This document shows positions 1 through 64,000 of a stretch of DNA of 64,000 nt, in pieces. Below the pieces are notes generated by a model. The model ran no database searches and had not been told where the DNA came from. It saw only the letters and a list, made by a program, of their open reading frames with translations. This DNA is from Rubrobacter xylanophilus (GTDB lineage Bacteria > Actinomycetota > Rubrobacteria > Rubrobacterales > Rubrobacteraceae), in assembly GCF_007164525.1 (NCBI RefSeq), contig NZ_AP019791.1, positions 1,909,501 through 1,973,500 on the forward strand, given 5' to 3'. Position numbers and translations under genes: made by a program. The stretch's first letter is position 1. Each line of letters starts with the position of its first letter.

Positions 1-63
1 GGTGATGTGGTGGACGAGCGGCCTCCGCTCCCCGAGCCTCCGCAGGGCCTCCGCGGCCCTCAC
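1..63 (-). CDS. thiM: Hydroxyethylthiazole kinase ThiM, N-terminal fragment
   Basis: Only the first 21 codons lie in the window; the gene runs off the left edge. ThiM phosphorylates 4-methyl-5-(2-hydroxyethyl)thiazole in thiamine salvage. The visible residues end in RRPLVHHIT, matching the conserved ThiM start (PLVHxITN). The GTG start overlaps the thiD stop codon as GTGA, so the two genes are translationally coupled. The short fragment limits certainty, but the motif plus position after thiD is convincing. Confidence 0.75.
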   Translation of the reverse strand, partial: MRAAEALRRLGERRPLVHHIT

Positions 64-854
64 GCCCCCACCCTCTCCAGCACGGCCCCCAGCGCGTGCA
101 CCGGGCCGGCCCCGCTCCCGATCTCGCCCAGCCCGTGGCGCACCGCCTCGGAGGCCACCAGCCGCGCCCGGCGCGCCGCCTCCTCCAGACCGAACCCCCG
201 CGCCAGGAAGCTGGCGAGCGCCGCCGAGTGGGTGCAGCCCGCCCCGTGGGTGTTCTCCGAGTCGTAGGTGGGTCCCTCTATCTCCAGGAAGCGCTCCCCG
301 TCGTAGAGGATGTCCGCCCCCGACGTCGTGTGCCCCCCGGTGACGATGACCGCCCGGGGGCCGAAGGAATGCAGCTCCCTGGCCGCCTCCCGGATGCGGT
401 CCTCGTCCACCTCCGCATCAAGCAGCGCGAACGCCTCGTTTACGTTCGGGGTTATGGCGGTGGCGAGCGGGAAGAGCTCCCGTTTGTAGGTCTCGACCGC
501 GTCGTCCTCGAGCAGCTTCGCCCCGCTCTCGGCGACCATCACCGGGTCAACCACCAGCTTCGGGATCCCGAGTCGCCGCACCGCCCCGGCGACGGCGGAG
601 ATGATCTCCGCGTTGAACAACATCCCGGTCTTGGCGGCGTCCACCCCGATGTCCTCGGCCACGGCCTCCATCTGCTCCACGGCCACCCGGGGCGGGAAGG
701 GGAAGATGCTCCTCACCCCGACGGTGTTCTGGGCGGTTATGGCCACCAGGGCGGTGGTCCCGTAGACCCCGCAGCGCAGGAAAGCCTTGAGGTCGGCCTG
801 GATGCCGGCCCCCGCTCCGGAGTCGCTGGTCGCCACGCTCATCACCCGCTTCAC
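60..854 (-). CDS. thiD: Hydroxymethylpyrimidine/phosphomethylpyrimidine kinase ThiD
   Basis: Cytosolic ribokinase-fold kinase of 264 residues that phosphorylates HMP and HMP-P for thiamine synthesis. The N-terminal substrate loop reads SDSGAGAGIQADLKAF (residues 10-25). The glycine-rich anion hole with catalytic Cys and Asp positions appears as NTHGAGCTHSAAL near residue 205. Length is normal for the family. The GTG start follows a GGAGGTG ribosome site by 8 bases. It is the middle gene of a thiT-thiD-thiM run; the riboswitch upstream of thiT probably controls all three. The usual AGSDSGGGAG motif is slightly altered to ATSDSGAGAG. Confidence 0.93.
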   Translation of the reverse strand: MKRVMSVATSDSGAGAGIQADLKAFLRCGVYGTTALVAITAQNTVGVRSIFPFPPRVAVEQMEAVAEDIGVDAAKTGMLFNAEIISAVAGAVRRLGIPKLVVDPVMVAESGAKLLEDDAVETYKRELFPLATAITPNVNEAFALLDAEVDEDRIREAARELHSFGPRAVIVTGGHTTSGADILYDGERFLEIEGPTYDSENTHGAGCTHSAALASFLARGFGLEEAARRARLVASEAVRHGLGEIGSGAGPVHALGAVLERVGA

Positions 855-985
855 CTGATTCCACCTCCGTTTTTCTCCGGTCCCTTCAGTACCGTTCTCC
901 TGTCGGGAGGCTCAATAAAGATCCCCCGCACCCCTTGAACCAGAGGTGCCGCTCTGGAAGTTCTGCGACCCCAACGGTTTCTCCT

Positions 986-1525
986 CTAGACGAACCCGGG
1001 GCGCCCGCCCCGCCCGACACCCTCCAGCGCCCGCAGCAGGGCCAAGACGAGGACCAGAGCCACGATCATGCTCGGCGCCAGGTAGGCGGCGTTGTACGCC
1101 GCAGAGTAGAAGTATGGGTTCCAGCCTTCCGGGGCGTAGGAGGCGAAGAAGGCGACCCCCGAGATGAAGTGGCACACAAAACGGGTAAGGACGGCAGCGA
1201 CCGTGCCGGCGACCGCCCCGCGCGCGGTGGGTGCGAAGAACCCCGCAACCCCGAGCGCCCCGAAGGCCAGCGGGTAGTCGAAGAGAAGCTGCACCGGATG
1301 CACCACGTACGGTTCGACCGCCAGGTCCAGCAGGCCGTAGACCGCCCCCGCGACCATCCCCACCCAGGGACCCCGGCGCAGCGCCAGGAGGATCAAGGGG
1401 ATCATCTCCAGCGAGATGGAGCCCCCGAACGGCATCTGGAAGACTTTTATCAGGCCCAGAACGAAGGCCAGGGCCACAGCCAGCCCCGCCTCGGCCAGCA
1501 CCCGGACGTCCCTGAAAGCACCCAC
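986..1525 (-). CDS. thiT: Thiamine transporter ThiT (ECF S-component)
   Basis: Integral membrane protein of 179 residues, the substrate-binding subunit of an energy-coupling-factor thiamine importer. It has about six hydrophobic segments and the family hallmarks: an early LIKVFQMPFGGSISLEMIPL stretch, RRGPWVGMVAGAVYGLLDL, and the thiamine-site region GVAFFASYAPEGWNPYFYS. I chose the GTG at 1525 because no other in-frame start lies close; a GGAAGGAGG ribosome site precedes it by 11 bases. The upstream TPP riboswitch independently supports a thiamine role. The shared ECF ATPase and EcfT subunits are not in this window. Confidence 0.9.
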   Translation of the reverse strand: MGAFRDVRVLAEAGLAVALAFVLGLIKVFQMPFGGSISLEMIPLILLALRRGPWVGMVAGAVYGLLDLAVEPYVVHPVQLLFDYPLAFGALGVAGFFAPTARGAVAGTVAAVLTRFVCHFISGVAFFASYAPEGWNPYFYSAAYNAAYLAPSMIVALVLVLALLRALEGVGRGGRPGFV

Positions 1526-1577
1526 TCGTAGCGCATCCTCCTTCCACCGAGCGGGGATGCGCCGGCGAAGCCATCGA

Positions 1578-1662
1578 GCATCTCCCTGCGCCGGCATTAC
1601 CCGGATCAGGTTCAACGGGTCGGCACCAACACGGCGCCCTCTCAGCCTCGCGGCTCCCCGGT
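1578..1662 (-). promoter_or_regulatory. TPP riboswitch (THI element)
   Basis: On the minus strand the leader of thiT contains the two conserved THI-box cores: GGGGAGCC...GGCTGAGAGGG and, after a short hairpin, ACCCGTTGAACCTGATCC continuing into GGGTAATGCCGGCGCAGGGA. Order and spacing fit the pyrimidine- and pyrophosphate-sensing arms. No clear terminator hairpin separates it from the thiT ribosome site, so control of translation initiation is likely. Expected effect is repression of thiT-thiD-thiM by thiamine pyrophosphate. Confidence 0.96.
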
Positions 1663-1686
1663 CTACTCTTCCCTTGCCCCCAGAGC

Positions 1687-2232
1687 TTACCCCGGTCCCC
1701 GATCCCCCGCAACCCAGAGCAGCCCGAGGACCGAAGCGGCGTCCGTGATGCCGCCGGAGAGCGCCAGCCCGAGCGCCTCCCCCAGCGGCACCCGCACCAC
1801 CTCTATGAACTCCGTCGGTTCGGGATGCGGCCCCCGACCGTCCCGCACCGCCCGGCAGGCGAAAAGATGACACACCTCGGTGCTGCGCCCGGTGCTGGTG
1901 TGTACGGAGACGAGGTGCTCGAGCCCTTCGGCCCGGTAGCCGGTCTCCTCGAAGAGCTCCCGTTCGGCGGCCTCGCGCGGCTCCTCCCCGGCATCGACCG
2001 CCCCGCTCGGCAACTCCAGCGTGAAGCCCCCGAGCGGCTGCCGCCACTGCCGCACCAGCACCACCTCCCCCTCCCCCGTGACGGGCACCACCGAGGCGAA
2101 CCCGCCGCTCTCCATGACGCCGTACTCGATGACGCGCCCGTCGGGAAGCTTCACCCGGTCCAGCCGAAAGGTGAACCACGGGCTGCGGTGCAGATAGTCC
2201 CGCCCCAGCGTGCGCCACTCCTTACCCGCCAT
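1687..2232 (-). CDS. Nudix hydrolase, ADP-ribose pyrophosphatase type
   Basis: Cytosolic Nudix enzyme of 181 residues, most like ADP-ribose/sugar-nucleotide pyrophosphatases, which cleave ADP-ribose to AMP and ribose 5-phosphate. The Nudix box (Gx5Ex7REUxEExGU) is complete at about residues 77-99, beginning GAVDAGEEP and ending RELFEETGY. The N-terminal strand region (KLPDGRVIEYGVMESGGFASVV) and VLVRQWRQPLGGFTLELPSG match this subfamily. The ATG start sits just below the T-tract of a terminator for the upstream ferredoxin gene, so it probably has its own or leaky transcription. Exact substrate cannot be fixed from sequence. Confidence 0.88.
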   Translation of the reverse strand: MAGKEWRTLGRDYLHRSPWFTFRLDRVKLPDGRVIEYGVMESGGFASVVPVTGEGEVVLVRQWRQPLGGFTLELPSGAVDAGEEPREAAERELFEETGYRAEGLEHLVSVHTSTGRSTEVCHLFACRAVRDGRGPHPEPTEFIEVVRVPLGEALGLALSGGITDAASVLGLLWVAGDRGPG

Positions 2233-2237
2233 GCCGC

Positions 2238-2274
2238 AAAAAGTATAAGAGGGGCCGGTCTCTCCGGCCCCTCT
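2238..2274 (-). terminator. Rho-independent terminator after fdxA
   Basis: An uninterrupted 11-bp GC-rich stem (AGAGGGGCCGG paired with CCGGCCCCTCT, 5-base loop) is followed on the minus strand by TATACTTTTT. It lies 30 bases past the ferredoxin stop codon and immediately before the Nudix start, so it should isolate the two genes. Confidence 0.88.
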
Positions 2275-2303
2275 TCTCTTCGGAGACCCCTCTCGCGCCC
2301 CGA

Positions 2304-2543
2304 CTAGGTGAGGCCGAAGAACTCCTGGGCCTTGGTGACGTACTGCTGCATGTCCTCCGGCACCTCGTCCTCCGGGTAGATCGCCTCCACCGGGCACTCC
2401 GGCTCGCACGCTCCGCAGTCGATGCACTCCTCCGGATTGATCATGAAGTGCTCCCCGCCGTCGTAGATGCAGTCGACGGGGCAGACCTCCACGCAGCTCT
2501 GGTCCTTGGTCCCGATGCACGGCTCGGTGATGACGTACGTCAT
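2304..2543 (-). CDS. fdxA: 7Fe ferredoxin (FdxA type)
   Basis: Small acidic electron carrier of 79 residues with one [3Fe-4S] and one [4Fe-4S] cluster, the usual actinobacterial low-potential ferredoxin. Cys9, Cys17 and Cys21 (CX7CX3CP) form the first site; the second is the classical [12 protein letters not shown] near residues 40-51. The ATG follows a GAGGAGGAAGG ribosome site. The gene is monocistronic: it has its own extended -10 promoter, an upstream palindrome of Crp/Fnr type and a strong terminator downstream. Redox partners are not identifiable here. Confidence 0.95.
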
Positions 2544-2586
2544 CTTACACCTTCCTCCTCTCGCAGCTCCTGCTCCTCTGAGCCGC

Positions 2587-2615
2587 TTTATACCAGCGGC
2601 CAAACGGAAGGACCA
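2587..2615 (-). promoter_or_regulatory. Predicted fdxA promoter (extended -10)
   Basis: On the minus strand TGGTATAAA gives an extended -10 (TATAAA at 2592-2587) and a weak -35 TGGTCC lies 17 bases upstream. The predicted start of transcription is near 2580, 37 bases before the ferredoxin ATG. The weak -35 suits an activator-dependent promoter. Confidence 0.55.
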
Positions 2616-2640
2616 TAACCCGTTGACCGGCATCATCATC

Positions 2641-2662
2641 GCCCATGACGCGCGTCATGGGC
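2641..2662. promoter_or_regulatory. 22-bp perfect palindrome, candidate Crp/Fnr-family site
   Basis: GCCCATGACGC and its exact reverse complement abut, giving ATGAC-N4-GTCAT in the centre, equivalent to the TGA-N6-TCA core of Crp/Fnr operators. Its centre lies at about -71.5 from the predicted fdxA start, a classical class I activator position. It sits between the Crp/Fnr gene and fdxA. No T-tract follows on either strand, so a terminator is less likely. A second weaker repeat, ATCAA-N9-TTGAT, lies at 2676-2694. Confidence 0.5.
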
Positions 2663-2705
2663 AGGTGTGATGCAGATCAAAAACAGTTCTTGATGCGAAC
2701 CGTTC

Positions 2706-3461
2706 TCAGGTGCGAGCCCGCAGTTCGGAGGGTTTGAGGATGGTGATGGTGCGCCCCTCCAGGTCCAGGATCCCCTCTCGGGCGAGCCGGCTCAGGGCCC
2801 GGGAGAGGGCTTCCCGGGAGATACCGGTAGCCTCGGCCATCTCCTGGCGGGAGAGGGAGGGTTCGAAGACGACGCCCTGCTTGGTCACCCGGCCCTCTTC
2901 GGTCGCCAGCCGCAGCAGCATGCGGGCCACGCGCTGGGGGGCGCTGTGGAAGACCAGGTCGGAGACGAGGTCTTCGAGCTCGCGGATGCGGGAGGCCAGG
3001 GCCTTCGAGAGCCGGAGGGAGGCCTCCGGGAAGCGGCACATGATCTCCACGAGGTCGTCCCGGAAGACGGCGTAGAGGCTGCAGTCGGTCAGGGCGGTGG
3101 CGCCGTGGCTCTGGGGTCGCCCCTCCAGCGCGGCGTCCAGCCCGAGCACCGCTCCGTCGCCCAGCACGCCCAGGATCTGGTCCCGCGGCTTGCGGCCGCT
3201 GAAGGAGCGGAAGAGCTTCACCCGGCCCTCGCGGACGAAGTAGACGGCCCCCGAGGGTTCGCCCTCGCGGTAGAGCGGGGTGCCGGCCCCGATCTCCAGC
3301 ACCTCCGCGGCTATTGCCAGGGCCTGGAACACCCCCTCGTCGAGCCCGGAGAGCAGCTCGAACTCCTGCAGCCCTTCCAGCTTGGTCAGGTGCTGGACCG
3401 CCCGGCAGCGGGCCCCGGGGAGCTGGGCCCAGGAAGGGGGGGCGTTATCACCGTACACCAC
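2706..3461 (-). CDS. Crp/Fnr-family transcriptional regulator
   Basis: Protein of 251 residues with an N-terminal cyclic-nucleotide-binding-type beta-roll (about 30-145; GTPLYREGEPSGAVYFVREGRVKLFRS) and a C-terminal winged helix-turn-helix (about 190-240; LSRQEMAEATGISREALSRALSRL). The effector pocket lacks a clear RS pair for cAMP, and the N-terminus lacks the multi-Cys cluster of FNR, so the signal is unknown. The GTG start has a GGGAGG ribosome site 6 bases upstream. The neighbouring palindrome before fdxA is a plausible target, suggesting redox or energy control. Confidence 0.88.
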   Translation of the reverse strand: MVYGDNAPPSWAQLPGARCRAVQHLTKLEGLQEFELLSGLDEGVFQALAIAAEVLEIGAGTPLYREGEPSGAVYFVREGRVKLFRSFSGRKPRDQILGVLGDGAVLGLDAALEGRPQSHGATALTDCSLYAVFRDDLVEIMCRFPEASLRLSKALASRIRELEDLVSDLVFHSAPQRVARMLLRLATEEGRVTKQGVVFEPSLSRQEMAEATGISREALSRALSRLAREGILDLEGRTITILKPSELRART

Positions 3462-3559
3462 GGCCGGCCTCCCGTGTGGGGGGATTCTCCATAGGTTCTT
3501 TATACGCCAAGCGCCGCTGCTTTGCAGGTGACGGAGGGCACGACCGCGAGGAGTCTTCT

Positions 3560-4972
3560 TCAGCGGCCGGCTTTGGATCGGGGTGGGCGGCCGCGCACCA
3601 GGCTCGCCAGCACCCCCAGCAGACAGACCGCCGCGGCGAAGTAGAAGGCGTCGTGGATGGCCGGGATCAGGGCCTCCCGCCGGGGGGCGTCATGGGGGAG
3701 CCTCTGCAGGTGGTGCTGCAGGCGGGAGGCCAGGATGGCGCTGCTCGCGGCCACCCCGAGCATCTGGCCCGTGATCCTCATCTGGGCGATCATCCCGGAG
3801 GCCGTCCCGAGGCGGGGGCGGGGCACGGAGCCCAGGATGGAGCTCTGGTTCGGGCTGTTGAAGAGGCCCATGCCGAACCCGATCACCACGAGCCGCCACA
3901 CCACCTCCCATCCCCCGGAGTCCCCGTCGAGCCGGGTGAGCAGGAACAGCCCGAGCGCGGCGCAGGCCAGCCCGGCGCTGGCCAGCAGCCGGCCGCCGAT
4001 CCGGTCGGAGAGCGCGCCGCTGAAGGGAGAGACCACCAGCGTGGTGAGCGAGAGGGGCGTCATGAGCAGCCCGGCCTGCAAGGCAGAGAGACCCTGTCCC
4101 CGCTGCAGAAAGAACGGCATGAGAAAGGTGGCCGAGAGCAGGGCGACGAAGGTCACCAGCAGGCTCAAATTTCCCGCGGAGAAGGCGCGGATGGCGAAGA
4201 GCCGCAGATCGAAGAGGGGCTGCGGGGAGCGCAGCTCGACGGCGACGAAGGCCGCGGCGAAGGCAGCCGCCAAGGCGAAGAGGCCCAGCGTGAAGGGGCT
4301 CGCCCAGCCCCAGCCTCCGCCCTCGGCCAGCGCCAGCAGGAGGCACAGGAGCATCCCTCCCGCCAGCAGGGCCCCCGCGGGATCGAAGCGCTGGTCGGCC
4401 CCTCCGCCGGCGCGCGGGAGGATCCGCCAGGTCCAGGGTATCCCCACCAGGCCTATGGGCAAATTCAGAAAGAAGATCCAACGCCACGAGAGCCACTCGG
4501 CTATGAAACCGCCGAGGGTCGGCCCGAGCGCCAGCCCGAAGGAGACGCTCATGGCGTTGACGCCCAGGGCCCTGCCCAGCCGGGAAGGCGGGAAGGCTGC
4601 GGTGACGATGGCGGGACCGACGGCCTGCACCGCGGCCGCCCCCACCCCCTGCAGCGCCCGCAGCACGACCATGCTCGCCAGTCCCCCGGAGAGGCCGCAG
4701 AGCGTCCCGGCGGCGGTGAAGAGCGCGAGCCCGGAGAGGTAGACTCTCCGGTAGCCGGCCACTTCGCCGAGGCGGCCGAAGGTCAGCAGCAGGGTCCCGG
4801 TGGCCAGCAGGTAGGAGATGACGACCCACTCCACGTCCGCCACCCCGACCCCGAAGTCCCCGGCTATGACCGGCAGGGAGATGTTGACGATGCTGGTGTT
4901 CAGCGTCGCCATGAACGTCCCCACGGAGACCGCGGAGAGGACCAACCAGCCCCGCTCTACCCGAGAGGCCAT
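3560..4972 (-). CDS. MFS drug/H+ antiporter, DHA2 (14-TM) family
   Basis: Polytopic inner-membrane exporter of about 470 residues with roughly 14 hydrophobic segments. It carries the DHA2 motif C-type sequence ALGPTLGGFIAEWLSWRWIFFLNLPIG in TM5 and the motif D1-like TLNTSIVNISLPVIAGDFG in TM1. Family members expel hydrophobic drugs or cations. The start is uncertain: ATG 4972 places the conserved core right at the N-terminus but lacks a ribosome site; a GTG at 5059 would add 29 residues, also without one. It is divergent from the SDR gene at 5137. Substrate unknown. Confidence 0.85.
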   Translation of the reverse strand: MASRVERGWLVLSAVSVGTFMATLNTSIVNISLPVIAGDFGVGVADVEWVVISYLLATGTLLLTFGRLGEVAGYRRVYLSGLALFTAAGTLCGLSGGLASMVVLRALQGVGAAAVQAVGPAIVTAAFPPSRLGRALGVNAMSVSFGLALGPTLGGFIAEWLSWRWIFFLNLPIGLVGIPWTWRILPRAGGGADQRFDPAGALLAGGMLLCLLLALAEGGGWGWASPFTLGLFALAAAFAAAFVAVELRSPQPLFDLRLFAIRAFSAGNLSLLVTFVALLSATFLMPFFLQRGQGLSALQAGLLMTPLSLTTLVVSPFSGALSDRIGGRLLASAGLACAALGLFLLTRLDGDSGGWEVVWRLVVIGFGMGLFNSPNQSSILGSVPRPRLGTASGMIAQMRITGQMLGVAASSAILASRLQHHLQRLPHDAPRREALIPAIHDAFYFAAAVCLLGVLASLVRGRPPRSKAGR

Positions 4973-5136
4973 CAGCCCGGGGAGGGGGGTTTCAAGACCG
5001 CCGGCATCATGAGAGGGACTGTACTCCCGCGCCCCACGGGCTGCACGGAAGGGTTTCACGCGCAGGCTCGCGCAGCTGGTATCGTTTAGGGTTCCTCAGC
5101 AGGCAAAGGGACGAGCACAGGGGAGGTCTCTGGAAG

Positions 5137-5844
5137 ATGCTCGAAGGCAAGGTGGCACTCGTGACCGGCGCCAGCCAGGGGCTCGGGCGGGCCCTCGCGC
5201 TGGCCTACGCCCGAGCCGGCGCCCGGCTGGCCATAAACGCCCGCCGCGAGGAGAGCATTCGGCCGGTGGCCGAGGAGATAGCCCGGGTCGGGGGGCAGGT
5301 GCTGGCCGTGGCCGCCGACGTCTCCCGGAGCGCGGACGTGGAAAGGTTCGTGGGGGAGGCGGTCGAGCGCTTCGGCCGGATAGACATCCTGGTCAACAAC
5401 GCCGGCCTCCTGGGCCCCCGGGTACCGATCGTCGAGTACCCCGAGGATGAGTGGCGCCGGGTCATAGACGTGAACCTGACCGGGGCCTTCCTCGTCTCCA
5501 GGGCCGCCATCCCCCACATGCCGCCGGGCTCCTCGATCATCAACGTGGTGAGCGGGGTCAGCGTGGAGGGCCGCCCCCGGTGGGGCGCCTACTCGGTGAG
5601 CAAGTTCGGCCTGGAGGGACTCACCCAGATCCTGGCCGCCGAGCTCGAGGACCGCGGCATCCGGGTCAACGCCGTGGACCCCGGCGGGATGCGCACCAAG
5701 ATGCGGGCGGCGGCCTACCCGGAGGAGGATCCGATGAGCCGCATCCCCCCCGAGGAGAACGTGGGCGTCTTCCTGCACCTCTCCTCCGAGGAGTCGCGCG
5801 GGGTGACCGGGCAGCGGTTCAAGGCCCAGGAGTTCGGACGCTAG
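5137..5844 (+). CDS. SDR-family oxidoreductase
   Basis: Classical short-chain dehydrogenase/reductase of 235 residues. Visible features are the cofactor loop TGASQGLG (residues 10-17), NNAG near 88-91, catalytic Ser in NVVSGVS, and YSVSK (Tyr/Lys) near 150. The C-terminus is shorter than in typical SDRs. ATG preceded by GGGGAGG. It ends 3 bases from the convergently transcribed sortase. Substrate cannot be assigned. Confidence 0.88.
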   Translation: MLEGKVALVTGASQGLGRALALAYARAGARLAINARREESIRPVAEEIARVGGQVLAVAADVSRSADVERFVGEAVERFGRIDILVNNAGLLGPRVPIVEYPEDEWRRVIDVNLTGAFLVSRAAIPHMPPGSSIINVVSGVSVEGRPRWGAYSVSKFGLEGLTQILAAELEDRGIRVNAVDPGGMRTKMRAAAYPEEDPMSRIPPEENVGVFLHLSSEESRGVTGQRFKAQEFGR

Positions 5845-5847
5845 GGG

Positions 5848-6483
5848 TCAGGCGACCTCCACCAGCTCGGCCTGCACGATGATCCGCTGGGAGTAGTCGG
5901 GCAGGGTGCAGGTCTGGAGGGTCAGGATGTTCCTGCCGGGGACGGGCTCGGTCACCGAGAGGTTCGAAGGGTCGACCACGAACTCCCTGAAGACCTCGTA
6001 AGTATATCTGGTACCGCTGGCATCGGTGACGTAGATCCTGTCCCCGTCCTCGAGCTTGTCCAAGTCGTAGAAGGCCAGGAAGCTGTCGGTGCCGGGGTAG
6101 CCCAGCCGGTGGCCGGCGATGTATACGTTTGCCTCCTGCTCCCAAGGGAAGCCGGTGCCCTGGAGGTGGATAGCCTTGTGGGAATCCAGCGCCTCGGTGT
6201 CCGATCCCGGCACCGTCGGCACCACCGCGTCCTCCACCCGGCTCATCGCCGGGATCGTGAGCTTAAGGGTCTTGTCTTCGGGGCCGCCGGAGACGGGCTC
6301 CCCGCTGCCCAGGTTGGGCACGTTGAAGCCGCCCGGGTCGCTGCTGTTGGTCGCCAGGCTGCCCAGGTTCGCGGCGAAGAAGAAGGAGGCGACGAGGGCT
6401 ATGCCCGCGGCGATCATGGCCAGGCTCAAGAGGCTGGTGAGGAGGCTCTTCAGGCGCGACTTTCTGTAGTTGTATTTCTTCAC
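5848..6483 (-). CDS. Sortase-family transpeptidase
   Basis: Membrane-anchored cysteine transpeptidase of 211 residues. An N-terminal signal-anchor helix covers about residues 14-40 after a basic start (VKKYNYRKSRLK). The sortase barrel shows the catalytic His in VYIAGHRLGYPG, the Cys in LTLQTCTLPDYSQR and the Arg six residues later. Such enzymes attach LPxTG-like proteins to peptidoglycan or build pili. No sorted substrate or pilin is encoded nearby, so this may be a housekeeping sortase; I could not decide its class. The GTG start lacks a strong ribosome site. Confidence 0.87.
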   Translation of the reverse strand: MKKYNYRKSRLKSLLTSLLSLAMIAAGIALVASFFFAANLGSLATNSSDPGGFNVPNLGSGEPVSGGPEDKTLKLTIPAMSRVEDAVVPTVPGSDTEALDSHKAIHLQGTGFPWEQEANVYIAGHRLGYPGTDSFLAFYDLDKLEDGDRIYVTDASGTRYTYEVFREFVVDPSNLSVTEPVPGRNILTLQTCTLPDYSQRIIVQAELVEVA

Positions 6484-6511
6484 GATCCGGTGATTGTACC
6501 AGCCCGGGGGA

Positions 6512-7384
6512 TCAGCGCTCGGCCGGCAGATCCTCCCGAACGCCCCACTCGTTCCAGGAACCGTCGTAGTTGGAGAGGTTCCGGTATCCCAGCCGGTGCA
6601 GGACGAACAGGGGGACCGTGGCCGCGACCCCGCCGTTGCAGTAGGCGACGACGGGGGCGTCGCGGTCGTCGGGCACCCCGGCCTCTCGCACCCGGCGCTC
6701 CAGCTCTCCGAGCGGCAGGAAACCGCCCCGCTCGGGGTCGAGGAGGCCGTCGGCGTGCAGGTGCGCGGCCCCGGGGATGCGCCCGGCCCTCCCCTCGCCC
6801 CGGGCGACATCGCCGGCGTACTGGCCCGCATCGCGGGCGTCGAGGATCAGGGCCTCCCCGCTCCGGCTCAGACCGAGCACCTCCTCGGCCTGCTTTCTCC
6901 ACTCTGGACGCGGGCGGGGGGTGAAGGAGGCGCGGGCGGGATGCGGGACCTCGCGGGTCGTCGGCCGCCCCTCGGCCACCCACCGGTTCCACCCGCCGTC
7001 GAGGACCGAGACGGCGTCGTGACCGTAGTAGACGAGCGCCCACCAGAGGCGGGTGGCGAACTGACCACCCGCGTGGTCGTAGACGACGACGCGGGTCTCG
7101 TCCCCGATGCCGCGGGAGGCCATCGCCTCCGCGAAGCGCTCGGGCGGAGCCACCTGGACGGGGACCGGGTCGTCGGGGTCAGTGATGTCGCGGGTCCAGT
7201 CCACGTAGACGGCCCCGGGGACGTGCGAGCGCTCGTACTCCTCGCGGGCGCCCAGGTACTCGGCCTCCTGCCGCCCCTCCCCCACCATCCGCTTCCTCAC
7301 GTAGCCCCGGATGTCCACCACGCGCAGGAGCGGGTCGTCCAGGTGCTCCTCCAGCCAGGCGGTGCCGACGAGCGGGTCGCTCAC
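6512..7384 (-). CDS. Two-domain rhodanese-type sulfurtransferase
   Basis: Thiosulfate or 3-mercaptopyruvate sulfurtransferase of 290 residues with tandem rhodanese domains. The N-terminal domain (about 5-140; VVDIRGY, HVPGAVYVDW) has Asp-His at its former active loop and is inactive. The C-terminal domain carries the catalytic loop CNGGVAA in VVAYCNGGVAATVPLFVL near residue 240. The CxGGxxA loop is closer to thiosulfate sulfurtransferases than to MST (CGSGVTA). The GTG start overlaps the CCA-enzyme stop as GTGA, indicating translational coupling. Confidence 0.9.
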   Translation of the reverse strand: MSDPLVGTAWLEEHLDDPLLRVVDIRGYVRKRMVGEGRQEAEYLGAREEYERSHVPGAVYVDWTRDITDPDDPVPVQVAPPERFAEAMASRGIGDETRVVVYDHAGGQFATRLWWALVYYGHDAVSVLDGGWNRWVAEGRPTTREVPHPARASFTPRPRPEWRKQAEEVLGLSRSGEALILDARDAGQYAGDVARGEGRAGRIPGAAHLHADGLLDPERGGFLPLGELERRVREAGVPDDRDAPVVAYCNGGVAATVPLFVLHRLGYRNLSNYDGSWNEWGVREDLPAER

Positions 7385-8913
7385 GCGCCCTCCCCGAAGA
7401 GGTCGTGCTCGCGGACGTACTCCTCGGCCAGGCGCCAGGCCGTCTCCTTGTCGTCCTGGGCCAGGCGACCCTCCACCACCTCGTTCTCCAGGTAGTCCTT
7501 CACGTGCTTGATCCAGCGCCCGGGCCCGCGCCCGAAGTGCTCCATGAGCTCGTTGCCGTCGAGGGGGCTCTTGAGTTTCTCTATGGCGTCCTGCTCGCGG
7601 ATCCGGTCCACCCGCTCGCGCAGCGAGCGCCAGGAGGCCTCGGCGGCCCGGCGGCGCCGGGGGGCGCTGCCGGTGATGTCCGCCCGGGCCAGCTTCAGGA
7701 GCATGTCCACGTTGGCCAGCTCCCGGCCGCCGCGCTCCAGATGAGCGTCCCGGATAAAGCGGCGCACCGCCGAGTCGGTCCACGGATCGCGCCCCATCGC
7801 GTAGCTCATCGGGCGCATGTGCTCCCGCACCAGATGGGCAACGGCGTCTATCTCGTCCTTCGAGTAGGCCAGGCGCCGCATCGCCCGGCGGGTCATCCCC
7901 GAGCCCACGTTCTCGTGGCCGTAGAAGTGGATCTTCTTCGGCACCGTCCGCCCGCCGCACTCCTCGCACTCGCCCTCCTCGGGCTCCTTGCGGACGCTCC
8001 GGGCACCGCAGTAGGTGCAGCGGTGCTCGTAGACGAGCGTACGGGGCTTGCCGATGTCGTGGAAGAAGGCCGCCCGCCGCAGCGTGGGCTCCCTATCGAC
8101 GTTCTCCACCACGATCAGAGTGTGCTCGAAGACGTCCTTGTGGTGCAGCTCGGTGTCCTGACGGACGTCGACCGTCTCCATGAACTCCGGCACCACGTAG
8201 CGCATCAGCCCCAGGCGCACGAGCGCCCGGATCCCTAAGGAAGGGTTTTCGGAGAGCAGTATCTTGTCGAACTCCTCCCGGATGCGCTCGGCGCTTATGC
8301 TCCCGAGCCAGCCGGCGTTCTCCCGGATGGCCTTCTCCAGATCCGCGGTCATCTCGAAGGGCTTCTCCGGCCTCGAGAGGGTGGCGACGAAGCGCACCGC
8401 CCGCAGCATCCTCAGAGGGTCCTCCCGCATGCGCTCCAGCGGATCCCCCACCGGGCGGAGGATGCCAAGCTCCAGGTCCCTCCGGCCCTCGAAGGGGTCT
8501 ATGATCTCGCCGGAGAGAGCGTCGGCGGCCACGGCGTTTATGGTGAAATCCCGCCGGGCGAGGTCGCCCATGAGATTGTCCCCGAAGCTCACCTCCGGAT
8601 GGCGGTCCCCCGCAGCGTACCGCTCGCTCCGGTAGGTGGTCACCTCCACCCGGCAACCGTCCATGGAGGCCCCGATGGTCCCGAAGCGCTCCCCCACGTC
8701 CCACATCTGCTCGGCGTGCGGGCGCAGCAGACGCTTTATCTCCGGCGGACGGGCGTCGGTCGCGGCGTCCACCTCCTCCTTCCGCTCGCCGGAGAGCGCG
8801 TCCCGCACGTACCCGCCCACCAGGTACAATTCGCGGCCCCTTCTCCGAAAGCTCTCCGCGAGCCGCGCCACGGGCGCGGGTACCTCAACGCTCTTTACCT
8901 CGGGCAACATCAC
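7381..8913 (-). CDS. CCA-adding enzyme / poly(A) polymerase family with HD domain and zinc-ribbon insert
   Basis: Class II nucleotidyltransferase of 510 residues that would add or repair the 3' CCA of tRNA. Residues 30-40 hold the LVGGYVRDAL motif, metal-binding acidic residues are EVD (47-49, Glu replacing the usual first Asp), and RRDFTINA (120-127) is the sugar-selection motif. The HD phosphohydrolase domain has FFHDIGKP at 284-290. Directly after it is an insertion with two CxxC knuckles (Cys299, Cys302, Cys316, Cys319), absent from the actinobacterial homologues I know. The gene is coupled to the sulfurtransferase downstream. It starts GTG ATG, so either codon may initiate. Confidence 0.9.
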   Translation of the reverse strand: MMLPEVKSVEVPAPVARLAESFRRRGRELYLVGGYVRDALSGERKEEVDAATDARPPEIKRLLRPHAEQMWDVGERFGTIGASMDGCRVEVTTYRSERYAAGDRHPEVSFGDNLMGDLARRDFTINAVAADALSGEIIDPFEGRRDLELGILRPVGDPLERMREDPLRMLRAVRFVATLSRPEKPFEMTADLEKAIRENAGWLGSISAERIREEFDKILLSENPSLGIRALVRLGLMRYVVPEFMETVDVRQDTELHHKDVFEHTLIVVENVDREPTLRRAAFFHDIGKPRTLVYEHRCTYCGARSVRKEPEEGECEECGGRTVPKKIHFYGHENVGSGMTRRAMRRLAYSKDEIDAVAHLVREHMRPMSYAMGRDPWTDSAVRRFIRDAHLERGGRELANVDMLLKLARADITGSAPRRRRAAEASWRSLRERVDRIREQDAIEKLKSPLDGNELMEHFGRGPGRWIKHVKDYLENEVVEGRLAQDDKETAWRLAEEYVREHDLFGEGA

Positions 8914-8927
8914 AAGAAGTGATTCTA

Positions 8928-9293
8928 TTACGCCGGGGACTGCCGGTCATCCGGCCGCCGGCCGGGAAGGGCCTCCTCGCGGGAGGCGAAGATCTCGAAG
9001 TAGTCCCTGAAGCCGGTGATGCCGAAGATGCGGTCCACGGCCTCCGAAGGGGTCGCGAGCCGCAGGGCGACCCCCCGCTCCGCCAGCTCGTCCTTCGTGC
9101 GGGCGAACATGGAGAGCGCGGTGGAATCCATGAACTCGATGCCGCTCATGTCCACCACCACCGTGGGTGAACGCCCGGCCGCCCGCTGGATGGCGTACTT
9201 CACCTTGGGCGAGGAGTGGAGGTCCACCTCCCCCCTCACCGAGATCACGGAGTAATCCTCGGCGTGCTCGTCTATGCTTACGTCGAAATCCAT
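8928..9293 (-). CDS. Anti-sigma factor antagonist, STAS domain
   Basis: Single STAS-domain protein of 121 residues, of the SpoIIAA/RsbV class. In its dephosphorylated form it would sequester an anti-sigma kinase and release a sigma factor. The phosphorylatable serine is in GIEFMDSTAL (Ser57). ATG has a GAGCGG ribosome site. It lies 14 bases upstream of the CCA gene start on the same strand. The cognate kinase and sigma factor are not in this window. Confidence 0.9.
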   Translation of the reverse strand: MDFDVSIDEHAEDYSVISVRGEVDLHSSPKVKYAIQRAAGRSPTVVVDMSGIEFMDSTALSMFARTKDELAERGVALRLATPSEAVDRIFGITGFRDYFEIFASREEALPGRRPDDRQSPA

Positions 9294-9380
9294 CCCGCTC
9301 TCTCGTTCGACAGGTCCGCCCGCTGCCTCCGGAAGGGTTCGCGGGCGCCCGCAAAAACCAAACGGCCCACAGATGTTAAC

Positions 9381-9397
9381 CCAGTGTGCGCCACTGG
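9381..9397. promoter_or_regulatory. Inverted repeat in the STAS/NYN divergent intergenic region
   Basis: CCAGTG-TGCGC-CACTGG is a perfect 6-bp inverted repeat with a 5-base loop in the 153-bp gap between the divergent STAS and NYN genes. On the minus strand it falls between TTTACC and TTAACA, which could be the -35 and -10 of the STAS promoter (spacer 16). It may be an operator; no T-tract follows. Confidence 0.35.
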
Positions 9398-9446
9398 TAA
9401 AGCCGGTAGCGGCCCCCCTCCGTTTTTCTGGTAACATCTGCTTGGC

Positions 9447-10016
9447 ATGGAGAACAGAAGCGACGAGCGGGTCGCCGTCTTCGTGGACGGGGCCAATCTC
9501 TACCACTCGATAAAGAGCTACTACGGCGGCGTCCTGGACTACGGCCGGCTGCTCGAGGCGGCGGTGGCCGGGCGGCGGCTGTTGCGGGCCACCTTCTACC
9601 TGGTGGAGAAGCAGGAGGCCGACGAGCAGGTCGCGAGCTCCACCCGCTCGTTCGTGTACAACCTCAACCGGTTCGGCTACAAGGTCCGGTCCAAGCCGCT
9701 CACCGTCCACGAGACCACCACCCCTTCGGGAGAGCGGGTGGTCTCCCACAAGGGCGACTGGGACGTGGGGATAGTGGTGGACATGATCCGGCTGGCCGAC
9801 CACGCCGACACCTACGTGCTGGTCTCCGGGGACGGGGACTACGTGGAGGTCATCGACTACCTGCAGAGCGAGCGCGGACTGCGGGTCGAGGTGATAAGCG
9901 CCGCCCAGTGTACGGCCCAGGCCCTCTTCGACGTCTGCGACCGGCACACCGATCTGGGGGAGATCCCCGATCTCTTCCGCGAGCGGGGTCCGCTGCGGGA
10001 CCTGCAGGCCCGGTAG
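9447..10016 (+). CDS. NYN-domain protein, LabA/DUF88 family (predicted RNase)
   Basis: PIN-like NYN nuclease fold of 189 residues. Conserved acidic residues occur in VFVDGANLYHSI (Asp14), KGDWDVGIVVDM (about 108-119) and LVSGDGDYVEVIDYL (about 130-143), consistent with a metal-dependent RNase centre. The family includes cyanobacterial LabA and bacterial DUF88 proteins, whose substrates are mostly unknown. It stands alone, divergent from the STAS gene. ATG is preceded by a poor ribosome site (TCTGCTTGGC). Confidence 0.88.
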   Translation: MENRSDERVAVFVDGANLYHSIKSYYGGVLDYGRLLEAAVAGRRLLRATFYLVEKQEADEQVASSTRSFVYNLNRFGYKVRSKPLTVHETTTPSGERVVSHKGDWDVGIVVDMIRLADHADTYVLVSGDGDYVEVIDYLQSERGLRVEVISAAQCTAQALFDVCDRHTDLGEIPDLFRERGPLRDLQAR

Positions 10017-10045
10017 GACCGGGCGCTGGTCCTCCGCCCGCTCTC

Positions 10046-10054
10046 TGGTATACT
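10046..10054 (+). promoter_or_regulatory. Extended -10 promoter for thiI
   Basis: TGGTATACT is an extended -10 with a near-consensus hexamer, about 88 bases before the thiI start. No good -35 is visible, which is usual for extended -10 promoters. Confidence 0.5.
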
Positions 10055-10148
10055 CGCCTCCCAGGGCGGAGAGCTTCGCTTCGCCGGAACCGTCATCTTA
10101 CTTCTGTCGCGAAAAGAGCAAATGACCCTGAGGAGACGGTGAGATCCC

Positions 10149-11660
10149 ATGTCTGAGACGGTCCAGAGGACAACCGAGACGGTCCGGGAGGGCGCGGGCT
10201 TCCCGGGGTTCCGGCGAGGAATCCTGGTGCGGATGGGGGGGGAGATCTACACCAAGTCCTCCAAGACGCGCCGGAGGTTCCTGCGGGCGCTGGTGGACAA
10301 CATCAAGCTGGCGCTGCGCGAGAGCGGCCTCGAGGCCACCGTCAGGCCGGAGTGGAGCCGGGTGCGGGTCTACGCCGAAGACCTGCGGCGAACCCGGGAG
10401 GCCCTCGGCCGGGTATTCGGGGTCTACTCGGTGGCGGAGGTCGTCGAGGTCCCCTACGCTTCGCTCGAGGATCTGGTGGCCAAGGTCGCCCCGATGTTCC
10501 GGGAGCACGTCGCGGGCAGGACCTTCGCCGTTCGGGCCCGCCGGCGCCGGGCGCCGTTCACCTCGCAGGACGTGGGCCGCGAGCTGGGGGCCGCCCTCCT
10601 GCCCTTCTCGGCCGGCGTAAACCTGGACGAACCCGAGGCCGAGGTCCGTCTGGAGGTCGGCAGGGAGAGGGCTTTCGTCATCCTGGAGGAGTCCAGGGGA
10701 CCGGGCGGGTTCCCCGCCGGCACCGGCGGCCGGGCGCTCGCCCTCTTCTCCGGGGGCTTCGACTCCCCGGTGGCCGCCTGGCAGGTGATGCGGCGCGGCA
10801 TCCGGGTGGACCTCGTGATCTACGACCTGGGCGGCTGCGGACAGGTCGGGCAGGCGCTCGCGGTGGCCCGCGAGCTCGCGCTGCGCTGGGCACCGGGCCT
10901 GGAGATGCGGGCCAACGTGGTGGATCTCGCACCGGTCGTCTCCGCCCTCGTCCGGCGGGTCGACCCGCGGCTGCGTCAGATCCTGCTCAAACGCGCCATG
11001 TACCGCGCGGGCTCCATCCTGGCCGAAGAGCTGGGGTTCGAGGCGCTGGTCACCGGCGAATCTCTGGGTCAGGTCTCCACCCAGACCCTGCGCAACCTCG
11101 CCGTGGCCGAGGAGGCCGCAAGCGTCCCGGTGCTCCGGCCGCTGGTGGGCTCCGACAAGCAGGAGATCATCGAGACCGCCCGGAAGATCGGCACCCACGA
11201 CGTCTCGGCGCTCGTCAAGGAGCACTGCTCGATCGCCACGGGGCCGGTGGAGACCTGGGCCGACCCCGAGGAGGTGCTCACCGCCGAGAGCGGCCTGGAT
11301 CAGGACGTGGACGAGAGCTGGCTCCGCCGGACGGTCGCGAACCGCCGGGTCATACGCCTGAAGAGCTGGGACCCCACCGCCGAGGAGTCTCCGGACTACG
11401 TGGTGGACCGGGTACCCGAGGGGGCCGTCGTGGTGGACATCCGCGAGCCCGGAGAGGGCGAGCCCGTGGGCGACCTCCGGCTGCCCTTCTCGCGGGCCAT
11501 GGAGTCCCTGGATCGGCTCGACCGGTCGCGCGAGTACCTGCTCGTGTGCGCCAGCGGGCGGCGCTCGGAGCTCCTGGCGCGGGAGATGCTCGGCCGCGGG
11601 TATCGGGCCTACAGTCTGGAGGGCGGGGTGGACAGGTTGGCCGGGGCCGTCTCCGCCTAG
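10149..11660 (+). CDS. thiI: tRNA 4-thiouridine synthetase ThiI with C-terminal rhodanese domain
   Basis: Protein of 503 residues: ferredoxin-like and THUMP region (about 20-185), adenine-pyrophosphatase domain with P-loop FSGGFDSPVA near 195-205, and a C-terminal rhodanese domain (about 400-500) with active-site LVCASGRRSE. KEHCSIAT supplies the second conserved cysteine that pairs with the rhodanese Cys in E. coli ThiI. The enzyme makes s4U8 in tRNA, and rhodanese-bearing forms also feed sulfur to thiamine thiazole. It is not linked to the thi genes at the window start. Its stop overlaps the convergent murB stop (CTAG). Confidence 0.94.
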   Translation: MSETVQRTTETVREGAGFPGFRRGILVRMGGEIYTKSSKTRRRFLRALVDNIKLALRESGLEATVRPEWSRVRVYAEDLRRTREALGRVFGVYSVAEVVEVPYASLEDLVAKVAPMFREHVAGRTFAVRARRRRAPFTSQDVGRELGAALLPFSAGVNLDEPEAEVRLEVGRERAFVILEESRGPGGFPAGTGGRALALFSGGFDSPVAAWQVMRRGIRVDLVIYDLGGCGQVGQALAVARELALRWAPGLEMRANVVDLAPVVSALVRRVDPRLRQILLKRAMYRAGSILAEELGFEALVTGESLGQVSTQTLRNLAVAEEAASVPVLRPLVGSDKQEIIETARKIGTHDVSALVKEHCSIATGPVETWADPEEVLTAESGLDQDVDESWLRRTVANRRVIRLKSWDPTAEESPDYVVDRVPEGAVVVDIREPGEGEPVGDLRLPFSRAMESLDRLDRSREYLLVCASGRRSELLAREMLGRGYRAYSLEGGVDRLAGAVSA

Positions 11661-12553
11661 GGCTCCCCGATTACCCGCACCTCGGGCTCCAGCTCCACCC
11701 CGAGCCGCTCCCGGACCTTCTCGCGCACCAGCTCCATGAGCCGGAGGGCGTCGCTGGCCGTTCCGCCGCCCAGGTTGACGAAGTAGTTGGCGTGGACCGT
11801 GGAGACCTCTATCTGTCCCACCCGCAGCCCCTTGAGCCCCGCCGCCTCTATCACGCGGCCGGGGAAGTCCCCCGGCGGGCGCTTGAAGGTCGAGCCGCAG
11901 CTTGGCCGGTTGGGCGAGCCGTTCATCCGCAGGGCCCGAAACTCCCGGATGCGCTCCCGCAGATCCTCCGGATCGCCGGGATGCAGCCGGTAGGCGGCGC
12001 GGAGCACCACCCAGCCGGGGTGGTCGTGCAGGATGCTCCGGCGGTAGGAGAGCCCGAGCTCCCCGGGCCCCATCCTGACCACCTCCCCGCCGTCGCGCAG
12101 AACCTCCGCCCACTGCAGGACCTGCACCGTCTCGCTCCCGTAGGCCCCGGCGTTCATGAAAACCGCGCCCCCCACCGTGCCCGGTATGCCGGTGGCGAAC
12201 TCCAGACCCGCAAGCCCCCTCGCGGCCGTCATGTTCGCCAGCACGGGATAGAGCGCCCCAGCCTCGGCCACCAGGGTCTCCCCCGAGAGCTCTACGCCCT
12301 TGAGCGCCTTGGCGAGCCGGATCGTCAGCCCGCGGATGCCACCGTCGCGCACCAGAACGTTCGTCCCGCCGCCGAGGACCGTCACCGGGATCCCGTGCTC
12401 CCTCGCGCGCTCGACGGCGGCGAGGAGCTCCCGTATGCTGGAAGGCTCCAGCAGGGCGTCCGCCGGGCCGCCGATCTTCCAGGCCGTATAACGCCTGAGC
12501 GGCTCGTCGAACTTGGCCGCGGGGAACAGCCGTTGTAAAGTTCCGTCATGCAC
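11657..12553 (-). CDS. murB: UDP-N-acetylenolpyruvoylglucosamine reductase MurB (type II)
   Basis: FAD-dependent cytosolic reductase of 298 residues making UDP-MurNAc for peptidoglycan. FAD-binding motifs VLGGGTNVLVRDGGIRG (about 58-74) and FATGIPGTVGGAVFMNAGAYG (about 118-138) are present. The active-site serine loop is PSCGSTFKRP near 220 and the C-terminal HANYFVN motif is intact. The lack of the Tyr-loop insertion makes it type II, as in Gram-positives. It is not in a mur/fts cluster here. ATG start, divergent from the sugar nucleotidyltransferase. Confidence 0.95.
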   Translation of the reverse strand: MHDGTLQRLFPAAKFDEPLRRYTAWKIGGPADALLEPSSIRELLAAVERAREHGIPVTVLGGGTNVLVRDGGIRGLTIRLAKALKGVELSGETLVAEAGALYPVLANMTAARGLAGLEFATGIPGTVGGAVFMNAGAYGSETVQVLQWAEVLRDGGEVVRMGPGELGLSYRRSILHDHPGWVVLRAAYRLHPGDPEDLRERIREFRALRMNGSPNRPSCGSTFKRPPGDFPGRVIEAAGLKGLRVGQIEVSTVHANYFVNLGGGTASDALRLMELVREKVRERLGVELEPEVRVIGEP

Positions 12554-12612
12554 GCAGGGGAATATAGAGCAGAGGGAGAAGGTTTGCAGCCTCCCGAGAC
12601 GGGGACCGGAAG

Positions 12613-13653
12613 ATGAAGGCCATGGCGCTCGCGGCGGGCAAGGGGACCCGCCTCTTCCCGCTGACCGGCGAGGTGCCCAAACCCATGGCCCCCGTGGTCA
12701 ACACGCCGATCATCGAGCATATCTTCGCCCTACTGGCCTCCCACGGCATGCGGAAGGTCTACGTCAACGTCCATTACCTGGCCGACGCCCTGCTCGACGC
12801 CTACGGACAGACCTCCCGGATCAACGGGATGGAGGTCAGCCTGAGCCGGGAGGAGCGCCTGCTGGGCACGGCGGGGGGTGTGAAGCGGCTGGCCGACCGG
12901 TTCGACGAGACCTTCGTGGTCGTCTCGGGCGACGCCCTGACGGACATCGACCTGGGGGAGCTCGTGGCCTTCCACCGGGAGAAGGGGGCGCTGGCGACCA
13001 TAGCCCTCAAGCGAGTCTACGACACCTCGGAGTTCGGCGTGGTGGACATCGACGCTGAGGGCAACATCCGGGGTTTCCAGGAGAAGCCCCCTCCGGAGGA
13101 GGCGATCAGCACCCTGGCCAACACCGGTATCTACGTGCTCGAGCCCCGGGCCCTGGAGTACGTCCCGGAGGACACCTTCTTCGACTTCGCCAAGGACGTC
13201 TTCCCGCAGCTGCTCGAGGCCGGGGAGAGGTTCGTCGGCTACCAGGGGGACTTCTACTGGTCGGACATCGGGACGCTCTCCGCCTACCGCCAGGCGCACT
13301 ACGACGTGCTCTCCGGGAAGGTGCGGGTGAGTATCCCGGGCGAGAAGCGCTCGGAGGGGCTCTGGATCGGGGAGGACGCCAAGATCCACCCCTCGGCCAG
13401 CTTCGAGGGCTACGTGGTCGTCGGCGGCGACGCCGTAATCGGGCGCGACGTGGTGCTCTCGGGCAGCGTCACGGTCGGGAGGGACTGCTGGATCCGTCGG
13501 GGAGCCACCATCAAGAGCAGCATCCTGCTGCCCGGCTCCACCGTGGGCGACGGGGCCTACCTGGAGGACTGCATCGTGGGCCACGGCTACGACGTGCGGC
13601 CGGGCGAGATCATCCGCGGCGGAGCCCTGATCCGACGCCCATCTCGCCACTGA
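12613..13653 (+). CDS. NDP-sugar pyrophosphorylase (mannose-1-P guanylyltransferase-like)
   Basis: Sugar-1-phosphate nucleotidyltransferase of 346 residues: an N-terminal Rossmann-like transferase domain with AAGKGTRLFPLTGEVPKPM (residues 7-25) and VVSGDALTDID (about 102-112), and a C-terminal left-handed beta-helix of hexapeptide repeats (about 255-340). This architecture is shared by ManC/GMPP-like and RmlA-like enzymes. It probably makes GDP-mannose or another NDP-sugar for wall or compatible-solute glycans. Sugar and base specificity cannot be told. Divergent from murB with 59 bases between. Confidence 0.87.
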   Translation: MKAMALAAGKGTRLFPLTGEVPKPMAPVVNTPIIEHIFALLASHGMRKVYVNVHYLADALLDAYGQTSRINGMEVSLSREERLLGTAGGVKRLADRFDETFVVVSGDALTDIDLGELVAFHREKGALATIALKRVYDTSEFGVVDIDAEGNIRGFQEKPPPEEAISTLANTGIYVLEPRALEYVPEDTFFDFAKDVFPQLLEAGERFVGYQGDFYWSDIGTLSAYRQAHYDVLSGKVRVSIPGEKRSEGLWIGEDAKIHPSASFEGYVVVGGDAVIGRDVVLSGSVTVGRDCWIRRGATIKSSILLPGSTVGDGAYLEDCIVGHGYDVRPGEIIRGGALIRRPSRH

Positions 13654-13694
13654 ACCTCCGCAGGCGAAGACCGCGACAGAGCAGTCCGTACGTG

Positions 13695-13703
13695 TGCTAG
13701 GAT
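13695..13703 (+). promoter_or_regulatory. Candidate extended -10 for lspA
   Basis: TGCTAGGAT fits an extended -10 (TGn plus TAGGAT) placed 12 bases before the chosen GTG start of lspA, which would give a very short leader of about five bases. A closely similar TGCTAGGTT lies before gltX. Confidence 0.35.
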
Positions 13704-13714
13704 CAGGACCGTCC

Positions 13715-14215
13715 GTGAAGAGCAGCACCGGCACAGCGCAGAGGATCCCCCGCCGACCGGCGCTGGCCGCGGCCTTCTCCGTAGCGCTCGCGGTGTTCGC
13801 CGCAGACCAGGTCATCAAGTGGCTCGTCGAGAGCTCCATGCGGCTCGGCGAGAGCATCGTCCTGATCCCCGGGGTGCTCAACCTGACCTACATCCACAAC
13901 GAGGGCGGGGCCTTCGGTATCCTGAGCGGCAGCCCCCGCATCCTGATGGTCGGGAGCCTGGTTGCGGTGGTCGTCGTCCTCTGGATGCTGCTCGCGGAAG
14001 CCCCCTCGCGGCTCACCGTCGCGGCCTGCGGCCTGATCCTGGGCGGCGCCGCGGGGAACCTGGCCGACCGGCTGGCCGCCGGTCGGGTCACCGACTACGT
14101 GCACTTCTCCTTCTGGTACGTCTTCAACGCCGCCGACGCCGCCATCACCCTCGGCGTCGTCCTCCTGCTGCTCGCCACCCTCTTGAGGCCGGAGAAAGAC
14201 CGCTCCAGCGGCTGA
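13715..14215 (+). CDS. lspA: Lipoprotein signal peptidase LspA
   Basis: Aspartic protease of the cytoplasmic membrane, about 166 residues with four transmembrane helices, that removes lipoprotein signal peptides after lipidation. Catalytic aspartates lie in GNLADRLAAGRVTDYVHF and FNAADAAITLG; the DQVIKWLV and YIHNEGGAFGIL motifs are also present. I prefer the GTG at 13715; a GTG at 13694 adds seven residues but overlaps the likely promoter. Neither start has a strong ribosome site. It is normally followed by rluD but here by a decayed methyltransferase. Confidence 0.93.
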   Translation: MKSSTGTAQRIPRRPALAAAFSVALAVFAADQVIKWLVESSMRLGESIVLIPGVLNLTYIHNEGGAFGILSGSPRILMVGSLVAVVVVLWMLLAEAPSRLTVAACGLILGGAAGNLADRLAAGRVTDYVHFSFWYVFNAADAAITLGVVLLLLATLLRPEKDRSSG

Positions 14216-14246
14216 CAGAATCCCACGGAAAGAAGCGACCAGACCA

Positions 14247-14610
14247 GTGACGGACAACGAGAAGCCGGACAGCTCCGGAGGCATCGCCGTACCACCGCCC
14301 TGTATCCACCTGGGAATCCCGGCCTGCTCGCCAACGGCAGGTTCCCGATCCGGTTCCTGCCGCACGGCATCTCGAGGCTCTTGGGATGGCCGCTGCCGGC
14401 ACGCCGGGTCTTCCTGACGATGCGCCGCGCCGATGCGTCCTTCCATCTCGACGAACCGGCCTCCCGGCTCCTCACGGACGGGCCGTCCGGCTACTCCCGC
14501 AACCCGGCTTACTGAGATACCGCGTCATCGAGCGGGAGGAGCACTGCCTGGAGCGCGCCTTCGGCGAGGAGTACCCGCGCTACAAGGCGTGCGTCCGGCG
14601 CTGGCTCTAA
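14247..14610 (+). pseudogene. Remnant of an isoprenylcysteine carboxyl methyltransferase (ICMT)-like gene
   Basis: Pieces of one integral-membrane methyltransferase occur in different frames. The GTG at 14247 reads PPPCIHLG before losing frame; a second frame reads FPIRFLPHGISRLLGWPL and ends GPSGYSRNPAY followed by a stop; a third reads RYRVIEREEHCLERAFGEEYPRYKACVRRWL to 14610. The last block is the hallmark C-terminus of ICMT/PEMT-like membrane methyltransferases (EREExxLxxxFGxxY). At least two frameshifts and loss of the central helices between RNPAY and RYRVIERE make it non-functional. It fills the 400-base gap between lspA and aconitase. Confidence 0.8.
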
Positions 14611-14616
14611 AAGAAC

Positions 14617-16599
14617 CTACCTCTCGGCCTCGCCCGAGACCCGCTCGGCGCCCTCCGGCTGACCCTCGCCCTCCCGGCGCAGCATCCGCAGCACGCCGCC
14701 CGCGAGCAGGATCTCGCGCTCGCGCGGCGAGAACTCGGCGAGCAGCGTGATCTCCTCCCCGCTCTCGGAGCGCAGCGGCACCTCCTCGTCGCCTCTCTCC
14801 AGGCGCTCCCGGATCTCCGGCAGCTCCCACTTCTGGCCCTGCTCGAACCTCTCGTAGTCGTCCTCGTCCTTGAAGCGCAGGGGAAGGATGCCCTGCGAGA
14901 GGAGGTTGCGGCGGTGGATGCGGGCGAAGCTCTTGGCGATGACCGCCCGTATCCCGAGATGCAGCGGGGCCAGGGCGGCGTGCTCGCGGCTCGAGCCCTG
15001 CCCGTAGTTGTGCCCCCCGACGATGAACCCGGGCGCCATCCTCTGCGCCTTCTCGTGGTAGTCGGGGTCGAAGCGGCGGAAAGTGTATTTCGCTATCTCC
15101 GGTATGTTCGAGCGGTACGCCATCACCTCCACCCCGTCGGGGGCGAGATCTCCGGTGGAGATGTCGTCCTCGACGACGATGGTCACCGTGCACGTTAAAG
15201 AATCCGGCAGCTCCGGGGCCTCCGGCGGCGGCTTGATGTTGGGGCCGCGCGGGATCTCGATCCCCCGCGCCTCCTCGGGCGGGGCGGGCGCCAGGATCTG
15301 GCGGTCGTCCACCTCCGGGTTGGCCGGGGCCTCTGGCAGCTCGGGATACTCGCCGAGCTCGCGCGGGTCGGTGATCACACCCCTCAGCGCCGTCGCCGCC
15401 GCCACCGTCGGGGTCGTCAGGTAGACCTGGTCGTTCATCGTCCCCGAGCGTCCGGGGAAGTTGCGGTTGAAGGTCCTGACGCTCACCGAATCCGACGGCG
15501 GGGCCTGCCCCATCCCCACGCACGGCCCGCAGACCGGCTCCAGCATCCGCGCGCCGGCGAGCACGAGGTCGGAGTAGACCCCGGTGCGGGCGATGGAGTC
15601 CAAAATCTGGCGGCTCCCCGGCGTCACGGTCATCACCAGGTCGGGGTGGACTACCTTGCCCCGGAGAACGGCGGCCGCCACCGCGAGGTCGTCGAAGCCG
15701 GAGTTGACGGAGCTCCCGATGCAGACCTGGGCGACCTTCGTGCCTGCCACCTCCTCGACCTTCACCACGTTGCCGGGCGAGTGCGGCCTGGCGATGAGCG
15801 GCTCCAGCTCGTCGAGCGCGATGTGCTCGTGCTCGTCGTAAGAGGCGCCCTCGTCGGCGGCGAGCTCCACGAAGTCGTCCGGGCGCTGCTGGGCCTCCAA
15901 CCACTCGCGGGTGCGCTCGTCGGAGGGGAAGATGCCGGTCGTGGCGCCGAGCTCGGCGATCATGTTGCAGATCGTGGTCCGTCCGGTGACGTCTATCGTC
16001 TTCACGCCCTCGCCGTAGAACTCGAAAATCCTGTTCAAGCCCCCGCGCACGCCGCGCCTCCGCAGAAGCTCCAGAATGACGTCCTTCGGCGTCACCCAGT
16101 CGGAGAGCCTGCCGGTGAGCTCGACGCCGACCACCTTCGGCGCGGGCGTCTGGAAGGGCTGCCCGGCCATCACCAGCGCCACGTCCAGCCCCCCTGCCCC
16201 GATGGCGATGGACCCGAGGGCGCCGGAGCTCGTGGTGTGCGAGTCGGCCCCGATGAGGGTGGCGCCGGGCCTGGCGAACCGCTCGACGTGCAAATAATGG
16301 CAGATACCGTTGCCGGGCCTCGAGAAGTGGATGCCGTATTTGGCGGCGAACGCCTGCAGGAAGCGGTGGTCGTCGGGGTTCTTGTGGTCGAGCTGGATGA
16401 TGTTGTGGTCCACGTACTGAACGGCGAAGGGGACCCGCACCCGGTCGACGCCCATGCGCTCGAACTGCAGGCAGGCCATGGTTCCGGTGGCGTCCTGCAG
16501 GAGGGTCTGGTCTATGCGGAGGGCGACCTCTTCGCCGGGCTCCAGAGAGCCGCCGACCATGTGCTCCTTGAAGATCTTGGCGACCAGGTTGTCGGCCAT
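14617..16599 (-). CDS. Aconitate hydratase, short (about 660-residue) type
   Basis: Iron-sulfur TCA enzyme of 660 residues interconverting citrate and isocitrate. The [4Fe-4S] cysteines are in VCIGSSVNSG (about 317-326) and CGPCVGMG (about 380-387). The substrate-binding GADSHTTSSGALG is near 118 and the swivel-domain GGHNYGQGSSREHAAL near 545. At 660 residues it is shorter than the roughly 900-residue AcnA of most actinobacteria and resembles the separate putative aconitase/homoaconitase clade. ATG 16599 is chosen for its GGAGAGGAAGG ribosome site. A role in citrate metabolism is likely but homoaconitase activity is not excluded. Confidence 0.88.
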   Translation of the reverse strand: MADNLVAKIFKEHMVGGSLEPGEEVALRIDQTLLQDATGTMACLQFERMGVDRVRVPFAVQYVDHNIIQLDHKNPDDHRFLQAFAAKYGIHFSRPGNGICHYLHVERFARPGATLIGADSHTTSSGALGSIAIGAGGLDVALVMAGQPFQTPAPKVVGVELTGRLSDWVTPKDVILELLRRRGVRGGLNRIFEFYGEGVKTIDVTGRTTICNMIAELGATTGIFPSDERTREWLEAQQRPDDFVELAADEGASYDEHEHIALDELEPLIARPHSPGNVVKVEEVAGTKVAQVCIGSSVNSGFDDLAVAAAVLRGKVVHPDLVMTVTPGSRQILDSIARTGVYSDLVLAGARMLEPVCGPCVGMGQAPPSDSVSVRTFNRNFPGRSGTMNDQVYLTTPTVAAATALRGVITDPRELGEYPELPEAPANPEVDDRQILAPAPPEEARGIEIPRGPNIKPPPEAPELPDSLTCTVTIVVEDDISTGDLAPDGVEVMAYRSNIPEIAKYTFRRFDPDYHEKAQRMAPGFIVGGHNYGQGSSREHAALAPLHLGIRAVIAKSFARIHRRNLLSQGILPLRFKDEDDYERFEQGQKWELPEIRERLERGDEEVPLRSESGEEITLLAEFSPREREILLAGGVLRMLRREGEGQPEGAERVSGEAER

Positions 16600-16674
16600 G
16601 GGACCACCTTCCTCTCCCCGCGCTGTCGAGGACCGTGCAGAGACATTCTTACCACGGTACGCCCCGCGCCACAC

Positions 16675-17409
16675 CTATCCCGTCCGGCTGAGCACGAAGG
16701 CCAGCAGGAAACCCGCGGCGGTGGCCAGGCCGACGCTCTCCCCTCCCTCCTCGTAGGCCTCGGGCATCATGGTGCTGGCGAGCATGGTGAGGATGGCCCC
16801 ACCGGCGAAGGACTGGATGGCGGCCACCACGTTCTCCGAAGCCTCTGCGAGAAAGAGGTTGCCGAGGAGCGCGGCGAGCGCCGAGGCCACCGCGACCCCA
16901 CCCCACAGCCCCAACACGTAGCGGGTGGAGTGTCCCGCGCGCCGCATCCCAGCCGCCGAGGAGAGGCCCTCGGGGACGTTCGAGAGAAAGACGGCGGCGA
17001 CCAGCGCGAGGCTGATGCCGCCGCCCTCGAGCAGGCTGATCCCTATGGCGGCCGACTCCGGTATGCCGTCCATGAGGGCTCCGATGGCGATTGCGGCGGC
17101 CGAGCCCCCGCTCTGCCGACCGCGGGAACTCTTGCGGTGCCTGCCGCCCCGGCGGTTGACCACGAGGTCCGCGGCGAAGAAGACCAGTGAGCCGCATAGA
17201 AGCCCGGCCGCCACCGCGTCGAATCCTCCACGCTCGTAGGACTCGGCCGTGAGCTCGAAGGCGACCGAGGAGATCAGGACGCCCGCCCCGAGCGCCATGA
17301 CGAGCGAGAGGGCACGCCGCGAAACGCCGAGGTACAGGCCACCCAGCGCCCCGAGGATGAGGGCAGCCCCGCCGACGAACCCCCAGAAGGCGGCGGCGAG
17401 GGCCCCCAC
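16675..17409 (-). CDS. ZIP-family divalent metal transporter
   Basis: Membrane protein of 244 residues with about eight hydrophobic helices. TM4 has GALMDGIPESAAIGIS and TM5 has VAAVFLSNVPEGLSSA, the paired metal-site helices of ZIP proteins; the usual His of HNxPEG is replaced by Asp and Ser in these motifs, so metal choice may differ. Probable substrates are Zn2+, Fe2+ or Mn2+. It sits 1 base downstream of the following membrane-protein gene on the same strand and likely shares its transcript. Confidence 0.85.
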   Translation of the reverse strand: MGALAAAFWGFVGGAALILGALGGLYLGVSRRALSLVMALGAGVLISSVAFELTAESYERGGFDAVAAGLLCGSLVFFAADLVVNRRGGRHRKSSRGRQSGGSAAAIAIGALMDGIPESAAIGISLLEGGGISLALVAAVFLSNVPEGLSSAAGMRRAGHSTRYVLGLWGGVAVASALAALLGNLFLAEASENVVAAIQSFAGGAILTMLASTMMPEAYEEGGESVGLATAAGFLLAFVLSRTG

Positions 17410-17410
17410 G

Positions 17411-17953
17411 CTACCGCTGCAGAAGCCGCTCGTAGACCAGCCGGTACCTCCGGATGGCCTGTCGCATCTCCTCCGTCCGGGAGCCGCCGCTCCCGGACGC
17501 CTCCCGCAGCCGGCGGGCCTCCCGGTAGTCCTCGGCGGCGTGGGGGTCTATGACGCCGAGGCTCCTGGCCGCCTCCTCGCCCCCGTCCGCCGGGAGGTTG
17601 CGCTCCCGCAACACGTCGGAGACCAGCCCGTCGGCCATCTGCAGCGAGGCCATCGGGTTGTCCACGAAGTTGCGCTCGACCTCCTCCCACTGCTCCCCAT
17701 AGCGCCGCCGGCTCTCGTCGGTGAGCGGCCGGAGCCGTCCCTCGACCTCCTCCCGGTGCTCCCTGAGCTCCCGCTCCGCGGCGCTCTCCGAACCCCGCTC
17801 CTCGGCGGCCCGCTCGTACTCGGGCCCGAACTCCTCCCTGGCCCGCTCCCGCCGCCGCTGCCGGCTCCTCCTGAAGGCCGCGAGGATCGCCAGCAGCGCC
17901 ACGACGACCACGACGGCCACCACCACGACGATAATCCAACCGGTAGTGCTCAA
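17411..17953 (-). CDS. Membrane-anchored protein of unknown function
   Basis: Protein of about 180 residues with one N-terminal helix (about 6-28, very Val-rich: WIIVVVVAVVVVVALLAI), a basic stop-transfer (RRSRQRRRER) and a long charged soluble domain with a conserved-looking segment RPLTDESRRRYGEQWEEVERNFVDNP followed by ADGLVSDVLRERN. I recall this segment in other actinobacterial one-helix proteins of unknown role. The TTG start at 17953 is chosen for its GGAGGAG ribosome site eight bases upstream. It overlaps nothing and leads into the ZIP gene. Confidence 0.75.
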   Translation of the reverse strand: MSTTGWIIVVVVAVVVVVALLAILAAFRRSRQRRRERAREEFGPEYERAAEERGSESAAERELREHREEVEGRLRPLTDESRRRYGEQWEEVERNFVDNPMASLQMADGLVSDVLRERNLPADGGEEAARSLGVIDPHAAEDYREARRLREASGSGGSRTEEMRQAIRRYRLVYERLLQR

Positions 17954-18086
17954 AGACGGAACTCCTCCTCTCCCGATCGAGACCGTACGCGAAGCATTGT
18001 TCCCCCGAAAGCAACCGGCGTAACGCACGGAGAGGGTTAGGAGCGGCGTCAACGGGGAAAGTAACGTCTCGCACGGCGAGGAAAGG

Positions 18087-18296
18087 ATGGGCATGCGGGC
18101 GATAGACTGCGAGTGCGGGAGGCATCTGGAGGCCCCGGACGACGAGGGACTGGTCCGCCGGGTAAGGGAGCACGCGGAGAGGGATCATCCGGAGATGGGC
18201 CTCGGGGAGGAGGAGGCGCGGCGAATGGTGGCCGAGCGGGGCTACTCCTCCACCGGGGACGAGAACGTGGACCCGCGGGCCCCCTCGGGAGCCTGA
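18087..18296 (+). CDS. Small DUF1059-like protein
   Basis: Protein of 69 residues with the DUF1059 pattern: an N-terminal CECG knuckle (residues 8-11), a DDEGLVRRVREHAERDHPE helix with conserved His residues, and a GLGEEEARRMV tail. The Cys and His residues suggest metal binding but no function is known for the family. The ATG has a GAGGAAAGG ribosome site. It is transcribed divergently from the membrane protein at 17411-17953. Confidence 0.75.
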   Translation: MGMRAIDCECGRHLEAPDDEGLVRRVREHAERDHPEMGLGEEEARRMVAERGYSSTGDENVDPRAPSGA

Positions 18297-18300
18297 GGCC

Positions 18301-18708
18301 TCAGCGGACCCGCCGGCGGGGGCGGAGCCGCGAGCGTCCGAAGAGCCAGTCTAGATAACGGTCGGCGGCCCAGCCTCCGGTCGCCCCGCCGGCGGCGCCG
18401 AGCACCACGTCGAAGACCGTGTCCGGCGGGGCGTGGCTTATGGCAAAGCCCGCCGCATCCAGGAGCACCTCGATCCCTTCCCACCCGGCGGCCCCAGCGA
18501 GCCCTATGGCCGCCCCGCTCAGGGCCGCGCGGGAGGGGGTCGGGAAAAAGTCGTCGTCGCCCCCATTGCTGTAGATGATCTCGGCGGTTATCGCGACGAG
18601 GGTGAACGGCGTGACAAAGCGCGCCACTTCGTCGTAGAGCGGGACCGGCTCGAAGAGGTGCCAGAGAAAGCCGGCGCCGTTCAGTGCCGCGCACAGGAGA
18701 ACCAGCAA
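18301..18708 (-). CDS. Small integral membrane protein of unknown function
   Basis: About 135 residues with four predicted helices and an E-rich WEGIEVLLD motif between helices, similar in style to YjdF/VanZ-like inner-membrane proteins (FLWHLFEP, YDEVARFVTPF). The start is uncertain: TTG 18708 is the first standard codon after the tdk stop and leaves the first helix intact; CTG 18735 would overlap the tdk stop. It follows tdk closely, so the two are probably cotranscribed. No function can be assigned. Confidence 0.65.
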   Translation of the reverse strand: MLVLLCAALNGAGFLWHLFEPVPLYDEVARFVTPFTLVAITAEIIYSNGGDDDFFPTPSRAALSGAAIGLAGAAGWEGIEVLLDAAGFAISHAPPDTVFDVVLGAAGGATGGWAADRYLDWLFGRSRLRPRRRVR

Positions 18709-18731
18709 CGCGACCTGGGCGCGGGGGCACC

Positions 18732-19340
18732 TCAGGGCACCTCGTGGCAGTGTCGGCAGCGGGCCTCGTAGCTCTCCTCCGCTCCGACGAGGATGGTGGG
18801 AGCCGAGGCGGGCGCGGGCTCCCCGTCTATGAGGCGCTGGGAGCGAGAGGCCTCCCGGCCGCAGCGGGCGCAGATGGCGCGCAGCTTGATGACCTCGTCG
18901 GCCTCGGCGAGCAGGGCGGGCACCGGCCCGAAGGGCCGGCCGCGGAAGTCCATGTCGAGGCCCGCGGCGATCACGTCGTAGCCCCCGTCGGCGAGGTTCC
19001 TGCATACCTCCACGATACGGTCGTCGAAGAACTGCACCTCCTCGATCGCCACGAGGTCGGTCTCGGGACGCACGGCGGAGAGCAGCTCCTCGCTGGAGGC
19101 GACCGCGGCGGCCTGGTGCAGCAGGCCGTTGTGGGAGCGGATTGCCGTCCTCTCCGAGCGGGTGTCGAGGGCGTGCTTGAAGACCTGCACGCTGCGCCGG
19201 GCGTACAGGGCGCGGCGGACGAGCCGGATCAACTCCTCCGTCTTGCCGGAGAACATCGAGCCGGTTATGACGGTGAGCGAACCCGCGCGCGGGCCGTACA
19301 CGTCGAACAGGGTGTCTGGCGCGCGCGTCACGGTGCGCAT
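18732..19340 (-). CDS. tdk: Thymidine kinase Tdk (type II)
   Basis: Cytosolic nucleoside salvage kinase of 202 residues. P-loop GSMFSGKTEELIRLVRR (about 26-42), the DEAQF-like strand VAIEEVQFFD (about 96-105), and the lasso domain zinc knuckles CARCG and CRHCH near the C-terminus are all visible. Start ATG 19340 gives a 20-residue N-terminal extension before the kinase core; a GTG a few codons later is possible. Transcribed after the TVP38 gene on the same strand with 20 bases between. Confidence 0.93.
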   Translation of the reverse strand: MRTVTRAPDTLFDVYGPRAGSLTVITGSMFSGKTEELIRLVRRALYARRSVQVFKHALDTRSERTAIRSHNGLLHQAAAVASSEELLSAVRPETDLVAIEEVQFFDDRIVEVCRNLADGGYDVIAAGLDMDFRGRPFGPVPALLAEADEVIKLRAICARCGREASRSQRLIDGEPAPASAPTILVGAEESYEARCRHCHEVP

Positions 19341-19360
19341 TCTATAAAACGCCGGGGGCT

Positions 19361-20113
19361 TCAACGCAGGTTGCGCTTGGGCCTCCGGCGCCGCTTCCGG
19401 TGCTGGTGGAGAGCGTAGGCAGCGAAACCCGCGACCACGAGCCCCGAGGTCACCAGGAAGAGCCCCACGAACTGCGGCGCCTGGCGGCCCAGAAACGAGT
19501 AGAGGAAGGTCTGGGGGAGGACGCCGAGCACGGTGGCGACGAGAAAGCTCTTGAACCTCATCCTCGTCAGCCCAGCGGCGAAGGAGATCACGTCGAAGGA
19601 GATCCCGGGGATCAGACGCCCCACGAAGACCGCGTACATGCCCCAGTTGGCGAACCAGCGGTCGGCGGACTGCAGCCCCGCCTTGCCGACCAATACCTCC
19701 ACCGGCCCCCGTCCCAGGTAGCGGGCCACCCCGAAACACACCGCCGCGGCCAGCGTGTGCCCGAAGAGGGAGAGCAGCCAGCCCCAGAAGACCCCGAAAG
19801 CCAGCCCGTTGGCGAAGGTTATGACGAAGGAGGGCAAAGGCGCCGCGAGCGCCTGCACCACCATGAGGAAGACGGAGATCACCGGGGCGAGCAGCCCGTA
19901 GGAGAGGATGTAGTCCCGGAGACCTTCGATGTTCCCCTCGCCGAGTATGCCGAGCACCCGCCCGACTTCGGCCCTGAAGCCAGGTAGCGCGAGGTAAAGG
20001 AGACCGAAGAGAACCCCCAGCACCACAAACAGACCGAACCGCACCCACCAGACCAGCCGCGCATCCGGCCTCACGGGGGGCATCGCGGGAGGTATCCGGC
20101 CCGCCTTGCTCAC
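19361..20113 (-). CDS. TVP38/TMEM64 (DedA-like) membrane protein
   Basis: Integral membrane protein of 250 residues with about six helices. The family signature is visible as GRLIPGISFDVISFAAGLTRMRF (about 163-185) and an upstream PLPSFVITFANGLAFG re-entrant loop. Family members are implicated in lipid scrambling or membrane homeostasis. The C-terminus is strongly basic (HRKRRRRPKRNLR). GTG start with no strong ribosome site. Upstream of tdk on the same strand. Confidence 0.85.
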   Translation of the reverse strand: MSKAGRIPPAMPPVRPDARLVWWVRFGLFVVLGVLFGLLYLALPGFRAEVGRVLGILGEGNIEGLRDYILSYGLLAPVISVFLMVVQALAAPLPSFVITFANGLAFGVFWGWLLSLFGHTLAAAVCFGVARYLGRGPVEVLVGKAGLQSADRWFANWGMYAVFVGRLIPGISFDVISFAAGLTRMRFKSFLVATVLGVLPQTFLYSFLGRQAPQFVGLFLVTSGLVVAGFAAYALHQHRKRRRRPKRNLR

Positions 20114-20154
20114 GGGCCAATCTTACACCAGGACGTCCGGGAGCCGGAGAACCC

Positions 20155-21078
20155 TCAGTCGAGCCCCGCCAGCCGGGCCCTCTCCAGGGTGTTCCGGGCC
20201 ATCCGGATGGAGGCGGCATCCACCATCTGACCGTCCACCGCGAGCGCACCGGACCCGGCGGCCTCGGCCGCCTGGTAGGCCGCGACCACCATCTTCGCCC
20301 AGGCAACCTCCTCCTCGGTGGGGGAGAAGATCTCGTTCACGACCCCGATCTGGGCCGGGTGGATGCACCACTTGCCATCGAAGCCCAAAGAGCGGGCCTT
20401 CAGGGAGCTCCTCCTGAGCCCCTCCTCGTCCCGGTAGTCCGCAACGGGGCCGTCGAGCGCCCGCACTCCGGCGACCCGGGCGGCGACGACCACGTGGTGC
20501 ATGGCGTAGTGGAAGCGGTCCGCACCGTAGACTTCGTCCCATTCGTCGGCGACCCCTATGCTCCGCTGGGGCATCCCGGCGCTGGCCGCATAGTCTCCGG
20601 GGCCGAAGTGCAAGGCGGAGAGCCGCGACGTGGCCCGGGCTATCTCCACGGCGTTCGAGAGCCCCTCGACGCTCTCTATCTGGGCCTCGAGCCCGACGCT
20701 GCCCGGCTCCAGCCCGGCCTCGGCCTCTATCGCACGGAGCAGGAGGTCTACGGCGTACAGATCCTCCGCACACCGGACCTTGGGCACCAGCACCGCATCC
20801 ACCGCTCCCCCCGCCCCCCCGACGACCTCCATGAGATCCCGGTGAAAGTACGGGGTGTCGGGGGCGTTCATCCGAAACAAACGCCGCCGACCACCCCAGT
20901 CCAGCTCCTTCATCGCCTCGACGACCCTCGCCCGGGCCCCCGACTTCTCCTCCGGCGCCACGGCGTCCTCCAGATCCAGAAACACCCCGTCCGCCCCCGA
21001 CGCCAGCGCCTTCTCCGCCATCCTCAAGCTCGACCCCGGAACCGCAAGTAGAGACCTGATCGCCAACGCTCCCTCCAT
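20155..21078 (-). CDS. HpcH/HpaI aldolase, CitE/malyl-CoA lyase-like
   Basis: TIM-barrel lyase of 307 residues. CitE-type motifs are RSLLAVPGSS (start), GVFLDLEDAVAPEEK (Asp/Glu Mg2+ site, about 30-44), VPKVR, and IESVEGLSNAVEIA with LHFGPGDYAASAG. The family cleaves citramalyl-, malyl- or citryl-CoA-type thioesters. No citDF or CoA-transferase is adjacent, so a stand-alone malyl/citramalyl-CoA lyase-like role is more likely than citrate lyase. ATG 21078 is chosen; a GGGAGGG lies about 12 bases upstream. It is divergent from the GntR-ABC operon and could share its palindromic operator. Confidence 0.85.
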   Translation of the reverse strand: MEGALAIRSLLAVPGSSLRMAEKALASGADGVFLDLEDAVAPEEKSGARARVVEAMKELDWGGRRRLFRMNAPDTPYFHRDLMEVVGGAGGAVDAVLVPKVRCAEDLYAVDLLLRAIEAEAGLEPGSVGLEAQIESVEGLSNAVEIARATSRLSALHFGPGDYAASAGMPQRSIGVADEWDEVYGADRFHYAMHHVVVAARVAGVRALDGPVADYRDEEGLRRSSLKARSLGFDGKWCIHPAQIGVVNEIFSPTEEEVAWAKMVVAAYQAAEAAGSGALAVDGQMVDAASIRMARNTLERARLAGLD

Positions 21079-21129
21079 ACAAGAAACGAGACCCTCCCTT
21101 ATTCTCGCACACGAAACACCGCCGCTCGC

Positions 21130-21158
21130 TTGACAAGCCCTCTCATATTGTGCATATT
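21130..21158 (+). promoter_or_regulatory. Promoter of the GntR-ABC operon
   Basis: Consensus -35 TTGACA (21130-21135), 17-base spacer and -10 CATATT (21153-21158). The -10 lies inside the 19-bp palindrome at 21150-21168, so repressor binding would block RNA polymerase directly. Confidence 0.65.
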
Positions 21159-21168
21159 TAATATGCAC
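21150..21168. promoter_or_regulatory. Perfect 19-bp palindrome, candidate GntR operator
   Basis: GTGCATATT-T-AATATGCAC: two exact 9-bp half-sites around one base, overlapping the -10 of the operon that encodes a YtrA-type GntR regulator. Size, AT-rich centre and place are typical for GntR autorepression. Confidence 0.65.
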
Positions 21169-21201
21169 AGTAGTGACAGCGTCTTGAGGAAGGTGAGCGG
21201 G

Positions 21202-21975
21202 ATGGACAAAGCGCGGGTGGAAGGTCGGGAGGCGGGTGCTCTGGCGGATGCCCTGTGGCTCGCCGGGAAGGAGATCCGGCGGTCCTGGCTCTCGTATCCG
21301 GCGAGCGGCATCTTCATGTTGGTCTTGGGGGTCATGGCCACGCCGGGCCTCTCGAGGATAGCGATCGGTGGAGGGTTCGGGGAGCGTGGCGGGTTCGAGA
21401 GGGCGTTCGGCGCCTTATTCCCGGACTATCTGTTTTTGATCGTCGGTCTGATATTCTGCGTCAATTCGCTCTCCCGGGACTACCTGGTATTGTGGAGCGA
21501 CGACCCCTTCTCGTCGAGGCTGGCGTTCCTGCGGAGCCTGCCGATCCCGCCGCGGACCATCGTGGCGAGCCGGATGCTCTCGATGCTCTTCACCCTGCCG
21601 TTCACGGTCCCGGCCTTTTTCGTGCCGGTGTATCTCTTCTCGGACCTGCGGGCGATGGGCGCGTCGTACCTCTGGTTCGTGGGGATCTGGGTCGGCTACG
21701 GCCTCTTCGGGGCCGGCCTGACGCTGCTGATGGAGCTCGGGCTCTCCGGCAAGACGTACACCGCGATCACCTTCGCCATGGTGGTCCCGATCCTAGTGAT
21801 CGTCGCGATCCTCGAGTTCACGGTGCAGCTGCGCCTCGTCGAGAGGACGATAGCCCTGGTCGGGGACTACGGGCCCCTGGCGGCCGTCGTCTCGCTCGTC
21901 GTGGGCGCGGGGCTGTTCGCGTTGCTGGGGCGGCTGACGGCCCGCCGGATCGAGCGCCGGGACCTCTCCGCATGA
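21202..21975 (+). CDS. ABC-2-like membrane permease
   Basis: Protein of 257 residues with about six hydrophobic helices and no soluble domain; first cytosolic stretch LADALWLAGKEIRRSWLSYPASGIFMLVL resembles ABC-2 exporters of the YtrCD/BcrB kind. I chose ATG 21202 because of its GGAAGGTGAGCGGG ribosome site; earlier starts would lie in the promoter and operator. The stop overlaps the GntR start (ATGA). It probably forms the channel for the ATPase two genes downstream. Confidence 0.8.
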   Translation: MDKARVEGREAGALADALWLAGKEIRRSWLSYPASGIFMLVLGVMATPGLSRIAIGGGFGERGGFERAFGALFPDYLFLIVGLIFCVNSLSRDYLVLWSDDPFSSRLAFLRSLPIPPRTIVASRMLSMLFTLPFTVPAFFVPVYLFSDLRAMGASYLWFVGIWVGYGLFGAGLTLLMELGLSGKTYTAITFAMVVPILVIVAILEFTVQLRLVERTIALVGDYGPLAAVVSLVVGAGLFALLGRLTARRIERRDLSA

Positions 21976-22400
21976 GCGGAAAGAGAACACCGGCGCGCAT
22001 ACCCCTCCGGCTCTCGATGGACGACCCGGAGCCCATGTACCGCCAGATCGAGTCGCAGCTGAGGGACTTCATACTCGGCGGGCAGCTCCCGCCGGGGACG
22101 AAGCTCCCCTCCGTCCGGGCACTGGCGAAGGAGCTCTCGTGCAGCGTCATCACGACCCGCCGCGCCTACCAGGATCTGGAGCAGGCCGGGTTCTTACGCA
22201 CCCGGCAGGGGATGGGCACCGTCGTCGCCGAGCTGGACGAGGAGGTGCTGAGCAGGCACCGCAGGGAGCCCGTGGAGGAGTCCTTCCGGGAGGCCGTCCG
22301 GGCAGGGGTGCGCGCCGGGCTCGCGGCGGAAGAGTTGCGCGAGATCTTCGAGAAGGCACTGCGAGAGAGCGAGCGGCTCATGGAGAGGAGAAGACGATGA
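21972..22400 (+). CDS. GntR-family regulator, YtrA subfamily
   Basis: Short regulator of 142 residues: winged HTH (about 20-90) with YRQIESQLRDFILGGQLPPGTKLPSVRALAKELSCSVITTRRAYQDLEQAGF, and a C-terminal helical arm of about 50 residues instead of a large effector domain, which is the YtrA type. YtrA regulators usually repress their own ABC operon and respond to cell-wall-active compounds. ATG overlaps the preceding stop and its stop overlaps the ATPase start, so all three genes are translationally coupled. Confidence 0.9.
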   Translation: MSGKRTPARIPLRLSMDDPEPMYRQIESQLRDFILGGQLPPGTKLPSVRALAKELSCSVITTRRAYQDLEQAGFLRTRQGMGTVVAELDEEVLSRHRREPVEESFREAVRAGVRAGLAAEELREIFEKALRESERLMERRRR

Positions 22401-23281
22401 GCGACCCGGTAATCTCGGTGGAGGGCCTCACCAAGTCCTACGGCGACTTCACCCTCGGTCCCGTAGACCTGCGGATAGAGCCAGGCTACGTGGTCGCCGT
22501 GGTGGGGCCGAACGGCAGCGGGAAGAGCACGCTCTTCAGGATGCTCATGAACCTCGTCCGTCCGGACGCGGGAGAGATACGGCTCTTCGGCATGCGCTAC
22601 CCGGAGAGCGAGGTCGAGATAAAGCGCAAAATCGGCTACGTGCCCGAACGCTCCGTGGGCCACGGCGAGATGACCGCCGCCGGGCTCGGCTCCTTCGTGG
22701 CCCGCTGGTACGACACCTGGGAGCCCGCGCTCTACCGGGACTTGCTCGGCAGGTTCGGCATAGAGCCGCACAAGAGGTTCCGCGAGCTCTCCAAGGGCAC
22801 CCAGCGGCGCCTCTCCTTCGCGCTCGCCCTCGCCACGAACGCCGAGCTCCTCCTCCTCGACGAGCCCACCGAGGGCGTGGACCCGTTCGCCCGCCGGGAG
22901 ATGCTCGAAGACATCTCCCGCTTCGTGGGCGACGGCGAGCGCACCGTGCTCCTCGCCACGCACGTCATAGAGGAGGTGCGCCGCCTCGCCGACTACGTCG
23001 TCTTTCTCGTGGACGGGGAGACCCTTGGCCTCTACGAGAAGGACGCCCTGCTCGAGAGCTGGAGGACCCTCTGGGTGGACCGCCCGCCCGGCGACAGCGT
23101 ACCCGGCATCGTCGAGGTCGAAGAGGGCACGCCGGTGAGGATCGTCTCCGATTCCCCGGCGGAGACAGCGTACGTCCTGAGAGAGCTAGGGACGACGATC
23201 GTCCGGACGGCGCCGCTCGATCTCGAGGAGATCCTCCGGCACCTCATGCGCCCCTCAAAGGCCGCGGACGGAGCCCGGTAA
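22397..23281 (+). CDS. ABC transporter ATP-binding protein
   Basis: ATPase of 294 residues: Walker A GPNGSGKST (about 37-45), Q-loop region VPERSV, signature LSKGTQRRLSFALAL, Walker B LLLLDEPTEGVDP and switch His in LLATHVIEE. The C-terminal 80 residues are a regulatory extension. It belongs to the YtrB/NatA-like branch that pairs with polytopic permeases for drug or bacteriocin export. Its partner is most likely the permease at 21202. Confidence 0.9.
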   Translation: MSDPVISVEGLTKSYGDFTLGPVDLRIEPGYVVAVVGPNGSGKSTLFRMLMNLVRPDAGEIRLFGMRYPESEVEIKRKIGYVPERSVGHGEMTAAGLGSFVARWYDTWEPALYRDLLGRFGIEPHKRFRELSKGTQRRLSFALALATNAELLLLDEPTEGVDPFARREMLEDISRFVGDGERTVLLATHVIEEVRRLADYVVFLVDGETLGLYEKDALLESWRTLWVDRPPGDSVPGIVEVEEGTPVRIVSDSPAETAYVLRELGTTIVRTAPLDLEEILRHLMRPSKAADGAR

Positions 23282-23314
23282 CGAGAGAGACGCAGATCCC
23301 GAAAGGAAAGAACG

Positions 23315-24208
23315 ATGCTCAACGTTGAGAAGGCGAGCAAGTCCTTCGGCGAAACCCGGGCGGTACGGGAAATCTCCTTCACCGTCGACGAGGGAACCAT
23401 CTTCGGCCTGCTCGGGGCCAACGGAGCGGGCAAGACGACCACGGTGCGCATGATCCTGGACATCGTCCGCCCGGATTCCGGGAGCATCTCGTGGTCGGGA
23501 ACGCCGGTCGCGAAGCTTCCGCGCCGCGTCTTCGGCTACCTGCCGGAGGAGCGCGGTCTCTACCCCGACATGAAGGTCGAGGAGCAACTCCGCTTCTTCG
23601 CGGAGATCCGGGGCCTCTCCCGCGCCGAGGCGCGCGCCAGCTGCGCCGCCTGGCTGGAGCGGCTCGGCGTCGCCCACCACCGCGACAGGGAGGTGCGCGA
23701 GCTCTCCAAGGGCAACCAGCAGAAGGTCCAGTTCATCGCCTCGGTCCTGCACGAGCCGCAGCTCATGGTCCTCGACGAGCCTTTCTCCGGCCTGGACCCC
23801 GTGAACAACGAGCTGATGAAGAGCGCGATAAGCGAGCTCAACGCCAGGGGAACGACCATACTCCTGAGCACCCACGACATGGAACGCGCCGAGGAGCTGT
23901 GCGAGAGCGTCGCCCTGATCCACCGCTCGCGGCTCGCCTTCTCGGGACCGCTGCACGAGCTCCGGCGGCGCCACGGAACGAAGAAGACCCTGCGGCTCGA
24001 CTTCGAGGGAAACAGGGAAGCCCTCCTGAGGAGGCTCCCGCAAGCCGGGGTCGTCGCTGAGAAGGACGGGCAGCTGGTGCTTTCGCCGGGCGGCGCGGAG
24101 CCGGAGGAGGTGCTCAGGGAGGCCGTCGCGCTCGGCAGGGTCAGGCGCTTCGAGGAGGTCGAGCCGTCGCTGCGCAAGATCTTCATCGAGGAGGTCAAGG
24201 GTGCGTAA
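23315..24208 (+). CDS. ABC transporter ATP-binding protein, NatA-like
   Basis: ATPase of 297 residues with Walker A GANGAGKTTT, YLPEERGLYPDMKVEEQL after the Q-loop, signature LSKGNQQKVQFI, Walker B MVLDEPFSGLDP and switch LLSTHDMERAE. This NatA-like type drives Na+ or small-molecule extrusion with a NatB-like permease. The next gene starts inside its last codons (overlap of eight bases), so the pair is coupled. ATG preceded by AAAGGAAAG. Confidence 0.9.
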   Translation: MLNVEKASKSFGETRAVREISFTVDEGTIFGLLGANGAGKTTTVRMILDIVRPDSGSISWSGTPVAKLPRRVFGYLPEERGLYPDMKVEEQLRFFAEIRGLSRAEARASCAAWLERLGVAHHRDREVRELSKGNQQKVQFIASVLHEPQLMVLDEPFSGLDPVNNELMKSAISELNARGTTILLSTHDMERAEELCESVALIHRSRLAFSGPLHELRRRHGTKKTLRLDFEGNREALLRRLPQAGVVAEKDGQLVLSPGGAEPEEVLREAVALGRVRRFEEVEPSLRKIFIEEVKGA

Positions 24209-25430
24209 CGTGTGGCTGATCGCCCGCCGCGAGTACCGTCAGAGGGTCCGGGCGAGGAGCTTCCAGATCATCACGGCGCTGGGCTTCGTCCTCATAGTGG
24301 CCCTCGCCTTCGCCCCGGCGATCCTGGACCGCATCCAGTCGGCAACCGGCGGCTCCACCGTCGCCGTCGTGGACCCAGACGAAAGCCTCTCCCCTGCCCT
24401 GCGCGCCACCCTCACCGATGAGCTCCCGAACGGAGAGCCGCGGACGAAGATCGTCGCCGTCGGCTCGCGCGAGGAGGCGCAAAGCGGCATCGAGAGCGGC
24501 GAATACGACGGCGTACTCGTGCCTCGGGGCTCCGGCGGGGAGGTCTCTTTCGTCTATCGCTCCCCGAACCCCGGCGAGGAGGCCGGACGTCTGAGGGAGG
24601 CCCTCGGCACCATGGCGGTGGAGCAGAGGCTGCGGGATGAGGGCCTGAGCCGGGAGGAGATCTCGGCGGCCCTCGCCCCGGCGGACCTCCAGGTGGTCGC
24701 GACCGGCGACGCCCCGAGCGGCGCGGAGTACGCCTCCAGGTTCGGCGTCGTCTACGCGTTCGGTTTCGTGCTGTACATAGCGCTCATCATGTACGGCAAC
24801 ATGGTCGCGATGGGCGTCATCGGCGAGAAGAGCACGCGCATCACAGAGATGATGACCGCCTCCGTGCGGCCCACAGAGCAGATGACCGGCAGGCTCCTCG
24901 GGGTCGGCCTGCTGAGCCTCACCCAGTTCGGAGCGTGGGCGGTGGCCGGCGTGATCATGCTCCTCACAGACGGATTGCGCGGCGGCGAGGGACTCGACCT
25001 CGTCACGATCCCGCCCCGGACCTTCGCGCTCTTCCTGCTGTTCTTCCTGCTCGGTTTCCTGCTCTACGCCTCGCTCTTCGCCGGGCTGGGCGCGCTCCTG
25101 AGCCGGGTGGAGGACGCAGGGCCGCTCATGGCCCCGTTCTCGACGCTACTGATCGCGGGGTTCATCCTCACGATCTACGCGATGAACGAGCCGGACGGCA
25201 CGCTCGCCACGCTGGGTTCTTTCGTCCCGTTCTTCACCCCGATGACGATGTTCGCCCGGATGGAGCTCGGAGCCCCGGCGCTCTGGCAGGTCGCGCTCGG
25301 CATCGGCCTCCTCGCCGCGACGACCGCCGCCACGGTCTGGGCCGCGGCCCGGCTCTACAAGGCCGGCGTCCTGATGTACGGAAAGGGCCCCTCCCTCACC
25401 GGCGCCGCGAGGCTGCTCCGGCGGGGCTGA
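24201..25430 (+). CDS. ABC-2 permease, NatB-like
   Basis: Membrane protein of 409 residues: one N-terminal helix (about 22-45), a large extracytoplasmic domain (about 46-185; TVAVVDPDESLSP), then six helices containing GVIGEKSTRITEMMTASVRPTEQMTGRLLG, the conserved ABC-2 cytoplasmic loop. This topology is that of NatB/YhaP-type exporters. GTG start overlapping the ATPase gene. The operon ends here; glcF converges on it with only two bases between stop codons. Confidence 0.88.
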   Translation: MRNVWLIARREYRQRVRARSFQIITALGFVLIVALAFAPAILDRIQSATGGSTVAVVDPDESLSPALRATLTDELPNGEPRTKIVAVGSREEAQSGIESGEYDGVLVPRGSGGEVSFVYRSPNPGEEAGRLREALGTMAVEQRLRDEGLSREEISAALAPADLQVVATGDAPSGAEYASRFGVVYAFGFVLYIALIMYGNMVAMGVIGEKSTRITEMMTASVRPTEQMTGRLLGVGLLSLTQFGAWAVAGVIMLLTDGLRGGEGLDLVTIPPRTFALFLLFFLLGFLLYASLFAGLGALLSRVEDAGPLMAPFSTLLIAGFILTIYAMNEPDGTLATLGSFVPFFTPMTMFARMELGAPALWQVALGIGLLAATTAATVWAAARLYKAGVLMYGKGPSLTGAARLLRRG

Positions 25431-25432
25431 AC

Positions 25433-26893
25433 CTACCCCATCAGCGACTCCACGGGCTCGCCGCGGATGGAGGCGTCGAGCACCTCGGCCGGGTGGGCGA
25501 CCGGGATGTCACGGCCCATCCGTCGCAGGGAGGCCCGGATCTGCAGCGTGCAGCCCGGGTTGGCGGTGATAAGGAGCCGGGCCCCGGTATCCAGAATGTT
25601 CCTCGCCTTGCGCTCCCCGAGCTCGGCGGCGGGCCCGGGCTCGACCATGTTGTAGATGCCCGCCGATCCGCAGCAGATCTCCGCCTCCCGGATCTCGCGC
25701 AGCTCGAGTCCCGGTATCCGCCCGAGCGCCCGCCGCGGCTGGGCGCGGATGCCCTGGGCGTGGGCGAGGTGGCAGGCGTCGTGGTAGGCCGCCGCGACCG
25801 GCAGCGGGTGCCGCTCGGCGACGGGCCCGATCTCCTCGAGGAACTCCGAGACGTCCCTCACCTTCGCGCTGAAAGCCTCGGCCCTGGCGGCGTACTCCGG
25901 GTCGTCGCGCAGCAGGTGGCCGTACTCCTTCATGGTCGAGCCACACCCGGCGGCGTTGACGATCACCTCGTCGAGCTCGTAGCGCTCGAAGACGTCTATC
26001 GTGCGGCGGGCGAAGCGGAGGGCTTCCTCCTCGCGCCCGGCGTGGGTGGAGAGGGCGCCGCAGCAGCCCTGTTCCTCTGGGGCGACGACCTCGCAGCCCT
26101 CGGCGGCGAGCACCCGCACGGTGGCCGCGTTGACCTTCGAGAAGAAGACCCGCTGCACGCAGCCGGTGAGGAGCCCGACCCGGCGCCTCTTCTCGCCGAG
26201 GGGCGGGGTCACCTCCGGGATCCTCTCCTCCTCAGGGACCTCGGGCAAAAGCTCCTCCATAGCCCGCAGCCGCTCGGGCATGAGCTTCAGCAGGCCGCTC
26301 CTGCGCACAAGGTCCCTGATGCCGACCCTCTGGTAGAGCCGGAGCGGGGCCGAAACCAGCCGCAACCGCTCCGGGTAGGGGAAGAGGTTGAAGATCATCT
26401 CCCGGAACGCCCGGTCCTCCGGCGTCCGCTCGTAGCGGCGCTCGACCTGGGCCCGCGTCGCCTCGATGAGCTTGTCGTACTGCACTCCGGAGGGACATGC
26501 GGTAACGCAGGCCATGCAGCCGAGGCACAGGTCGAAGTGCCGGACCATCTCGTCGTTCATGGGCTCCTCGGCGAGGCCTTTGTTCATGAGGTAGATGCGC
26601 CCGCGCGGGCTGTCCATCTCCTCTCCGAAGAGAACGTAGGTCGGGCACGTCGGCAAACAGAAGCCGCAGTGGACGCAGTCGTCGATGAGCTCCTTGTCCG
26701 GCGGGTGGTGGTCGTCGAAGGCGGGGAAGGTCACATCGCCGCTCTCGGTCTTCCGGCCGATGCCGACCGGCTGTCGCACGGAGCCGCTCGCGGCGTAGGT
26801 GCTCTGCCCCACGTCCTCCGGGCTGCCGGCGCCGACGGCGTTGGCCATGGCGACGTCCTGCGGCATGCCCGCGGGGTTGTCTCTCTGGGTCAA
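25433..26893 (-). CDS. glcF: Glycolate oxidase iron-sulfur subunit GlcF
   Basis: Protein of 486 residues. Two [4Fe-4S] motifs CVHCGFCLPTCP (about 73-84) and CLGCMACVTACP (about 123-134) are followed by two cysteine-rich CCG domains (GCCGALSTHAG; CCGSAGIYN). It passes electrons from the GlcD flavin to the respiratory chain while glycolate is oxidised to glyoxylate. An unusual N-terminal extension of about 50 residues precedes the first cluster. It is the last gene of glcD-glcE-glcF, one base downstream of glcE. Context links it to the glyoxylate-processing genes at 47.9-52.6 kb. Confidence 0.93.
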   Translation of the reverse strand: MTQRDNPAGMPQDVAMANAVGAGSPEDVGQSTYAASGSVRQPVGIGRKTESGDVTFPAFDDHHPPDKELIDDCVHCGFCLPTCPTYVLFGEEMDSPRGRIYLMNKGLAEEPMNDEMVRHFDLCLGCMACVTACPSGVQYDKLIEATRAQVERRYERTPEDRAFREMIFNLFPYPERLRLVSAPLRLYQRVGIRDLVRRSGLLKLMPERLRAMEELLPEVPEEERIPEVTPPLGEKRRRVGLLTGCVQRVFFSKVNAATVRVLAAEGCEVVAPEEQGCCGALSTHAGREEEALRFARRTIDVFERYELDEVIVNAAGCGSTMKEYGHLLRDDPEYAARAEAFSAKVRDVSEFLEEIGPVAERHPLPVAAAYHDACHLAHAQGIRAQPRRALGRIPGLELREIREAEICCGSAGIYNMVEPGPAAELGERKARNILDTGARLLITANPGCTLQIRASLRRMGRDIPVAHPAEVLDASIRGEPVESLMG

Positions 26894-26894
26894 C

Positions 26895-28157
26895 CTAGAT
26901 CCCTCCTATAAACCGGCCGGGGCCGAGGATGCCCCGGGGGTCGAACTTCTCCTTCACCCGCCGGGCGAGGCCCAAGTAATCCCCTCCCGGCCCCCAGGCG
27001 TCCACCCGGCGTTTGAGCTCCGGCGAGCCGCCGAGCAGGACCACGCTGCCGCCGCGGCGGACCCGGATCTCCCGCAGCTCCTCGACGAGCGCGGCGATCT
27101 CTTCCTCCCCGCCGCGGAGCCCGGCGTAGGTGACGCCGGTGGCGGCGTGTCCCCTGACGCGCACCCCCACCCCCCGCCGCCCGGCGGCCCCGAAGAGCTC
27201 CTCCAGGACGTCCTCGAGCTCCGCCGGGGGAGCGGAGATCTTCACCGGGACCTCCCCCCCATCTCCCTGAAGAACCGGCTCCAGAGCGCCGGCCTCTTCG
27301 TCGGAGAGCTCGCGGACCTCGCCGAAGGGCCGGAGCAGGAACGCGGCGGCCTCGCGCTTGGCCTCCACCCCTTCCGGGATGCTCTCCACCAGCACCGAGA
27401 GGAGGCGCTCCTCCTCGCTCCAGTGCAGCTCGACCGCGGTGGCCTCGACCTGGGAGTGCATGATGGCCTGGGCGGCCTCCCGGGCGGCGCGGGGGCTCTC
27501 GAGCTCCACCGCCACCGTCCGGGCGGCCTTGGGGATCGGGTGCAACCGGAAGTTGGCCTCCACGATGACGCCCAGCGTGCCCAGCGACCCGGTGAAGAGC
27601 TTGGAGAGGTCGTAGCCGGCGACGTTCTTTACGACCTTGCCGCCAGCCCTGGCGACCGTCCCGTCGGCGAGCACGACCTTTATCCCGATGATGAGGTCGC
27701 GGATGGTGCCGTACTTGTACCGCCGGGGACCGGAGGCGTTGGCCGCGACGATCCCGCCGACGGTGGCCCCCGGATGGGGCGGATCTATGGCGAGCATCTG
27801 CCCGGCCCCGGCGAGCCGCTTTTGCAGCTCCTCGAGCCGCACCCCGGCCTGCACCCGCAGCACCAGGTCCCCGGCGGCGTGCTCCAGCACCTTATCGAGG
27901 CGGGTGGTGCCGAGGATCAGGTCCGCCGCCGCGGGCGGGTTGCCCCACCCGAGCTTGGTGCCGCTGCCCCGCACGATGACCGCGAGGCCCTCGCGGTGGG
28001 CGACCCGCATGACGGCCCCGACCTCCTCGACCGAGCCGGGCTCGACGACGAGCGAGGGCTGCACGCCGTCGACGGCATCTTCCGGCGCGGCCTCCCGCAC
28101 GTGCTCCGCGCCGACTATCCCTTCGAGCTCCTTCGCGGGCATCCTCCGGGTCTCCAT
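26895..28157 (-). CDS. glcE: Glycolate oxidase FAD-binding subunit GlcE
   Basis: Flavoprotein of 420 residues with a PCMH-type FAD domain: VVEPGSVEEVGAVMRVAHREGL, VRGSGTKLGWG and DPPHPGATVGGIVAANASGPRRYKYGTIRDLIIG mark the pyrophosphate- and isoalloxazine-binding segments. The C-terminal half matches GlcE. Its ATG overlaps the glcD stop by one base (TGATG), indicating coupled translation of the complex subunits. Acts with GlcD and GlcF at the membrane. Confidence 0.92.
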   Translation of the reverse strand: METRRMPAKELEGIVGAEHVREAAPEDAVDGVQPSLVVEPGSVEEVGAVMRVAHREGLAVIVRGSGTKLGWGNPPAAADLILGTTRLDKVLEHAAGDLVLRVQAGVRLEELQKRLAGAGQMLAIDPPHPGATVGGIVAANASGPRRYKYGTIRDLIIGIKVVLADGTVARAGGKVVKNVAGYDLSKLFTGSLGTLGVIVEANFRLHPIPKAARTVAVELESPRAAREAAQAIMHSQVEATAVELHWSEEERLLSVLVESIPEGVEAKREAAAFLLRPFGEVRELSDEEAGALEPVLQGDGGEVPVKISAPPAELEDVLEELFGAAGRRGVGVRVRGHAATGVTYAGLRGGEEEIAALVEELREIRVRRGGSVVLLGGSPELKRRVDAWGPGGDYLGLARRVKEKFDPRGILGPGRFIGGI

Positions 28158-29611
28158 CAGAACAGCTCCGCCAGCCCGGCCTTCTGCACCGGGTGCATCC
28201 TGAAGGGGCCGGGCCGCTCCCCACACAGGCGGGGGGTCGGGAAGATCTTGCCGGGGTTGCAGATCTGGTGCGGGTCGAAGGCGCACCGCAGCAGCTGCAT
28301 GACGTCCAGGTCCTCGGCGGTGAACATCTTCGGCATGTACTTCTTCTTGTCCTCGCCGATGCCGTGCTCGCCGGTGAGGGAGCCTCCGTGCTCCAGACAG
28401 GCGAAGACAATCTCCCCGGCGAGCTCCTCGGCCTTCTCGGCCTCGCCGGGAACGTTGTTGTCGTAGAGGACGAGCGGGTGCAAATTGCCGTCGCCGGCGT
28501 GGAAGACGTTGGCCACCCGCAGCCCGTAGCGCCCGCTGAGCTCGGAGATCTTCTTGAGCACCGCCGAGAGCTCGGTGCGCGGGACGACGGAGTCCTGCAC
28601 GTAGTAGTCGTTGGAGATGCGCCCCATCGCCGCGAACGCCGCCTTGCGCCCCTTCCAGAAGAGCGCCCGCTCGGCGTCGCTCCCGGCGACCCGGACCTCG
28701 GTGGCCCGGTTTTGCTTGCAGATCCCGATCACCTGCTCGAACTGGCTCTCGACCTCGGCCTCGGGACCGTCGAGCTCGACGATGAGGATGGCCCCGGCGT
28801 CGGGGTAGTTGGGGTGGACGGCCACCTCCACCGCCTCGATGGTCAGCCGGTCCATCATCTCCACCGCCGCGGGCACGATGCCGGCCCCGATGATCCCTGA
28901 GACCGCCCCGCCCGCCGCCTCGGTGTCCTCGAAGGCCGCAAGCAGGGTCTTGACGGCCTCCGGTTTGCGGCAGACGCGGACGGTGATCCTGGTGGCTATT
29001 CCTAAAGTCCCCTCGGAGCCGACGAAGGCCCCGAGCAGATCGTAGCCGGGCGCGTCGGGGGCCTTGCCGCCCCCCAGATGCACCACCGAACCGTCTGGCA
29101 GCACGACCTCGGCCCCGGTGACGTGGTTGGTGGTGAACCCGTACTTCAGACAGTGCACCCCGCCGGAGTTCTCCGCCACGTTGCCCCCGATGGAACAGAC
29201 GACCTGGCTGGCCGGATCGGGGGCGTAGTAGTAGCCCTCCCCGGAGACCGCCTCGGTGATCCACAGGTTTATCACCCCGGGCTCCACCACGACCCGCTGG
29301 TTGGGGATGTCCACCTCCAGGATGCGCCTCATCCTGGAGGTCACGATGAGGATGCCGCTCTCGACCGGCAACGCCCCGCCCGAGAGCCCGGTCCCCGACC
29401 CCCTCGCCACGAACGGTATCCCCTCCTCGTAGCACACCCGCACCACCCGCTGCACCTGCTCCGCCGTCTCGGGCAGCACCACGAGGTCCGGGATCACCCG
29501 GTAGTTCATCAGACCGTCGCACTCATAGGTGCGTAGCTCCTCGCGCTCGGAGATAACCCCCTCCGGCCCGAGAATCCCCCGCATCGTCTCTACGAGCCGC
29601 TCACGCTCCAT
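28157..29611 (-). CDS. glcD: Glycolate oxidase FAD-linked subunit GlcD
   Basis: Catalytic flavoprotein of 484 residues. FAD domain: VVLPETAEQVQRVVRVCYEEGIPFVARGSGTGLSGGAL and DPASQVVCSIGGNVAENSGGVHCLKYG. The C-terminal VAO-type cap has the conserved NVFHAGDGNLHPLVLYD and EHGGSLTGEHGIGEDKK metal/substrate motifs. Related D-lactate dehydrogenases look alike, but the glcE and glcF partners point to glycolate. ATG 29611 is chosen because the ATG sits at the normal GlcD N-terminus; the ribosome site is weak (GGGGGAAGC). Confidence 0.93.
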   Translation of the reverse strand: MERERLVETMRGILGPEGVISEREELRTYECDGLMNYRVIPDLVVLPETAEQVQRVVRVCYEEGIPFVARGSGTGLSGGALPVESGILIVTSRMRRILEVDIPNQRVVVEPGVINLWITEAVSGEGYYYAPDPASQVVCSIGGNVAENSGGVHCLKYGFTTNHVTGAEVVLPDGSVVHLGGGKAPDAPGYDLLGAFVGSEGTLGIATRITVRVCRKPEAVKTLLAAFEDTEAAGGAVSGIIGAGIVPAAVEMMDRLTIEAVEVAVHPNYPDAGAILIVELDGPEAEVESQFEQVIGICKQNRATEVRVAGSDAERALFWKGRKAAFAAMGRISNDYYVQDSVVPRTELSAVLKKISELSGRYGLRVANVFHAGDGNLHPLVLYDNNVPGEAEKAEELAGEIVFACLEHGGSLTGEHGIGEDKKKYMPKMFTAEDLDVMQLLRCAFDPHQICNPGKIFPTPRLCGERPGPFRMHPVQKAGLAELF

Positions 29612-29713
29612 ATGCTTCCCCCTTGATGATTCTCTTCCGCACCCGCCACCCACATTGTAGCCGAAGCCTCAAGAGATCCCGTCCGCAACTCCGTTTTTTC
29701 GTATGTTAACATG

Positions 29714-29729
29714 CGGAATCGAGATTTCT
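29714..29729. promoter_or_regulatory. Degenerate copy of the CGGAAT palindrome (glcD side)
   Basis: CGGAAT-CGAG-ATTTCT shares its left half and the start of its right half with the perfect palindrome at 29905-29920. Probable second operator for the same regulator, closer to glcD. Confidence 0.4.
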
Positions 29730-29869
29730 TGTAACGAAATATACGCGGGAGAGGGTTGGCCGGCCAGGAAGTATGGGCTTTGAGCTTCGGGCATTGGGGA
29801 GGGGGCTGGACGTCCAGGATCCCCGACCCATCTCGCCGCTCGGAGGAGGTAGATCCAGGCCGAAAAACC

Positions 29870-29898
29870 TTGCACCCCATCTTCCAGCATTTTATATT
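29870..29898 (+). promoter_or_regulatory. Promoter of the NCS1 permease gene
   Basis: -35 TTGCAC (29870-29875), 17-base spacer, -10 TATATT (29893-29898). Predicted transcription start near 29905, inside the palindrome, leaving a 48-base leader with an AGGAGG ribosome site. Confidence 0.6.
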
Positions 29899-29904
29899 GC
29901 CATT

Positions 29905-29920
29905 CGGAATACAAATTCCG
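29905..29920. promoter_or_regulatory. Palindrome CGGAAT-N4-ATTCCG at the permease start site
   Basis: A perfect 6-4-6 inverted repeat covering the predicted +1 of the permease transcript. Its place suggests repression. IclR-family operators often contain GGAA...TTCC half-sites, and an IclR gene lies at 46059, so that protein is the leading candidate. Confidence 0.5.
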
Positions 29921-29952
29921 CTATCTTGCAATCAGCGAGAAGGAGGAGTGAG

Positions 29953-31392
29953 GTGACGGAGCCGGGTGGGGGATACAGCGGGCGGCTGTACAACGAGGAT
30001 CTTGCGCCGGTTGGGGAGGGGGAACGGACGTGGACGTGGTACAGCCTGTTTGCGATGTGGATGGCCGACGTCCACAGCATCGGGGGGTACACGTTTGCGG
30101 CGGGGCTCTTCTTTCTCGGGCTCACGGGGTGGGAGGTCTTCGTCGCGCTGATCGTGGGGATTACGGTGGTGTACTTTCTGATGAACCTCACGGGGATAGC
30201 GGGGCAGCGGCACGGGATTCCGTATCCGGTGCTGGCCCGGATAAGTTTCGGGGTTTTCGGGGCCAACATACCGGCTTTGATCCGGGCGGTCATAGCGATC
30301 TTCTGGTACGGCATCCAGACGTGGCTGGCCTCGGTGGCGGTGCAGGTGCTACTGCTGAGGATATGGCCCTCTCTGGAGCAGTACACCCAGAACTCCATCC
30401 TCGGGCTCTCCACTCTGGGGTGGGTGTGTTTCCTCGGGCTGTGGGCGGCCCAGCTCTTCGTGCTGCACCGGGGGATGGAGACCGTGAGGAGGTTCGTCGA
30501 CTGGGCGGGGCCGGCGATCTACGTGGCGATGTTCGCGCTGGCGATCTGGATCCTGGCCGAGGCGGGCTGGCGGGTGGACCTCAGCCTGGGCTCCAGGGAG
30601 CTCTCGGCGGGCGGGGAGCTGCTGGCCTTCTTCACCGCCATCTCGCTGGTGGTCGCCTACTTCTCCACGCTGCTTCTGAACTTCTGCGACTTCTCGCGGT
30701 TCGCCCCCACCGAGCGCATGGTCAGGTGGGGCAACTTCTGGGGGCTTCCGGTGAACTTCACCGTCTTCTCGCTCATCACCGTGGTGACCACGGCGGGCTC
30801 CGCGGCGGTCTTCGGCAGGACGATCATGGACCCGGTCGATATCGTGGCCCGCATCCCGAACACCTTCGCGCTCATCGTCGGGGCGATCACCTTCGCGGTG
30901 GCGACCATCGGCATCAACATCGTGGCCAACTTCGTCTCTCCCGCCTACGACCTCTCCAACGCCTTTCCCAGCTACATAGACTTCAAACGGGGCGGTCTGA
31001 TCACGGCGGTGCTCGCGGTGATGGTGATGCCCTGGCACATCTACGGCAGCCCGGTGGCCATAAACTACTTCCTGGGCGGGCTCGCGGCGTTCCTGGGACC
31101 GCTGTTCGGGATCATCATCGCCGACTACTACCTGGTGAAGCGGGGCCGGATAGACGTGGAGGGGCTCTACCGGGAGGGATCGGCGTCGCCGTACTGGTAC
31201 AGTGGCGGGATCAACCGCCGGGCCGTGCTGGTCTTCGTGGTCTCGGCGGCTCTCTCCGCGGTCATCGCCCTGGTCCCGACCTTCGGGCCCGCGGCCCCGT
31301 TCTCCTGGTTCATAGGGGCGATCTCGGGCGCGGCGCTCTACCTGGCGGCCGCCCGGCGCGCCCGGGAGGAGGTGCCCGCTCCAAAGGCATGA
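29953..31392 (+). CDS. NCS1-family nucleobase/allantoin:cation symporter
   Basis: Inner-membrane protein of 479 residues with about 12 helices. NCS1 features include the N-terminal YNEDLAPVGEGERTWTWYSLFAMWMADVHS, GIAGQRHGIPYPVLARISFGVFGANIPALIRAVIAIFWYGIQTW and IIIADYYLVKRGRIDVEGLY. Relatives such as PucI and HyuP import allantoin, uracil or hydantoins; the location beside the purine/ureide genes favours allantoin or a purine base. The GTG start at 29953 is chosen for its AGGAGGAGTGAG ribosome site. Confidence 0.88.
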   Translation: MTEPGGGYSGRLYNEDLAPVGEGERTWTWYSLFAMWMADVHSIGGYTFAAGLFFLGLTGWEVFVALIVGITVVYFLMNLTGIAGQRHGIPYPVLARISFGVFGANIPALIRAVIAIFWYGIQTWLASVAVQVLLLRIWPSLEQYTQNSILGLSTLGWVCFLGLWAAQLFVLHRGMETVRRFVDWAGPAIYVAMFALAIWILAEAGWRVDLSLGSRELSAGGELLAFFTAISLVVAYFSTLLLNFCDFSRFAPTERMVRWGNFWGLPVNFTVFSLITVVTTAGSAAVFGRTIMDPVDIVARIPNTFALIVGAITFAVATIGINIVANFVSPAYDLSNAFPSYIDFKRGGLITAVLAVMVMPWHIYGSPVAINYFLGGLAAFLGPLFGIIIADYYLVKRGRIDVEGLYREGSASPYWYSGGINRRAVLVFVVSAALSAVIALVPTFGPAAPFSWFIGAISGAALYLAAARRAREEVPAPKA

Positions 31393-31483
31393 TGCACCCT
31401 CCCGGCGAGATGCGTGCCGGCAGGCGCGGCATTATCTAAAATCTGCCTGCGGCGAAGAGAACTCGGAAGCGCAGAGGGAAAAG

Positions 31484-32011
31484 ATGATGCCGGAGATAGG
31501 GCCGGTGCTCGTACCGGCCGAGGAAATCCAGCGGAAAGTACGGGAGCTCGGGGCGCGGATCACCCAAGACTACGCCGGCGAGAACCTGCTCCTGGTCGGT
31601 ATCCTGCGCGGTGCCTTCGTGGTCCTGAGCGACCTGATCCGGCAGATAGAGATCCCCTGCGAAGTAGACTTCATGGAGGTCAGCTCCTACGGGGCCGGAA
31701 CCACCTCCAGCGGCGTGGTGCGCATCCTCAAAGACCTCGAGGAGGACATAAGCGGCCGCCACGTGCTCATCGTGGAGGACATCATCGACACCGGACTCAC
31801 CCTCTCCTACCTCAGGCGCTCGCTGCTGGCCAGAAAGCCCGCCTCGCTGGAGATCTGCGCCCTCCTCTCCAAACCCGCCCGCCGCCAGGTGGATATCCGG
31901 GTCCGCTACCAGGGCTTCGAAGTCCCCGACGTCTTCGTCGTCGGCTACGGTATAGACTACGCCGGTTTCTACCGTAACCTCCGCGATATCTACGCCCTCA
32001 AAAACCCTTGA
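31484..32011 (+). CDS. hpt: Hypoxanthine phosphoribosyltransferase
   Basis: Type I phosphoribosyltransferase of 175 residues converting hypoxanthine (and often guanine) to IMP/GMP. The PRPP-binding motif is VLIVEDIIDTGLTL (about 97-110); LVGILRGAFVVLSDL and EVDFMEVSSYG are also typical. ATG with GAGGGAAAAG ribosome site; the gap upstream contains TAAAAT that may serve as a -10. It stands at the branch between salvage and degradation. Its stop codon is embedded in the -35 of the xanthine dehydrogenase promoter. Confidence 0.93.
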   Translation: MMPEIGPVLVPAEEIQRKVRELGARITQDYAGENLLLVGILRGAFVVLSDLIRQIEIPCEVDFMEVSSYGAGTTSSGVVRILKDLEEDISGRHVLIVEDIIDTGLTLSYLRRSLLARKPASLEICALLSKPARRQVDIRVRYQGFEVPDVFVVGYGIDYAGFYRNLRDIYALKNP

Positions 32012-32037
32012 CACCCTCCGGAAAATCCACCTATAAT
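32008..32037 (+). promoter_or_regulatory. Consensus promoter of the purine-catabolic operon
   Basis: -35 TTGACA (32008-32013) and -10 TATAAT (32032-32037), both perfect consensus hexamers, 18-base spacer. The -35 overlaps the hpt stop codon. Predicted start is near 32044, giving a leader of about 115 bases before the first gene. Such a strong promoter implies that control is exerted by a repressor or by the leader RNA. Confidence 0.8.
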
Positions 32038-32119
32038 CCGCCGATCAGAATAAGGAATCCGCCTTGCGGAAAAAGGGAGAGAGGAGAAGGCGCGCCCGAC
32101 GGGCGATCACCTGGCCGCA

Positions 32120-32156
32120 TCTCCCCGCTGTAGCGGCAGTTTCGCGAAAGGGGAGA
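32120..32156 (+). promoter_or_regulatory. Leader RNA hairpin that would hide the xanthine dehydrogenase ribosome site
   Basis: TCTCCCC (32120-32126) is complementary to GGGGAGA (32150-32156), the Shine-Dalgarno sequence of the following TTG start at 32160. Competing local stems are CCGC-TGTA-GCGG (32124-32135) and, upstream, CGCCC-GAC-GGGCG and TCCGC-CTT-GCGGA (32058-32070). The mutually exclusive folds look like a translational switch; no known riboswitch consensus was recognised. Confidence 0.45.
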
Positions 32157-32159
32157 ATC

Positions 32160-33029
32160 TTGGAGTTTATGCAGCCCCTTGATTGGGAGGAGGCGCTGGA
32201 GATCAAGGCGGCCCATCCGGAGGCCCGCCCGATCTTCGGCGGCACGGACGTGATGGTGGAGCTGAACTTCGGCCGTGAGAGGCCGGAGGTGCTGATGGAT
32301 CTCACCCGGGTACCCGAGCTGCGCGAGTGGGGCGAGGAGGACGGGCGGCTCAGGGTCGGCGCCGGGGTCACCTACACCAGGATCATCGAGGAGCTGAAGG
32401 AGCGGCTGCCGGGGCTGGCGATGGCCTCCCGGACGGTGGGCTCGCCCCAGATCCGCAACCGGGGCACCGTGGGCGGGAACCTGGGCACGGCCTCTCCGGC
32501 GGGGGATGCGCTGCCGCCGCTCTACGTCTCGGGGGCGGAGGTCGAGGTGGCCTCCGTCCGGGGGGTAAGGCGCATCCCGGTCGAGGAGTTCGTGAGAGGT
32601 CCCAAGCGCAACGCCCTGCGGGAGGACGAGCTCATCCTCTCCTTCCTGCTGCCCGGGGCGCGAGGGCCGCAGCAGTACGCCAAGATCGGACCGCGCAACG
32701 CCATGGTGATAGCCGTGTGCTCGCTGGGGCTCGCGCTGGACCCGGAGCGGAGGGAGTTGGGGGTCTGCATCGGCTCCGCCGGTCCCACCCCCTTCCGGGC
32801 CCGGGAGGCCGAGGGGTTCATCCGGGGCGTGCTGGAGGAGGGCGGCCTCTGGGAGAGCCGGAGTGAGATCGGGGAGTCCGCCCTGGCGAGGTTCGGGGAG
32901 CTTGTGGCCGGGGCGGCCAGGCCCATAAGCGACGTGCGCGGCACGGCCGAATACCGGCGGCACGCGGTGGCCGTGCTCGCCCGGCGGGTGCTCCGGTGGG
33001 CCTGGGAAGAGTACCGGGAGGGGAGGTAG
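32160..33029 (+). CDS. Xanthine dehydrogenase FAD-binding subunit
   Basis: Medium subunit of a molybdenum hydroxylase, 289 residues, with the PCMH-type FAD domain: ARPIFGGTDVMVELNFGRERP, VGAGVTYTRI, and SPQIRNRGTVGGNLGTASPAGDALPPL. The C-terminal CO-dehydrogenase-flavoprotein domain completes it. The TTG start is chosen because of the GGGGAGA ribosome site five bases upstream and alignment with the family's short N-terminus; an upstream TTG at 32064 would give a basic, unlikely extension. First gene of the long operon; purines are oxidised to urate by the three-subunit enzyme. Confidence 0.92.
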   Translation: MEFMQPLDWEEALEIKAAHPEARPIFGGTDVMVELNFGRERPEVLMDLTRVPELREWGEEDGRLRVGAGVTYTRIIEELKERLPGLAMASRTVGSPQIRNRGTVGGNLGTASPAGDALPPLYVSGAEVEVASVRGVRRIPVEEFVRGPKRNALREDELILSFLLPGARGPQQYAKIGPRNAMVIAVCSLGLALDPERRELGVCIGSAGPTPFRAREAEGFIRGVLEEGGLWESRSEIGESALARFGELVAGAARPISDVRGTAEYRRHAVAVLARRVLRWAWEEYREGR

Positions 33030-33032
33030 GCG

Positions 33033-33494
33033 GTGCGGCTCAGCTGTGAGGTCAACGGGGAGCGCTACCAGATAGACGGGGTGTGGGAGGGCGAGAGCCT
33101 TCTGTACGTGCTGCGCGAGCGCCTGGGTCTCTACGGATCCAAGAACGCCTGCGAGCAGGGCGAGTGCGGCTCCTGCTCGGTGTACCTGGACGGGGTGCTG
33201 GTGTGCTCGTGCCTGGTGCTCGCCGGGCAGGCCGAGGGCCGGCGGATCGTGACGGTAGAGGGGATCTCCGGCGGCGAGGGCCTGCACCCCGTGCAGGAAG
33301 CCTTCGTGGAGGCCGGGGCGGTGCAGTGCGGCTTCTGCACTCCCGGGCTCATCGTCGCCACCCACGACCTCCTCTTCCGCAACCCACATCCCACGGACGC
33401 CGAGATCCGGGAGGCGCTCGCGGGCAACCTGTGTCGGTGCACCGGCTACGAGAAGATCCTGGACGCCGTCCGGCTCGCTGCGGAGAGGGCATGA
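33033..33494 (+). CDS. Xanthine dehydrogenase [2Fe-2S] subunit
   Basis: Small subunit of 153 residues with two [2Fe-2S] clusters. The plant-type ferredoxin cluster uses Cys40, Cys45, Cys48 and Cys60 (ACEQGECGSC); the helical-domain cluster uses Cys99, Cys102, Cys134 and Cys136 (QCGFCTPG, LCRCTGYE). It relays electrons from molybdopterin to FAD. GTG start; its stop overlaps the next start (ATGA). Confidence 0.95.
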   Translation: MRLSCEVNGERYQIDGVWEGESLLYVLRERLGLYGSKNACEQGECGSCSVYLDGVLVCSCLVLAGQAEGRRIVTVEGISGGEGLHPVQEAFVEAGAVQCGFCTPGLIVATHDLLFRNPHPTDAEIREALAGNLCRCTGYEKILDAVRLAAERA

Positions 33495-34867
33495 GCAAAA
33501 GGCTCCTCATCGAGGGCTGCGCCATAGCCACCGTCGACGCCGCGGGCACCGAGCACGTCTCCGGCTACGTAGCGGTGGAGGGCGACAGAATCTCCGCCGT
33601 CGGGGCGGGGGCACCCCCCGCAGAGCTGCGCGAGGGGGCCCGGATCGTCGACGGGAGCGGGTGTCTCGCGACGCCGGGGCTCGTCAACTGCCACCACCAC
33701 CTCTACCAGTGGGCCACCCGGGGCATGGCCCAGCAGTCGGACCTCTTCGGGTGGCTCGTGGAGCTCTACCCCGTGTGGGCCGGCATCGACGAGGAGATCG
33801 TGCGCGCCGCCTCCCTGGCCGGGCTCGCCGCGCTGGCGCTCTCCGGGTGCTCGACCTCAACGGACCACCACTACGTCTTTCCCAGAGGGGCCGGGGACCT
33901 GCTCGCCGCCGGCATCGAGGCGGCCCGCGAGGTGGGGGTGCGCTTCCACCCCACCCGCGGCTCCATGGATTTGGGGAGGTCGCGGGGTGGTCTGCCGCCC
34001 GATGAGGTGGTCGAGGACCGGGACGAGATCCTCGCCGCCAGCGAGGAGGCCATAGACCGCTACCACGACCCCTCGCCGGGAGCCATGCTCCGGATCGCCC
34101 TCGCCCCCTGCTCCCCCTTCTCCGTCAGCCGGGAGCTCATGGCCGAGAGCGCGGAGCTCGCCCGCAGAAAGGGCGTCCGGCTCCACACCCATCTCGCCGA
34201 GACCCTCGACGAGGAGGAGTACTGCCGGGAGCGCTACGGCGTGAGGCCCGTGGAGTACCTGGAGGAGCTCGGCTGGATCGGCGACGACGTCTGGCTCGCC
34301 CACTGCATCCACCTCAGCGGCGACGAAGTGGAGCGCTTCGGCCAGACCGGGACCGGGGTGGCCCACTGCCCCTCCTCCAACGGGAGGCTCGGGGCCGGGA
34401 TAGCACCGGTGGCCGCGCTCGTCGGCGCCGGGGCGCCCGTCGGGCTCGGCGTGGACGGGGCGGCCTCCAACGAGGCCGGAGAGCTCGCCGGGGAGATGCG
34501 CCAGGCGCTGCTCCTCGCCCGCCTCGCCGGGGGACCGGAGGCCCTCACCGCCCGGCAGGCGCTCGAGATGGCCACGATGGGCGGGGCCCGCTGCCTGGGG
34601 CGGGAGGACGAGATCGGCTCGCTCGAGCCCGGCAAGCTCGCCGACCTCGCCCTCTGGCGGCTCGACGACCTGTGGCACGCCGGGATGGAGGACCCGGTGG
34701 CGGCGCTCGTGCTCGGGCCGGCCCCCAGGGTGGAGCTTTTGCTGGTGGGCGGCGAGCCGGTCGTAGAGGAAGGTGGGCTCCGGACCGTGGACGAAGAAGA
34801 GATGGCACGGGACATAGCGGAGGCGAGCCGCAGGCTCGCCCGGAGGTCAGGGGAGGTGGTCGGATGA
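33491..34867 (+). CDS. Amidohydrolase, 8-oxoguanine/guanine deaminase-like
   Basis: Metal-dependent TIM-barrel deaminase of 458 residues. Metal ligands and substrate residues appear in GLVNCHHHLYQWATRGMAQ, HTHLAETLDEEEYC, LAHCIHLS and GVDGAASNEAGEL, which resemble bacterial 8-oxoguanine deaminases of the AtzB/TrzN branch. The probable reaction is deamination of 8-oxoguanine to urate, or of guanine to xanthine. It is inserted between the Fe-S and molybdopterin subunit genes of xanthine dehydrogenase with ATGA overlaps on both sides, so coexpression is assured. Confidence 0.85.
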   Translation: MSKRLLIEGCAIATVDAAGTEHVSGYVAVEGDRISAVGAGAPPAELREGARIVDGSGCLATPGLVNCHHHLYQWATRGMAQQSDLFGWLVELYPVWAGIDEEIVRAASLAGLAALALSGCSTSTDHHYVFPRGAGDLLAAGIEAAREVGVRFHPTRGSMDLGRSRGGLPPDEVVEDRDEILAASEEAIDRYHDPSPGAMLRIALAPCSPFSVSRELMAESAELARRKGVRLHTHLAETLDEEEYCRERYGVRPVEYLEELGWIGDDVWLAHCIHLSGDEVERFGQTGTGVAHCPSSNGRLGAGIAPVAALVGAGAPVGLGVDGAASNEAGELAGEMRQALLLARLAGGPEALTARQALEMATMGGARCLGREDEIGSLEPGKLADLALWRLDDLWHAGMEDPVAALVLGPAPRVELLLVGGEPVVEEGGLRTVDEEEMARDIAEASRRLARRSGEVVG

Positions 34868-37218
34868 GCGGTATCGAGACCGTACCCAAGGCGCCGCCGC
34901 GCGGCATGCCCGGCCCGGCGGAATCCCGGCCGGGGGACATCGGGGAGAGCACCCGGCGGGCCGACGGTGTCCCCAAGGTCCGGGGGGAGTTCGGGTACTC
35001 CTCCGATCTGTGGATGGAGGACATGCTGTGGGGGGCCACCCTCAGGAGCCCCCACCCGCACGCCAACATCCGATCCATAGACACCTCCGAGGCCGAGGCC
35101 ATGCCCGGGGTGCACGCGGTGCTCACCCACGAGGACGTCCCCGGACGCAAGGTCTACGGCATGGAGGTGCCAGACCAGCCCGTGCTCGCCTGGGAGAAAG
35201 TCCGCTACCAGGGCGAGCCGGTCGCGTTGGTGGCGGCCGACCACCCGGAGACGGCCCAGCGGGCGCTCCAGAAGATAAAGGTCGAGTACGAGGTGCTCGA
35301 ACCGCTCACCGACGCCGAGGAGGCGATGAAGGAGAGCGCGCCCAGGCTCCACCTCTCCGGCAACATCCTGCGCCACGTCCACATCCGGCACGGCGAGCCC
35401 GAGAGCGCGGAGGCCGAGGTCGTGGTCACCGGCGAGTACGAGGTCGGCATGCAGGACCAGGCCTTCCTCGGCCCCGAGTCCGGCCTCGCAGTCCCCGACG
35501 GACAGGGCGGGGTGGATCTGTACATCTCCACCCAGTGGCTGCACATAGACCGCGACCAGGTCGCCGAGTCGCTGGGGCTGCCGCCCGAGCGGGTGCGGCT
35601 CGTGCTCTCCGGCGTCGGGGGGGCCTTCGGCGGGCGGGAGGATCTCAGCATGCAGATCCACGCCTGCATGCTCGCCCTGGAGACCGGACGCCCGGTGAAA
35701 ATGGTCTATAACCGGGAGGAGTCCTTCTTCGGGCACGTCCACCGGCACCCGTGCAGGATGCGCTACGAGCACGGGGCGAGGAAAGACGGCACCCTCGTTT
35801 ACGTGAAGGCCCGCATCGTCCTGGACGGTGGGGCCTACGCCTCCAGTTCCAACGCCGTGTGCCTCAACGCCGCGACCTTCGCCTGCGGCCCCTACAAGGT
35901 GCCCAACGCCGAGGTCGACTCCTACGTGCTCTACACCAACAACCCGCCGTGCGGCGCGATGCGGGGTTTCGGGGCGGTACAGGTCTGCTTCGCTTACGAG
36001 GCGCAGATGGACAGGCTCGCCAAAGAGCTCGGCATGGACCCGGTCGACCTCAGGATAAAGAACGCCATCGAACCCGGGGACCGCTTCCCGTTCGGGCAGG
36101 AGGTTCCCTATCCTGCGCCGGTCGCAGAGATCCTGCGGCGGGTCAAGGAGATGCCGCTCCCGGAGGAGAAGGAGGTCGCAGGGAGGGATCTGCGCGAGCT
36201 TCCGGGAGGTGTCTCCAACGTCACCCACGGCGAGGGCGTCGTGCGGGGGGTCGGCTACGCCGTGGGCTTCAAGAACGTCGGCTACTCGGCCGGCTTCGAC
36301 GATTACTCGACGGCCCGGGTGATCCTCTCCGTGGAGGAGGGAGAGCCGGTGGCGCAGGTGCACACCGCCGCCTGCGAGGTCGGGCAGGGGGTCATCACCG
36401 TGCAGGCCCAGATCGCACGCAGAGAGCTCGGGGTGGAGCGGGTGCGGGTGCTCCCGGCGGACACCCGGGTGGGCTCGGCGGGCTCCTCCTCCGCCTCCCG
36501 CCAGACCTACATGACGGGCGGCGCGGTCCGGCTGGCCTGCCAGGCGGTGCGCGAGCGGGTCCTGGAGCGGGCCCGCGAGGCCCTCGGGGAGGAGCGGGAG
36601 GACCTCTCCATCCGGGGCGGCAACGTCGTAGACGCGGCGGGCAGGGTGGTGGTGCCGCTCGCCGAGCTCATCGGCGAGGAGGGCATCGAGGAGACCGTCG
36701 AGTTCCACCACCGGCCGACGGAGCCGCTGGACGAGAACGGCCAGGGCGACGCCCACGTCCAGTTCGCCTACGCCGCCCACCGGGCGGTCGTCGAAGTGGA
36801 CACCGAGCTGGGGCTCGTGCGGGTGGTGGAGATCGCCACGGCGCAGGACGTGGGAAAGGCCATGAACCCGCAGGCGCTGGAGGGCCAGATCGAGGGCGGC
36901 ATAGCCCAGGGTCTCGGGCTCGCGCTCATGGAGGAGATTCAGGTCAAAGAAGGCAGGGTACAGAACGCCTCCTTCACGGACTACCTGATCCCTACCATCC
37001 TGGATATGCCCTCGGTGAGGGCAGAGATCCTGGAGCTCGCCGACCCGGAGGCCCCCTACGGCCTTAAAGGTGTGGGCGAGCCCCCCACGATAGCCTCCAC
37101 CCCGGCCATCGTCGCAGCCCTGCGGAACGCCACCGGCCGGGAGCTCGCCCGGGTGCCGGTGCGGCCGGAGCAGATCGTCGGTCTCTCCGAGAGCCCGGCC
37201 GTCCCGGAGAGGGGCTAG
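34864..37218 (+). CDS. Xanthine dehydrogenase molybdopterin-binding subunit
   Basis: Large catalytic subunit of 784 residues. Motifs: HPHANIRSIDTSEA near 65, VGGAFGGRED (molybdopterin/Gln region) near 253, PPCGAMRGFGAVQ near 365, EVGQGVITVQAQIA near 505 and the base-catalyst Glu in KGVGEPPTIAS near 735. Related enzymes oxidise aldehydes or nicotinate, but the operon with uricase makes hypoxanthine/xanthine the clear choice. ATG overlaps the deaminase stop. No XdhC-type cofactor-insertion chaperone lies in the window. Confidence 0.93.
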   Translation: MSGIETVPKAPPRGMPGPAESRPGDIGESTRRADGVPKVRGEFGYSSDLWMEDMLWGATLRSPHPHANIRSIDTSEAEAMPGVHAVLTHEDVPGRKVYGMEVPDQPVLAWEKVRYQGEPVALVAADHPETAQRALQKIKVEYEVLEPLTDAEEAMKESAPRLHLSGNILRHVHIRHGEPESAEAEVVVTGEYEVGMQDQAFLGPESGLAVPDGQGGVDLYISTQWLHIDRDQVAESLGLPPERVRLVLSGVGGAFGGREDLSMQIHACMLALETGRPVKMVYNREESFFGHVHRHPCRMRYEHGARKDGTLVYVKARIVLDGGAYASSSNAVCLNAATFACGPYKVPNAEVDSYVLYTNNPPCGAMRGFGAVQVCFAYEAQMDRLAKELGMDPVDLRIKNAIEPGDRFPFGQEVPYPAPVAEILRRVKEMPLPEEKEVAGRDLRELPGGVSNVTHGEGVVRGVGYAVGFKNVGYSAGFDDYSTARVILSVEEGEPVAQVHTAACEVGQGVITVQAQIARRELGVERVRVLPADTRVGSAGSSSASRQTYMTGGAVRLACQAVRERVLERAREALGEEREDLSIRGGNVVDAAGRVVVPLAELIGEEGIEETVEFHHRPTEPLDENGQGDAHVQFAYAAHRAVVEVDTELGLVRVVEIATAQDVGKAMNPQALEGQIEGGIAQGLGLALMEEIQVKEGRVQNASFTDYLIPTILDMPSVRAEILELADPEAPYGLKGVGEPPTIASTPAIVAALRNATGRELARVPVRPEQIVGLSESPAVPERG

Positions 37219-37219
37219 G

Positions 37220-37522
37220 TTGCCCGGCTACGAGCGGGCCGAGCTCACCGCGGAGCTGCGCGTACTCCCCGCAACGGAGGCGCCACAAAAGCAGCTGGAC
37301 GCGGCCCGCCGGGCCGCCGCGGAGGCCGGGCTGGCCAGCGAGGGAGGCCCGGAAACCGTGATGCTCGCCGGCTCCCGGGAGGAGGTACTGGAAGGGGTGC
37401 GCCGGGTCGTCGAGGCGGCGCTCGACGCCGGAGCGAGGGTGGTCGAAGTGCGCGTCGAGGCCCAGCCCGACGCCCCGCGCTTCGGTGAGGAACGAACAGG
37501 GAGGGAGGAGAGAGATGGCTGA
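37220..37522 (+). CDS. Small protein resembling the thiamine-binding (MTH1187/DUF77) fold
   Basis: 100 residues. ELTAELRVLPATEAPQKQLDAARRAAAEAGL and VMLAGSREEVLEGVRRVVEAALDAGARVVEVRVEAQPD follow the strand-helix pattern and the EVL...G...V.V spacing of MTH1187-type proteins, which bind thiamine-like ligands. Similarity is judged by eye and is moderate. TTG start one base after the molybdopterin subunit stop, and its end overlaps the permease ribosome site, so it is firmly inside the operon. Role unknown; a ligand sensor or enzyme-assembly helper is possible. Confidence 0.65.
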   Translation: MPGYERAELTAELRVLPATEAPQKQLDAARRAAAEAGLASEGGPETVMLAGSREEVLEGVRRVVEAALDAGARVVEVRVEAQPDAPRFGEERTGREERDG

Positions 37523-38882
37523 ACGCCCGGAGAGGGTGCACCCGGTAGACCAGCTGCTGCCGCCGGGGAAGATGGTGGCCTACGGTCTGCAGCACGTGCT
37601 CGCCATGTACGCCGGGATAGTCGCCGTCCCGCTCATACTGGCAACCGCCATAGGTCTGCCGCAGGAGCAGGTCGTGTACATCATAAACGCCAGCTTCTTC
37701 ATGTGCGGGGTCGCAACCCTGCTGCAGGCGGTGGGCGTGTGGAAGTTCGGTGCCCGGCTGCCCATCGTGCAGGGGACCACCTTCGCCTCGGTCACCCCCA
37801 TGATCCTCATCGGCGAGGCCCACGGTCTCCCGGGCATCTACGGTTCCATCATCGTGGCCGGGCTGCTGACCGTACTCGCCGCCCCCTACTTCTCCAAGCT
37901 GCTCCGGCTCTTTCCGCCGGTGGTGGCAGGTTCGGTGATCACCGTCATCGGGATCTCGCTGATGCCCGTGGCCATAAACTGGGCCGCCGGGGGCGCCGGG
38001 AGCGAGGGTTTCGGCAGCCCGGGCAACATCGGGATGGCCTTCGCGGTGCTCCTCGTCATCCTGGCGATCACCCGTATCTTCCGGGGCTTCGTGGGCAGGA
38101 TAGCCATCCTTCTCGGGCTGGTCATCGGAACGGCGGCCGCTGCCGCGGTGGGGATGGCAGACTTCGGGGCGGTCGGCGAGGCCTCCTGGGTCGGGGCCAA
38201 CCTCCCCCTCCGCTTCGGGCCGCCCGAGTTCCACCTCATCCCGATCATCTCCATGACCCTGGTGATGCTCATCGTCATGGTCGAGACCACCGCCGACATA
38301 CTCGCCATCGGCGAGATCACGGAGAAGCGGATCCGCCCGGAGGACGTGGCGCGGGGGTTGCGGGCCGACGGGCTCTCCACCGCGGTCGCGGGCTTCTTCA
38401 ACGCCTTCCCCTTCACCGCCTTCGCCCAGAACGTCGGTCTCGTCCGGTTCTCCGGGGTGAAGAGCCGCTTCGTGGTCGCCACCGGCGGCGCCATCCTGCT
38501 GCTCATGGGCTTCTTTCCCAAGCTCGCAGCGGTCGTGGCCTCCATCCCGCTGCCGGTCCTCGGCGGAGCGGGGCTGGTGCTCTTCGGCACCGTAGCGGCG
38601 GCGGGGATACAGACCCTCTCCCGGGTCGACCTCACCGACAACCGCAACCTGATCATCGTAGCCGTCAGCGTGGCCTTCGGCATCATCCCGGCCGCCGTCC
38701 CGGACTTCTACGACGGCTTCCCGGAGGCGGTGCGCATGATCTTCGAGAGCGGGATCACAGCGGCGAGCGTGGCCGCCATCGCGCTCAACCTGGGCTTCAA
38801 CATCCTGGGACGCCGGGAACCGGAACCGACCCACACCGCAGAGACCGCATCCCACGCCCCGGAGCCGGAGGAGGTAGGCTAG
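37515..38882 (+). CDS. NCS2-family xanthine/urate permease
   Basis: Inner-membrane protein of 455 residues with about 14 segments of the nucleobase-ascorbate transporter fold. Signatures: YGLQHVLAMYAGIVAVPLILA, ARLPIVQGTTFASVTPMI (QGTTFA), VETTADILAIGEI and FFNAFPFTAFAQNVGLVRFSGVKSR. PucJ/PucK and UacT-like members import urate or xanthine with H+ or Na+. ATG 37515 has GGGAGGAGAG upstream and overlaps the end of the preceding small gene by eight bases. Confidence 0.92.
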   Translation: MAERPERVHPVDQLLPPGKMVAYGLQHVLAMYAGIVAVPLILATAIGLPQEQVVYIINASFFMCGVATLLQAVGVWKFGARLPIVQGTTFASVTPMILIGEAHGLPGIYGSIIVAGLLTVLAAPYFSKLLRLFPPVVAGSVITVIGISLMPVAINWAAGGAGSEGFGSPGNIGMAFAVLLVILAITRIFRGFVGRIAILLGLVIGTAAAAAVGMADFGAVGEASWVGANLPLRFGPPEFHLIPIISMTLVMLIVMVETTADILAIGEITEKRIRPEDVARGLRADGLSTAVAGFFNAFPFTAFAQNVGLVRFSGVKSRFVVATGGAILLLMGFFPKLAAVVASIPLPVLGGAGLVLFGTVAAAGIQTLSRVDLTDNRNLIIVAVSVAFGIIPAAVPDFYDGFPEAVRMIFESGITAASVAAIALNLGFNILGRREPEPTHTAETASHAPEPEEVG

Positions 38883-38883
38883 G

Positions 38884-39417
38884 TTGGCCCGCCTCACCCC
38901 GGAGGAGGTGGATGCGCTCTCCAGGGAGGAGTTCGTCCGGGTCTTCGGCGGGGTGTACGAGAACTCGCCGTGGGCGGCGGAGGCGGCGTGGGAGGAGCGC
39001 CCCTTCGGAGGGCTCGAGGCTCTGGAGCGGGCGCTGGAGCGCGCGGTGCGCCGGGCACCCGAGGAGCGCCGGCTCGAGCTCATCAAGGCCCACCCGGACC
39101 TCGCGGGCAGGGCCGCGGTGGCCGGGGAGATCACGCGCGAGTCCGCCCGCGAGCAGTCCTCGGCCGGCCTCGATCGTCTCACCCCGGAGGAGCACGCCCG
39201 CTTCACCCGGATGAACCGCGAGTACCGGGAGCGCTTCGGCATCCCCTTCATAGTCTGCGTGAGGGAGCACACCAAGGAGTCGATCCTCGCCACCGGCGAG
39301 CGGCGGCTCTCCAGCACCCGCGAGCGGGAGCTGGAGACGGCGCTGGACGAGATCTGCAAGATAGCCCGCCACCGGCTGCGGGAGATCGTGGCTCCCCCGG
39401 AAGGAGAGGGAGCGTAG
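38884..39417 (+). CDS. OHCU decarboxylase
   Basis: 2-oxo-4-hydroxy-4-carboxy-5-ureidoimidazoline decarboxylase of 177 residues, giving (S)-allantoin in the third step of urate breakdown. Conserved features are FVRVFGGVYENSPWAAEAAW, catalytic His in LIKAHPDLAGRAA (about 64-76), EQSSAGLDRLTPEE and GIPFIVCVREHTKESIL. TTG start one base after the permease stop (TAG-G-TTG), the same arrangement as at 37220. Here it is a stand-alone gene rather than fused to uricase as in B. subtilis PucL. Confidence 0.94.
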   Translation: MARLTPEEVDALSREEFVRVFGGVYENSPWAAEAAWEERPFGGLEALERALERAVRRAPEERRLELIKAHPDLAGRAAVAGEITRESAREQSSAGLDRLTPEEHARFTRMNREYRERFGIPFIVCVREHTKESILATGERRLSSTRERELETALDEICKIARHRLREIVAPPEGEGA

Positions 39418-39422
39418 GAAGA

Positions 39423-40007
39423 ATGGAGTTTCCCCACATAACATTGAGGCTGCCCGGCTGGGTGGAGGAGCTCGTCCGGAGCCGGGACCGCGTCTACCCC
39501 TCCGTGGAGGACAGGATGCGTCTCGCGGTGGAGCTCTCGCGGCTCAACGTGGAGCACGGGACCGGAGGGCCCTTCGGGGCCGCCATCTTCGAAGAGGAGA
39601 GCGGGAGGCTGCTGGCCCCCGGTGTCAACCTCGTGGTCCCCTCGAGCTGCTCCGTCGCCCACGCCGAGGTGGTCGCCATAATGGTCGCCCAGAAAACCGT
39701 GGGGCACTTCGACCTCGGCGGCCCGGGGATGCCCCGCTACCAGCTCTTCGCCAGCACCGAACCGTGCGCCATGTGCTTCGGGGCCACGACCTGGTCGGGC
39801 GTCAGGAGCCTGGTCTGCGGCGCCCGCGACGAGGATGCACGGGCGGTGGGCTTCGACGAGGGAGCCAAGGTGGAGCGTTGGATCTCCGCCCTCGAAGAAC
39901 GCGGCATCTCCGTCCGCCGCGATGTGCTGCGCGAGGAGGCCGCCGCCGTGCTCCGTCGCTACGCCGAGGGGGAGAACGTGATCTACAACGCCCGGCAGGG
40001 AAGCTAG
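39423..40007 (+). CDS. Guanine deaminase, cytidine-deaminase fold
   Basis: Zinc deaminase of 194 residues. Zn site: HAEV (SVAHAEVVAIMVAQ, about 80) and PCAMC (STEPCAMCFGATTWSGV, about 110). The GTGGPFGAAIFEEESGRLLA start and length match the guanine deaminase GuaD of bacilli more than tRNA or cytidine deaminases. It would convert guanine to xanthine, so the operon has two possible purine deaminases of different folds. ATG follows the decarboxylase with five bases between. Confidence 0.85.
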   Translation: MEFPHITLRLPGWVEELVRSRDRVYPSVEDRMRLAVELSRLNVEHGTGGPFGAAIFEEESGRLLAPGVNLVVPSSCSVAHAEVVAIMVAQKTVGHFDLGGPGMPRYQLFASTEPCAMCFGATTWSGVRSLVCGARDEDARAVGFDEGAKVERWISALEERGISVRRDVLREEAAAVLRRYAEGENVIYNARQGS

Positions 40008-40019
40008 GGAAGAGAGGCA

Positions 40020-40901
40020 GTGATGACCGACACCGCGAGACGGACGCCCGGCAAGATCGTGCTCGGCCACACCAACTACGGCAAGTCCGACATCCGGCTG
40101 GTCAAGGTGTTCCGCAACCAGGAGCGGCACGAGATCAAGGAGCTCCGCGTGGACGTCTCCCAGGAAGGGGACTTCACCGCCGCCCACGTGGAGGGGGACA
40201 ACACCGACCTCATGGCCACCGACACCATGCGCAACACGGTCTATGCGCTCGCCAGGGACCACCTCACCACGAGCGCCGAAGCCTTCGGGATCGAGCTCGT
40301 GCGCCACTTCCTCGAGGCCGCCCCCCGGGCGAACCGCGTCAGCGTGAGGATGATCGAGTACCCCTGGGAGCGCATAGAGGCGGCCGGCAGGCCGCACGAG
40401 CACTCCTTCGTCCGCGGCGCCGGAGAGCGTATGGCCGAGGTGACGGGCGACGAAGCGGGCAATTTCGGCGTCGAGGCCGGAATAGACGACCTGCTCGTGC
40501 TCAAGACCACCAACTCCGGCTGGGCCGGCTTTCTGCGCGACCGGTTCACCACGCTGCCGGAGACGGACGACAGGATCCTCTCGACCGTCGTGACCTCCCG
40601 CTGGTCCTACGGCGGCGCCACGGACCTGGACTTCGACGGCCTGTGGGAGGGGATCCGCCGGCGCATCCTGGAGAGCTTCACCGACCACTACAGCCCCTCC
40701 GTCCAGTTCACCCTTCACCACATGGGCAAGGCGGTGCTGGAGAGCTTCCCGGAGGTGGAGTGGATCCACTTCTCGCTCCCCAACCGCCACCACCTGCTCT
40801 ACGATCTCGAGCGCTTCGGTATCGAGAACGAGGGCGTCGTCTTCCACGCCGACGCCGAGCCCTACGGCCTGATCGAGGGCACCGTGGAGAGGTCCTCTTG
40901 A
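40020..40901 (+). CDS. Urate oxidase (uricase)
   Basis: Cofactor-free T-fold oxidase of 293 residues converting urate, O2 and water to 5-hydroxyisourate. Catalytic Lys (GHTNYGKSDIRLVKV, about 22) and Thr (DNTDLMATDTMRNT, about 67) are present, as are FLRDRFTTLPE and VQFTLHHMGKAVL. Starts GTG ATG; either may be used. The gene end overlaps the HIU hydrolase start by four bases, keeping the unstable product beside the next enzyme. Confidence 0.96.
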   Translation: MMTDTARRTPGKIVLGHTNYGKSDIRLVKVFRNQERHEIKELRVDVSQEGDFTAAHVEGDNTDLMATDTMRNTVYALARDHLTTSAEAFGIELVRHFLEAAPRANRVSVRMIEYPWERIEAAGRPHEHSFVRGAGERMAEVTGDEAGNFGVEAGIDDLLVLKTTNSGWAGFLRDRFTTLPETDDRILSTVVTSRWSYGGATDLDFDGLWEGIRRRILESFTDHYSPSVQFTLHHMGKAVLESFPEVEWIHFSLPNRHHLLYDLERFGIENEGVVFHADAEPYGLIEGTVERSS

Positions 40902-41233
40902 GCGGCTACCTGACCACCCACGTACTGGATACCGCCCGCGGCCGCCCGGCGCGGGGCCTCAGGGTGGAGCTCTTCCGCCTCGCCGGCGGAGAGCGCGAGC
41001 ACCTCAAGACCCTCACGACCAACGCCGACGGGCGCACCGACGAGCCGCTCCTGGAGCCGGAGCGCTTCGGGCGCGGCACCTACGAGATCGTCTTCCACGT
41101 CGGCGAGTACTTCGGCGGGGCGGGCTTCCTGGGCGAGGTGCCGGTGCGCTTCGCGGTCGGGGAGCCGGAGGAGCACTACCACGTGCCGCTCCTCGTCTCC
41201 CCCTACTCGTACACCACCTACCGGGGGAGCTAG
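40898..41233 (+). CDS. 5-Hydroxyisourate hydrolase (transthyretin-like)
   Basis: Protein of 111 residues, homotetrameric in the family, hydrolysing HIU to OHCU. All diagnostic residues are seen: His in YLTTHVLDTARGRPA, Arg in GLRVELF, and the C-terminal tetrapeptide YRGS. The TTG start lies inside the uricase stop (TTGA). Its own stop shares a base with the allantoinase GTG. Confidence 0.96.
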   Translation: MSGYLTTHVLDTARGRPARGLRVELFRLAGGEREHLKTLTTNADGRTDEPLLEPERFGRGTYEIVFHVGEYFGGAGFLGEVPVRFAVGEPEEHYHVPLLVSPYSYTTYRGS

Positions 41234-42600
41234 TGGCGGCCTTCGACCTCATCGTGCGCGGCGGGACGGTGGTGTGTGGCGATGGCTGCAAGGTGGCGGA
41301 CGTCGGTGTTGCCGACGGCGTCGTCTCCGCCGTAGGCCAGGAGCTCGAGGGCGGCGCCCGCGAGGAGATAGACGCCCGGGGGCTCCACGTCTTCCCCGGC
41401 GCGATCGACGCCCACGTCCACTTCAACGAGCCCGGGCGCACCGGCTGGGAGGGCTTCGCGAGCGGGACTCGCGCGCTCGCCGCCGGGGGGACGACCCTCG
41501 GCGTGGAGATGCCGCTCAACGCCCATCCCCCCACGACCGACGCAGAGAGCTTCCACCTCAAGCTCGCCGCCGCGGAGAGGGCGGCCTTCGTGGACTTCGC
41601 GCTGTGGGGCGGGATCGTGCCGGGGAAGGTCGATCGGATGGAGGAGCTCGCCGAACGCGGGGTCTCAGGGTTCAAGGCGTTCATGTCCGCGACCGGCACC
41701 CCGGACTTCGAGGCCGCAGACGATCTCACCCTCTACGAGGGGATGCGCGAGGCCGCACGGCTCGGACTTCCCGTCCTCGTCCACGCGGAGAACCGCCAGA
41801 TCACCGACGCCCTCTCCCACCGGGCCGCCTCGACTTTGCGCACCACGATGCGCGACTACCTCGACTCCCGACCCGTCATAGCCGAGCTCGAGGCCATAAG
41901 CCGTGCGATCCTCTTCACCTCCGAGGTTGGCTGCTCGCTGCACATCGTCCACGTGAGCACCGGGCGCGGGGTCGCGCTCGTCGCCGAGGCCCGCTCGCGC
42001 GGGATCGACGTCACCTGCGAAACCTGCCCCCACTACCTCCTCCTCACCGACGAGGACGCCGAGAGGATCGGGGCCGCCGCCAAGTGCGCCCCGCCGCTGC
42101 GCCCGCGCGAGGAGCTGGAGTCCCTCTGGGAGGCGGTGCTCTCGGGCGACGTCTCGTTCGTCACCTCCGACCACTCGCCCTGCCCGCCGGAGATGAAGGC
42201 CGGGGAGGACATGTTCCGGGTGTGGGGTGGGATCTCCGGCTGCCAGTCGCTGCTCGCGGCGCTCCTCACCGAGGGGCATCACCGGCGGGGACTCCCCCTC
42301 GAGAGGGTCGCGGGACTGCTCTCCGGAGCGGTGGCCCGGCGCTTCGGGTTCGCGGGGAAGGGCGGGATCGGGGAGGGGAACGACGCCGACCTCGTGCTCG
42401 TGGACCTCGGGGAGAGCTTCGAACTGCGAGAGGAAGACCTCCAGTACCGGCACCCGATCAGCCCGTACGTCGGGATGCGCTTCCGGGGGCGGGTGGTGAG
42501 GACCCTCGTGCGCGGGAGGACCGTCTTTGTGGACGGGAAGGTCGCCCCGGAGCCCGCGGGGAGGTTCGTGAGACCACGAAGAGAGAAAGGAGAGAGATGA
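41233..42600 (+). CDS. Allantoinase
   Basis: Dinuclear-metal cyclic amidohydrolase of 455 residues opening allantoin to allantoate. Ligands: DAHVHFNEPGRTGWEG (about 58-73), metal-bridging Lys in GFKAFMSATG (about 148), HAENRQ (about 182), HIVHVSTGRG (about 238) and Asp in TSDHSPCPPEMK (about 310). NEPGRTxWEG and the HSPCPPE loop favour allantoinase over dihydroorotase or hydantoinase. GTG start overlapping the previous stop by one base. Confidence 0.94.
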   Translation: MAAFDLIVRGGTVVCGDGCKVADVGVADGVVSAVGQELEGGAREEIDARGLHVFPGAIDAHVHFNEPGRTGWEGFASGTRALAAGGTTLGVEMPLNAHPPTTDAESFHLKLAAAERAAFVDFALWGGIVPGKVDRMEELAERGVSGFKAFMSATGTPDFEAADDLTLYEGMREAARLGLPVLVHAENRQITDALSHRAASTLRTTMRDYLDSRPVIAELEAISRAILFTSEVGCSLHIVHVSTGRGVALVAEARSRGIDVTCETCPHYLLLTDEDAERIGAAAKCAPPLRPREELESLWEAVLSGDVSFVTSDHSPCPPEMKAGEDMFRVWGGISGCQSLLAALLTEGHHRRGLPLERVAGLLSGAVARRFGFAGKGGIGEGNDADLVLVDLGESFELREEDLQYRHPISPYVGMRFRGRVVRTLVRGRTVFVDGKVAPEPAGRFVRPRREKGER

Positions 42601-43010
42601 GCGACGTCAGGATCACGGTCGGGCCCTACGAGTTCCTCGCCCGCTGGGAGAGCGAGCGGTGCCCGAAGACCTGCGAGGCCTTCGAGAAGCTTTTGCCCTA
42701 CCGGCAAAAGATCATCCACGTGAGGTGGAGCGGGGAGGCCTGCTGGATCCCCCTCGGGGACTACGACCTCGGGGTGGGCTTCGAGGACGCCACCAGCGTC
42801 CCGCAGGCCGGGGAGATCCTCTTCTACCCCGGCGGCTACTCGGAGACCGAGATCCTCTTCCCCTACTACGGGACGGTCTTCAAGAGCAAGCTCGGCGTGA
42901 TCGCCGGGAACCACCTGCTCACCGTGACCGAGGGGCACGAGAACCTGCGCCCGATGGGAGAGAAGGTCCTCTGGGAGGGCGCGCAGGACATCCTCTTCGA
43001 GAAGGCCTGA
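42597..43010 (+). CDS. DUF3830-family protein
   Basis: Protein of 137 residues, predicted all-beta with a cyclophilin-like barrel as known for the family. Features: ITVGPYEFLARWESERCPKTCEAFEKLLPY, GEACWIPLG, EILFYPGGYSETEILFPYYG and a conserved NHLLTVTEG. No catalytic function is established. It is locked between allantoinase (ATGA overlap) and the transcarbamylase (16 bases), exactly where allantoate-processing enzymes are expected, so an enzymatic or binding role in ureide breakdown is inferred. Confidence 0.8.
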   Translation: MSDVRITVGPYEFLARWESERCPKTCEAFEKLLPYRQKIIHVRWSGEACWIPLGDYDLGVGFEDATSVPQAGEILFYPGGYSETEILFPYYGTVFKSKLGVIAGNHLLTVTEGHENLRPMGEKVLWEGAQDILFEKA

Positions 43011-43026
43011 GAGGAAAGGAGCTGGC

Positions 43027-44046
43027 ATGCAGAAAGAGGCGGTGAGGGACGCGGCGAAGCTGCCCTCCATCCGCTCGCTCGTGCGGGCGGTGGACTTCGA
43101 GGGCAGGAGCCTCCACTCCATAAACGACCTGACTAACGACCAGATCTACGCGCTCTTCGAGCTCGCCCGGGCGCTCGAGCCCTTCCACCGCTCCTCGGTG
43201 GACCTCCTCCGGGGCAGCGTGATGGTCACGCTCTTCTTCCAGCCGAGCACCCGCACCCGGATGAGCTTCGAGACGGCGATGCACCGGCTCGGCGGGGCGG
43301 TGGTGACCGAGGCGAACCCGCTCGTCTCCTCCTCGGCGGCCAAGGAGGAGTCGCTTGCGGACACGATGCGCACGATCTCCAAGTACGCCAACGTGATCGT
43401 GCTCCGGCACCCGGACGACGTCGCCGCCCGCGAGGGGGCCTCCTACGCCGAAGCCCCGGTCATAAACGGCGGCTGGGGCGACTGGGAGCATCCCACCCAG
43501 GCGCTCCTGGACCTCTACACCCTCTGGCGCACCCACGGCAGCGTCGAGGGGGCGAAGGTCGTCGTCGCCACCCCGGACATGGTCCACGCCCGCACCGGCC
43601 ACTCGATGGCCTACGGGCTCGCCCGGCTCGGCGCCGAGGTGACGCTCGCCTCCCGCAAAGACTACCGGGCCCCGGAGGAGATCATCGAGGGGCTGCGCAA
43701 AGTCGAGGGAGCCAGGGTGCGGGAGGTCTTCGACCTCGACCAGGACGGCTTCAACGACCTGATCTCCGAGGTGGACCTCGTCTACCTGCCGGGCTGCAGC
43801 GCCCCCAAGGGCGAGGCCGCCGAGGAGTTCAAGAAGATGATGGACGAGTACTACGTCCGGCTCGAGACGCTGGAGAAGGTCCGGGAGAGCGAGGGGCGCA
43901 TCATAAGGGTCACCCACACCCTGCCGCGCCGCCCGGGCGAGATGGACCTGCGCATCGACGACACCCCGCACCAGCAGTACTTCGAGGCCATAGCCTACAG
44001 CGTCGCGATCCGGATGGCCCTCGTCGCAGCGATCGTGGGAGCGTAG
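43027..44046 (+). CDS. Aspartate/ornithine carbamoyltransferase-family enzyme, ureide-associated
   Basis: Transcarbamylase of 339 residues. Carbamoyl-phosphate site STRTR in FFQPSTRTRMSFETAMHRLGG (about 70-92), SSSAAKEESLADTMRT loop, and HPTQALLDLYTLWR (about 157-170) are intact. The C-terminal HTLPRRPGEMDLRIDDTPHQQYF resembles the HPLPR segment of aspartate transcarbamylase but with Thr for Pro. No pyr genes are near; carbamate kinase follows three bases later. I infer a catabolic direction: phosphorolysis of a ureide (allantoate, ureidoglycine or similar) to carbamoyl phosphate. From memory, a ureidoglycine transcarbamylase has been proposed for this context. Confidence 0.82.
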   Translation: MQKEAVRDAAKLPSIRSLVRAVDFEGRSLHSINDLTNDQIYALFELARALEPFHRSSVDLLRGSVMVTLFFQPSTRTRMSFETAMHRLGGAVVTEANPLVSSSAAKEESLADTMRTISKYANVIVLRHPDDVAAREGASYAEAPVINGGWGDWEHPTQALLDLYTLWRTHGSVEGAKVVVATPDMVHARTGHSMAYGLARLGAEVTLASRKDYRAPEEIIEGLRKVEGARVREVFDLDQDGFNDLISEVDLVYLPGCSAPKGEAAEEFKKMMDEYYVRLETLEKVRESEGRIIRVTHTLPRRPGEMDLRIDDTPHQQYFEAIAYSVAIRMALVAAIVGA

Positions 44047-44049
44047 GAG

Positions 44050-44991
44050 ATGGAGAGGGTCGCGGTCGTCGCCGTAGGGGGCAACTCGCTCATAAAAGAC
44101 GAGAGCCACCGGGCGATGCCCTACCAGGAGGAGGCCGCCGCCGAGACCATGCGCCACATCGCCGAGATGATCTCGGGCGGTTGGGAGGTCGTGATCACCC
44201 ACGGCAACGGGCCCCAGGTGGGCTACCTCTTGCGCCGCTCGGAGCTCTCGCGCCACGAGCTGCACGAGATCCCGCTCGACTACTGCGGCGCGGACACCCA
44301 GGGCGCAACCGGCTACATGTTCAAAAAAGCGCTCCACAACGAGTTCGCCCTGCGGGGCATCGACAAGCAGGTCGCGGCGATCGTCACCCAGACGGTCGTC
44401 GACCGCGACGATCCGGCCTTCGAGAACCCTACCAAGCCGGTGGGCTCGTTCATGGACGAGAAGACCGCTAAAGAGCGGGCCGAGAAGGAGGGCTGGACGG
44501 TCGTCGAGGACGCTGGCCGGGGCTGGAGGAGGGTCGTCCCCTCCCCCGCCCCGGTCAGGATCGTCGAGGCCCCGGTCATAGAGGCGCTCCTTAAAGCGGG
44601 CATCGTGGTCGTGGGGGCCGGCGGCGGCGGCATCCCGGTCGTCGAGGACGAGCGGGGGCTGCTGCACGGCGTGGCCGCCGTCATAGACAAGGACCACTCC
44701 TCGGCGCTTCTGGCCAACACGATCGGCGCCGATCTCTTCCTGATCTCGACGGCCGTCGAGCGGGTGGCGCTGAACTTCGGCAAGCCCGACGAGCGGCCGC
44801 TCTCGAAGGTCACGCTGGAGGAGGCCAGGCGCTACCGCAAGGAGGGCCACTTCGCGAAGGGGAGCATGGAGCCGAAGATCTCCGCCGCCATAAGCTTCCT
44901 GGAGCGCGGCGGGAGGGAGGCGATCATCACCAGCCCCGAGAACATCCCCAGCGCCCTCGCCGGCGAGACCGGAACCCACATCGTCCCGTGA
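44050..44991 (+). CDS. arcC: Carbamate kinase
   Basis: Amino-acid-kinase-fold enzyme of 313 residues making ATP from carbamoyl phosphate and ADP. Motifs: AVGGNSLI (8-15), VVITHGNGPQVG (about 49-60), GAGGGGIPVVED (about 194-205) and AVIDKDHSSALLANTIGAD (about 213-231). Together with the transcarbamylase it forms a substrate-level phosphorylation pair like that of the arginine deiminase or oxamate pathways, but no arginine genes are present. Its stop overlaps the asparaginase GTG. Confidence 0.94.
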   Translation: MERVAVVAVGGNSLIKDESHRAMPYQEEAAAETMRHIAEMISGGWEVVITHGNGPQVGYLLRRSELSRHELHEIPLDYCGADTQGATGYMFKKALHNEFALRGIDKQVAAIVTQTVVDRDDPAFENPTKPVGSFMDEKTAKERAEKEGWTVVEDAGRGWRRVVPSPAPVRIVEAPVIEALLKAGIVVVGAGGGGIPVVEDERGLLHGVAAVIDKDHSSALLANTIGADLFLISTAVERVALNFGKPDERPLSKVTLEEARRYRKEGHFAKGSMEPKISAAISFLERGGREAIITSPENIPSALAGETGTHIVP

Positions 44992-45974
44992 GCCTCCCGG
45001 AGATAGCGCTCATCACCACCGGCGGCACGATCGCCGCCCGTCCCCTCCCCTCGGGGGAGGTCGTGGTCGCGGACTCGGGCGAAGAGCTCCTCGCCTCGGT
45101 CCCGGAGCTCGGCGGGATCGCGCGCGTCCGCCTCGTCGAGCTCTTCAACATCGACAGCAGCCTGATGACCCCGCCGCAGATGCTCGAGATCGCGCGCCGG
45201 GTGCGCGCCCTCGACCGCGACGAGAACCTCGCCGGCTTCGTCGTCGCCCACGGAACGGACACGATGGAGGAGAGCGCCTACCTGGTCGACCTGCTCTACG
45301 CCGGAGAGAAGCCGGTGGTCTTCACCGGGGCCCAGCGCAACGCCTCGGAGAGGGACTTCGACGGCCCCCGCAACCTGCTCGACGCCGCCCGCGTCGCCAC
45401 AAGCCCCGCCGCCCGCAACCTCGGGGCGGTGATCGCGATGGCCGGCCGCATCGACGCCGCCCGCGACGCCACCAAGGTCCACACCACCGCCCTCGAGGCG
45501 TTCTCCTCGCTCGACCGCGGCAAGCTCGGCGAGATCTTCGACGGGACGGTACGCATCTTCCGCTCCCGCCCCCGCCCCGCCAACCTCGCCTCCCTCGACG
45601 ACATAGAACCCAACGTCGCCCTCGTGAAGCTCGCCGCCGGTACGGACGGCACCTTCCTGCGCGCCGCCCGCGAGTCCGGGGCCGCAGGCATCGTGCTGGA
45701 GGCCCTCGGCCTCGGCAACGCCAACCCCGACGTCGTGCGCGAGGTGGAGCGCTGCACCGCCTCCAACGTACCCGTCCTCGTCGTCTCCCGCATCCCGCTC
45801 GGCGGTGTCGCCCCGGTCTACGGCGCGGGCCACGACCTGGCGAAGGCCGGCGCTCTCTTCGGCGGAAACCTCAGCGGCCAGAAGGCCCGCATCCTGCTCA
45901 TGGCCGCCCTCGCAGCGCACAGAAACGGCGGAACGCCACTGAACGAGCTGCTCGCCCCCCACCTGCGGATATAA
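44988..45974 (+). CDS. Asparaginase-family amidohydrolase
   Basis: Cytosolic protein of 328 residues with the L-asparaginase fold. Catalytic Thr in ITTGGTIAARP (about 9-19) and the second triad in VVAHGTDTMEESAYLVDLL (about 83-101, Thr-Asp). There is no signal peptide. Last gene of the operon, overlapping carbamate kinase by four bases. It may release ammonia from asparagine, but the tight coupling to the ureide block suggests an amide or ureide intermediate as substrate; this is inference. Confidence 0.88.
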   Translation: MSLPEIALITTGGTIAARPLPSGEVVVADSGEELLASVPELGGIARVRLVELFNIDSSLMTPPQMLEIARRVRALDRDENLAGFVVAHGTDTMEESAYLVDLLYAGEKPVVFTGAQRNASERDFDGPRNLLDAARVATSPAARNLGAVIAMAGRIDAARDATKVHTTALEAFSSLDRGKLGEIFDGTVRIFRSRPRPANLASLDDIEPNVALVKLAAGTDGTFLRAARESGAAGIVLEALGLGNANPDVVREVERCTASNVPVLVVSRIPLGGVAPVYGAGHDLAKAGALFGGNLSGQKARILLMAALAAHRNGGTPLNELLAPHLRI

Positions 45975-46058
45975 CCCCGCGCAAAACGCTCGCGAACGGG
46001 TAGAATATCCTCAGGGGTTACGCGATACGAAAGACTACTTCTAGAGAGCGGGGGTATC

Positions 46059-46841
46059 TTGACGAGTACGGCTGCTAACAGGTCATCGCGGGGGGAGGTC
46101 CAGTCGCTGGCGCGGGCGCTGGACATTCTGGAGCTGCTGGGCCGTTCGGAGGGCGAGCTGGGGGTCACGGAGATCGGACCGGCGGTGGGGCTGCCGAACG
46201 GGACGGCGCACCGGCTGCTGGCGACGCTGACCCGGCGGGGTTATGCCCGGCAGGTGGGCGAGAGCCGCAAGTACACGTTGGGGCCGAAGGCGCTGGTTCT
46301 GGCCTCCTCGGCCCGGGAGCATTTGGGCTCGCTGGCGCGGCCGTACCTGGAGGAGCTGATGGAGATCAGCCAGGAATCCTCCAACCTGGCCACGCTGGAC
46401 CGCAACGCGGTGGTCTACATAGAGCAGGTGCCGGCCCCGCGTATGGTCCGGATGTTCACCGAGCCGGGCAACCGGGTCCCCCCCCACGCCACGGGTACGG
46501 GCAAGGTGCTCCTGGCCTACCACGACGAGGAGGTGGTGGAATCGGCGATCCAGCAGAACGGCCTGGTCCGCTTCACCCCGCACACCGTCACCGACCCCCG
46601 CCGCCTCCGGCAGGAGCTCGCCACCATCCGGGAGCAGGGCTACGCCGTGGACTCCGAAGAGATGGAGGAGGGCGTCCGCTGCCTCGCCGCCCCGGTCTTC
46701 GGGCCCGACGGCAGGATCCTGGCCGCCATGAGCGTCTCCGGCCCTGCCGGAAGGCTGAGCGAATCGCGGCTGAAGGAGCTTATCCCGCACATAAAGCGGA
46801 TCGCCGACGAGTTCTCCCGCAACCTGCAGAGCTCCGGCTGA
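46059..46841 (+). CDS. IclR-family transcriptional regulator (AllR-like role)
   Basis: Protein of 260 residues: N-terminal winged HTH (about 14-75; ALDILELLGRSEGELGVTEIGPAVGLPNGTAHRLLATLTRRGYA) and C-terminal effector domain (about 85-255; PHATGTGKVLLAYH, GYAVDSEEMEEGVRCLAAPV). E. coli AllR, of the same family, represses glyoxylate and allantoin genes and senses these metabolites. Position between the ureide operon and the glyoxylate genes makes it the likely regulator of the whole island. TTG start 46059; TAGAAT at 46001-46006 may be its -10. Confidence 0.9.
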   Translation: MTSTAANRSSRGEVQSLARALDILELLGRSEGELGVTEIGPAVGLPNGTAHRLLATLTRRGYARQVGESRKYTLGPKALVLASSAREHLGSLARPYLEELMEISQESSNLATLDRNAVVYIEQVPAPRMVRMFTEPGNRVPPHATGTGKVLLAYHDEEVVESAIQQNGLVRFTPHTVTDPRRLRQELATIREQGYAVDSEEMEEGVRCLAAPVFGPDGRILAAMSVSGPAGRLSESRLKELIPHIKRIADEFSRNLQSSG

Positions 46842-46864
46842 GTGGAGCCGGCGTAGTACTCCTC

Positions 46865-47623
46865 CTAGTCGACGAGGGCGCCGCAGCTGATGTTGACGGT
46901 CGCCACCGTCATCGTCCGGGCCCGGTCGGAGGCGACGAAGGCGGCCACGCTGCCCACGTCCTGGAGGGTAGCGGCGCGGCCCAGCACGGTCGGCCCCACG
47001 ATGTGCCTCTCGACGATCTCCTCTCGTCCCTCGACGCCCTCGGGGATCGACTCCGGCACGCCGCCGGTCTTCAGGGTGACCGTCCGGATGCCGTGCGGGC
47101 CGAGCTCCACACCGAGCTGCCGGCGCATGGACTCCAGGGCGTCGAAAGCCGCCTGCGTGCCCCCGACGTAGTAGTCGCGCATGGGATCTCCGGAGCCGCC
47201 GAAGAACAGGATCACCCCGGAGCCGCGCCGGATCATGTGCCGCGCCGCGGCCCGCGCGGTCAGGAAGGTCGTCCTGACCGCTGTTGTCACGGAGACCGCG
47301 TAGTCCTCGAGGTCCATCTCGACCATCGGGGTTCCATGCACGGAAGGGTGCGTGATCAGGTTGAAAGACACGTCTATCCCCCCGGCCTCCCGCGCCACGC
47401 GCTCCGCGTGCTCGTCCACCGCCCGCTCCTCGAGAGCGTCCACCACGGCCACCTCGACCTCCCCGCCGGTTTCCCGTATGCTGCGGGCGACCACCTCCAG
47501 CGTCTCCTGCGTGCGACCGGCGAGGAACACCCTCGCCCCCTCCCGGGCGAAGGCGCGCGCCACCGCGCCCCCTATCGCGCCTCCCCCGCCGTAGATCACG
47601 GCGCTCTTCCCCTCTAGCAGCAC
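46865..47623 (-). CDS. Atypical SDR protein lacking the catalytic lysine
   Basis: SDR-fold protein of 252 residues. The Rossmann loop YGGGGAIGG (11-19) is intact, but NNAG is replaced by NLIT (88-91) and the YxxxK motif by Y152-VGG-T156 in RDYYVGGTQAAF. The C-terminus VNISCGALVD resembles enoyl-reductase-like SDRs. Catalysis, if any, must differ from classical SDRs. GTG 47623 is chosen for its GAAGGAGGAAGAG ribosome site. It is divergent from hyi and probably shares the regulatory region. A link to glyoxylate metabolism is only positional. Confidence 0.8.
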   Translation of the reverse strand: MLLEGKSAVIYGGGGAIGGAVARAFAREGARVFLAGRTQETLEVVARSIRETGGEVEVAVVDALEERAVDEHAERVAREAGGIDVSFNLITHPSVHGTPMVEMDLEDYAVSVTTAVRTTFLTARAAARHMIRRGSGVILFFGGSGDPMRDYYVGGTQAAFDALESMRRQLGVELGPHGIRTVTLKTGGVPESIPEGVEGREEIVERHIVGPTVLGRAATLQDVGSVAAFVASDRARTMTVATVNISCGALVD

Positions 47624-47772
47624 CTCTTCCTCCTTCTCGTTCGCCTCCCGTAACGGAAGCATACGGGCAAAGTCCTGGAAACTAACCACAAGATTCTCAT
47701 TGACAACAAAACCGTGCCGAAGCCGTCGGCGGCCAGGTAGTCGCGTCGGCTCGAAGGTGCGGGAACCGCCCC

Positions 47773-47802
47773 TTGACGGCCCGCATTCCCCGCCTGTAGA
47801 AT
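47773..47802 (+). promoter_or_regulatory. Promoter of the hyi-glxR-gcl-glycerate kinase operon
   Basis: -35 TTGACG (47773-47778), 18-base spacer, -10 TAGAAT (47797-47802), with a palindrome directly downstream. Predicted leader of about 50 bases ending in an AGGGGGG ribosome site. Confidence 0.7.
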
Positions 47803-47803
47803 G

Positions 47804-47822
47804 TCTTCCATAGAACGGAAGA
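47804..47822. promoter_or_regulatory. Inverted repeat TCTTCC-N7-GGAAGA at the hyi start site
   Basis: A 6-7-6 perfect inverted repeat begins one base after the -10 and covers the transcription start. Half-sites TTCC/GGAA resemble, in opposite order, those of the palindrome at 29905. Likely repressor operator, probably for the IclR protein. Confidence 0.5.
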
Positions 47823-47858
47823 TAGTTTCTACATAACGACAGAACAAGGGGGGTATGG

Positions 47859-48671
47859 GTGAGGTTCTGCGCGAACGTTTCCATCCTGTTCAGGGAGGCG
47901 CCGTTTCTGGAGCGGTTCGGGCTGGCGCGGGCGGCGGGGTTTTCAGCGGTGGAGTTCTGGTGGCCTGCGGGTGAGGATCTCGGGGAGGTGGAGGCGGCGG
48001 TCGAGGATGCGGGGCTTACGGTGGCGCTCTTCAACTTCGACGCCGGGGACATGCCGGCCGGGGAGAGGGGGCTCTTGAGCGACCCGGACCGGGCGGGAGA
48101 GTTCCGGGAGAACGTGCCGGTGGCGCTTGAGCTCGCGGGGAGGCTCGGGTGCCGGAGGCTGAACGCGCTGGTCGGGCACCGGCTGGAGGGTGTGGATCGG
48201 GAGGAGCAGCTCCGGCTGGCGCGCGAGAACGTGGCGTGGGCGGCGGACAGGGCGGCCGAGCGGGGTGTCGAGATAATGATCGAGGCGGTCAACACCTTCG
48301 AGAACGGGCCGTACCTGCTCAGCAGGACCGGGGAGGCGGCGGCGTTCGTCCGGAGCGTGGGCCGGGAGAACGTCAGGCTGCAGTACGACTACTACCACAT
48401 GCAGCGTATGGAAGGGAACCTCACCGCCACGGTGCGCGAGCACATCGGCATGATCGGGCACGTGCAGGTCGCCGACTCCCCCGGGAGGGGCGAGCCGGGG
48501 ACCGGGGAGATCAACTACCGCTACGTGCTCGGCGAGCTGGAGCGGCTCGGCTACGACGGCTACGTGGGGCTGGAGTACAACCCGACCACCGAACGTACGG
48601 AGGAGAGCTTCGCCTGGCTTCCGAAGGAGCTGCGCGGCGGCGACGTGCGGGCGGAGGACCTCAGGCTCTAG
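47859..48671 (+). CDS. hyi: Hydroxypyruvate isomerase Hyi
   Basis: TIM-barrel isomerase of 270 residues of the xylose-isomerase-like family, interconverting hydroxypyruvate and tartronate semialdehyde. Start MRFCANVSILFREAPFLERFGLARAAGFSAVEFWWP, metal-site ELEAVN-like IMIEAVNTFENGPYLL, LQYDYYHMQRMEGN and HVQVADSPGRGEPGTGEINY match Hyi. GTG start with AGGGGGG five bases upstream. First gene of the glyoxylate-to-glycerate operon; 16 bases to glxR. Confidence 0.93.
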   Translation: MRFCANVSILFREAPFLERFGLARAAGFSAVEFWWPAGEDLGEVEAAVEDAGLTVALFNFDAGDMPAGERGLLSDPDRAGEFRENVPVALELAGRLGCRRLNALVGHRLEGVDREEQLRLARENVAWAADRAAERGVEIMIEAVNTFENGPYLLSRTGEAAAFVRSVGRENVRLQYDYYHMQRMEGNLTATVREHIGMIGHVQVADSPGRGEPGTGEINYRYVLGELERLGYDGYVGLEYNPTTERTEESFAWLPKELRGGDVRAEDLRL

Positions 48672-48687
48672 AGAAAAGGGGGTAGAG

Positions 48688-49581
48688 ATGCCGGAGAGGA
48701 TAGGCTTCATAGGGCTCGGGATCATGGGGTGGCCCATGGCCGAAAACCTGGTGCAGGCCGGCTACGACCTCACCGTCCACAACCGCACCCACAGCAAGGC
48801 ACAGCGGTTCGCAGAGAAGACCGGCGCACAGCTCGCACACAGCCCAAAAGAGGTCGCTGAAAGCAGCGACGTCGTCATCACCATGCTCCCCGACTCCCCC
48901 GATGTGCAGAGCGTCGTTGCCGGGGAGGGCGGGGTGCTCGAGGGCATCCGGGAGGGCGCACTCCTCATCGACATGTCCACCATCTCCCCGGTTGTGACCA
49001 GGGAGCTCGCCTCGGAGGTAAAGAAAAAGGGCGCCTCGATGCTGGATGCTCCGGTCTCGGGAGGGGACGTGGGGGCCAGGGAGGGGACCCTCTCGATCAT
49101 GGTCGGAGGAGAGGAGGAGGACTTCGAGCGCGCAAGGCCCCTCTTCGAGGCGATGGGCAAGACCATAACCCACGTCGGTCCCTCGGGGGCCGGGCAGGTC
49201 GTCAAGGCTGCGAACCAGATCGTGGTGGCGCTCAGCATAGAGGCGGTCTCCGAGGCGCTGGTGCTCGGCTCAAGAGGCGGGGTTGCGCCGGAGAAGATCC
49301 TCGATGTTCTCTCAGGAGGTCTTGCAGGCAACAGGGTCATGGAGGTCAAGCGGGAGAAGTTCCTCTCCCGCTCCTTCGAGCCGGGCTTCCGGGCGGAGCT
49401 GCACCACAAGGATCTCGGTATAGCGCTCGCCGCCGGCCGCGAGTACGGGGTGGCGCTCCCGGTCACGGCGCTAGTGGATCAGATGCTTCTCTCGATGAAG
49501 AAGAAGGGCTGGGGCGGGGAGGACCACTCGGCGCTCCTCAGGGTGATAGAGGATCTCTCCGGCGACGGGACGACTGAATAG
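48688..49581 (+). CDS. glxR: Tartronate semialdehyde reductase
   Basis: Beta-hydroxyacid dehydrogenase of 297 residues reducing tartronate semialdehyde to D-glycerate with NAD(P)H. Motifs: GFIGLGIMGWPMAENL (6-21), substrate-binding DAPVSGGDVGAREGTLSIMVGG (about 118-139) and catalytic Lys in GAGQVVKAANQIV (about 165-177), plus C-terminal KDLGIALAAGRE. GlxR and GarR cannot be told apart by eye; gcl context supports the name. Good AAAGGGGG ribosome site. Confidence 0.92.
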   Translation: MPERIGFIGLGIMGWPMAENLVQAGYDLTVHNRTHSKAQRFAEKTGAQLAHSPKEVAESSDVVITMLPDSPDVQSVVAGEGGVLEGIREGALLIDMSTISPVVTRELASEVKKKGASMLDAPVSGGDVGAREGTLSIMVGGEEEDFERARPLFEAMGKTITHVGPSGAGQVVKAANQIVVALSIEAVSEALVLGSRGGVAPEKILDVLSGGLAGNRVMEVKREKFLSRSFEPGFRAELHHKDLGIALAAGREYGVALPVTALVDQMLLSMKKKGWGGEDHSALLRVIEDLSGDGTTE

Positions 49582-49592
49582 GAGGAGAGAAG

Positions 49593-51347
49593 ATGGCCCG
49601 GATGGGCGTGATGGACGCGGTGGTGAAGGTTCTCGAGGACGAGGGGGTCGAGGTCGCGTTCGGGGTGCCGGGGGCGGCGATCCTGCCGCTGTACAAGGCG
49701 CTCAGCAAGTCCAGGCAGATAAGGCACTACTCCGTGCGGCACGAGGAGGGCGGGACGCACGCCGCCGACGGGTACGCCCGGGTGACCGGGAAGGTCGGGG
49801 TCAACATCGGGACGAGCGGCCCCGCCGGTACGAACATGATCACGGGCCTCTACACTGCCATGGCCGACTCTATACCCATGATCTGCATAACCGGCCAGGC
49901 CCCCACGGGCGTGCTGCACAAGGAGGCCTTCCAGGCGGTGGACATCGTCGAGATCGCGCGTCCGGTGACCAAGTGGGCCGTGCAGGTCAAAGAGCCCGCT
50001 CAGCTCGTCTGGACCTTTCGGGAGGCGTTCCGGGTCGCGCGCGAGGGCCGTCCGGGCCCGGTGCTCATAGACCTGCCGCTCGACGTGCAGAAGTCCTCCC
50101 TCGAGGTGGACTTCGACCCCCGGCGCGACGGCCCGCTCGGTTTCGAGCGCCCCGAGCCGAGCCCGGAGGCCATCCGCGAGGTCATCGAGATGATCCTCGC
50201 CGCCGAGCGGCCCGTGCTCATGCCCGGGGGCGGGGTCATCCTCGCCGACGCCTCCGAAGAGCTCGTCGAGCTCGCCGAGTACCTGCAAATTCCCGTGAGC
50301 CCCACGTACATGGGGAAGGGTGCGATCCCGGAGGACCACCCCCTCTACATGGGGATCGTCGGCATCCAGACCAGCCAGCGCTACGCCAACGCCCTCTTTT
50401 TGGAGAGCGACCTGGTCGTCGGGATCGGAAACCGCTGGGCCGAGCGGCACACCGGCGACCTCGACGTCTACCGGGGAGACCGCAGGTTCGTGCACATAGA
50501 CATAGACCCCCGCCAGATCGGACGGGTCTTCCCGCCCGACCTCGGCGTCGTCTCCGACGCGAAGCTCGCCCTGCGCGCGATGCTCGAGACGGCCTGGGCC
50601 ACCACCCCGCCGCGCGAACCCGGGGCGTGGGTCGAGCGGGTGGGGGAGCTGCGCTCCACCCTGCTGCGCAAGACCGACTTCGACGACGTCCCCGTAAAGC
50701 CCCAGCGGGTCTACCGGGAGCTCAACGAGTTCTTCGACGAGGACACCGTCTTCGTCACCGCGATCGGGCTCTACCAGATCTTCTCCGGACAGTTCCAGAA
50801 GACCTACAAGCCCCGCCACTACCTGTGCTGCGGCCAGGCCGGCCCCCTGGGCTGGGAGGTTCCGGCGTGCCTCGGGGCCAAGCTCGGCCGTCCCGAGAAG
50901 CTCGTCGTCGGCGTCGTCGGCGACTACTCCTTCCAGTTCCTCGTGGAGGAGGTGGCGGTCGCGGTGCAGTACCGGGTACCCTACGTGCTGGTGATGATCA
51001 ACAACGCCTACATGGGCCTCATCCGGCAGGGCGAGCTGCCCTACGAGATGAACTTCGCGGTGGACCTCGGCTACGAGGGCCCCGAGAGTGAGTACGGCAT
51101 GGACCACGTCGGCATGATGGAGGCGATGGGGGCTTTGGGGCGCAGGGTCCGGCGCCCCGAGGAGATAAAGGGGGCCCTGGAGTGGGCGGTGCGCGCGAGC
51201 GAGGAGCGGCGCGTCCCGGCGCTCGTGGAGATCATGTGCGAGCGCGAGACCAACGCCGCGATGGGCCTCTCGATAGACAGGATCAACGAGTACGAGCCGG
51301 TGGAGGACCGGCTCCCGGCGCTCGAGGCAGCAGCGGAAGGGAGCTAG
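49593..51347 (+). CDS. gcl: Glyoxylate carboligase
   Basis: ThDP-dependent enzyme of 584 residues joining two glyoxylates to tartronate semialdehyde plus CO2. Specific Gcl sequence is LHKEAFQAVDIVEIARPVTKWAVQVKEPAQ; the ThDP/Mg motif is GDYSFQF...NNAYMGL. Residue 51 is Glu (SVRHEEGGTHAADGYARV), whereas E. coli Gcl is known for Val at this position in place of the canonical catalytic Glu. Context with hyi, glxR and glycerate kinase strongly supports Gcl. ATG with AGGAGGAGAG; ends one base into the next gene. Confidence 0.92.
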   Translation: MARMGVMDAVVKVLEDEGVEVAFGVPGAAILPLYKALSKSRQIRHYSVRHEEGGTHAADGYARVTGKVGVNIGTSGPAGTNMITGLYTAMADSIPMICITGQAPTGVLHKEAFQAVDIVEIARPVTKWAVQVKEPAQLVWTFREAFRVAREGRPGPVLIDLPLDVQKSSLEVDFDPRRDGPLGFERPEPSPEAIREVIEMILAAERPVLMPGGGVILADASEELVELAEYLQIPVSPTYMGKGAIPEDHPLYMGIVGIQTSQRYANALFLESDLVVGIGNRWAERHTGDLDVYRGDRRFVHIDIDPRQIGRVFPPDLGVVSDAKLALRAMLETAWATTPPREPGAWVERVGELRSTLLRKTDFDDVPVKPQRVYRELNEFFDEDTVFVTAIGLYQIFSGQFQKTYKPRHYLCCGQAGPLGWEVPACLGAKLGRPEKLVVGVVGDYSFQFLVEEVAVAVQYRVPYVLVMINNAYMGLIRQGELPYEMNFAVDLGYEGPESEYGMDHVGMMEAMGALGRRVRRPEEIKGALEWAVRASEERRVPALVEIMCERETNAAMGLSIDRINEYEPVEDRLPALEAAAEGS

Positions 51348-52645
51348 TGGAGGAGGACCTCAGGGAGATCCTGCGCGCCGGCCTCGCCGCCGCCGACCCC
51401 AAAGACGCCGTGCGCCGCCACCTCGGACTGGAGGGGAACGAGGTGCTCGTCTCGGGGGAGCGACTCAGCCCCGGGCGGATCTTCCTCCTCGCCGCCGGGA
51501 AGGCCGCGGGTCCGATGGCCCGCGCCGCCGCGGGAATCCTCGGCGGAAAGATCTCCGGCGGGCTCGTCGTCACCAAAGACGGTCACGAACCGGGACCGGA
51601 GGGGCTCGAGACCCTCTACGCCTCCCACCCCGAGCCGGACGAGCGCGGCCTCGAGGCCGCCCGCCGCACCGCGGAGCTCGCCGCCTCCCTCGGCGAGGAC
51701 GACCTCCTCCTTGCGCTCGTCTCCGGCGGGGCCTCGGCGCTCCTCGCCGACCCCGCGGAGGGGATAAAGCTCGGGGAGCTCAAGCAGCTCACCTCCGCCC
51801 TCCTGCGCAGCGGTGCCTCGATAGACGAGATAAACGCCGTCCGCAAGCACGTCTCGACCCTCAAGGGCGGCGGCCTCGCCCGGCTCGCCCACCCCGCCCG
51901 CACCGTCGCCCTGCTGCTCTCCGACGTCGTCGGCGATGATCCCTCCTCGATCGCGAGCGGCCCGACCGCCCCCGACCCCACGACCCTGCAGGACGCCCGG
52001 GGCGTCCTCCGGCGCTACGGGATAGACCCGCCCGGGAGCGTCGCACGGCGCCTGCGGGAGGGCCCCGAGACCCCCAAGCCCGGCGATCCCCTGTTCCGGC
52101 GGGTCACGAGCGTGGTGTGCGGAGGCGGGCGGGCCTCGGTCGAGGCCGCGGCACGGAGGGCAAAGGAGCTCGGCTACGGGACGCTCCTGCTCTCCACCAC
52201 CCTCACCGGAGAGGCCCGCGGGGCGGCCTCCGTACACGCCGCCATGGTCCGGGAGGCACTCGCGAGCGGCAACCCCTCTCCTCCCCCCTGCGCGCTGCTC
52301 AGCGGCGGGGAGCTCACCGTGACCATCCAGGGGGAAGGGAAGGGAGGTCCGAACCAGGAGTTCTGCCTGGCCCTGGCGGCCGAGCTGGAGGGCGTGGAGG
52401 GCTGGGCGGCCTTCTCCGTAGACACCGACGGGCAGGACGGGCCGACCGGTGCCGCCGGGGGCCTGGTGGACGGCGACACCGCAGGCAGGATGCGCGAGGC
52501 AGGCATCGACCCGCGCGACGCCCTCGCCCGCAACGACGCCCATCCGGCGCTCGAGGCCGCGAGCTCCCTCCTCATCACCGGCCCCACCGGTACCAACGTC
52601 AACGACCTGCGGGCCGTTCTCGTGCGCGGACGTCCCCGGCGATGA
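51347..52645 (+). CDS. Glycerate 2-kinase, MOFRL family
   Basis: Kinase of 432 residues phosphorylating glycerate to 2-phosphoglycerate. N-terminal DUF4147/GCKIII domain: LAAGKAAGPMARAAAG, TKDGHEP, SHPEPDERG, ALVSGGASALLADP, RKHVSTLKGGGLA and LSDVVGDDPSSIASGPT. C-terminal MOFRL domain: LLSGGELTVTIQGEGKGGPNQEF and TDGQDGPTGAAGG. GTG start sharing one base with the gcl stop. It completes the route from glyoxylate into glycolysis. Confidence 0.93.
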   Translation: MEEDLREILRAGLAAADPKDAVRRHLGLEGNEVLVSGERLSPGRIFLLAAGKAAGPMARAAAGILGGKISGGLVVTKDGHEPGPEGLETLYASHPEPDERGLEAARRTAELAASLGEDDLLLALVSGGASALLADPAEGIKLGELKQLTSALLRSGASIDEINAVRKHVSTLKGGGLARLAHPARTVALLLSDVVGDDPSSIASGPTAPDPTTLQDARGVLRRYGIDPPGSVARRLREGPETPKPGDPLFRRVTSVVCGGGRASVEAAARRAKELGYGTLLLSTTLTGEARGAASVHAAMVREALASGNPSPPPCALLSGGELTVTIQGEGKGGPNQEFCLALAAELEGVEGWAAFSVDTDGQDGPTGAAGGLVDGDTAGRMREAGIDPRDALARNDAHPALEAASSLLITGPTGTNVNDLRAVLVRGRPRR

Positions 52646-52663
52646 CCGGCGCCTGGAGGGCGC

Positions 52664-52692
52664 TTTTCCGGCGGCCCGCGGTGTGCTAGGTT
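52664..52692 (+). promoter_or_regulatory. gltX promoter
   Basis: -35 TTTTCC (52664-52669), 17-base spacer and extended -10 TGCTAGGTT (TAGGTT 52687-52692). Only seven bases separate the -10 from the gltX ATG, which predicts a leaderless mRNA. Confidence 0.5.
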
Positions 52693-52699
52693 AGGGGGG

Positions 52700-54166
52700 A
52701 TGGAAGGCTCCCGGGTAAGAGTCCGGTACGCGCCCAGCCCCACCGGCCGACTCCACGTCGGCGGGGTGCGCACGGCTCTGTTCAACTGGCTCTTCGCCCG
52801 CAAGCACGGCGGGGTCTTCATCCTCCGCATAGAGGACACCGACCTCGAGCGCTCCACCGAGGAATCCGTCGAGCAGCTCAAGCGGTCGATGCGGTGGATA
52901 GGGCTGGACTGGGACGAGGGGCCCGACGTCGGCGGTCCCCACGCCCCCTACCGGCAGACCGAGCGGCTCGAGCTCTACCGGCGCGCCGCGCGGCGGCTGC
53001 TGGAGTCCGGGGCGGCATACTACGACTTCGCCACCCCCGAGGAGCTCACCGAGTTCCGCCGGCGGGCGCGGGCCGAGGGGCGCCCGCCCGTCTACACCGG
53101 CGGCCCCTACCGCGACATGGACCCCGAGGAGGCCCTCCGGCGGGTCAGGACGGGCGAGCCGCACACCGTGCGCTTCAAGACCCCGCGCGAGGGACGCACC
53201 GTCTTCGAGGACATCATCCGCGGCCCCGTGGGCTTCGACAACGCCACCATAGAGGACTTCGTGCTCATGAAGTCCACCGGGACCCCCACCTACAACTTCG
53301 CCGCGGCCGTCGACGACGCCGAGATGGAGATAACCCACGTCATCCGGGGCGACGACCACATCTCCAACACCCCGCGTCAGATCCTGATCCACCGCGCACT
53401 GGGCCACGAGCTGCCGGCCTTCGCCCACGTCCCGCAGGTGCTCGGCCCGGACAGGAAGAAGCTCTCCAAGCGCCACGGCGCCGCCAGCGTGGAGGACTTC
53501 GCCGAGCAGGGCATCCTCCCCGAGGCGCTCTTCAACTACCTGGCGCTGCTCGGGGCGGGATATGCCGCCGACGAGGAGATCTTCACCCCCGAGGAGCTGG
53601 CCCGGCGCTTCCGGCTGGAGAAGGTCAGCGGCAACCCGGCGGTCTTCGACGAGCAGAAGCTCTTGGCGATAAACGCCGTCTACATCCGCCGCAAGAGCCC
53701 TGAGGAGCTGGCGATGCTGGCCGCGCCGATGCTCTCCGAGCGGGGCGTGGCGGAGGCCGGGGAGCTGGAGCGGGACATGCCGCGGCTCGTCCGGATCATG
53801 GCGCTCCTCCGGGAACGGCTGCAGCGCACCACGGACATCCCGGAGGCCGTGGGATATTTCTACGGCGGGAAGCTGGACTACGAGCGGGAGCAGTTCGAGA
53901 AGCAGTTCGGCAAGGAGTTCGTCCGGGAGAACCTGCCGGAGCTCTACGAGCGGCTGAAGGCGCTCCCGGAGTGGACCGCCGATGCCATAGAGGAGTGCGT
54001 CCGGGGACTGGCCGCCGAGAAGGAGAAGGGCGCGCGGCACCTGATCCACCCCCTGCGCTTCGCCACCACCGGGCGAACGGTGAGCGCCGGGCTCTTCGAG
54101 ACAATGGAGCTCATAGGCCGGGAGCGCTGCCTGCTCCGGATAGCCGACGTCCTGGAGCGGCTTTGA
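52700..54166 (+). CDS. gltX: Glutamyl-tRNA synthetase
   Basis: Class Ib aminoacyl-tRNA synthetase of 488 residues. HIGH-like motif PSPTGRLHVGGVRTALFNW (9-27), KMSKS-like KKLSKRHGA (about 253-261), HVIRGDDHISNTPRQ and VLGPDRKKLS are all present. Whether it is discriminating or also charges tRNA-Gln is not clear. A GGGGGG directly before the ATG may be promoter-proximal rather than a true ribosome site. A tRNA-Glu gene follows 42 bases later, whose promoter -35 overlaps the gltX stop. Confidence 0.96.
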   Translation: MEGSRVRVRYAPSPTGRLHVGGVRTALFNWLFARKHGGVFILRIEDTDLERSTEESVEQLKRSMRWIGLDWDEGPDVGGPHAPYRQTERLELYRRAARRLLESGAAYYDFATPEELTEFRRRARAEGRPPVYTGGPYRDMDPEEALRRVRTGEPHTVRFKTPREGRTVFEDIIRGPVGFDNATIEDFVLMKSTGTPTYNFAAAVDDAEMEITHVIRGDDHISNTPRQILIHRALGHELPAFAHVPQVLGPDRKKLSKRHGAASVEDFAEQGILPEALFNYLALLGAGYAADEEIFTPEELARRFRLEKVSGNPAVFDEQKLLAINAVYIRRKSPEELAMLAAPMLSERGVAEAGELERDMPRLVRIMALLRERLQRTTDIPEAVGYFYGGKLDYEREQFEKQFGKEFVRENLPELYERLKALPEWTADAIEECVRGLAAEKEKGARHLIHPLRFATTGRTVSAGLFETMELIGRERCLLRIADVLERL

Positions 54167-54191
54167 CGAAGGGCGCACCATCGGCTAAACT
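54163..54191 (+). promoter_or_regulatory. Promoter of tRNA-Glu
   Basis: -35 TTGACG (54163-54168), 17-base spacer, -10 TAAACT (54186-54191). The -35 includes the gltX stop codon. Predicted start is about ten bases before the mature tRNA 5' end. Confidence 0.75.
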
Positions 54192-54208
54192 CTTTCTCCG
54201 TGGCCCGG

Positions 54209-54281
54209 GGCCCCATCGTCTAGAGGCCTAGGACACCACCCTCTCAAGGTGGAGACACGGGTTCGAATCCCGTTGGGGTCA
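54209..54281 (+). tRNA. tRNA-Glu (anticodon CTC)
   Basis: Full cloverleaf: acceptor GGCCCCA pairs with TGGGGTC (one G-T pair), anticodon loop CT-CTC-AA within CCACC/GGTGG stem, T-loop GGTTCGAATCC, discriminator A at 54281. CCA is not encoded, so it depends on the CCA-adding enzyme at 7381-8913. It sits between its own promoter and a terminator, directly behind the gene for its synthetase. Confidence 0.96.
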
Positions 54282-54292
54282 CAGCGCGAAGT

Positions 54293-54321
54293 GGTCCGTC
54301 TCCCGGCGGAGGCGGACCTTT
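54293..54321 (+). terminator. Terminator of tRNA-Glu (probably bidirectional)
   Basis: GGTCCG-T-CTC-CCGGCG-GAG-G-CGGACC stem-loop (54293-54318) followed by TTTCTCAT. On the minus strand it lies directly after the PAP2 gene stop and is followed by a weaker T content, so it may serve both convergent units. Confidence 0.8.
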
Positions 54322-54322
54322 C

Positions 54323-54886
54323 TCATATCATCAACATCAGGGCCGCTCCCGCCCCCGTTCCGGCTCCGGCGAGCGCCTGGGCCGGGGTGTGGGCCCCGAG
54401 CGCGAGGCGCGCCCAGATCACCACCGGCAAAAGGGCCGCGAAGGGCAACCCCCACGCCCCGAACACGAGCAATCCGGCCGCCGCGGCGTGTCCGGCCACC
54501 GTACAGTGGGCGCTCACCTTCCAGCGGAGGGTGAGGAGCGCCACCGCCGCGCTGGCGAGCCCCATGGAGAGGGTCAGGCGCAGCAGCTCCCCCGGCGCGT
54601 CCAGGACGACCAGGACGGTCAGGAGGGCGGCGAAGGCAGCCAGGAGGAAGGCCGCCGGCAGCGGGCGCTCGGCCCGCCCCGAGAGCCAGAAGTTCCCGGC
54701 GAGCCCGCGGTGGCGGAGCAGAAGGACGCACCCGGCCACGGAGGCGGCGGCGAGCAGCTCGGCCACGAGGTAGAGCAGCGCACCGGGGAGGCCGGAGAGG
54801 GAGAGCGCCGCGGCGGCGTAGAGAGCGGTGAAAACGGTGAAGGGGTTGAGGAGGTCGGTAACGGCGCGGGCCGGGCTGTTTCCCAT
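54323..54886 (-). CDS. PAP2-superfamily membrane phosphatase-like protein
   Basis: Membrane protein of 187 residues with six helices. The three PAP2 signature motifs are recognisable: RAERPLP (about 71-77), SAHCTVAGHAAA (about 124-135) and RLALGAHTPAQALAGA (about 157-172). It may dephosphorylate a lipid phosphate such as undecaprenyl pyrophosphate. Motif spacing is compact and motif 1 lacks the usual upstream Lys, so activity is not certain. ATG start; divergent from the next gene. Confidence 0.8.
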   Translation of the reverse strand: MGNSPARAVTDLLNPFTVFTALYAAAALSLSGLPGALLYLVAELLAAASVAGCVLLLRHRGLAGNFWLSGRAERPLPAAFLLAAFAALLTVLVVLDAPGELLRLTLSMGLASAAVALLTLRWKVSAHCTVAGHAAAAGLLVFGAWGLPFAALLPVVIWARLALGAHTPAQALAGAGTGAGAALMLMI

Positions 54887-54905
54887 AGGGGGTAGAATCT
54901 AGCAC

Positions 54906-55724
54906 GTGCATCCCCGGCGCACACGGAACCCGGAGACCCTGGGGCTGTGGTACGCGCTGGGAAGGCTCTACTCCCGGGCCCGGGGTCTCGGGAACCGGGC
55001 GGTCCGTCTGGGCTTCACCGCCACGCTCGTGAGCGGGGCGCTCGTGCTGCTCTCGGCCCCGCTTTTTGGCACCGGGTGGGCCGGCCCGTTCGCGGGCGTG
55101 ATACCCCCGCTGATCGGGGTGTCCGCTGCTCTCCTGTTCTACGGGATCGAGTCCTTCCGCCTCCGGGGGCGGGAGCGCGCCCTGCAAGAGGCCCTGCGAA
55201 GGTCCGGGGAGGACCCGCACCGTCCCGCCAGGGACGGGCTCGGGGCCTACCACGACGCGCAACTGGTCCTGTTGCGCAGCGAGTACGAGTACCTGCTCGT
55301 CCGGGGCGCCACCCGCTCGGCCCGGCTCTTCGAGGCATCCTTCGGCTTCGCCCCCGAGGATCCCTTCGAGACCGGCCCGCTCAACGTTGCCCCGGGCACG
55401 GAGGAGATGCGGGAACTCCGGGAGCGGTGGGAGCGCAGGATCTCGATGCTCCGGGCCCACGGCAGAGAAGCCCCGGAGCTGGGGTCGCGGGAGGACCGGG
55501 CCTACGGCGTCTTCCCCAGGGAGATGAGCGTCCCGGTGGAGCTCGCCACCCGGGAGGCCTACCTGACAATCTCCCGGCGGCTCATCTCCGAGCGCTACGG
55601 CAGGGACCCGCTCGGGCCGGGAGGGATGGCGCCGGAGCTGCGGAAGAGGATAGAGCGCGACCTCGCCGAGTACGCCCGGATCACGGGGCGACCATACCGG
55701 CCGCCAGGATCCGCAGCCAGATGA
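54906..55724 (+). CDS. Hypothetical two-helix membrane protein
   Basis: Protein of 272 residues: a basic N-terminus, two helices (about 37-57 and 62-82), then a soluble, charged domain with many Arg and Glu residues. No known motif was recognised. Its coding bias is normal for the region. GTG start; its end overlaps the convergent Yip1 gene by 44 bases. Function unknown. Confidence 0.65.
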   Translation: MHPRRTRNPETLGLWYALGRLYSRARGLGNRAVRLGFTATLVSGALVLLSAPLFGTGWAGPFAGVIPPLIGVSAALLFYGIESFRLRGRERALQEALRRSGEDPHRPARDGLGAYHDAQLVLLRSEYEYLLVRGATRSARLFEASFGFAPEDPFETGPLNVAPGTEEMRELRERWERRISMLRAHGREAPELGSREDRAYGVFPREMSVPVELATREAYLTISRRLISERYGRDPLGPGGMAPELRKRIERDLAEYARITGRPYRPPGSAAR

Positions 55725-56274
55725 GCGCCACCCCCAGCGGGACGAAGCAGGAGAGGGCGGTCACCAGCGCGGTCAGGGAGGAGGTCCGGTAGACGTAGCG
55801 GACCCCGAAGCCCATCAGCACCATCAGCGAGTAGGTGACCGCCAGCGCCCCGAGCGCCGGGATCCAGGCCAGCGCCATGGCGCCGAAGGCGTAGGCGGAG
55901 ATCCTGTAGACCCCCCGGAAGTCCGCCACCCGTCCGACGAACGTCCGGATGGCGAGCAGGTAGACCGCGGCGACCACCCCGACGAAGGCCGGCGAGAGAA
56001 GGGCGGCCAGCAGGGCCTGCAGCAGGGTTATCCCGGCTTCGGCCGCCCCCAGGTTGCCGGCGGCCAGGCCCGTTCCCAGGGAGACGGCGGCTCCCATCAG
56101 GCCCGAGAAAGCACCCACCAAGAGGGTGAAGAGGGCCGGCTCCCTCACCGGTCCGTCGGCGGGTAGCCCGGCGTAGAACCGGCGGGGAGAGAGCAGCGCC
56201 GCCCGCAACACCTTTAGCGCGCTGCCGAGCGGGCGGCCGGGATCGAACTCCGGGGGCTTCGCCTCCTCCCGCAT
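55681..56274 (-). CDS. Yip1-domain membrane protein
   Basis: Protein of 197 residues with an N-terminal RRFYAGLPADGPVREPALFTLLVGAFSGL segment typical of bacterial YIP1 proteins (P-x-x-x-Y/F after a cytosolic lead) and five hydrophobic helices. Function of bacterial Yip1 proteins is unknown. ATG start; converges with and overlaps the preceding hypothetical gene by 44 bases. Confidence 0.8.
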   Translation of the reverse strand: MREEAKPPEFDPGRPLGSALKVLRAALLSPRRFYAGLPADGPVREPALFTLLVGAFSGLMGAAVSLGTGLAAGNLGAAEAGITLLQALLAALLSPAFVGVVAAVYLLAIRTFVGRVADFRGVYRISAYAFGAMALAWIPALGALAVTYSLMVLMGFGVRYVYRTSSLTALVTALSCFVPLGVALIWLRILAAGMVAP

Positions 56275-56364
56275 GTTTGAGATTATAGACGGTGGGGCAG
56301 AACCGGCTTGTCAAACCGTTTACCCAAACATAGACTAAGGGTGGCGGCGGAGGTCTCGTAAAGG

Positions 56365-56889
56365 ATGCTCAGGGCGTACATACTCCCGATCATCGTGGCG
56401 GAGCTTGCTCTCTTTCTCGTGGGTAGGAGCGTGCTGCCGGACGAGAGGATGCTCCCGGCGGCGCTGGCCGTGCTCGTGGTGGTGCCCGCGCTGGTCTTCG
56501 CGGTGCGGCGCTGGACCGGCAGCCTCTCCTACCGGATGCGGCGCCTCTCCCCGGAGCAGATAATCTCCCACCGGCCCCCCCCGGAGGATGCGGAGCGGAC
56601 CCCCGAGGAGCTGGCCGACTCCATAGTCGAGCGGACCGGCGAGATCCGGCGGGCCCTAGCGGACTCCCCCTCCGAGGTGCGCGTCGAGATGTGCGCCATG
56701 GGCTACAGGGCCTGTGCGAACGACATGATCACGCTGACCCACAGGATCAACGAGGAGCTGAAGACCGCGGGCCCGGTGCGGAAGATGCGGCTCAGGCGGG
56801 CCCGCAACCGGGCGATAGAGGCCCTCTCGGCCACCCGGGAGTCCCTGCCACCCGGCGCTCTGCGCACCACCCGCCAGGAGCACCAGTAG
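56365..56889 (+). CDS. Hypothetical membrane protein with helical soluble domain
   Basis: Protein of 174 residues: two N-terminal helices (about 4-22, 32-48) then an amphipathic, Arg/Glu-rich helical domain (about 70-160; AMGYRACANDMITLTHRINEELKTAG). No family was recognised. ATG with GGAGGTCTCGTAAAGG upstream. Converges with the NifU-like gene, 12 bases between stops. Confidence 0.65.
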   Translation: MLRAYILPIIVAELALFLVGRSVLPDERMLPAALAVLVVVPALVFAVRRWTGSLSYRMRRLSPEQIISHRPPPEDAERTPEELADSIVERTGEIRRALADSPSEVRVEMCAMGYRACANDMITLTHRINEELKTAGPVRKMRLRRARNRAIEALSATRESLPPGALRTTRQEHQ

Positions 56890-56901
56890 GGACTCTGCCG
56901 G

Positions 56902-57126
56902 CTAGACCGCCAGGATCCTCTTCACCTCCGGGACCTCGCGCTTGATCAGGCTCTCTATGGCATAGACGAAGTCCAGCTGTGAGAGCGGGCAGCCGCTGCA
57001 GGCCCCGAGCATCTGGATCCTCACGGAGCCCGTCTCCTCGTCGCAGTCCACCACCCGGGCGTCCCCGCCGTCGGCCTGCATAGCCGGACGAACCTTCCCC
57101 AGCGCGGCCTCGACCCTGCTGCGCAT
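56902..57126 (-). CDS. NifU-like C-terminal domain protein (Fe-S scaffold)
   Basis: Protein of 74 residues with the NifU C-domain signature: VRPAMQADGGDARVVD (about 11-26) and LGACSGCPLSQLDFVYAIESLIK (CxxC, about 40-62). It would carry or transfer [4Fe-4S] clusters. The ATG at 57126 is chosen for its GGAAGGGAAG ribosome site and family-like N-terminus. It is divergent from the M24 peptidase gene. Confidence 0.9.
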   Translation of the reverse strand: MRSRVEAALGKVRPAMQADGGDARVVDCDEETGSVRIQMLGACSGCPLSQLDFVYAIESLIKREVPEVKRILAV

Positions 57127-57223
57127 GTCCGGCTTCCCTTCCATCTCACCGGCGATTATATCCGAGGGGAAGTCAGGTAGAATGCCCGCGACGGACACCC
57201 GTGAAAAGCCGGAAGGAGCGACC

Positions 57224-58384
57224 ATGGAACCAGCGAGCGAGAGCGACCTGCTGGTCATCGCGGCGCCGGAGCATGACGCCGCGGCCTATCATCTGACGGG
57301 CTTTCTGGCGCCGGATCCGGTGATCTTCTTCCGGATCGGGGGCAGGAAGCACCTCGCGGTCTCCGCGATGGAGTACCCCCGGGCGCTCAAGCAGGCCCGG
57401 GTGGACGAGGTGCTCTCGTTCGACGAGCTGGGGGTGGAGGAGCTGGCCAGGGAGCTGCGCGACGGACACCGGGCCTACGCCGCCGCGGCGGCGCGGGCGC
57501 TGCTGGAGCGGGGCTCGGACGAGGTGGCGGTGCCCCCGGGTCTCGGGGTGGCCTACGCCGACGAGCTGCGCGCCCGGGGCGTGAGGCTCTCCCCCGACGG
57601 CCCCCTCTTCGCCCGGCTGCGGCGCCGCAAGACGGAAGAGGAGATCTCCCACGTCGAGAGGACCCAGCGGGCGGTGGAGGAGGCGTGCCGGCACGCCCTC
57701 GGTATCCTCCAGGAATCCGGCGTCGGGGACGACGGGACGCTCGTCTGGCGCGGTGAGCCCCTCACGAGCGAGCTGTTGCGCTCGGAGATAGACGTGGAGC
57801 TCCTCAGGAGGGGCTGCGCCGCGGAGGGAACCATCGTCGCCGGCGGCAGGCAGGCCGCCGACCCTCACGAGCGTGGGAGCGGCCCGCTACGCGCCGGACA
57901 GACCATAATCGTGGACGTCTTCCCCCGGGACCAGCACACCCGCTACTACGCCGACATGACCCGCACCTTCGTCAAGGGCGAGCCGGACGGAGAGCTGGTG
58001 CGGATGCACGAGGCGGTGCTCGAGGCGCAGAAGGCGGCGCTGGGCATGATCCGGTCCGGCGTGAACGGCCGGGACGTGCACCGGAAGGTCTCAGAGGTCC
58101 TGCACGAGGCCGGCTACAAGACAGCCCTGCACGACCGGGAGGAGGGCCGGCCGCTCACCGAGGGCTTCATGCACGGCACCGGCCACGGGGTGGGGCTCGA
58201 GATCCACGAGGCACCCCGGATCTCCACCGCCGACGAGGAGTTGCTCGCCGGGGACGTGGTCACGGTGGAGCCCGGGGTCTACGACCCGGAGCTGGGAGGC
58301 GTGAGGATCGAGGACCTCGTCGTGGTCACCGAGGAGGGCTGCAGGAACCTGACCCGGTTCCCCAAGGAGCTCGTGGTTCCCTAG
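57224..58384 (+). CDS. M24-family aminopeptidase (Xaa-Pro peptidase-like)
   Basis: Pita-bread metallopeptidase of 386 residues with an N-terminal creatinase-like domain. Metal ligands: Asp in IIVDVFPRD, Asp in YADMTRTFVKG, His in HGTGHGVGLEIHE, Glu in VTVEPGVYDPE and Glu in VRIEDLVVV, giving the DDHEE set. Probable role is removal of N-terminal residues before proline. ATG 57224 follows GGAAGGAGC; earlier in-frame starts would lie in the NifU-like gene's upstream region. Confidence 0.9.
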   Translation: MEPASESDLLVIAAPEHDAAAYHLTGFLAPDPVIFFRIGGRKHLAVSAMEYPRALKQARVDEVLSFDELGVEELARELRDGHRAYAAAAARALLERGSDEVAVPPGLGVAYADELRARGVRLSPDGPLFARLRRRKTEEEISHVERTQRAVEEACRHALGILQESGVGDDGTLVWRGEPLTSELLRSEIDVELLRRGCAAEGTIVAGGRQAADPHERGSGPLRAGQTIIVDVFPRDQHTRYYADMTRTFVKGEPDGELVRMHEAVLEAQKAALGMIRSGVNGRDVHRKVSEVLHEAGYKTALHDREEGRPLTEGFMHGTGHGVGLEIHEAPRISTADEELLAGDVVTVEPGVYDPELGGVRIEDLVVVTEEGCRNLTRFPKELVVP

Positions 58385-58400
58385 GAAGGAGGAGGTGCCC

Positions 58401-58724
58401 TTGGAGATCAGGCGTGTACGGGACAGGATCTCCTTCTCCCCGGAGAAGATGCGCAAGGTCGCCCTCTTCGACTCGCCGCGCCTCTTCTACGACCTCTACT
58501 GCCTGCTCCCGGGGCAGGAACAGCGGGTCCACGCCCACGAGGGCTCGGACAAAGTCTACTACGTGCTGGAGGGCACGGCCCGGTTCGCCGTCGGGGAGGA
58601 GGAGCGCGACCTCTCCGCCGGGGAGGCGGTGATCGCCCGGGCCAGCGTCCCCCACGGGGTCAGGAACGCCTCGGGGGAGAACGTCGTGCTCCTCGTTACC
58701 ATGGCCCCGCCGCCCCGGCGTTAG
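58401..58724 (+). CDS. Cupin-domain protein
   Basis: Single-barrel cupin of 107 residues: motif 1 HAHEGSDKVYYVLEGTARFAVG and motif 2 ARASVPHGVRN contribute metal-binding His/Glu/His residues. Substrate unknown. TTG 58401 is preferred because GGAAGGAGGAGG lies five bases upstream; the GTG at 58395 overlaps this ribosome site. It follows the M24 gene and probably shares its transcript. Confidence 0.82.
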   Translation: MEIRRVRDRISFSPEKMRKVALFDSPRLFYDLYCLLPGQEQRVHAHEGSDKVYYVLEGTARFAVGEEERDLSAGEAVIARASVPHGVRNASGENVVLLVTMAPPPRR

Positions 58725-58729
58725 GGGCG

Positions 58730-59272
58730 CTAAGCCTTCAGCCTCTGCAGGTACTCCTTACGGAACTTGGCCACCTTGGGGGCGATGACGACCTGACAGT
58801 AAGGCTGGCCGGGGTTGCGCCGGAAGTAGTCCCGATGGTACTCCTCGGCCGGGTAGAACGCCGTGAACGGGGCGACCTCGGTCACGATGGGCCTCTCCCA
58901 GACCCCTCTGGCCTCGAGCTCCGAGATCACCTCCTCCGCCGTCCGGCGCTGTTCCTCGTCGTGGTAGAAGATCACCGAGCGGTACTGCGGGCCCACGTCC
59001 GGCCCCTGGCGGTCCTTCGTCGTCGGGTCGTGCACCGCGAAGAAGACCTCCAGGAGCTCCCGGTAGGAGATCTGCCGCGGGTCGAACCATACCCGGACGA
59101 CCTCTGCGTGCCCGGTCCGGCCGGTGCACACCTGCTCGTAGGTGGGGTTCTCGACGTGTCCGCCGGAGTACCCGGGCTCGACCCGCTCCACGCCCCTGAG
59201 CTCGTCGAAGACCGCCTCCACGCACCAGAAGCAGCCTCCCCCGAGCGTGGCCGTCTCGAGCCTCTCGTCCAT
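58730..59272 (-). CDS. msrA: Peptide methionine sulfoxide reductase MsrA
   Basis: Enzyme of 180 residues reducing methionine-S-sulfoxide in proteins. Catalytic GGCFWC (12-17) and downstream [17 protein letters not shown] are present; the C-terminal Cys in GQPYCQ can act as resolving cysteine. No MsrB partner is adjacent. ATG 59272 gives the standard N-terminus; there is no ribosome site, but an extended -10 lies six bases upstream, suggesting a leaderless transcript. Confidence 0.95.
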
Positions 59273-59278
59273 ACTGGG

Positions 59279-59287
59279 AGGATACCA
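59279..59287 (-). promoter_or_regulatory. Extended -10 of msrA
   Basis: TGGTATCCT on the minus strand, six bases from the msrA ATG. The predicted transcript would begin at or next to the start codon. Confidence 0.4.
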
Positions 59288-59342
59288 CGCCACACCGGTG
59301 GGATGCCGGACGTGACTCCGTGGGGCATAATCTCCTGGAACC

Positions 59343-59786
59343 ATGCTGGTCGAGAGAGCGAAGGCGAGCTGGAGGACTTTCCGGCAGAGCCCGCCGGGCC
59401 AGCGCTTCCAGGAGCGCTACCGGCGCCGGCAGCGCAAGCACCGGGGGCCGTTGGACCCGGCCAGGATCTTCTACGTCTCAGCGGGCGGCACGCTCGCGCT
59501 GGCCAGCGCGCTGCTCGGCTGGGCGCCCGGTCTCGGGTGGGTCACGTTCTTCATCGGGCTGGCGCTGGTGGCCGGCGAGCTCCGCCCGGTGGCGGTCTTT
59601 CTGGACTGGCTGGAGCTGCGGCTGCGCCGGGTCGCCCGCAGGATGCGCTCCTTCTGGGAGAGCTCGCCCAACGCCGTCAGGGTGCTCATCTTTGCCGCCG
59701 CGCTGGCCGGCGCCGCGGCGCTCGGCTACGGAGCCTACTACCTGCTCTTTGGTTCGCCGGAGCCGCTCCTGGCGTCCCCCTTCTAG
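59343..59786 (+). CDS. PGPGW-type (TIGR02611-like) transmembrane protein
   Basis: Protein of 147 residues with a basic N-terminus, a central pair of helices containing [40 protein letters not shown], which matches the PGPGW helix-turn-helix membrane motif, and a further C-terminal helix. Function unknown. ATG start. Its stop overlaps the convergent fumC stop (CTAG). Confidence 0.75.
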
Positions 59787-61174
59787 CCGTTGCCGGTCAT
59801 CTTCCTCGCGTCCAGCAGCCTCTCCAGCTCCTCCTCGGAGAGGTCGGTCCTCTCGCGGGCCACCTCCCGGATGGTTCTGCCCGTCTTGTAGGCCTCCTTG
59901 GAGATCTCGGCCGCCGCGTCGTAGCCGATGACCGGGGCGAGGGCGGTGGCGAGCATCAGACCCCGCTCCACGAGCTCCGGACCGCGCCCGGTGGCTTCGA
60001 GGCCGACGATGCACCGCTCGGTGAGGTTTTTCGCGGTGGCGGCGAGCAGGGAGGTGGACTGCAGCAGGTTGTGAGCGATGAGGGGCAGCATGACGTTCAG
60101 CTCGAAGTTGCCGCTCTGCCCGCCGATGGTGACCGCGACGTCGTTGCCCATCACCTGGGCGCAGACCTGGCAGGCGCTCTCGGCGATCACCGGGTTCACC
60201 TTACCGGGCATTATGGAGGATCCCGGCTGCACCTCGGGCAGGGCCAGCTCGCCGATCCCCGCCCGGGGGCCGCTTCCCATCCAGCGGATGTCGTTGGAGA
60301 TCTTCATGATGCCCGCCGCGACGGTCCTCAGGGCCCCGCTGGCGAACACCGCGGCGTCCATGGCGCTCTGGGCCTGGAAGTGGTTGTCCGTCTCGCGGAT
60401 CTCGACCCCGAAGCGTCGGGAGAGGCGCTCGCAGACCCGCCGGGCGAACTCCGGGTGGGTGTTGACCCCGGTGCCCACCGCCGTGCCGCCGAGGGCCACC
60501 TCCGAGAGCTCGTCTGCGGCCTTCCGCAGGCGCCGGAGGCCGCGCTGTATCTGCCCGGCGTAGCCGGTGAACTCCTGTCCGAGGCGGATGGGGGTGGCGT
60601 CCTGCAGGTGGGTGCGGCCGGTCTTGATCACGCCGTCGAACTCCCGGGCCTTCTCCTCCAGCGTCCGCTGCATCCCCTCCAGCGCCGGGAAAAGATCCTC
60701 CCGGAAGGAGATCAGGACGGAGAGGTGGATGGCCGTCGGGATGACGTCGTTCGACGACTGCCCCTTGTTGACGTGATCGTTGGGATGAACGGGCTCCCGG
60801 GAGCCGACCTCGCCGCCCAGGATTTGGATGGCCCGGTTGGCGATGACCTCGTTGGCGTTCATGTTGGTGGAGGTTCCACTCCCGGTCTGGAAGACGTCCA
60901 CCACGAAGTGCTCGTCGAGCCGCCCTTCGACCACCTCCCCGGCGGCCCGCACGATGGCGTCCCTGATCCGCCCGTCGAGCAGCCCCAGCTCGCCGTTGAC
61001 CACCGCGGCCTCCAGCTTTATGGCGCCGAGGGCCTGTATGAACCGCCGGGGGAGGCGCAGGCCGCTTATCGGGAAGTTCTCCACCGCCCGCTGAGTCTGG
61101 GCCCCGTAGAGCGCCCCCCGCGGGACCCGGACCTCCCCCATGGAGTCGCGCTCGGTCCGGTACTCTCCGGTCAT
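59783..61174 (-). CDS. fumC: Fumarate hydratase class II
   Basis: Iron-independent fumarase of 463 residues interconverting fumarate and malate. Signature GSSIMPGKVNPV (about 317-328), TGSGTSTNMNANEVIANRA (about 97-115), and VKTGRTHLQDATPIRLGQEF-type segment with catalytic His. Length is normal. ATG start with GGGAGG upstream. Single gene, converging with the PGPGW protein gene. Confidence 0.96.
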   Translation of the reverse strand: MTGEYRTERDSMGEVRVPRGALYGAQTQRAVENFPISGLRLPRRFIQALGAIKLEAAVVNGELGLLDGRIRDAIVRAAGEVVEGRLDEHFVVDVFQTGSGTSTNMNANEVIANRAIQILGGEVGSREPVHPNDHVNKGQSSNDVIPTAIHLSVLISFREDLFPALEGMQRTLEEKAREFDGVIKTGRTHLQDATPIRLGQEFTGYAGQIQRGLRRLRKAADELSEVALGGTAVGTGVNTHPEFARRVCERLSRRFGVEIRETDNHFQAQSAMDAAVFASGALRTVAAGIMKISNDIRWMGSGPRAGIGELALPEVQPGSSIMPGKVNPVIAESACQVCAQVMGNDVAVTIGGQSGNFELNVMLPLIAHNLLQSTSLLAATAKNLTERCIVGLEATGRGPELVERGLMLATALAPVIGYDAAAEISKEAYKTGRTIREVARERTDLSEEELERLLDARKMTGNG

Positions 61175-61252
61175 CCGTTCCCTCCCATGAGTTCGTCATA
61201 TAATCGGCTGCACAGAAGAAACAGGTCGCATTATACGGGAGGAGGTTTTCGC

Positions 61253-61852
61253 TTGGGTTCTCCCCGGCAAGGCACGCTGAGACACGCGCTGAAGGAGTGG
61301 GCCGTGGCGGTCCGGGCCCTGGAGCGGGGCGCGACGGCGCTGGTGATCCGCAAGGGAGGCATCCGGGAGAAGGCCTTCGCGGTGCCCCGGCGGCGCTTCC
61401 TGCTGCTGCCGGGCTACGAGCACCAGCGCCCGGAGCTCCTGAAGCCCGAATTCCGCGACCTCATGGAGGGCCTCTCCGGCCTCGACGACTCCGGCCCGTT
61501 GCGCTTCACCTCTCTCGCCGAGGTGCATGCGGCCTACGAGATCTCCGAACCCGAGTCCCTGGAGGCCATCGACCCTCACCACATGTGGACCCGGCGGTAT
61601 GCCGAGAGCCGCTTCCGGTGGCGCCCGAAGAAGCCGCTCACGGTCCTGCTCCTGAGGACCTACCTGCTTCCGGAGCCCGTCGAGCTCCCCTACCGCGAGG
61701 CCTACGGGGGCTGCAAGTCCTGGATCGAGCTGGAGGAGGAGGTGCCCGTGGCCGGGGCGCGCCCGGCGCTGGACGACGAGGCCTTCGAGCGGCTCGCGGC
61801 CCCCGCACTCGCGGTGCTCCGAGACCTCGAGCCGGCCCCGGTGGGGGGTTAG
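61253..61852 (+). CDS. DUF1802-family protein
   Basis: Protein of 199 residues. The DUF1802 pattern is evident: LKEWAVAVRALERGATALVIRKGGIREKAFAVPRRRFLLLPGYEHQRPELLKPEF at the N-terminus and RPKKPLTVLLLRTYLL with YGGCKSWIELEE later. No function is known for the family. TTG 61253 is chosen for the GGGAGGAGG ribosome site seven bases upstream. Followed by the two TPR membrane proteins with ten bases between. Confidence 0.82.
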   Translation: MGSPRQGTLRHALKEWAVAVRALERGATALVIRKGGIREKAFAVPRRRFLLLPGYEHQRPELLKPEFRDLMEGLSGLDDSGPLRFTSLAEVHAAYEISEPESLEAIDPHHMWTRRYAESRFRWRPKKPLTVLLLRTYLLPEPVELPYREAYGGCKSWIELEEEVPVAGARPALDDEAFERLAAPALAVLRDLEPAPVGG

Positions 61853-61862
61853 GAGAACGGCG

Positions 61863-62465
61863 GTGAGCCAGGCGGCGCTTTCGACGCTCCTCATCCTCCT
61901 GGTCCTCCTCGCGACCCTCTACACCATCTACGCGGGGAACAGGGACCTGATCCGGGCCCGCGCCTGGGGCGAGCTCTCCCGGCGGGCGCTGCCGTTCCTG
62001 GCGCTGCTGGTGATGGCCTCCACGGTGCTCTTCGTCCGCAACCTGCAGCAAGGCTGGGCGATGCTGGCCTGGTTCGCCGCCTTCGGCCTCCTCATAGTCC
62101 TCTCCAGCGTGCTCTCCGTCCCCGCCGAGGAGCGGAAGGCGGGAAGAGCCTTCCGCCGCGGGGACTACGCGGCCGCCGCCGACCTCTACCGCGAGCTGGT
62201 CGAGAGACGCCCCCTGGCCCGCCACTACGCCTTTCTCGGGGCGGCGCTCGGGGCCGCCGGGCGGCTGGAGGAATCGGTCGAGGCCTCCACCGAGGCCATA
62301 AACAGGGACCCCGAATACGGCCTGGCCTACTACAACCGGGCGCTGGTCCTCCGGCAGCTCCGGAAGAAGAGCCGGGCGAGGAAGGATCTGGAGCGGGCGC
62401 TCGAGACCGACCTCCCCCGGCGCTTCAGGTCCGCCGTCCGCAGGCAGCTCGAAGAGCTGCGATGA
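61863..62465 (+). CDS. TPR-containing membrane protein (copy 1)
   Basis: Protein of 200 residues: three helices (about 8-24, 41-58, 64-82) followed by a cytosolic pair of tetratricopeptide repeats (about 95-190; AGRAFRRGDYAAAADLYRELVERRPLARHYAFLGAALGAAGRLEESVEASTEAI and DPEYGLAYYNRALVLRQL). Likely a protein-protein interaction scaffold. GTG or ATG-like start at 61863 with GGAGAACGG; its stop overlaps the start of copy 2. Confidence 0.8.
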   Translation: MSQAALSTLLILLVLLATLYTIYAGNRDLIRARAWGELSRRALPFLALLVMASTVLFVRNLQQGWAMLAWFAAFGLLIVLSSVLSVPAEERKAGRAFRRGDYAAAADLYRELVERRPLARHYAFLGAALGAAGRLEESVEASTEAINRDPEYGLAYYNRALVLRQLRKKSRARKDLERALETDLPRRFRSAVRRQLEELR

Positions 62466-63079
62466 ACCTCCTGTACTCCACGCTCGCGGCCCTCGCCGTC
62501 CTGGGGGCGTTCGTCGTCCTGATCTGGCGCCAGAACCGGGACCTGCTGCGGGCCCGGGCCCACCGGGACTTCTTCCTCCGCCTGATCCCGCCGCTCTCCA
62601 CCGGCGTCTTCGTGGTGGGACTCCCGCTGGTGCTGCGGCTCGCCACCACGGAGAACTACGGCGCGGTGCTGCTGGTCTACCTGGGAGGCGCCGCCGCACT
62701 GACGGCCATCATCTCCCGATCGGTGGCCCCCGAGGAGCGCCGGGCGGTCTCCGCCTTCCGCAAGGGAGACTACGAGCAGGCCGCGGCGATCTACGAAGAG
62801 CTCATCTCCCGCCGGCCTCTGGCCCGCCACTACTCGGCGCTCGCCGCCTGCATGGACGCCGCGGGCAATCCCCACGCCGCACTGGAGGCCGCGGAGCACG
62901 CCATAAAGCTGGACCCGAAGCTGGGCATCGCCTACTACAACCGGGCCTCGGCGCTGGCGGCCCTGGGCGAGAACCGGCGGGCCCGCTCGGACCTGGAGAT
63001 GGTCTTCCGCACGGACTCCAACCGCCGCCTGCGGCGCGCTGCCGAGGCGGCCCTGAGGAGCCTGGAGGAGAAGGGCTAG
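62462..63079 (+). CDS. TPR-containing membrane protein (copy 2)
   Basis: Protein of 205 residues, a paralogue of the preceding gene with the same layout: three helices, then FRKGDYEQAAAIYEELISRRPLARHYSALAACMDAAGNPHAALEAAEHAIKLDPKLGIAYYNRASALAALG. Shared words RRPLARHY and AYYNRA show tandem duplication. ATG overlaps the copy 1 stop (ATGA). Role unknown. Confidence 0.82.
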   Translation: MNLLYSTLAALAVLGAFVVLIWRQNRDLLRARAHRDFFLRLIPPLSTGVFVVGLPLVLRLATTENYGAVLLVYLGGAAALTAIISRSVAPEERRAVSAFRKGDYEQAAAIYEELISRRPLARHYSALAACMDAAGNPHAALEAAEHAIKLDPKLGIAYYNRASALAALGENRRARSDLEMVFRTDSNRRLRRAAEAALRSLEEKG

Positions 63080-63255
63080 CGCCGGTGCCCGCGCTCCTCC
63101 CGGCGCTCCTCGTCCGCCGAGGAGGAGCGTTCTCGTTCTCTCTCGCTCCCGGCCTCCTCCTCGAAGGATTCGGGCTCGAAGGCCATCCGGTCCAGAAGCT
63201 CCCTGCGCCACCTGCGGCGGCGCTCCTGTTCGCGCAGCTCGATCCAGTCGATCAT
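63076..63255 (-). CDS. Small highly charged protein
   Basis: 59 residues, almost all charged: MIDWIELREQERRRRWRRELLDRM then Glu/Ser/Arg-rich tail, probably one long helix. ATG with AAAGGGG 11 bases upstream. The stop overlaps the TPR gene stop (CTAG). Low complexity makes the coding call uncertain; no family recognised. Confidence 0.45.
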   Translation of the reverse strand: MIDWIELREQERRRRWRRELLDRMAFEPESFEEEAGSERERERSSSADEERREERGHRR

Positions 63256-63294
63256 CGCTCTACACGCCCCTTTCACCCACGCTTGTGCCCCAGA

Positions 63295-64000
63295 TTATAT
63301 ACCCGCCGACCGGATCTCTATATCCTCCCCGCGCACCCGCACCTCGTATCGGGGCTGGGGGAAGACGGCCGGGCCGTCTATGACCTTTCCGGAGCACAGA
63401 TCGAAGCGCGAGCCGTGCAGCGGGCAGACCACGGTGTCTCCCTCCCGCCTCCCCTGGTCCAGCGCGCCGCCGAAGTGCCCGCAGACGGCGGAGATCGCAC
63501 AGATCTCCCCGTCCGACGAGCGCGCGAGGAGCACCTCCGCACCGTCGGCAGAGACCCGGCGCATCCCGCCGGCGGGCAGCTCCGAAGCCTTCAGCACGGG
63601 GACGAACTCCTCGGGTCCCTCTTGTCCCCGCAGGGCGTTGCGGTCGACCCGTAGCCCGTGGCCGTAGGAGAGCTCGCCGCCCAGGTGCGCCCCTACCCCG
63701 GCAAGGGTGTATCCGGCCAGAAAGGCGGCCCGCCCGGCGTTCCTGCGGCCCGCGGCCCGCAGCCCCAACGAGACGGCTGCGAGGGCCAGCCCGGCGGTGT
63801 TGAACAGCCCGTGGGCGGCCCCCATCCGCCGGGAGTGGCCCATGAGGTAGCGCCAGTCCGAGAGCCCGGCCACCGCCGCAGCGAGCCCGCCGAGCAGCCC
63901 GAAGGCCAGGCTGGCGTCGGCCGCGTTGCGCGCCGCCCGCCTCCCGGAGATGACGTCCAGCCCGTCGAAGACCAGCGTGGAGGTCCAGGCCCCCACGGGC
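63295..64000 (-). CDS. Rieske [2Fe-2S] protein with DUF2231 membrane domain (partial)
   Basis: The N-terminus lies beyond the right edge. The visible part has a DUF2231-like membrane domain with about four helices (GAWTSTLVFDGLDVISGRRAARNAAD, HSRRMGAAHGLFNTAG) and a C-terminal Rieske domain (about the last 105 residues) with cluster ligands C-x-H in SAVCGHFGG and C-x-x-H in VVCPLHGSRFDL. Such fusions are membrane-anchored electron carriers of unknown partner. Stop TAA at 63295. Confidence 0.85.
   Translation of the reverse strand, partial: PVGAWTSTLVFDGLDVISGRRAARNAADASLAFGLLGGLAAAVAGLSDWRYLMGHSRRMGAAHGLFNTAGLALAAVSLGLRAAGRRNAGRAAFLAGYTLAGVGAHLGGELSYGHGLRVDRNALRGQEGPEEFVPVLKASELPAGGMRRVSADGAEVLLARSSDGEICAISAVCGHFGGALDQGRREGDTVVCPLHGSRFDLCSGKVIDGPAVFPQPRYEVRVRGEDIEIRSAGI

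Follow-up and report, generated by a model that had tools for sequence, protein, structure and literature searches.

A conserved, often tandem leader element ahead of purine-catabolic genes in Rubrobacteraceae: a candidate translational riboswitch

Rubrobacter xylanophilus carries a purine-catabolic operon on the forward strand of the 64,000-nucleotide stretch analysed here (the window), and the locus raises the question of how this operon is controlled. Its first gene (32160..33029; PF00941, PF03450) encodes the FAD-binding subunit of xanthine dehydrogenase (XDH). The genes that follow encode the XDH 2Fe-2S subunit (33033..33494; PF01799, PF00111), 8-oxoguanine deaminase (33491..34867; NF006055, 688 bits, cutoff 532), the XDH Mo-binding subunit PucD (34858..37218; TIGR03196, 902 bits, cutoff 784), a 100-aa open reading frame with no Pfam or NCBIfam match (37220..37519), a xanthine permease of the NCS2/PbuX type (37485..38882; TIGR03173, 546 bits, cutoff 414), the OHCU decarboxylase UraD (38884..39417; TIGR03164), a cytidine/guanine deaminase-family protein (39417..40007; PF00383), urate oxidase (40020..40901; TIGR03383, 349 bits, cutoff 168) and allantoinase (41233..42600; TIGR03178, 556 bits, cutoff 358).

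The promoter, read from the sequence, consists of TTGACA (32008..32013) and TATAAT (32032..32037) separated by an 18-base spacer, and its -35 box overlaps the stop codon of an upstream hypoxanthine phosphoribosyltransferase (HPRT) gene (31484..32011, forward strand; TIGR01203, 216.6 bits, cutoff 150). TTGAC[AG] recurs upstream of nearly all relatives of the leader element described below, and the -10 box in most of them resembles TATAAT, TACAAT or TATACT. At two of these loci (L003 and L008), the sequence upstream of the promoter suggests the same HPRT-promoter arrangement. The first-pass annotation of this DNA had located the promoter correctly and had given the leader about 115 bases, close to the 116 nt predicted here (32044-32159). 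It had also argued from the perfection of the promoter that control must act elsewhere, which is no argument in itself. We placed the start codon at TTG 32160, because related proteins begin M/V-E-F-L/M-Q-P at this point and an ATG occupies the same place in the sister species; GGGGAG (32150..32155), whose position is conserved, is therefore the Shine-Dalgarno sequence (SD).

The first-pass annotation proposed that TCTCCCC (32120-32126) hides the SD by pairing with GGGGAGA (32150-32156), and the two are indeed exactly complementary. Taken alone, this anti-SD pairing is ordinary for a GC-rich genome and is weak evidence: an anti-SD as good as that of the window was obtained in 33 of 2000 shuffles, and of 308 control starts taken from the same GC-rich genomes, 42% had an upstream partner equally strong or stronger (-14.4 kcal/mol or below). 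Anti-SD strength by itself, being common among control starts, was dropped as evidence, as was global fold stability, since the whole leader folded no more stably than its shuffles (z = -0.22).

Comparison of the leaders of orthologous operons across the family revealed a conserved, aptamer-like block at 32075..32125 on the forward strand, which the earlier reading had missed. Covariance models R1 and R2 were then built from it, and the window copy matched with 61.9 bits (E = 1.2e-15). Among 45 pairs of leaders (ten leaders preceding the orthologous gene), a 25-base core was 94.5% identical, whereas in the same comparison the downstream orthologous gene was 45% identical at fourfold-degenerate sites and 72.6% identical as protein. 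Searches with R1 and R2 covered 39 Rubrobacteraceae genomes and found the element in 14 of them, as 21 copies distributed over 16 loci. With R2, each of these copies scored at least 47 bits, and the next match scored 28 bits. Two copies stand in tandem at 5 of the 16 loci. The element is always in the sense orientation, and in most single-copy leaders it follows the conserved promoter at about +31 to +35. The orthologous FAD-subunit gene lacks the element in eight genomes. The element was not seen in a sample of about 357 other Actinomycetota genomes searched with stricter filters, nor before the XDH homologues of Dactylosporangium, Micromonospora, Streptomyces and others. In a plasmid collection the sole match was a Rubrobacter radiotolerans plasmid, and a phage collection gave no match.

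Several weaker matches were set aside. Pattern matches in 11 viral contigs were rejected, being mostly one recurring sequence that lacks the flanking core. Covariance-model matches below 30 bits were discarded as well; one of them (L102) falls within a coding region and the others were treated as chance, and a locus with 20 bits (L059) was not accepted as a copy. A diverged copy on contig 244 of genome G030 (L103, 1484-1533; 52 bits with R2) has shifts in the conserved core and precedes a second XDH FAD gene; its sequence would fit either decay of the copy or a variant specificity.

The element is compact, with the consensus GGGAGA..GG-ARA-AGGCG-CG[variable hairpin]CG-AUCA-CCU-R-GCC..UCUCCC. 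RNAalifold predicts an unbranched hairpin made up of P1, P2a (GG/CC), P2b (AGG/CCU) and P3, in which the P1 stem encloses internal loops with about 21 invariant bases and the hairpin ends in a variable P3. In the window, all on the forward strand, the 5' strand of P1 is GGGAGA (32075..32080), which pairs with 32120-32125 and whose pairing potential is kept in relatives. The 5' half of the core, recognised by its invariance and by RNAalifold, is GGAGAAGGCGCG (32083..32094) and supplies the GG of P2a and the AGG of P2b; GG and AAGGCGCG were invariant in the first 13 sequences. P3 is CGCCC-GAC-GGGCG (32093..32105) and differs between species in sequence and in length (9 to 46 nt). The 3' half of the core, again recognised by invariance, is CGATCACCTGGCC (32104..32116), of which CGATCACCT and GCC were invariant in the first 13 sequences. 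P3 folded in the examples tested, and because its length varies irrespective of reading frame, the element is not coding. The pairs of P1 and P3 hold, with a few compensatory changes, and arm-swapping shuffles often reached the observed pairing (p = 0.19 and 0.24), so that covariation in these stems is at most suggestive and was dropped as proof; its weakness follows from a core that hardly varies. P1 pairs were counted by hand, as the R1-fitted alignment sets the window-type P1 one base out of register.

Two further hairpins flank the element. P0 (UCCGC-CUU-GCGGA, 32058..32070) lies at the 5' end of the leader, and most leaders have it immediately ahead of the element; its loop and flanks change between leaders, and its fold beats that of shuffles (Fisher 4e-6, an optimistic value as the sequences are related). 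Equivalents of P0 (UCCG...CGGA) were seen at L008, L099, L100 and L106, often with a second, outer stem of variable sequence, and P0 is single in each leader even where the aptamer is doubled. It may serve as an mRNA 5' stabiliser or as part of the switch. P4 (32127..32149), between the anti-SD and the SD, is a weak hairpin in the window; a sequence-diverse hairpin occupies this region in 13 of 14 leaders, and its fold also beats shuffles (Fisher 1.3e-7, likewise optimistic for related sequences).

The stem that had been proposed to free the SD, CCGC-TGTA-GCGG (32125-32136), is present in the window, yet reads CCAT-TGTA-GCGG in the sister species and is missing from other leaders. The conserved competitor is P1 itself. 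Its 3' strand, TCTCCC(C) (32120..32126), complements the SD better than any other 8-mer of the leader in 11 of 14 cases, and the spacing from anti-SD to SD is 18-24 nt in most leaders. Because this strand doubles as the anti-SD, P1 and hiding of the SD exclude each other in nearly all leaders in terms of pairing potential. Thus, when the stems of the first-pass model were followed across relatives, the anti-SD/P1 strand proved conserved and the CCGC-GCGG stem did not. That annotation was right in its general idea of a translational riboswitch or protein-binding leader with mutually exclusive pairings, to which the aptamer-like element, the purine-only regulon and the exclusivity of P1 and SD hiding conform; its stem model was wrong.

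We propose that the segment 32075-32125 is an aptamer, a rod-like hairpin closed by P1 in which P2a, P2b and the variable P3 are arranged around conserved internal loops. A bound ligand would keep P1 (GGGAGA/TCTCCC) closed and leave the SD GGGGAG free, and the XDH operon would be translated. Without ligand, the SD would take the 3' strand of P1 (TCTCCCC), with P4 looped out between them, and translation would be off; where two copies stand in tandem, the anti-SD would come from the one closer to the gene. The direction is suggested by the catabolic nature of the operon, for which closure of P1 by a substrate or intermediate is the natural reading. We infer ligand binding, the kind of ligand and this ON direction; the ligand would be a metabolite of purine breakdown, with xanthine and urate the likeliest. 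In ligand-free folding, about half the leaders (L107, L017, L100, L021, L018 and L101) favoured the state with the SD hidden, L008 and L019 were near balance, and P1 was favoured in the window leader, L003, L011 and L106. In the window leader, P1 reached -54.0 kcal/mol against -48.9 kcal/mol for the anti-SD stem, so that its OFF state would need kinetics or another partner.

Purine-catabolic genes follow the element at all 16 of the 16 loci, and the regulon is purine catabolism only. The element precedes the XDH FAD subunit, the XDH large subunit (L100), or an NCS2 permease followed by XDH (L101); in Rubrobacter radiotolerans it lies on plasmid 1, before a nucleoside deaminase gene followed by a permease-UraD fusion. 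This deaminase/permease locus disfavours a Mo-cofactor ligand. At L099, L100 and L101, the SD beside the element opens only a short reading frame (31, 53 and 8 codons, respectively) before the purine gene, which suggests relocated leaders or a leader-peptide or translational-coupling step. The short frame at L101, VEIIEPFC, resembles the VEFLQP start of the XDH FAD subunit.

The element is very likely a conserved cis-regulatory RNA. With the conserved element, its gene contexts, the tandem copies, the shared P1/anti-SD strand and the absence from Rfam computed here, we put the probability at roughly 70% that it is a translational ON riboswitch that acts in cis and belongs to a class that Rfam does not hold. 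Points that speak against it are the weak covariation in P1 and P3, the preference of the window leader for P1 even in ligand-free folding, the frequency of anti-SD partners in these genomes, the eight genomes whose orthologous gene has no such element, and the short frames opened by the SD at three loci. We also lean, a little less firmly, towards a new class with a distinct and often tandem aptamer for an oxidised purine (xanthine, urate or another), which would turn purine catabolism on.

It is unlikely, though worth weighing, that the same RNA element is instead the site of an RNA-binding regulatory protein (a PyrR-like phosphoribosyltransferase or another) that answers to purines by stabilising P1 or masking the SD. 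PyrR, a regulator that binds RNA, belongs to the phosphoribosyltransferase family; the window has an HPRT gene just before the leader, with the promoter overlapping its stop codon; and conserved unpaired bases in internal loops would suit protein binding also. However, the upstream protein is a clear HPRT by its TIGR01203 score, with 26 bits to PyrR, and in the other contexts inspected the neighbour on the upstream side is not HPRT (plasmid trfA at L099, other proteins at L100 and L101). The size of the element, its dense invariant core, its tandem copies and its catabolic regulon are typical of riboswitches. PyrR-type attenuation as such resembles the window locus in that a phosphoribosyltransferase gene adjoins the leader, but differs in that this neighbour is not PyrR, that pyr genes are absent and the operon is a purine operon, and that the anatomy is translational rather than that of a terminator.

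A DNA operator for a transcription factor, placed just downstream of the promoter, would account for the fixed position relative to the conserved promoter and for the two conserved blocks, and tandem operators could explain the tandem copies. This explanation is improbable: the distance between the blocks varies from 9 to 46 bases with a hairpin possible between them, the element lacks symmetry and keeps the sense orientation throughout, its 3' edge also serves as the anti-SD, and the flanking hairpins keep folding despite sequence change. That the leader is an ordinary structured one that senses nothing, with the anti-SD a by-product of high G+C, would agree with the fold z-score and the frequent anti-SD partners at control starts, but this already disfavoured reading leaves unexplained why the core is 94.5% identical when fourfold sites reach 45%, as well as the purine-only contexts and the tandem copies, and is very improbable.

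The riboswitch reading was compared with known RNA systems. No Rfam 15 covariance model matched the leader or ten related loci at its gathering score, which agrees with the first-pass remark that no known class was recognised; elsewhere in the window, a TPP riboswitch was identified (1566-1670, reverse strand; RF00059, 66.5 bits). The closest analogue in function is the NMT1 motif, a xanthine riboswitch that acts as an OFF switch and is reported only in Proteobacteria (Yu & Breaker 2020, PMC7373994; Xu et al. 2021, PMC8266621). NMT1 shares with the Rubrobacter element a rod-like hairpin with conserved internal loops, a purine-oxidation regulon and an SD-sequestering expression platform. However, cmscan gave no match to NMT1 (leader at E<=5; one aptamer at E<=10), and the published aptamer, GGAGUAGAAGCGUUCAGCGG...CCCGGAAAUUGCUCC, differs from the conserved sequence of the Rubrobacter element, which is confined to Rubrobacteraceae in our comparison and would be an ON switch. 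The Moco RNA motif could in principle serve a molybdo-enzyme operon; it gave no Rfam match, and the genes that follow the Rubrobacter element include deaminase and permease genes independent of the Mo cofactor. The aptamer of purine riboswitches and their variants is a three-way junction, whereas the Rubrobacter element, predicted to be an unbranched hairpin, matched no purine riboswitch of Rfam. Variants of the guanine riboswitch with specificity for xanthine, guanine or 2'-deoxyguanosine (PMC9295807) would resemble it in sensing purines. In the literature, we found no paper on a Rubrobacter or XDH riboswitch of this kind.

Purine-sensing RNAs serve as a model of the way in which RNA tells close chemical relatives apart. 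An ON-type sensor of oxidised purines, if the reading is true, would be a useful biosensor part, and an aptamer of about 50 nt together with a culturable host, Rubrobacter radiotolerans, makes direct binding tests feasible. The proposed riboswitch would then be a second, independent RNA solution for the same pathway, without sequence kinship to NMT1, the OFF switch of Proteobacteria. As a compact aptamer prone to tandem copies, present in a deep-branching family of actinobacteria and linked solely to the degradation of purines, it would also solve that recognition problem independently.
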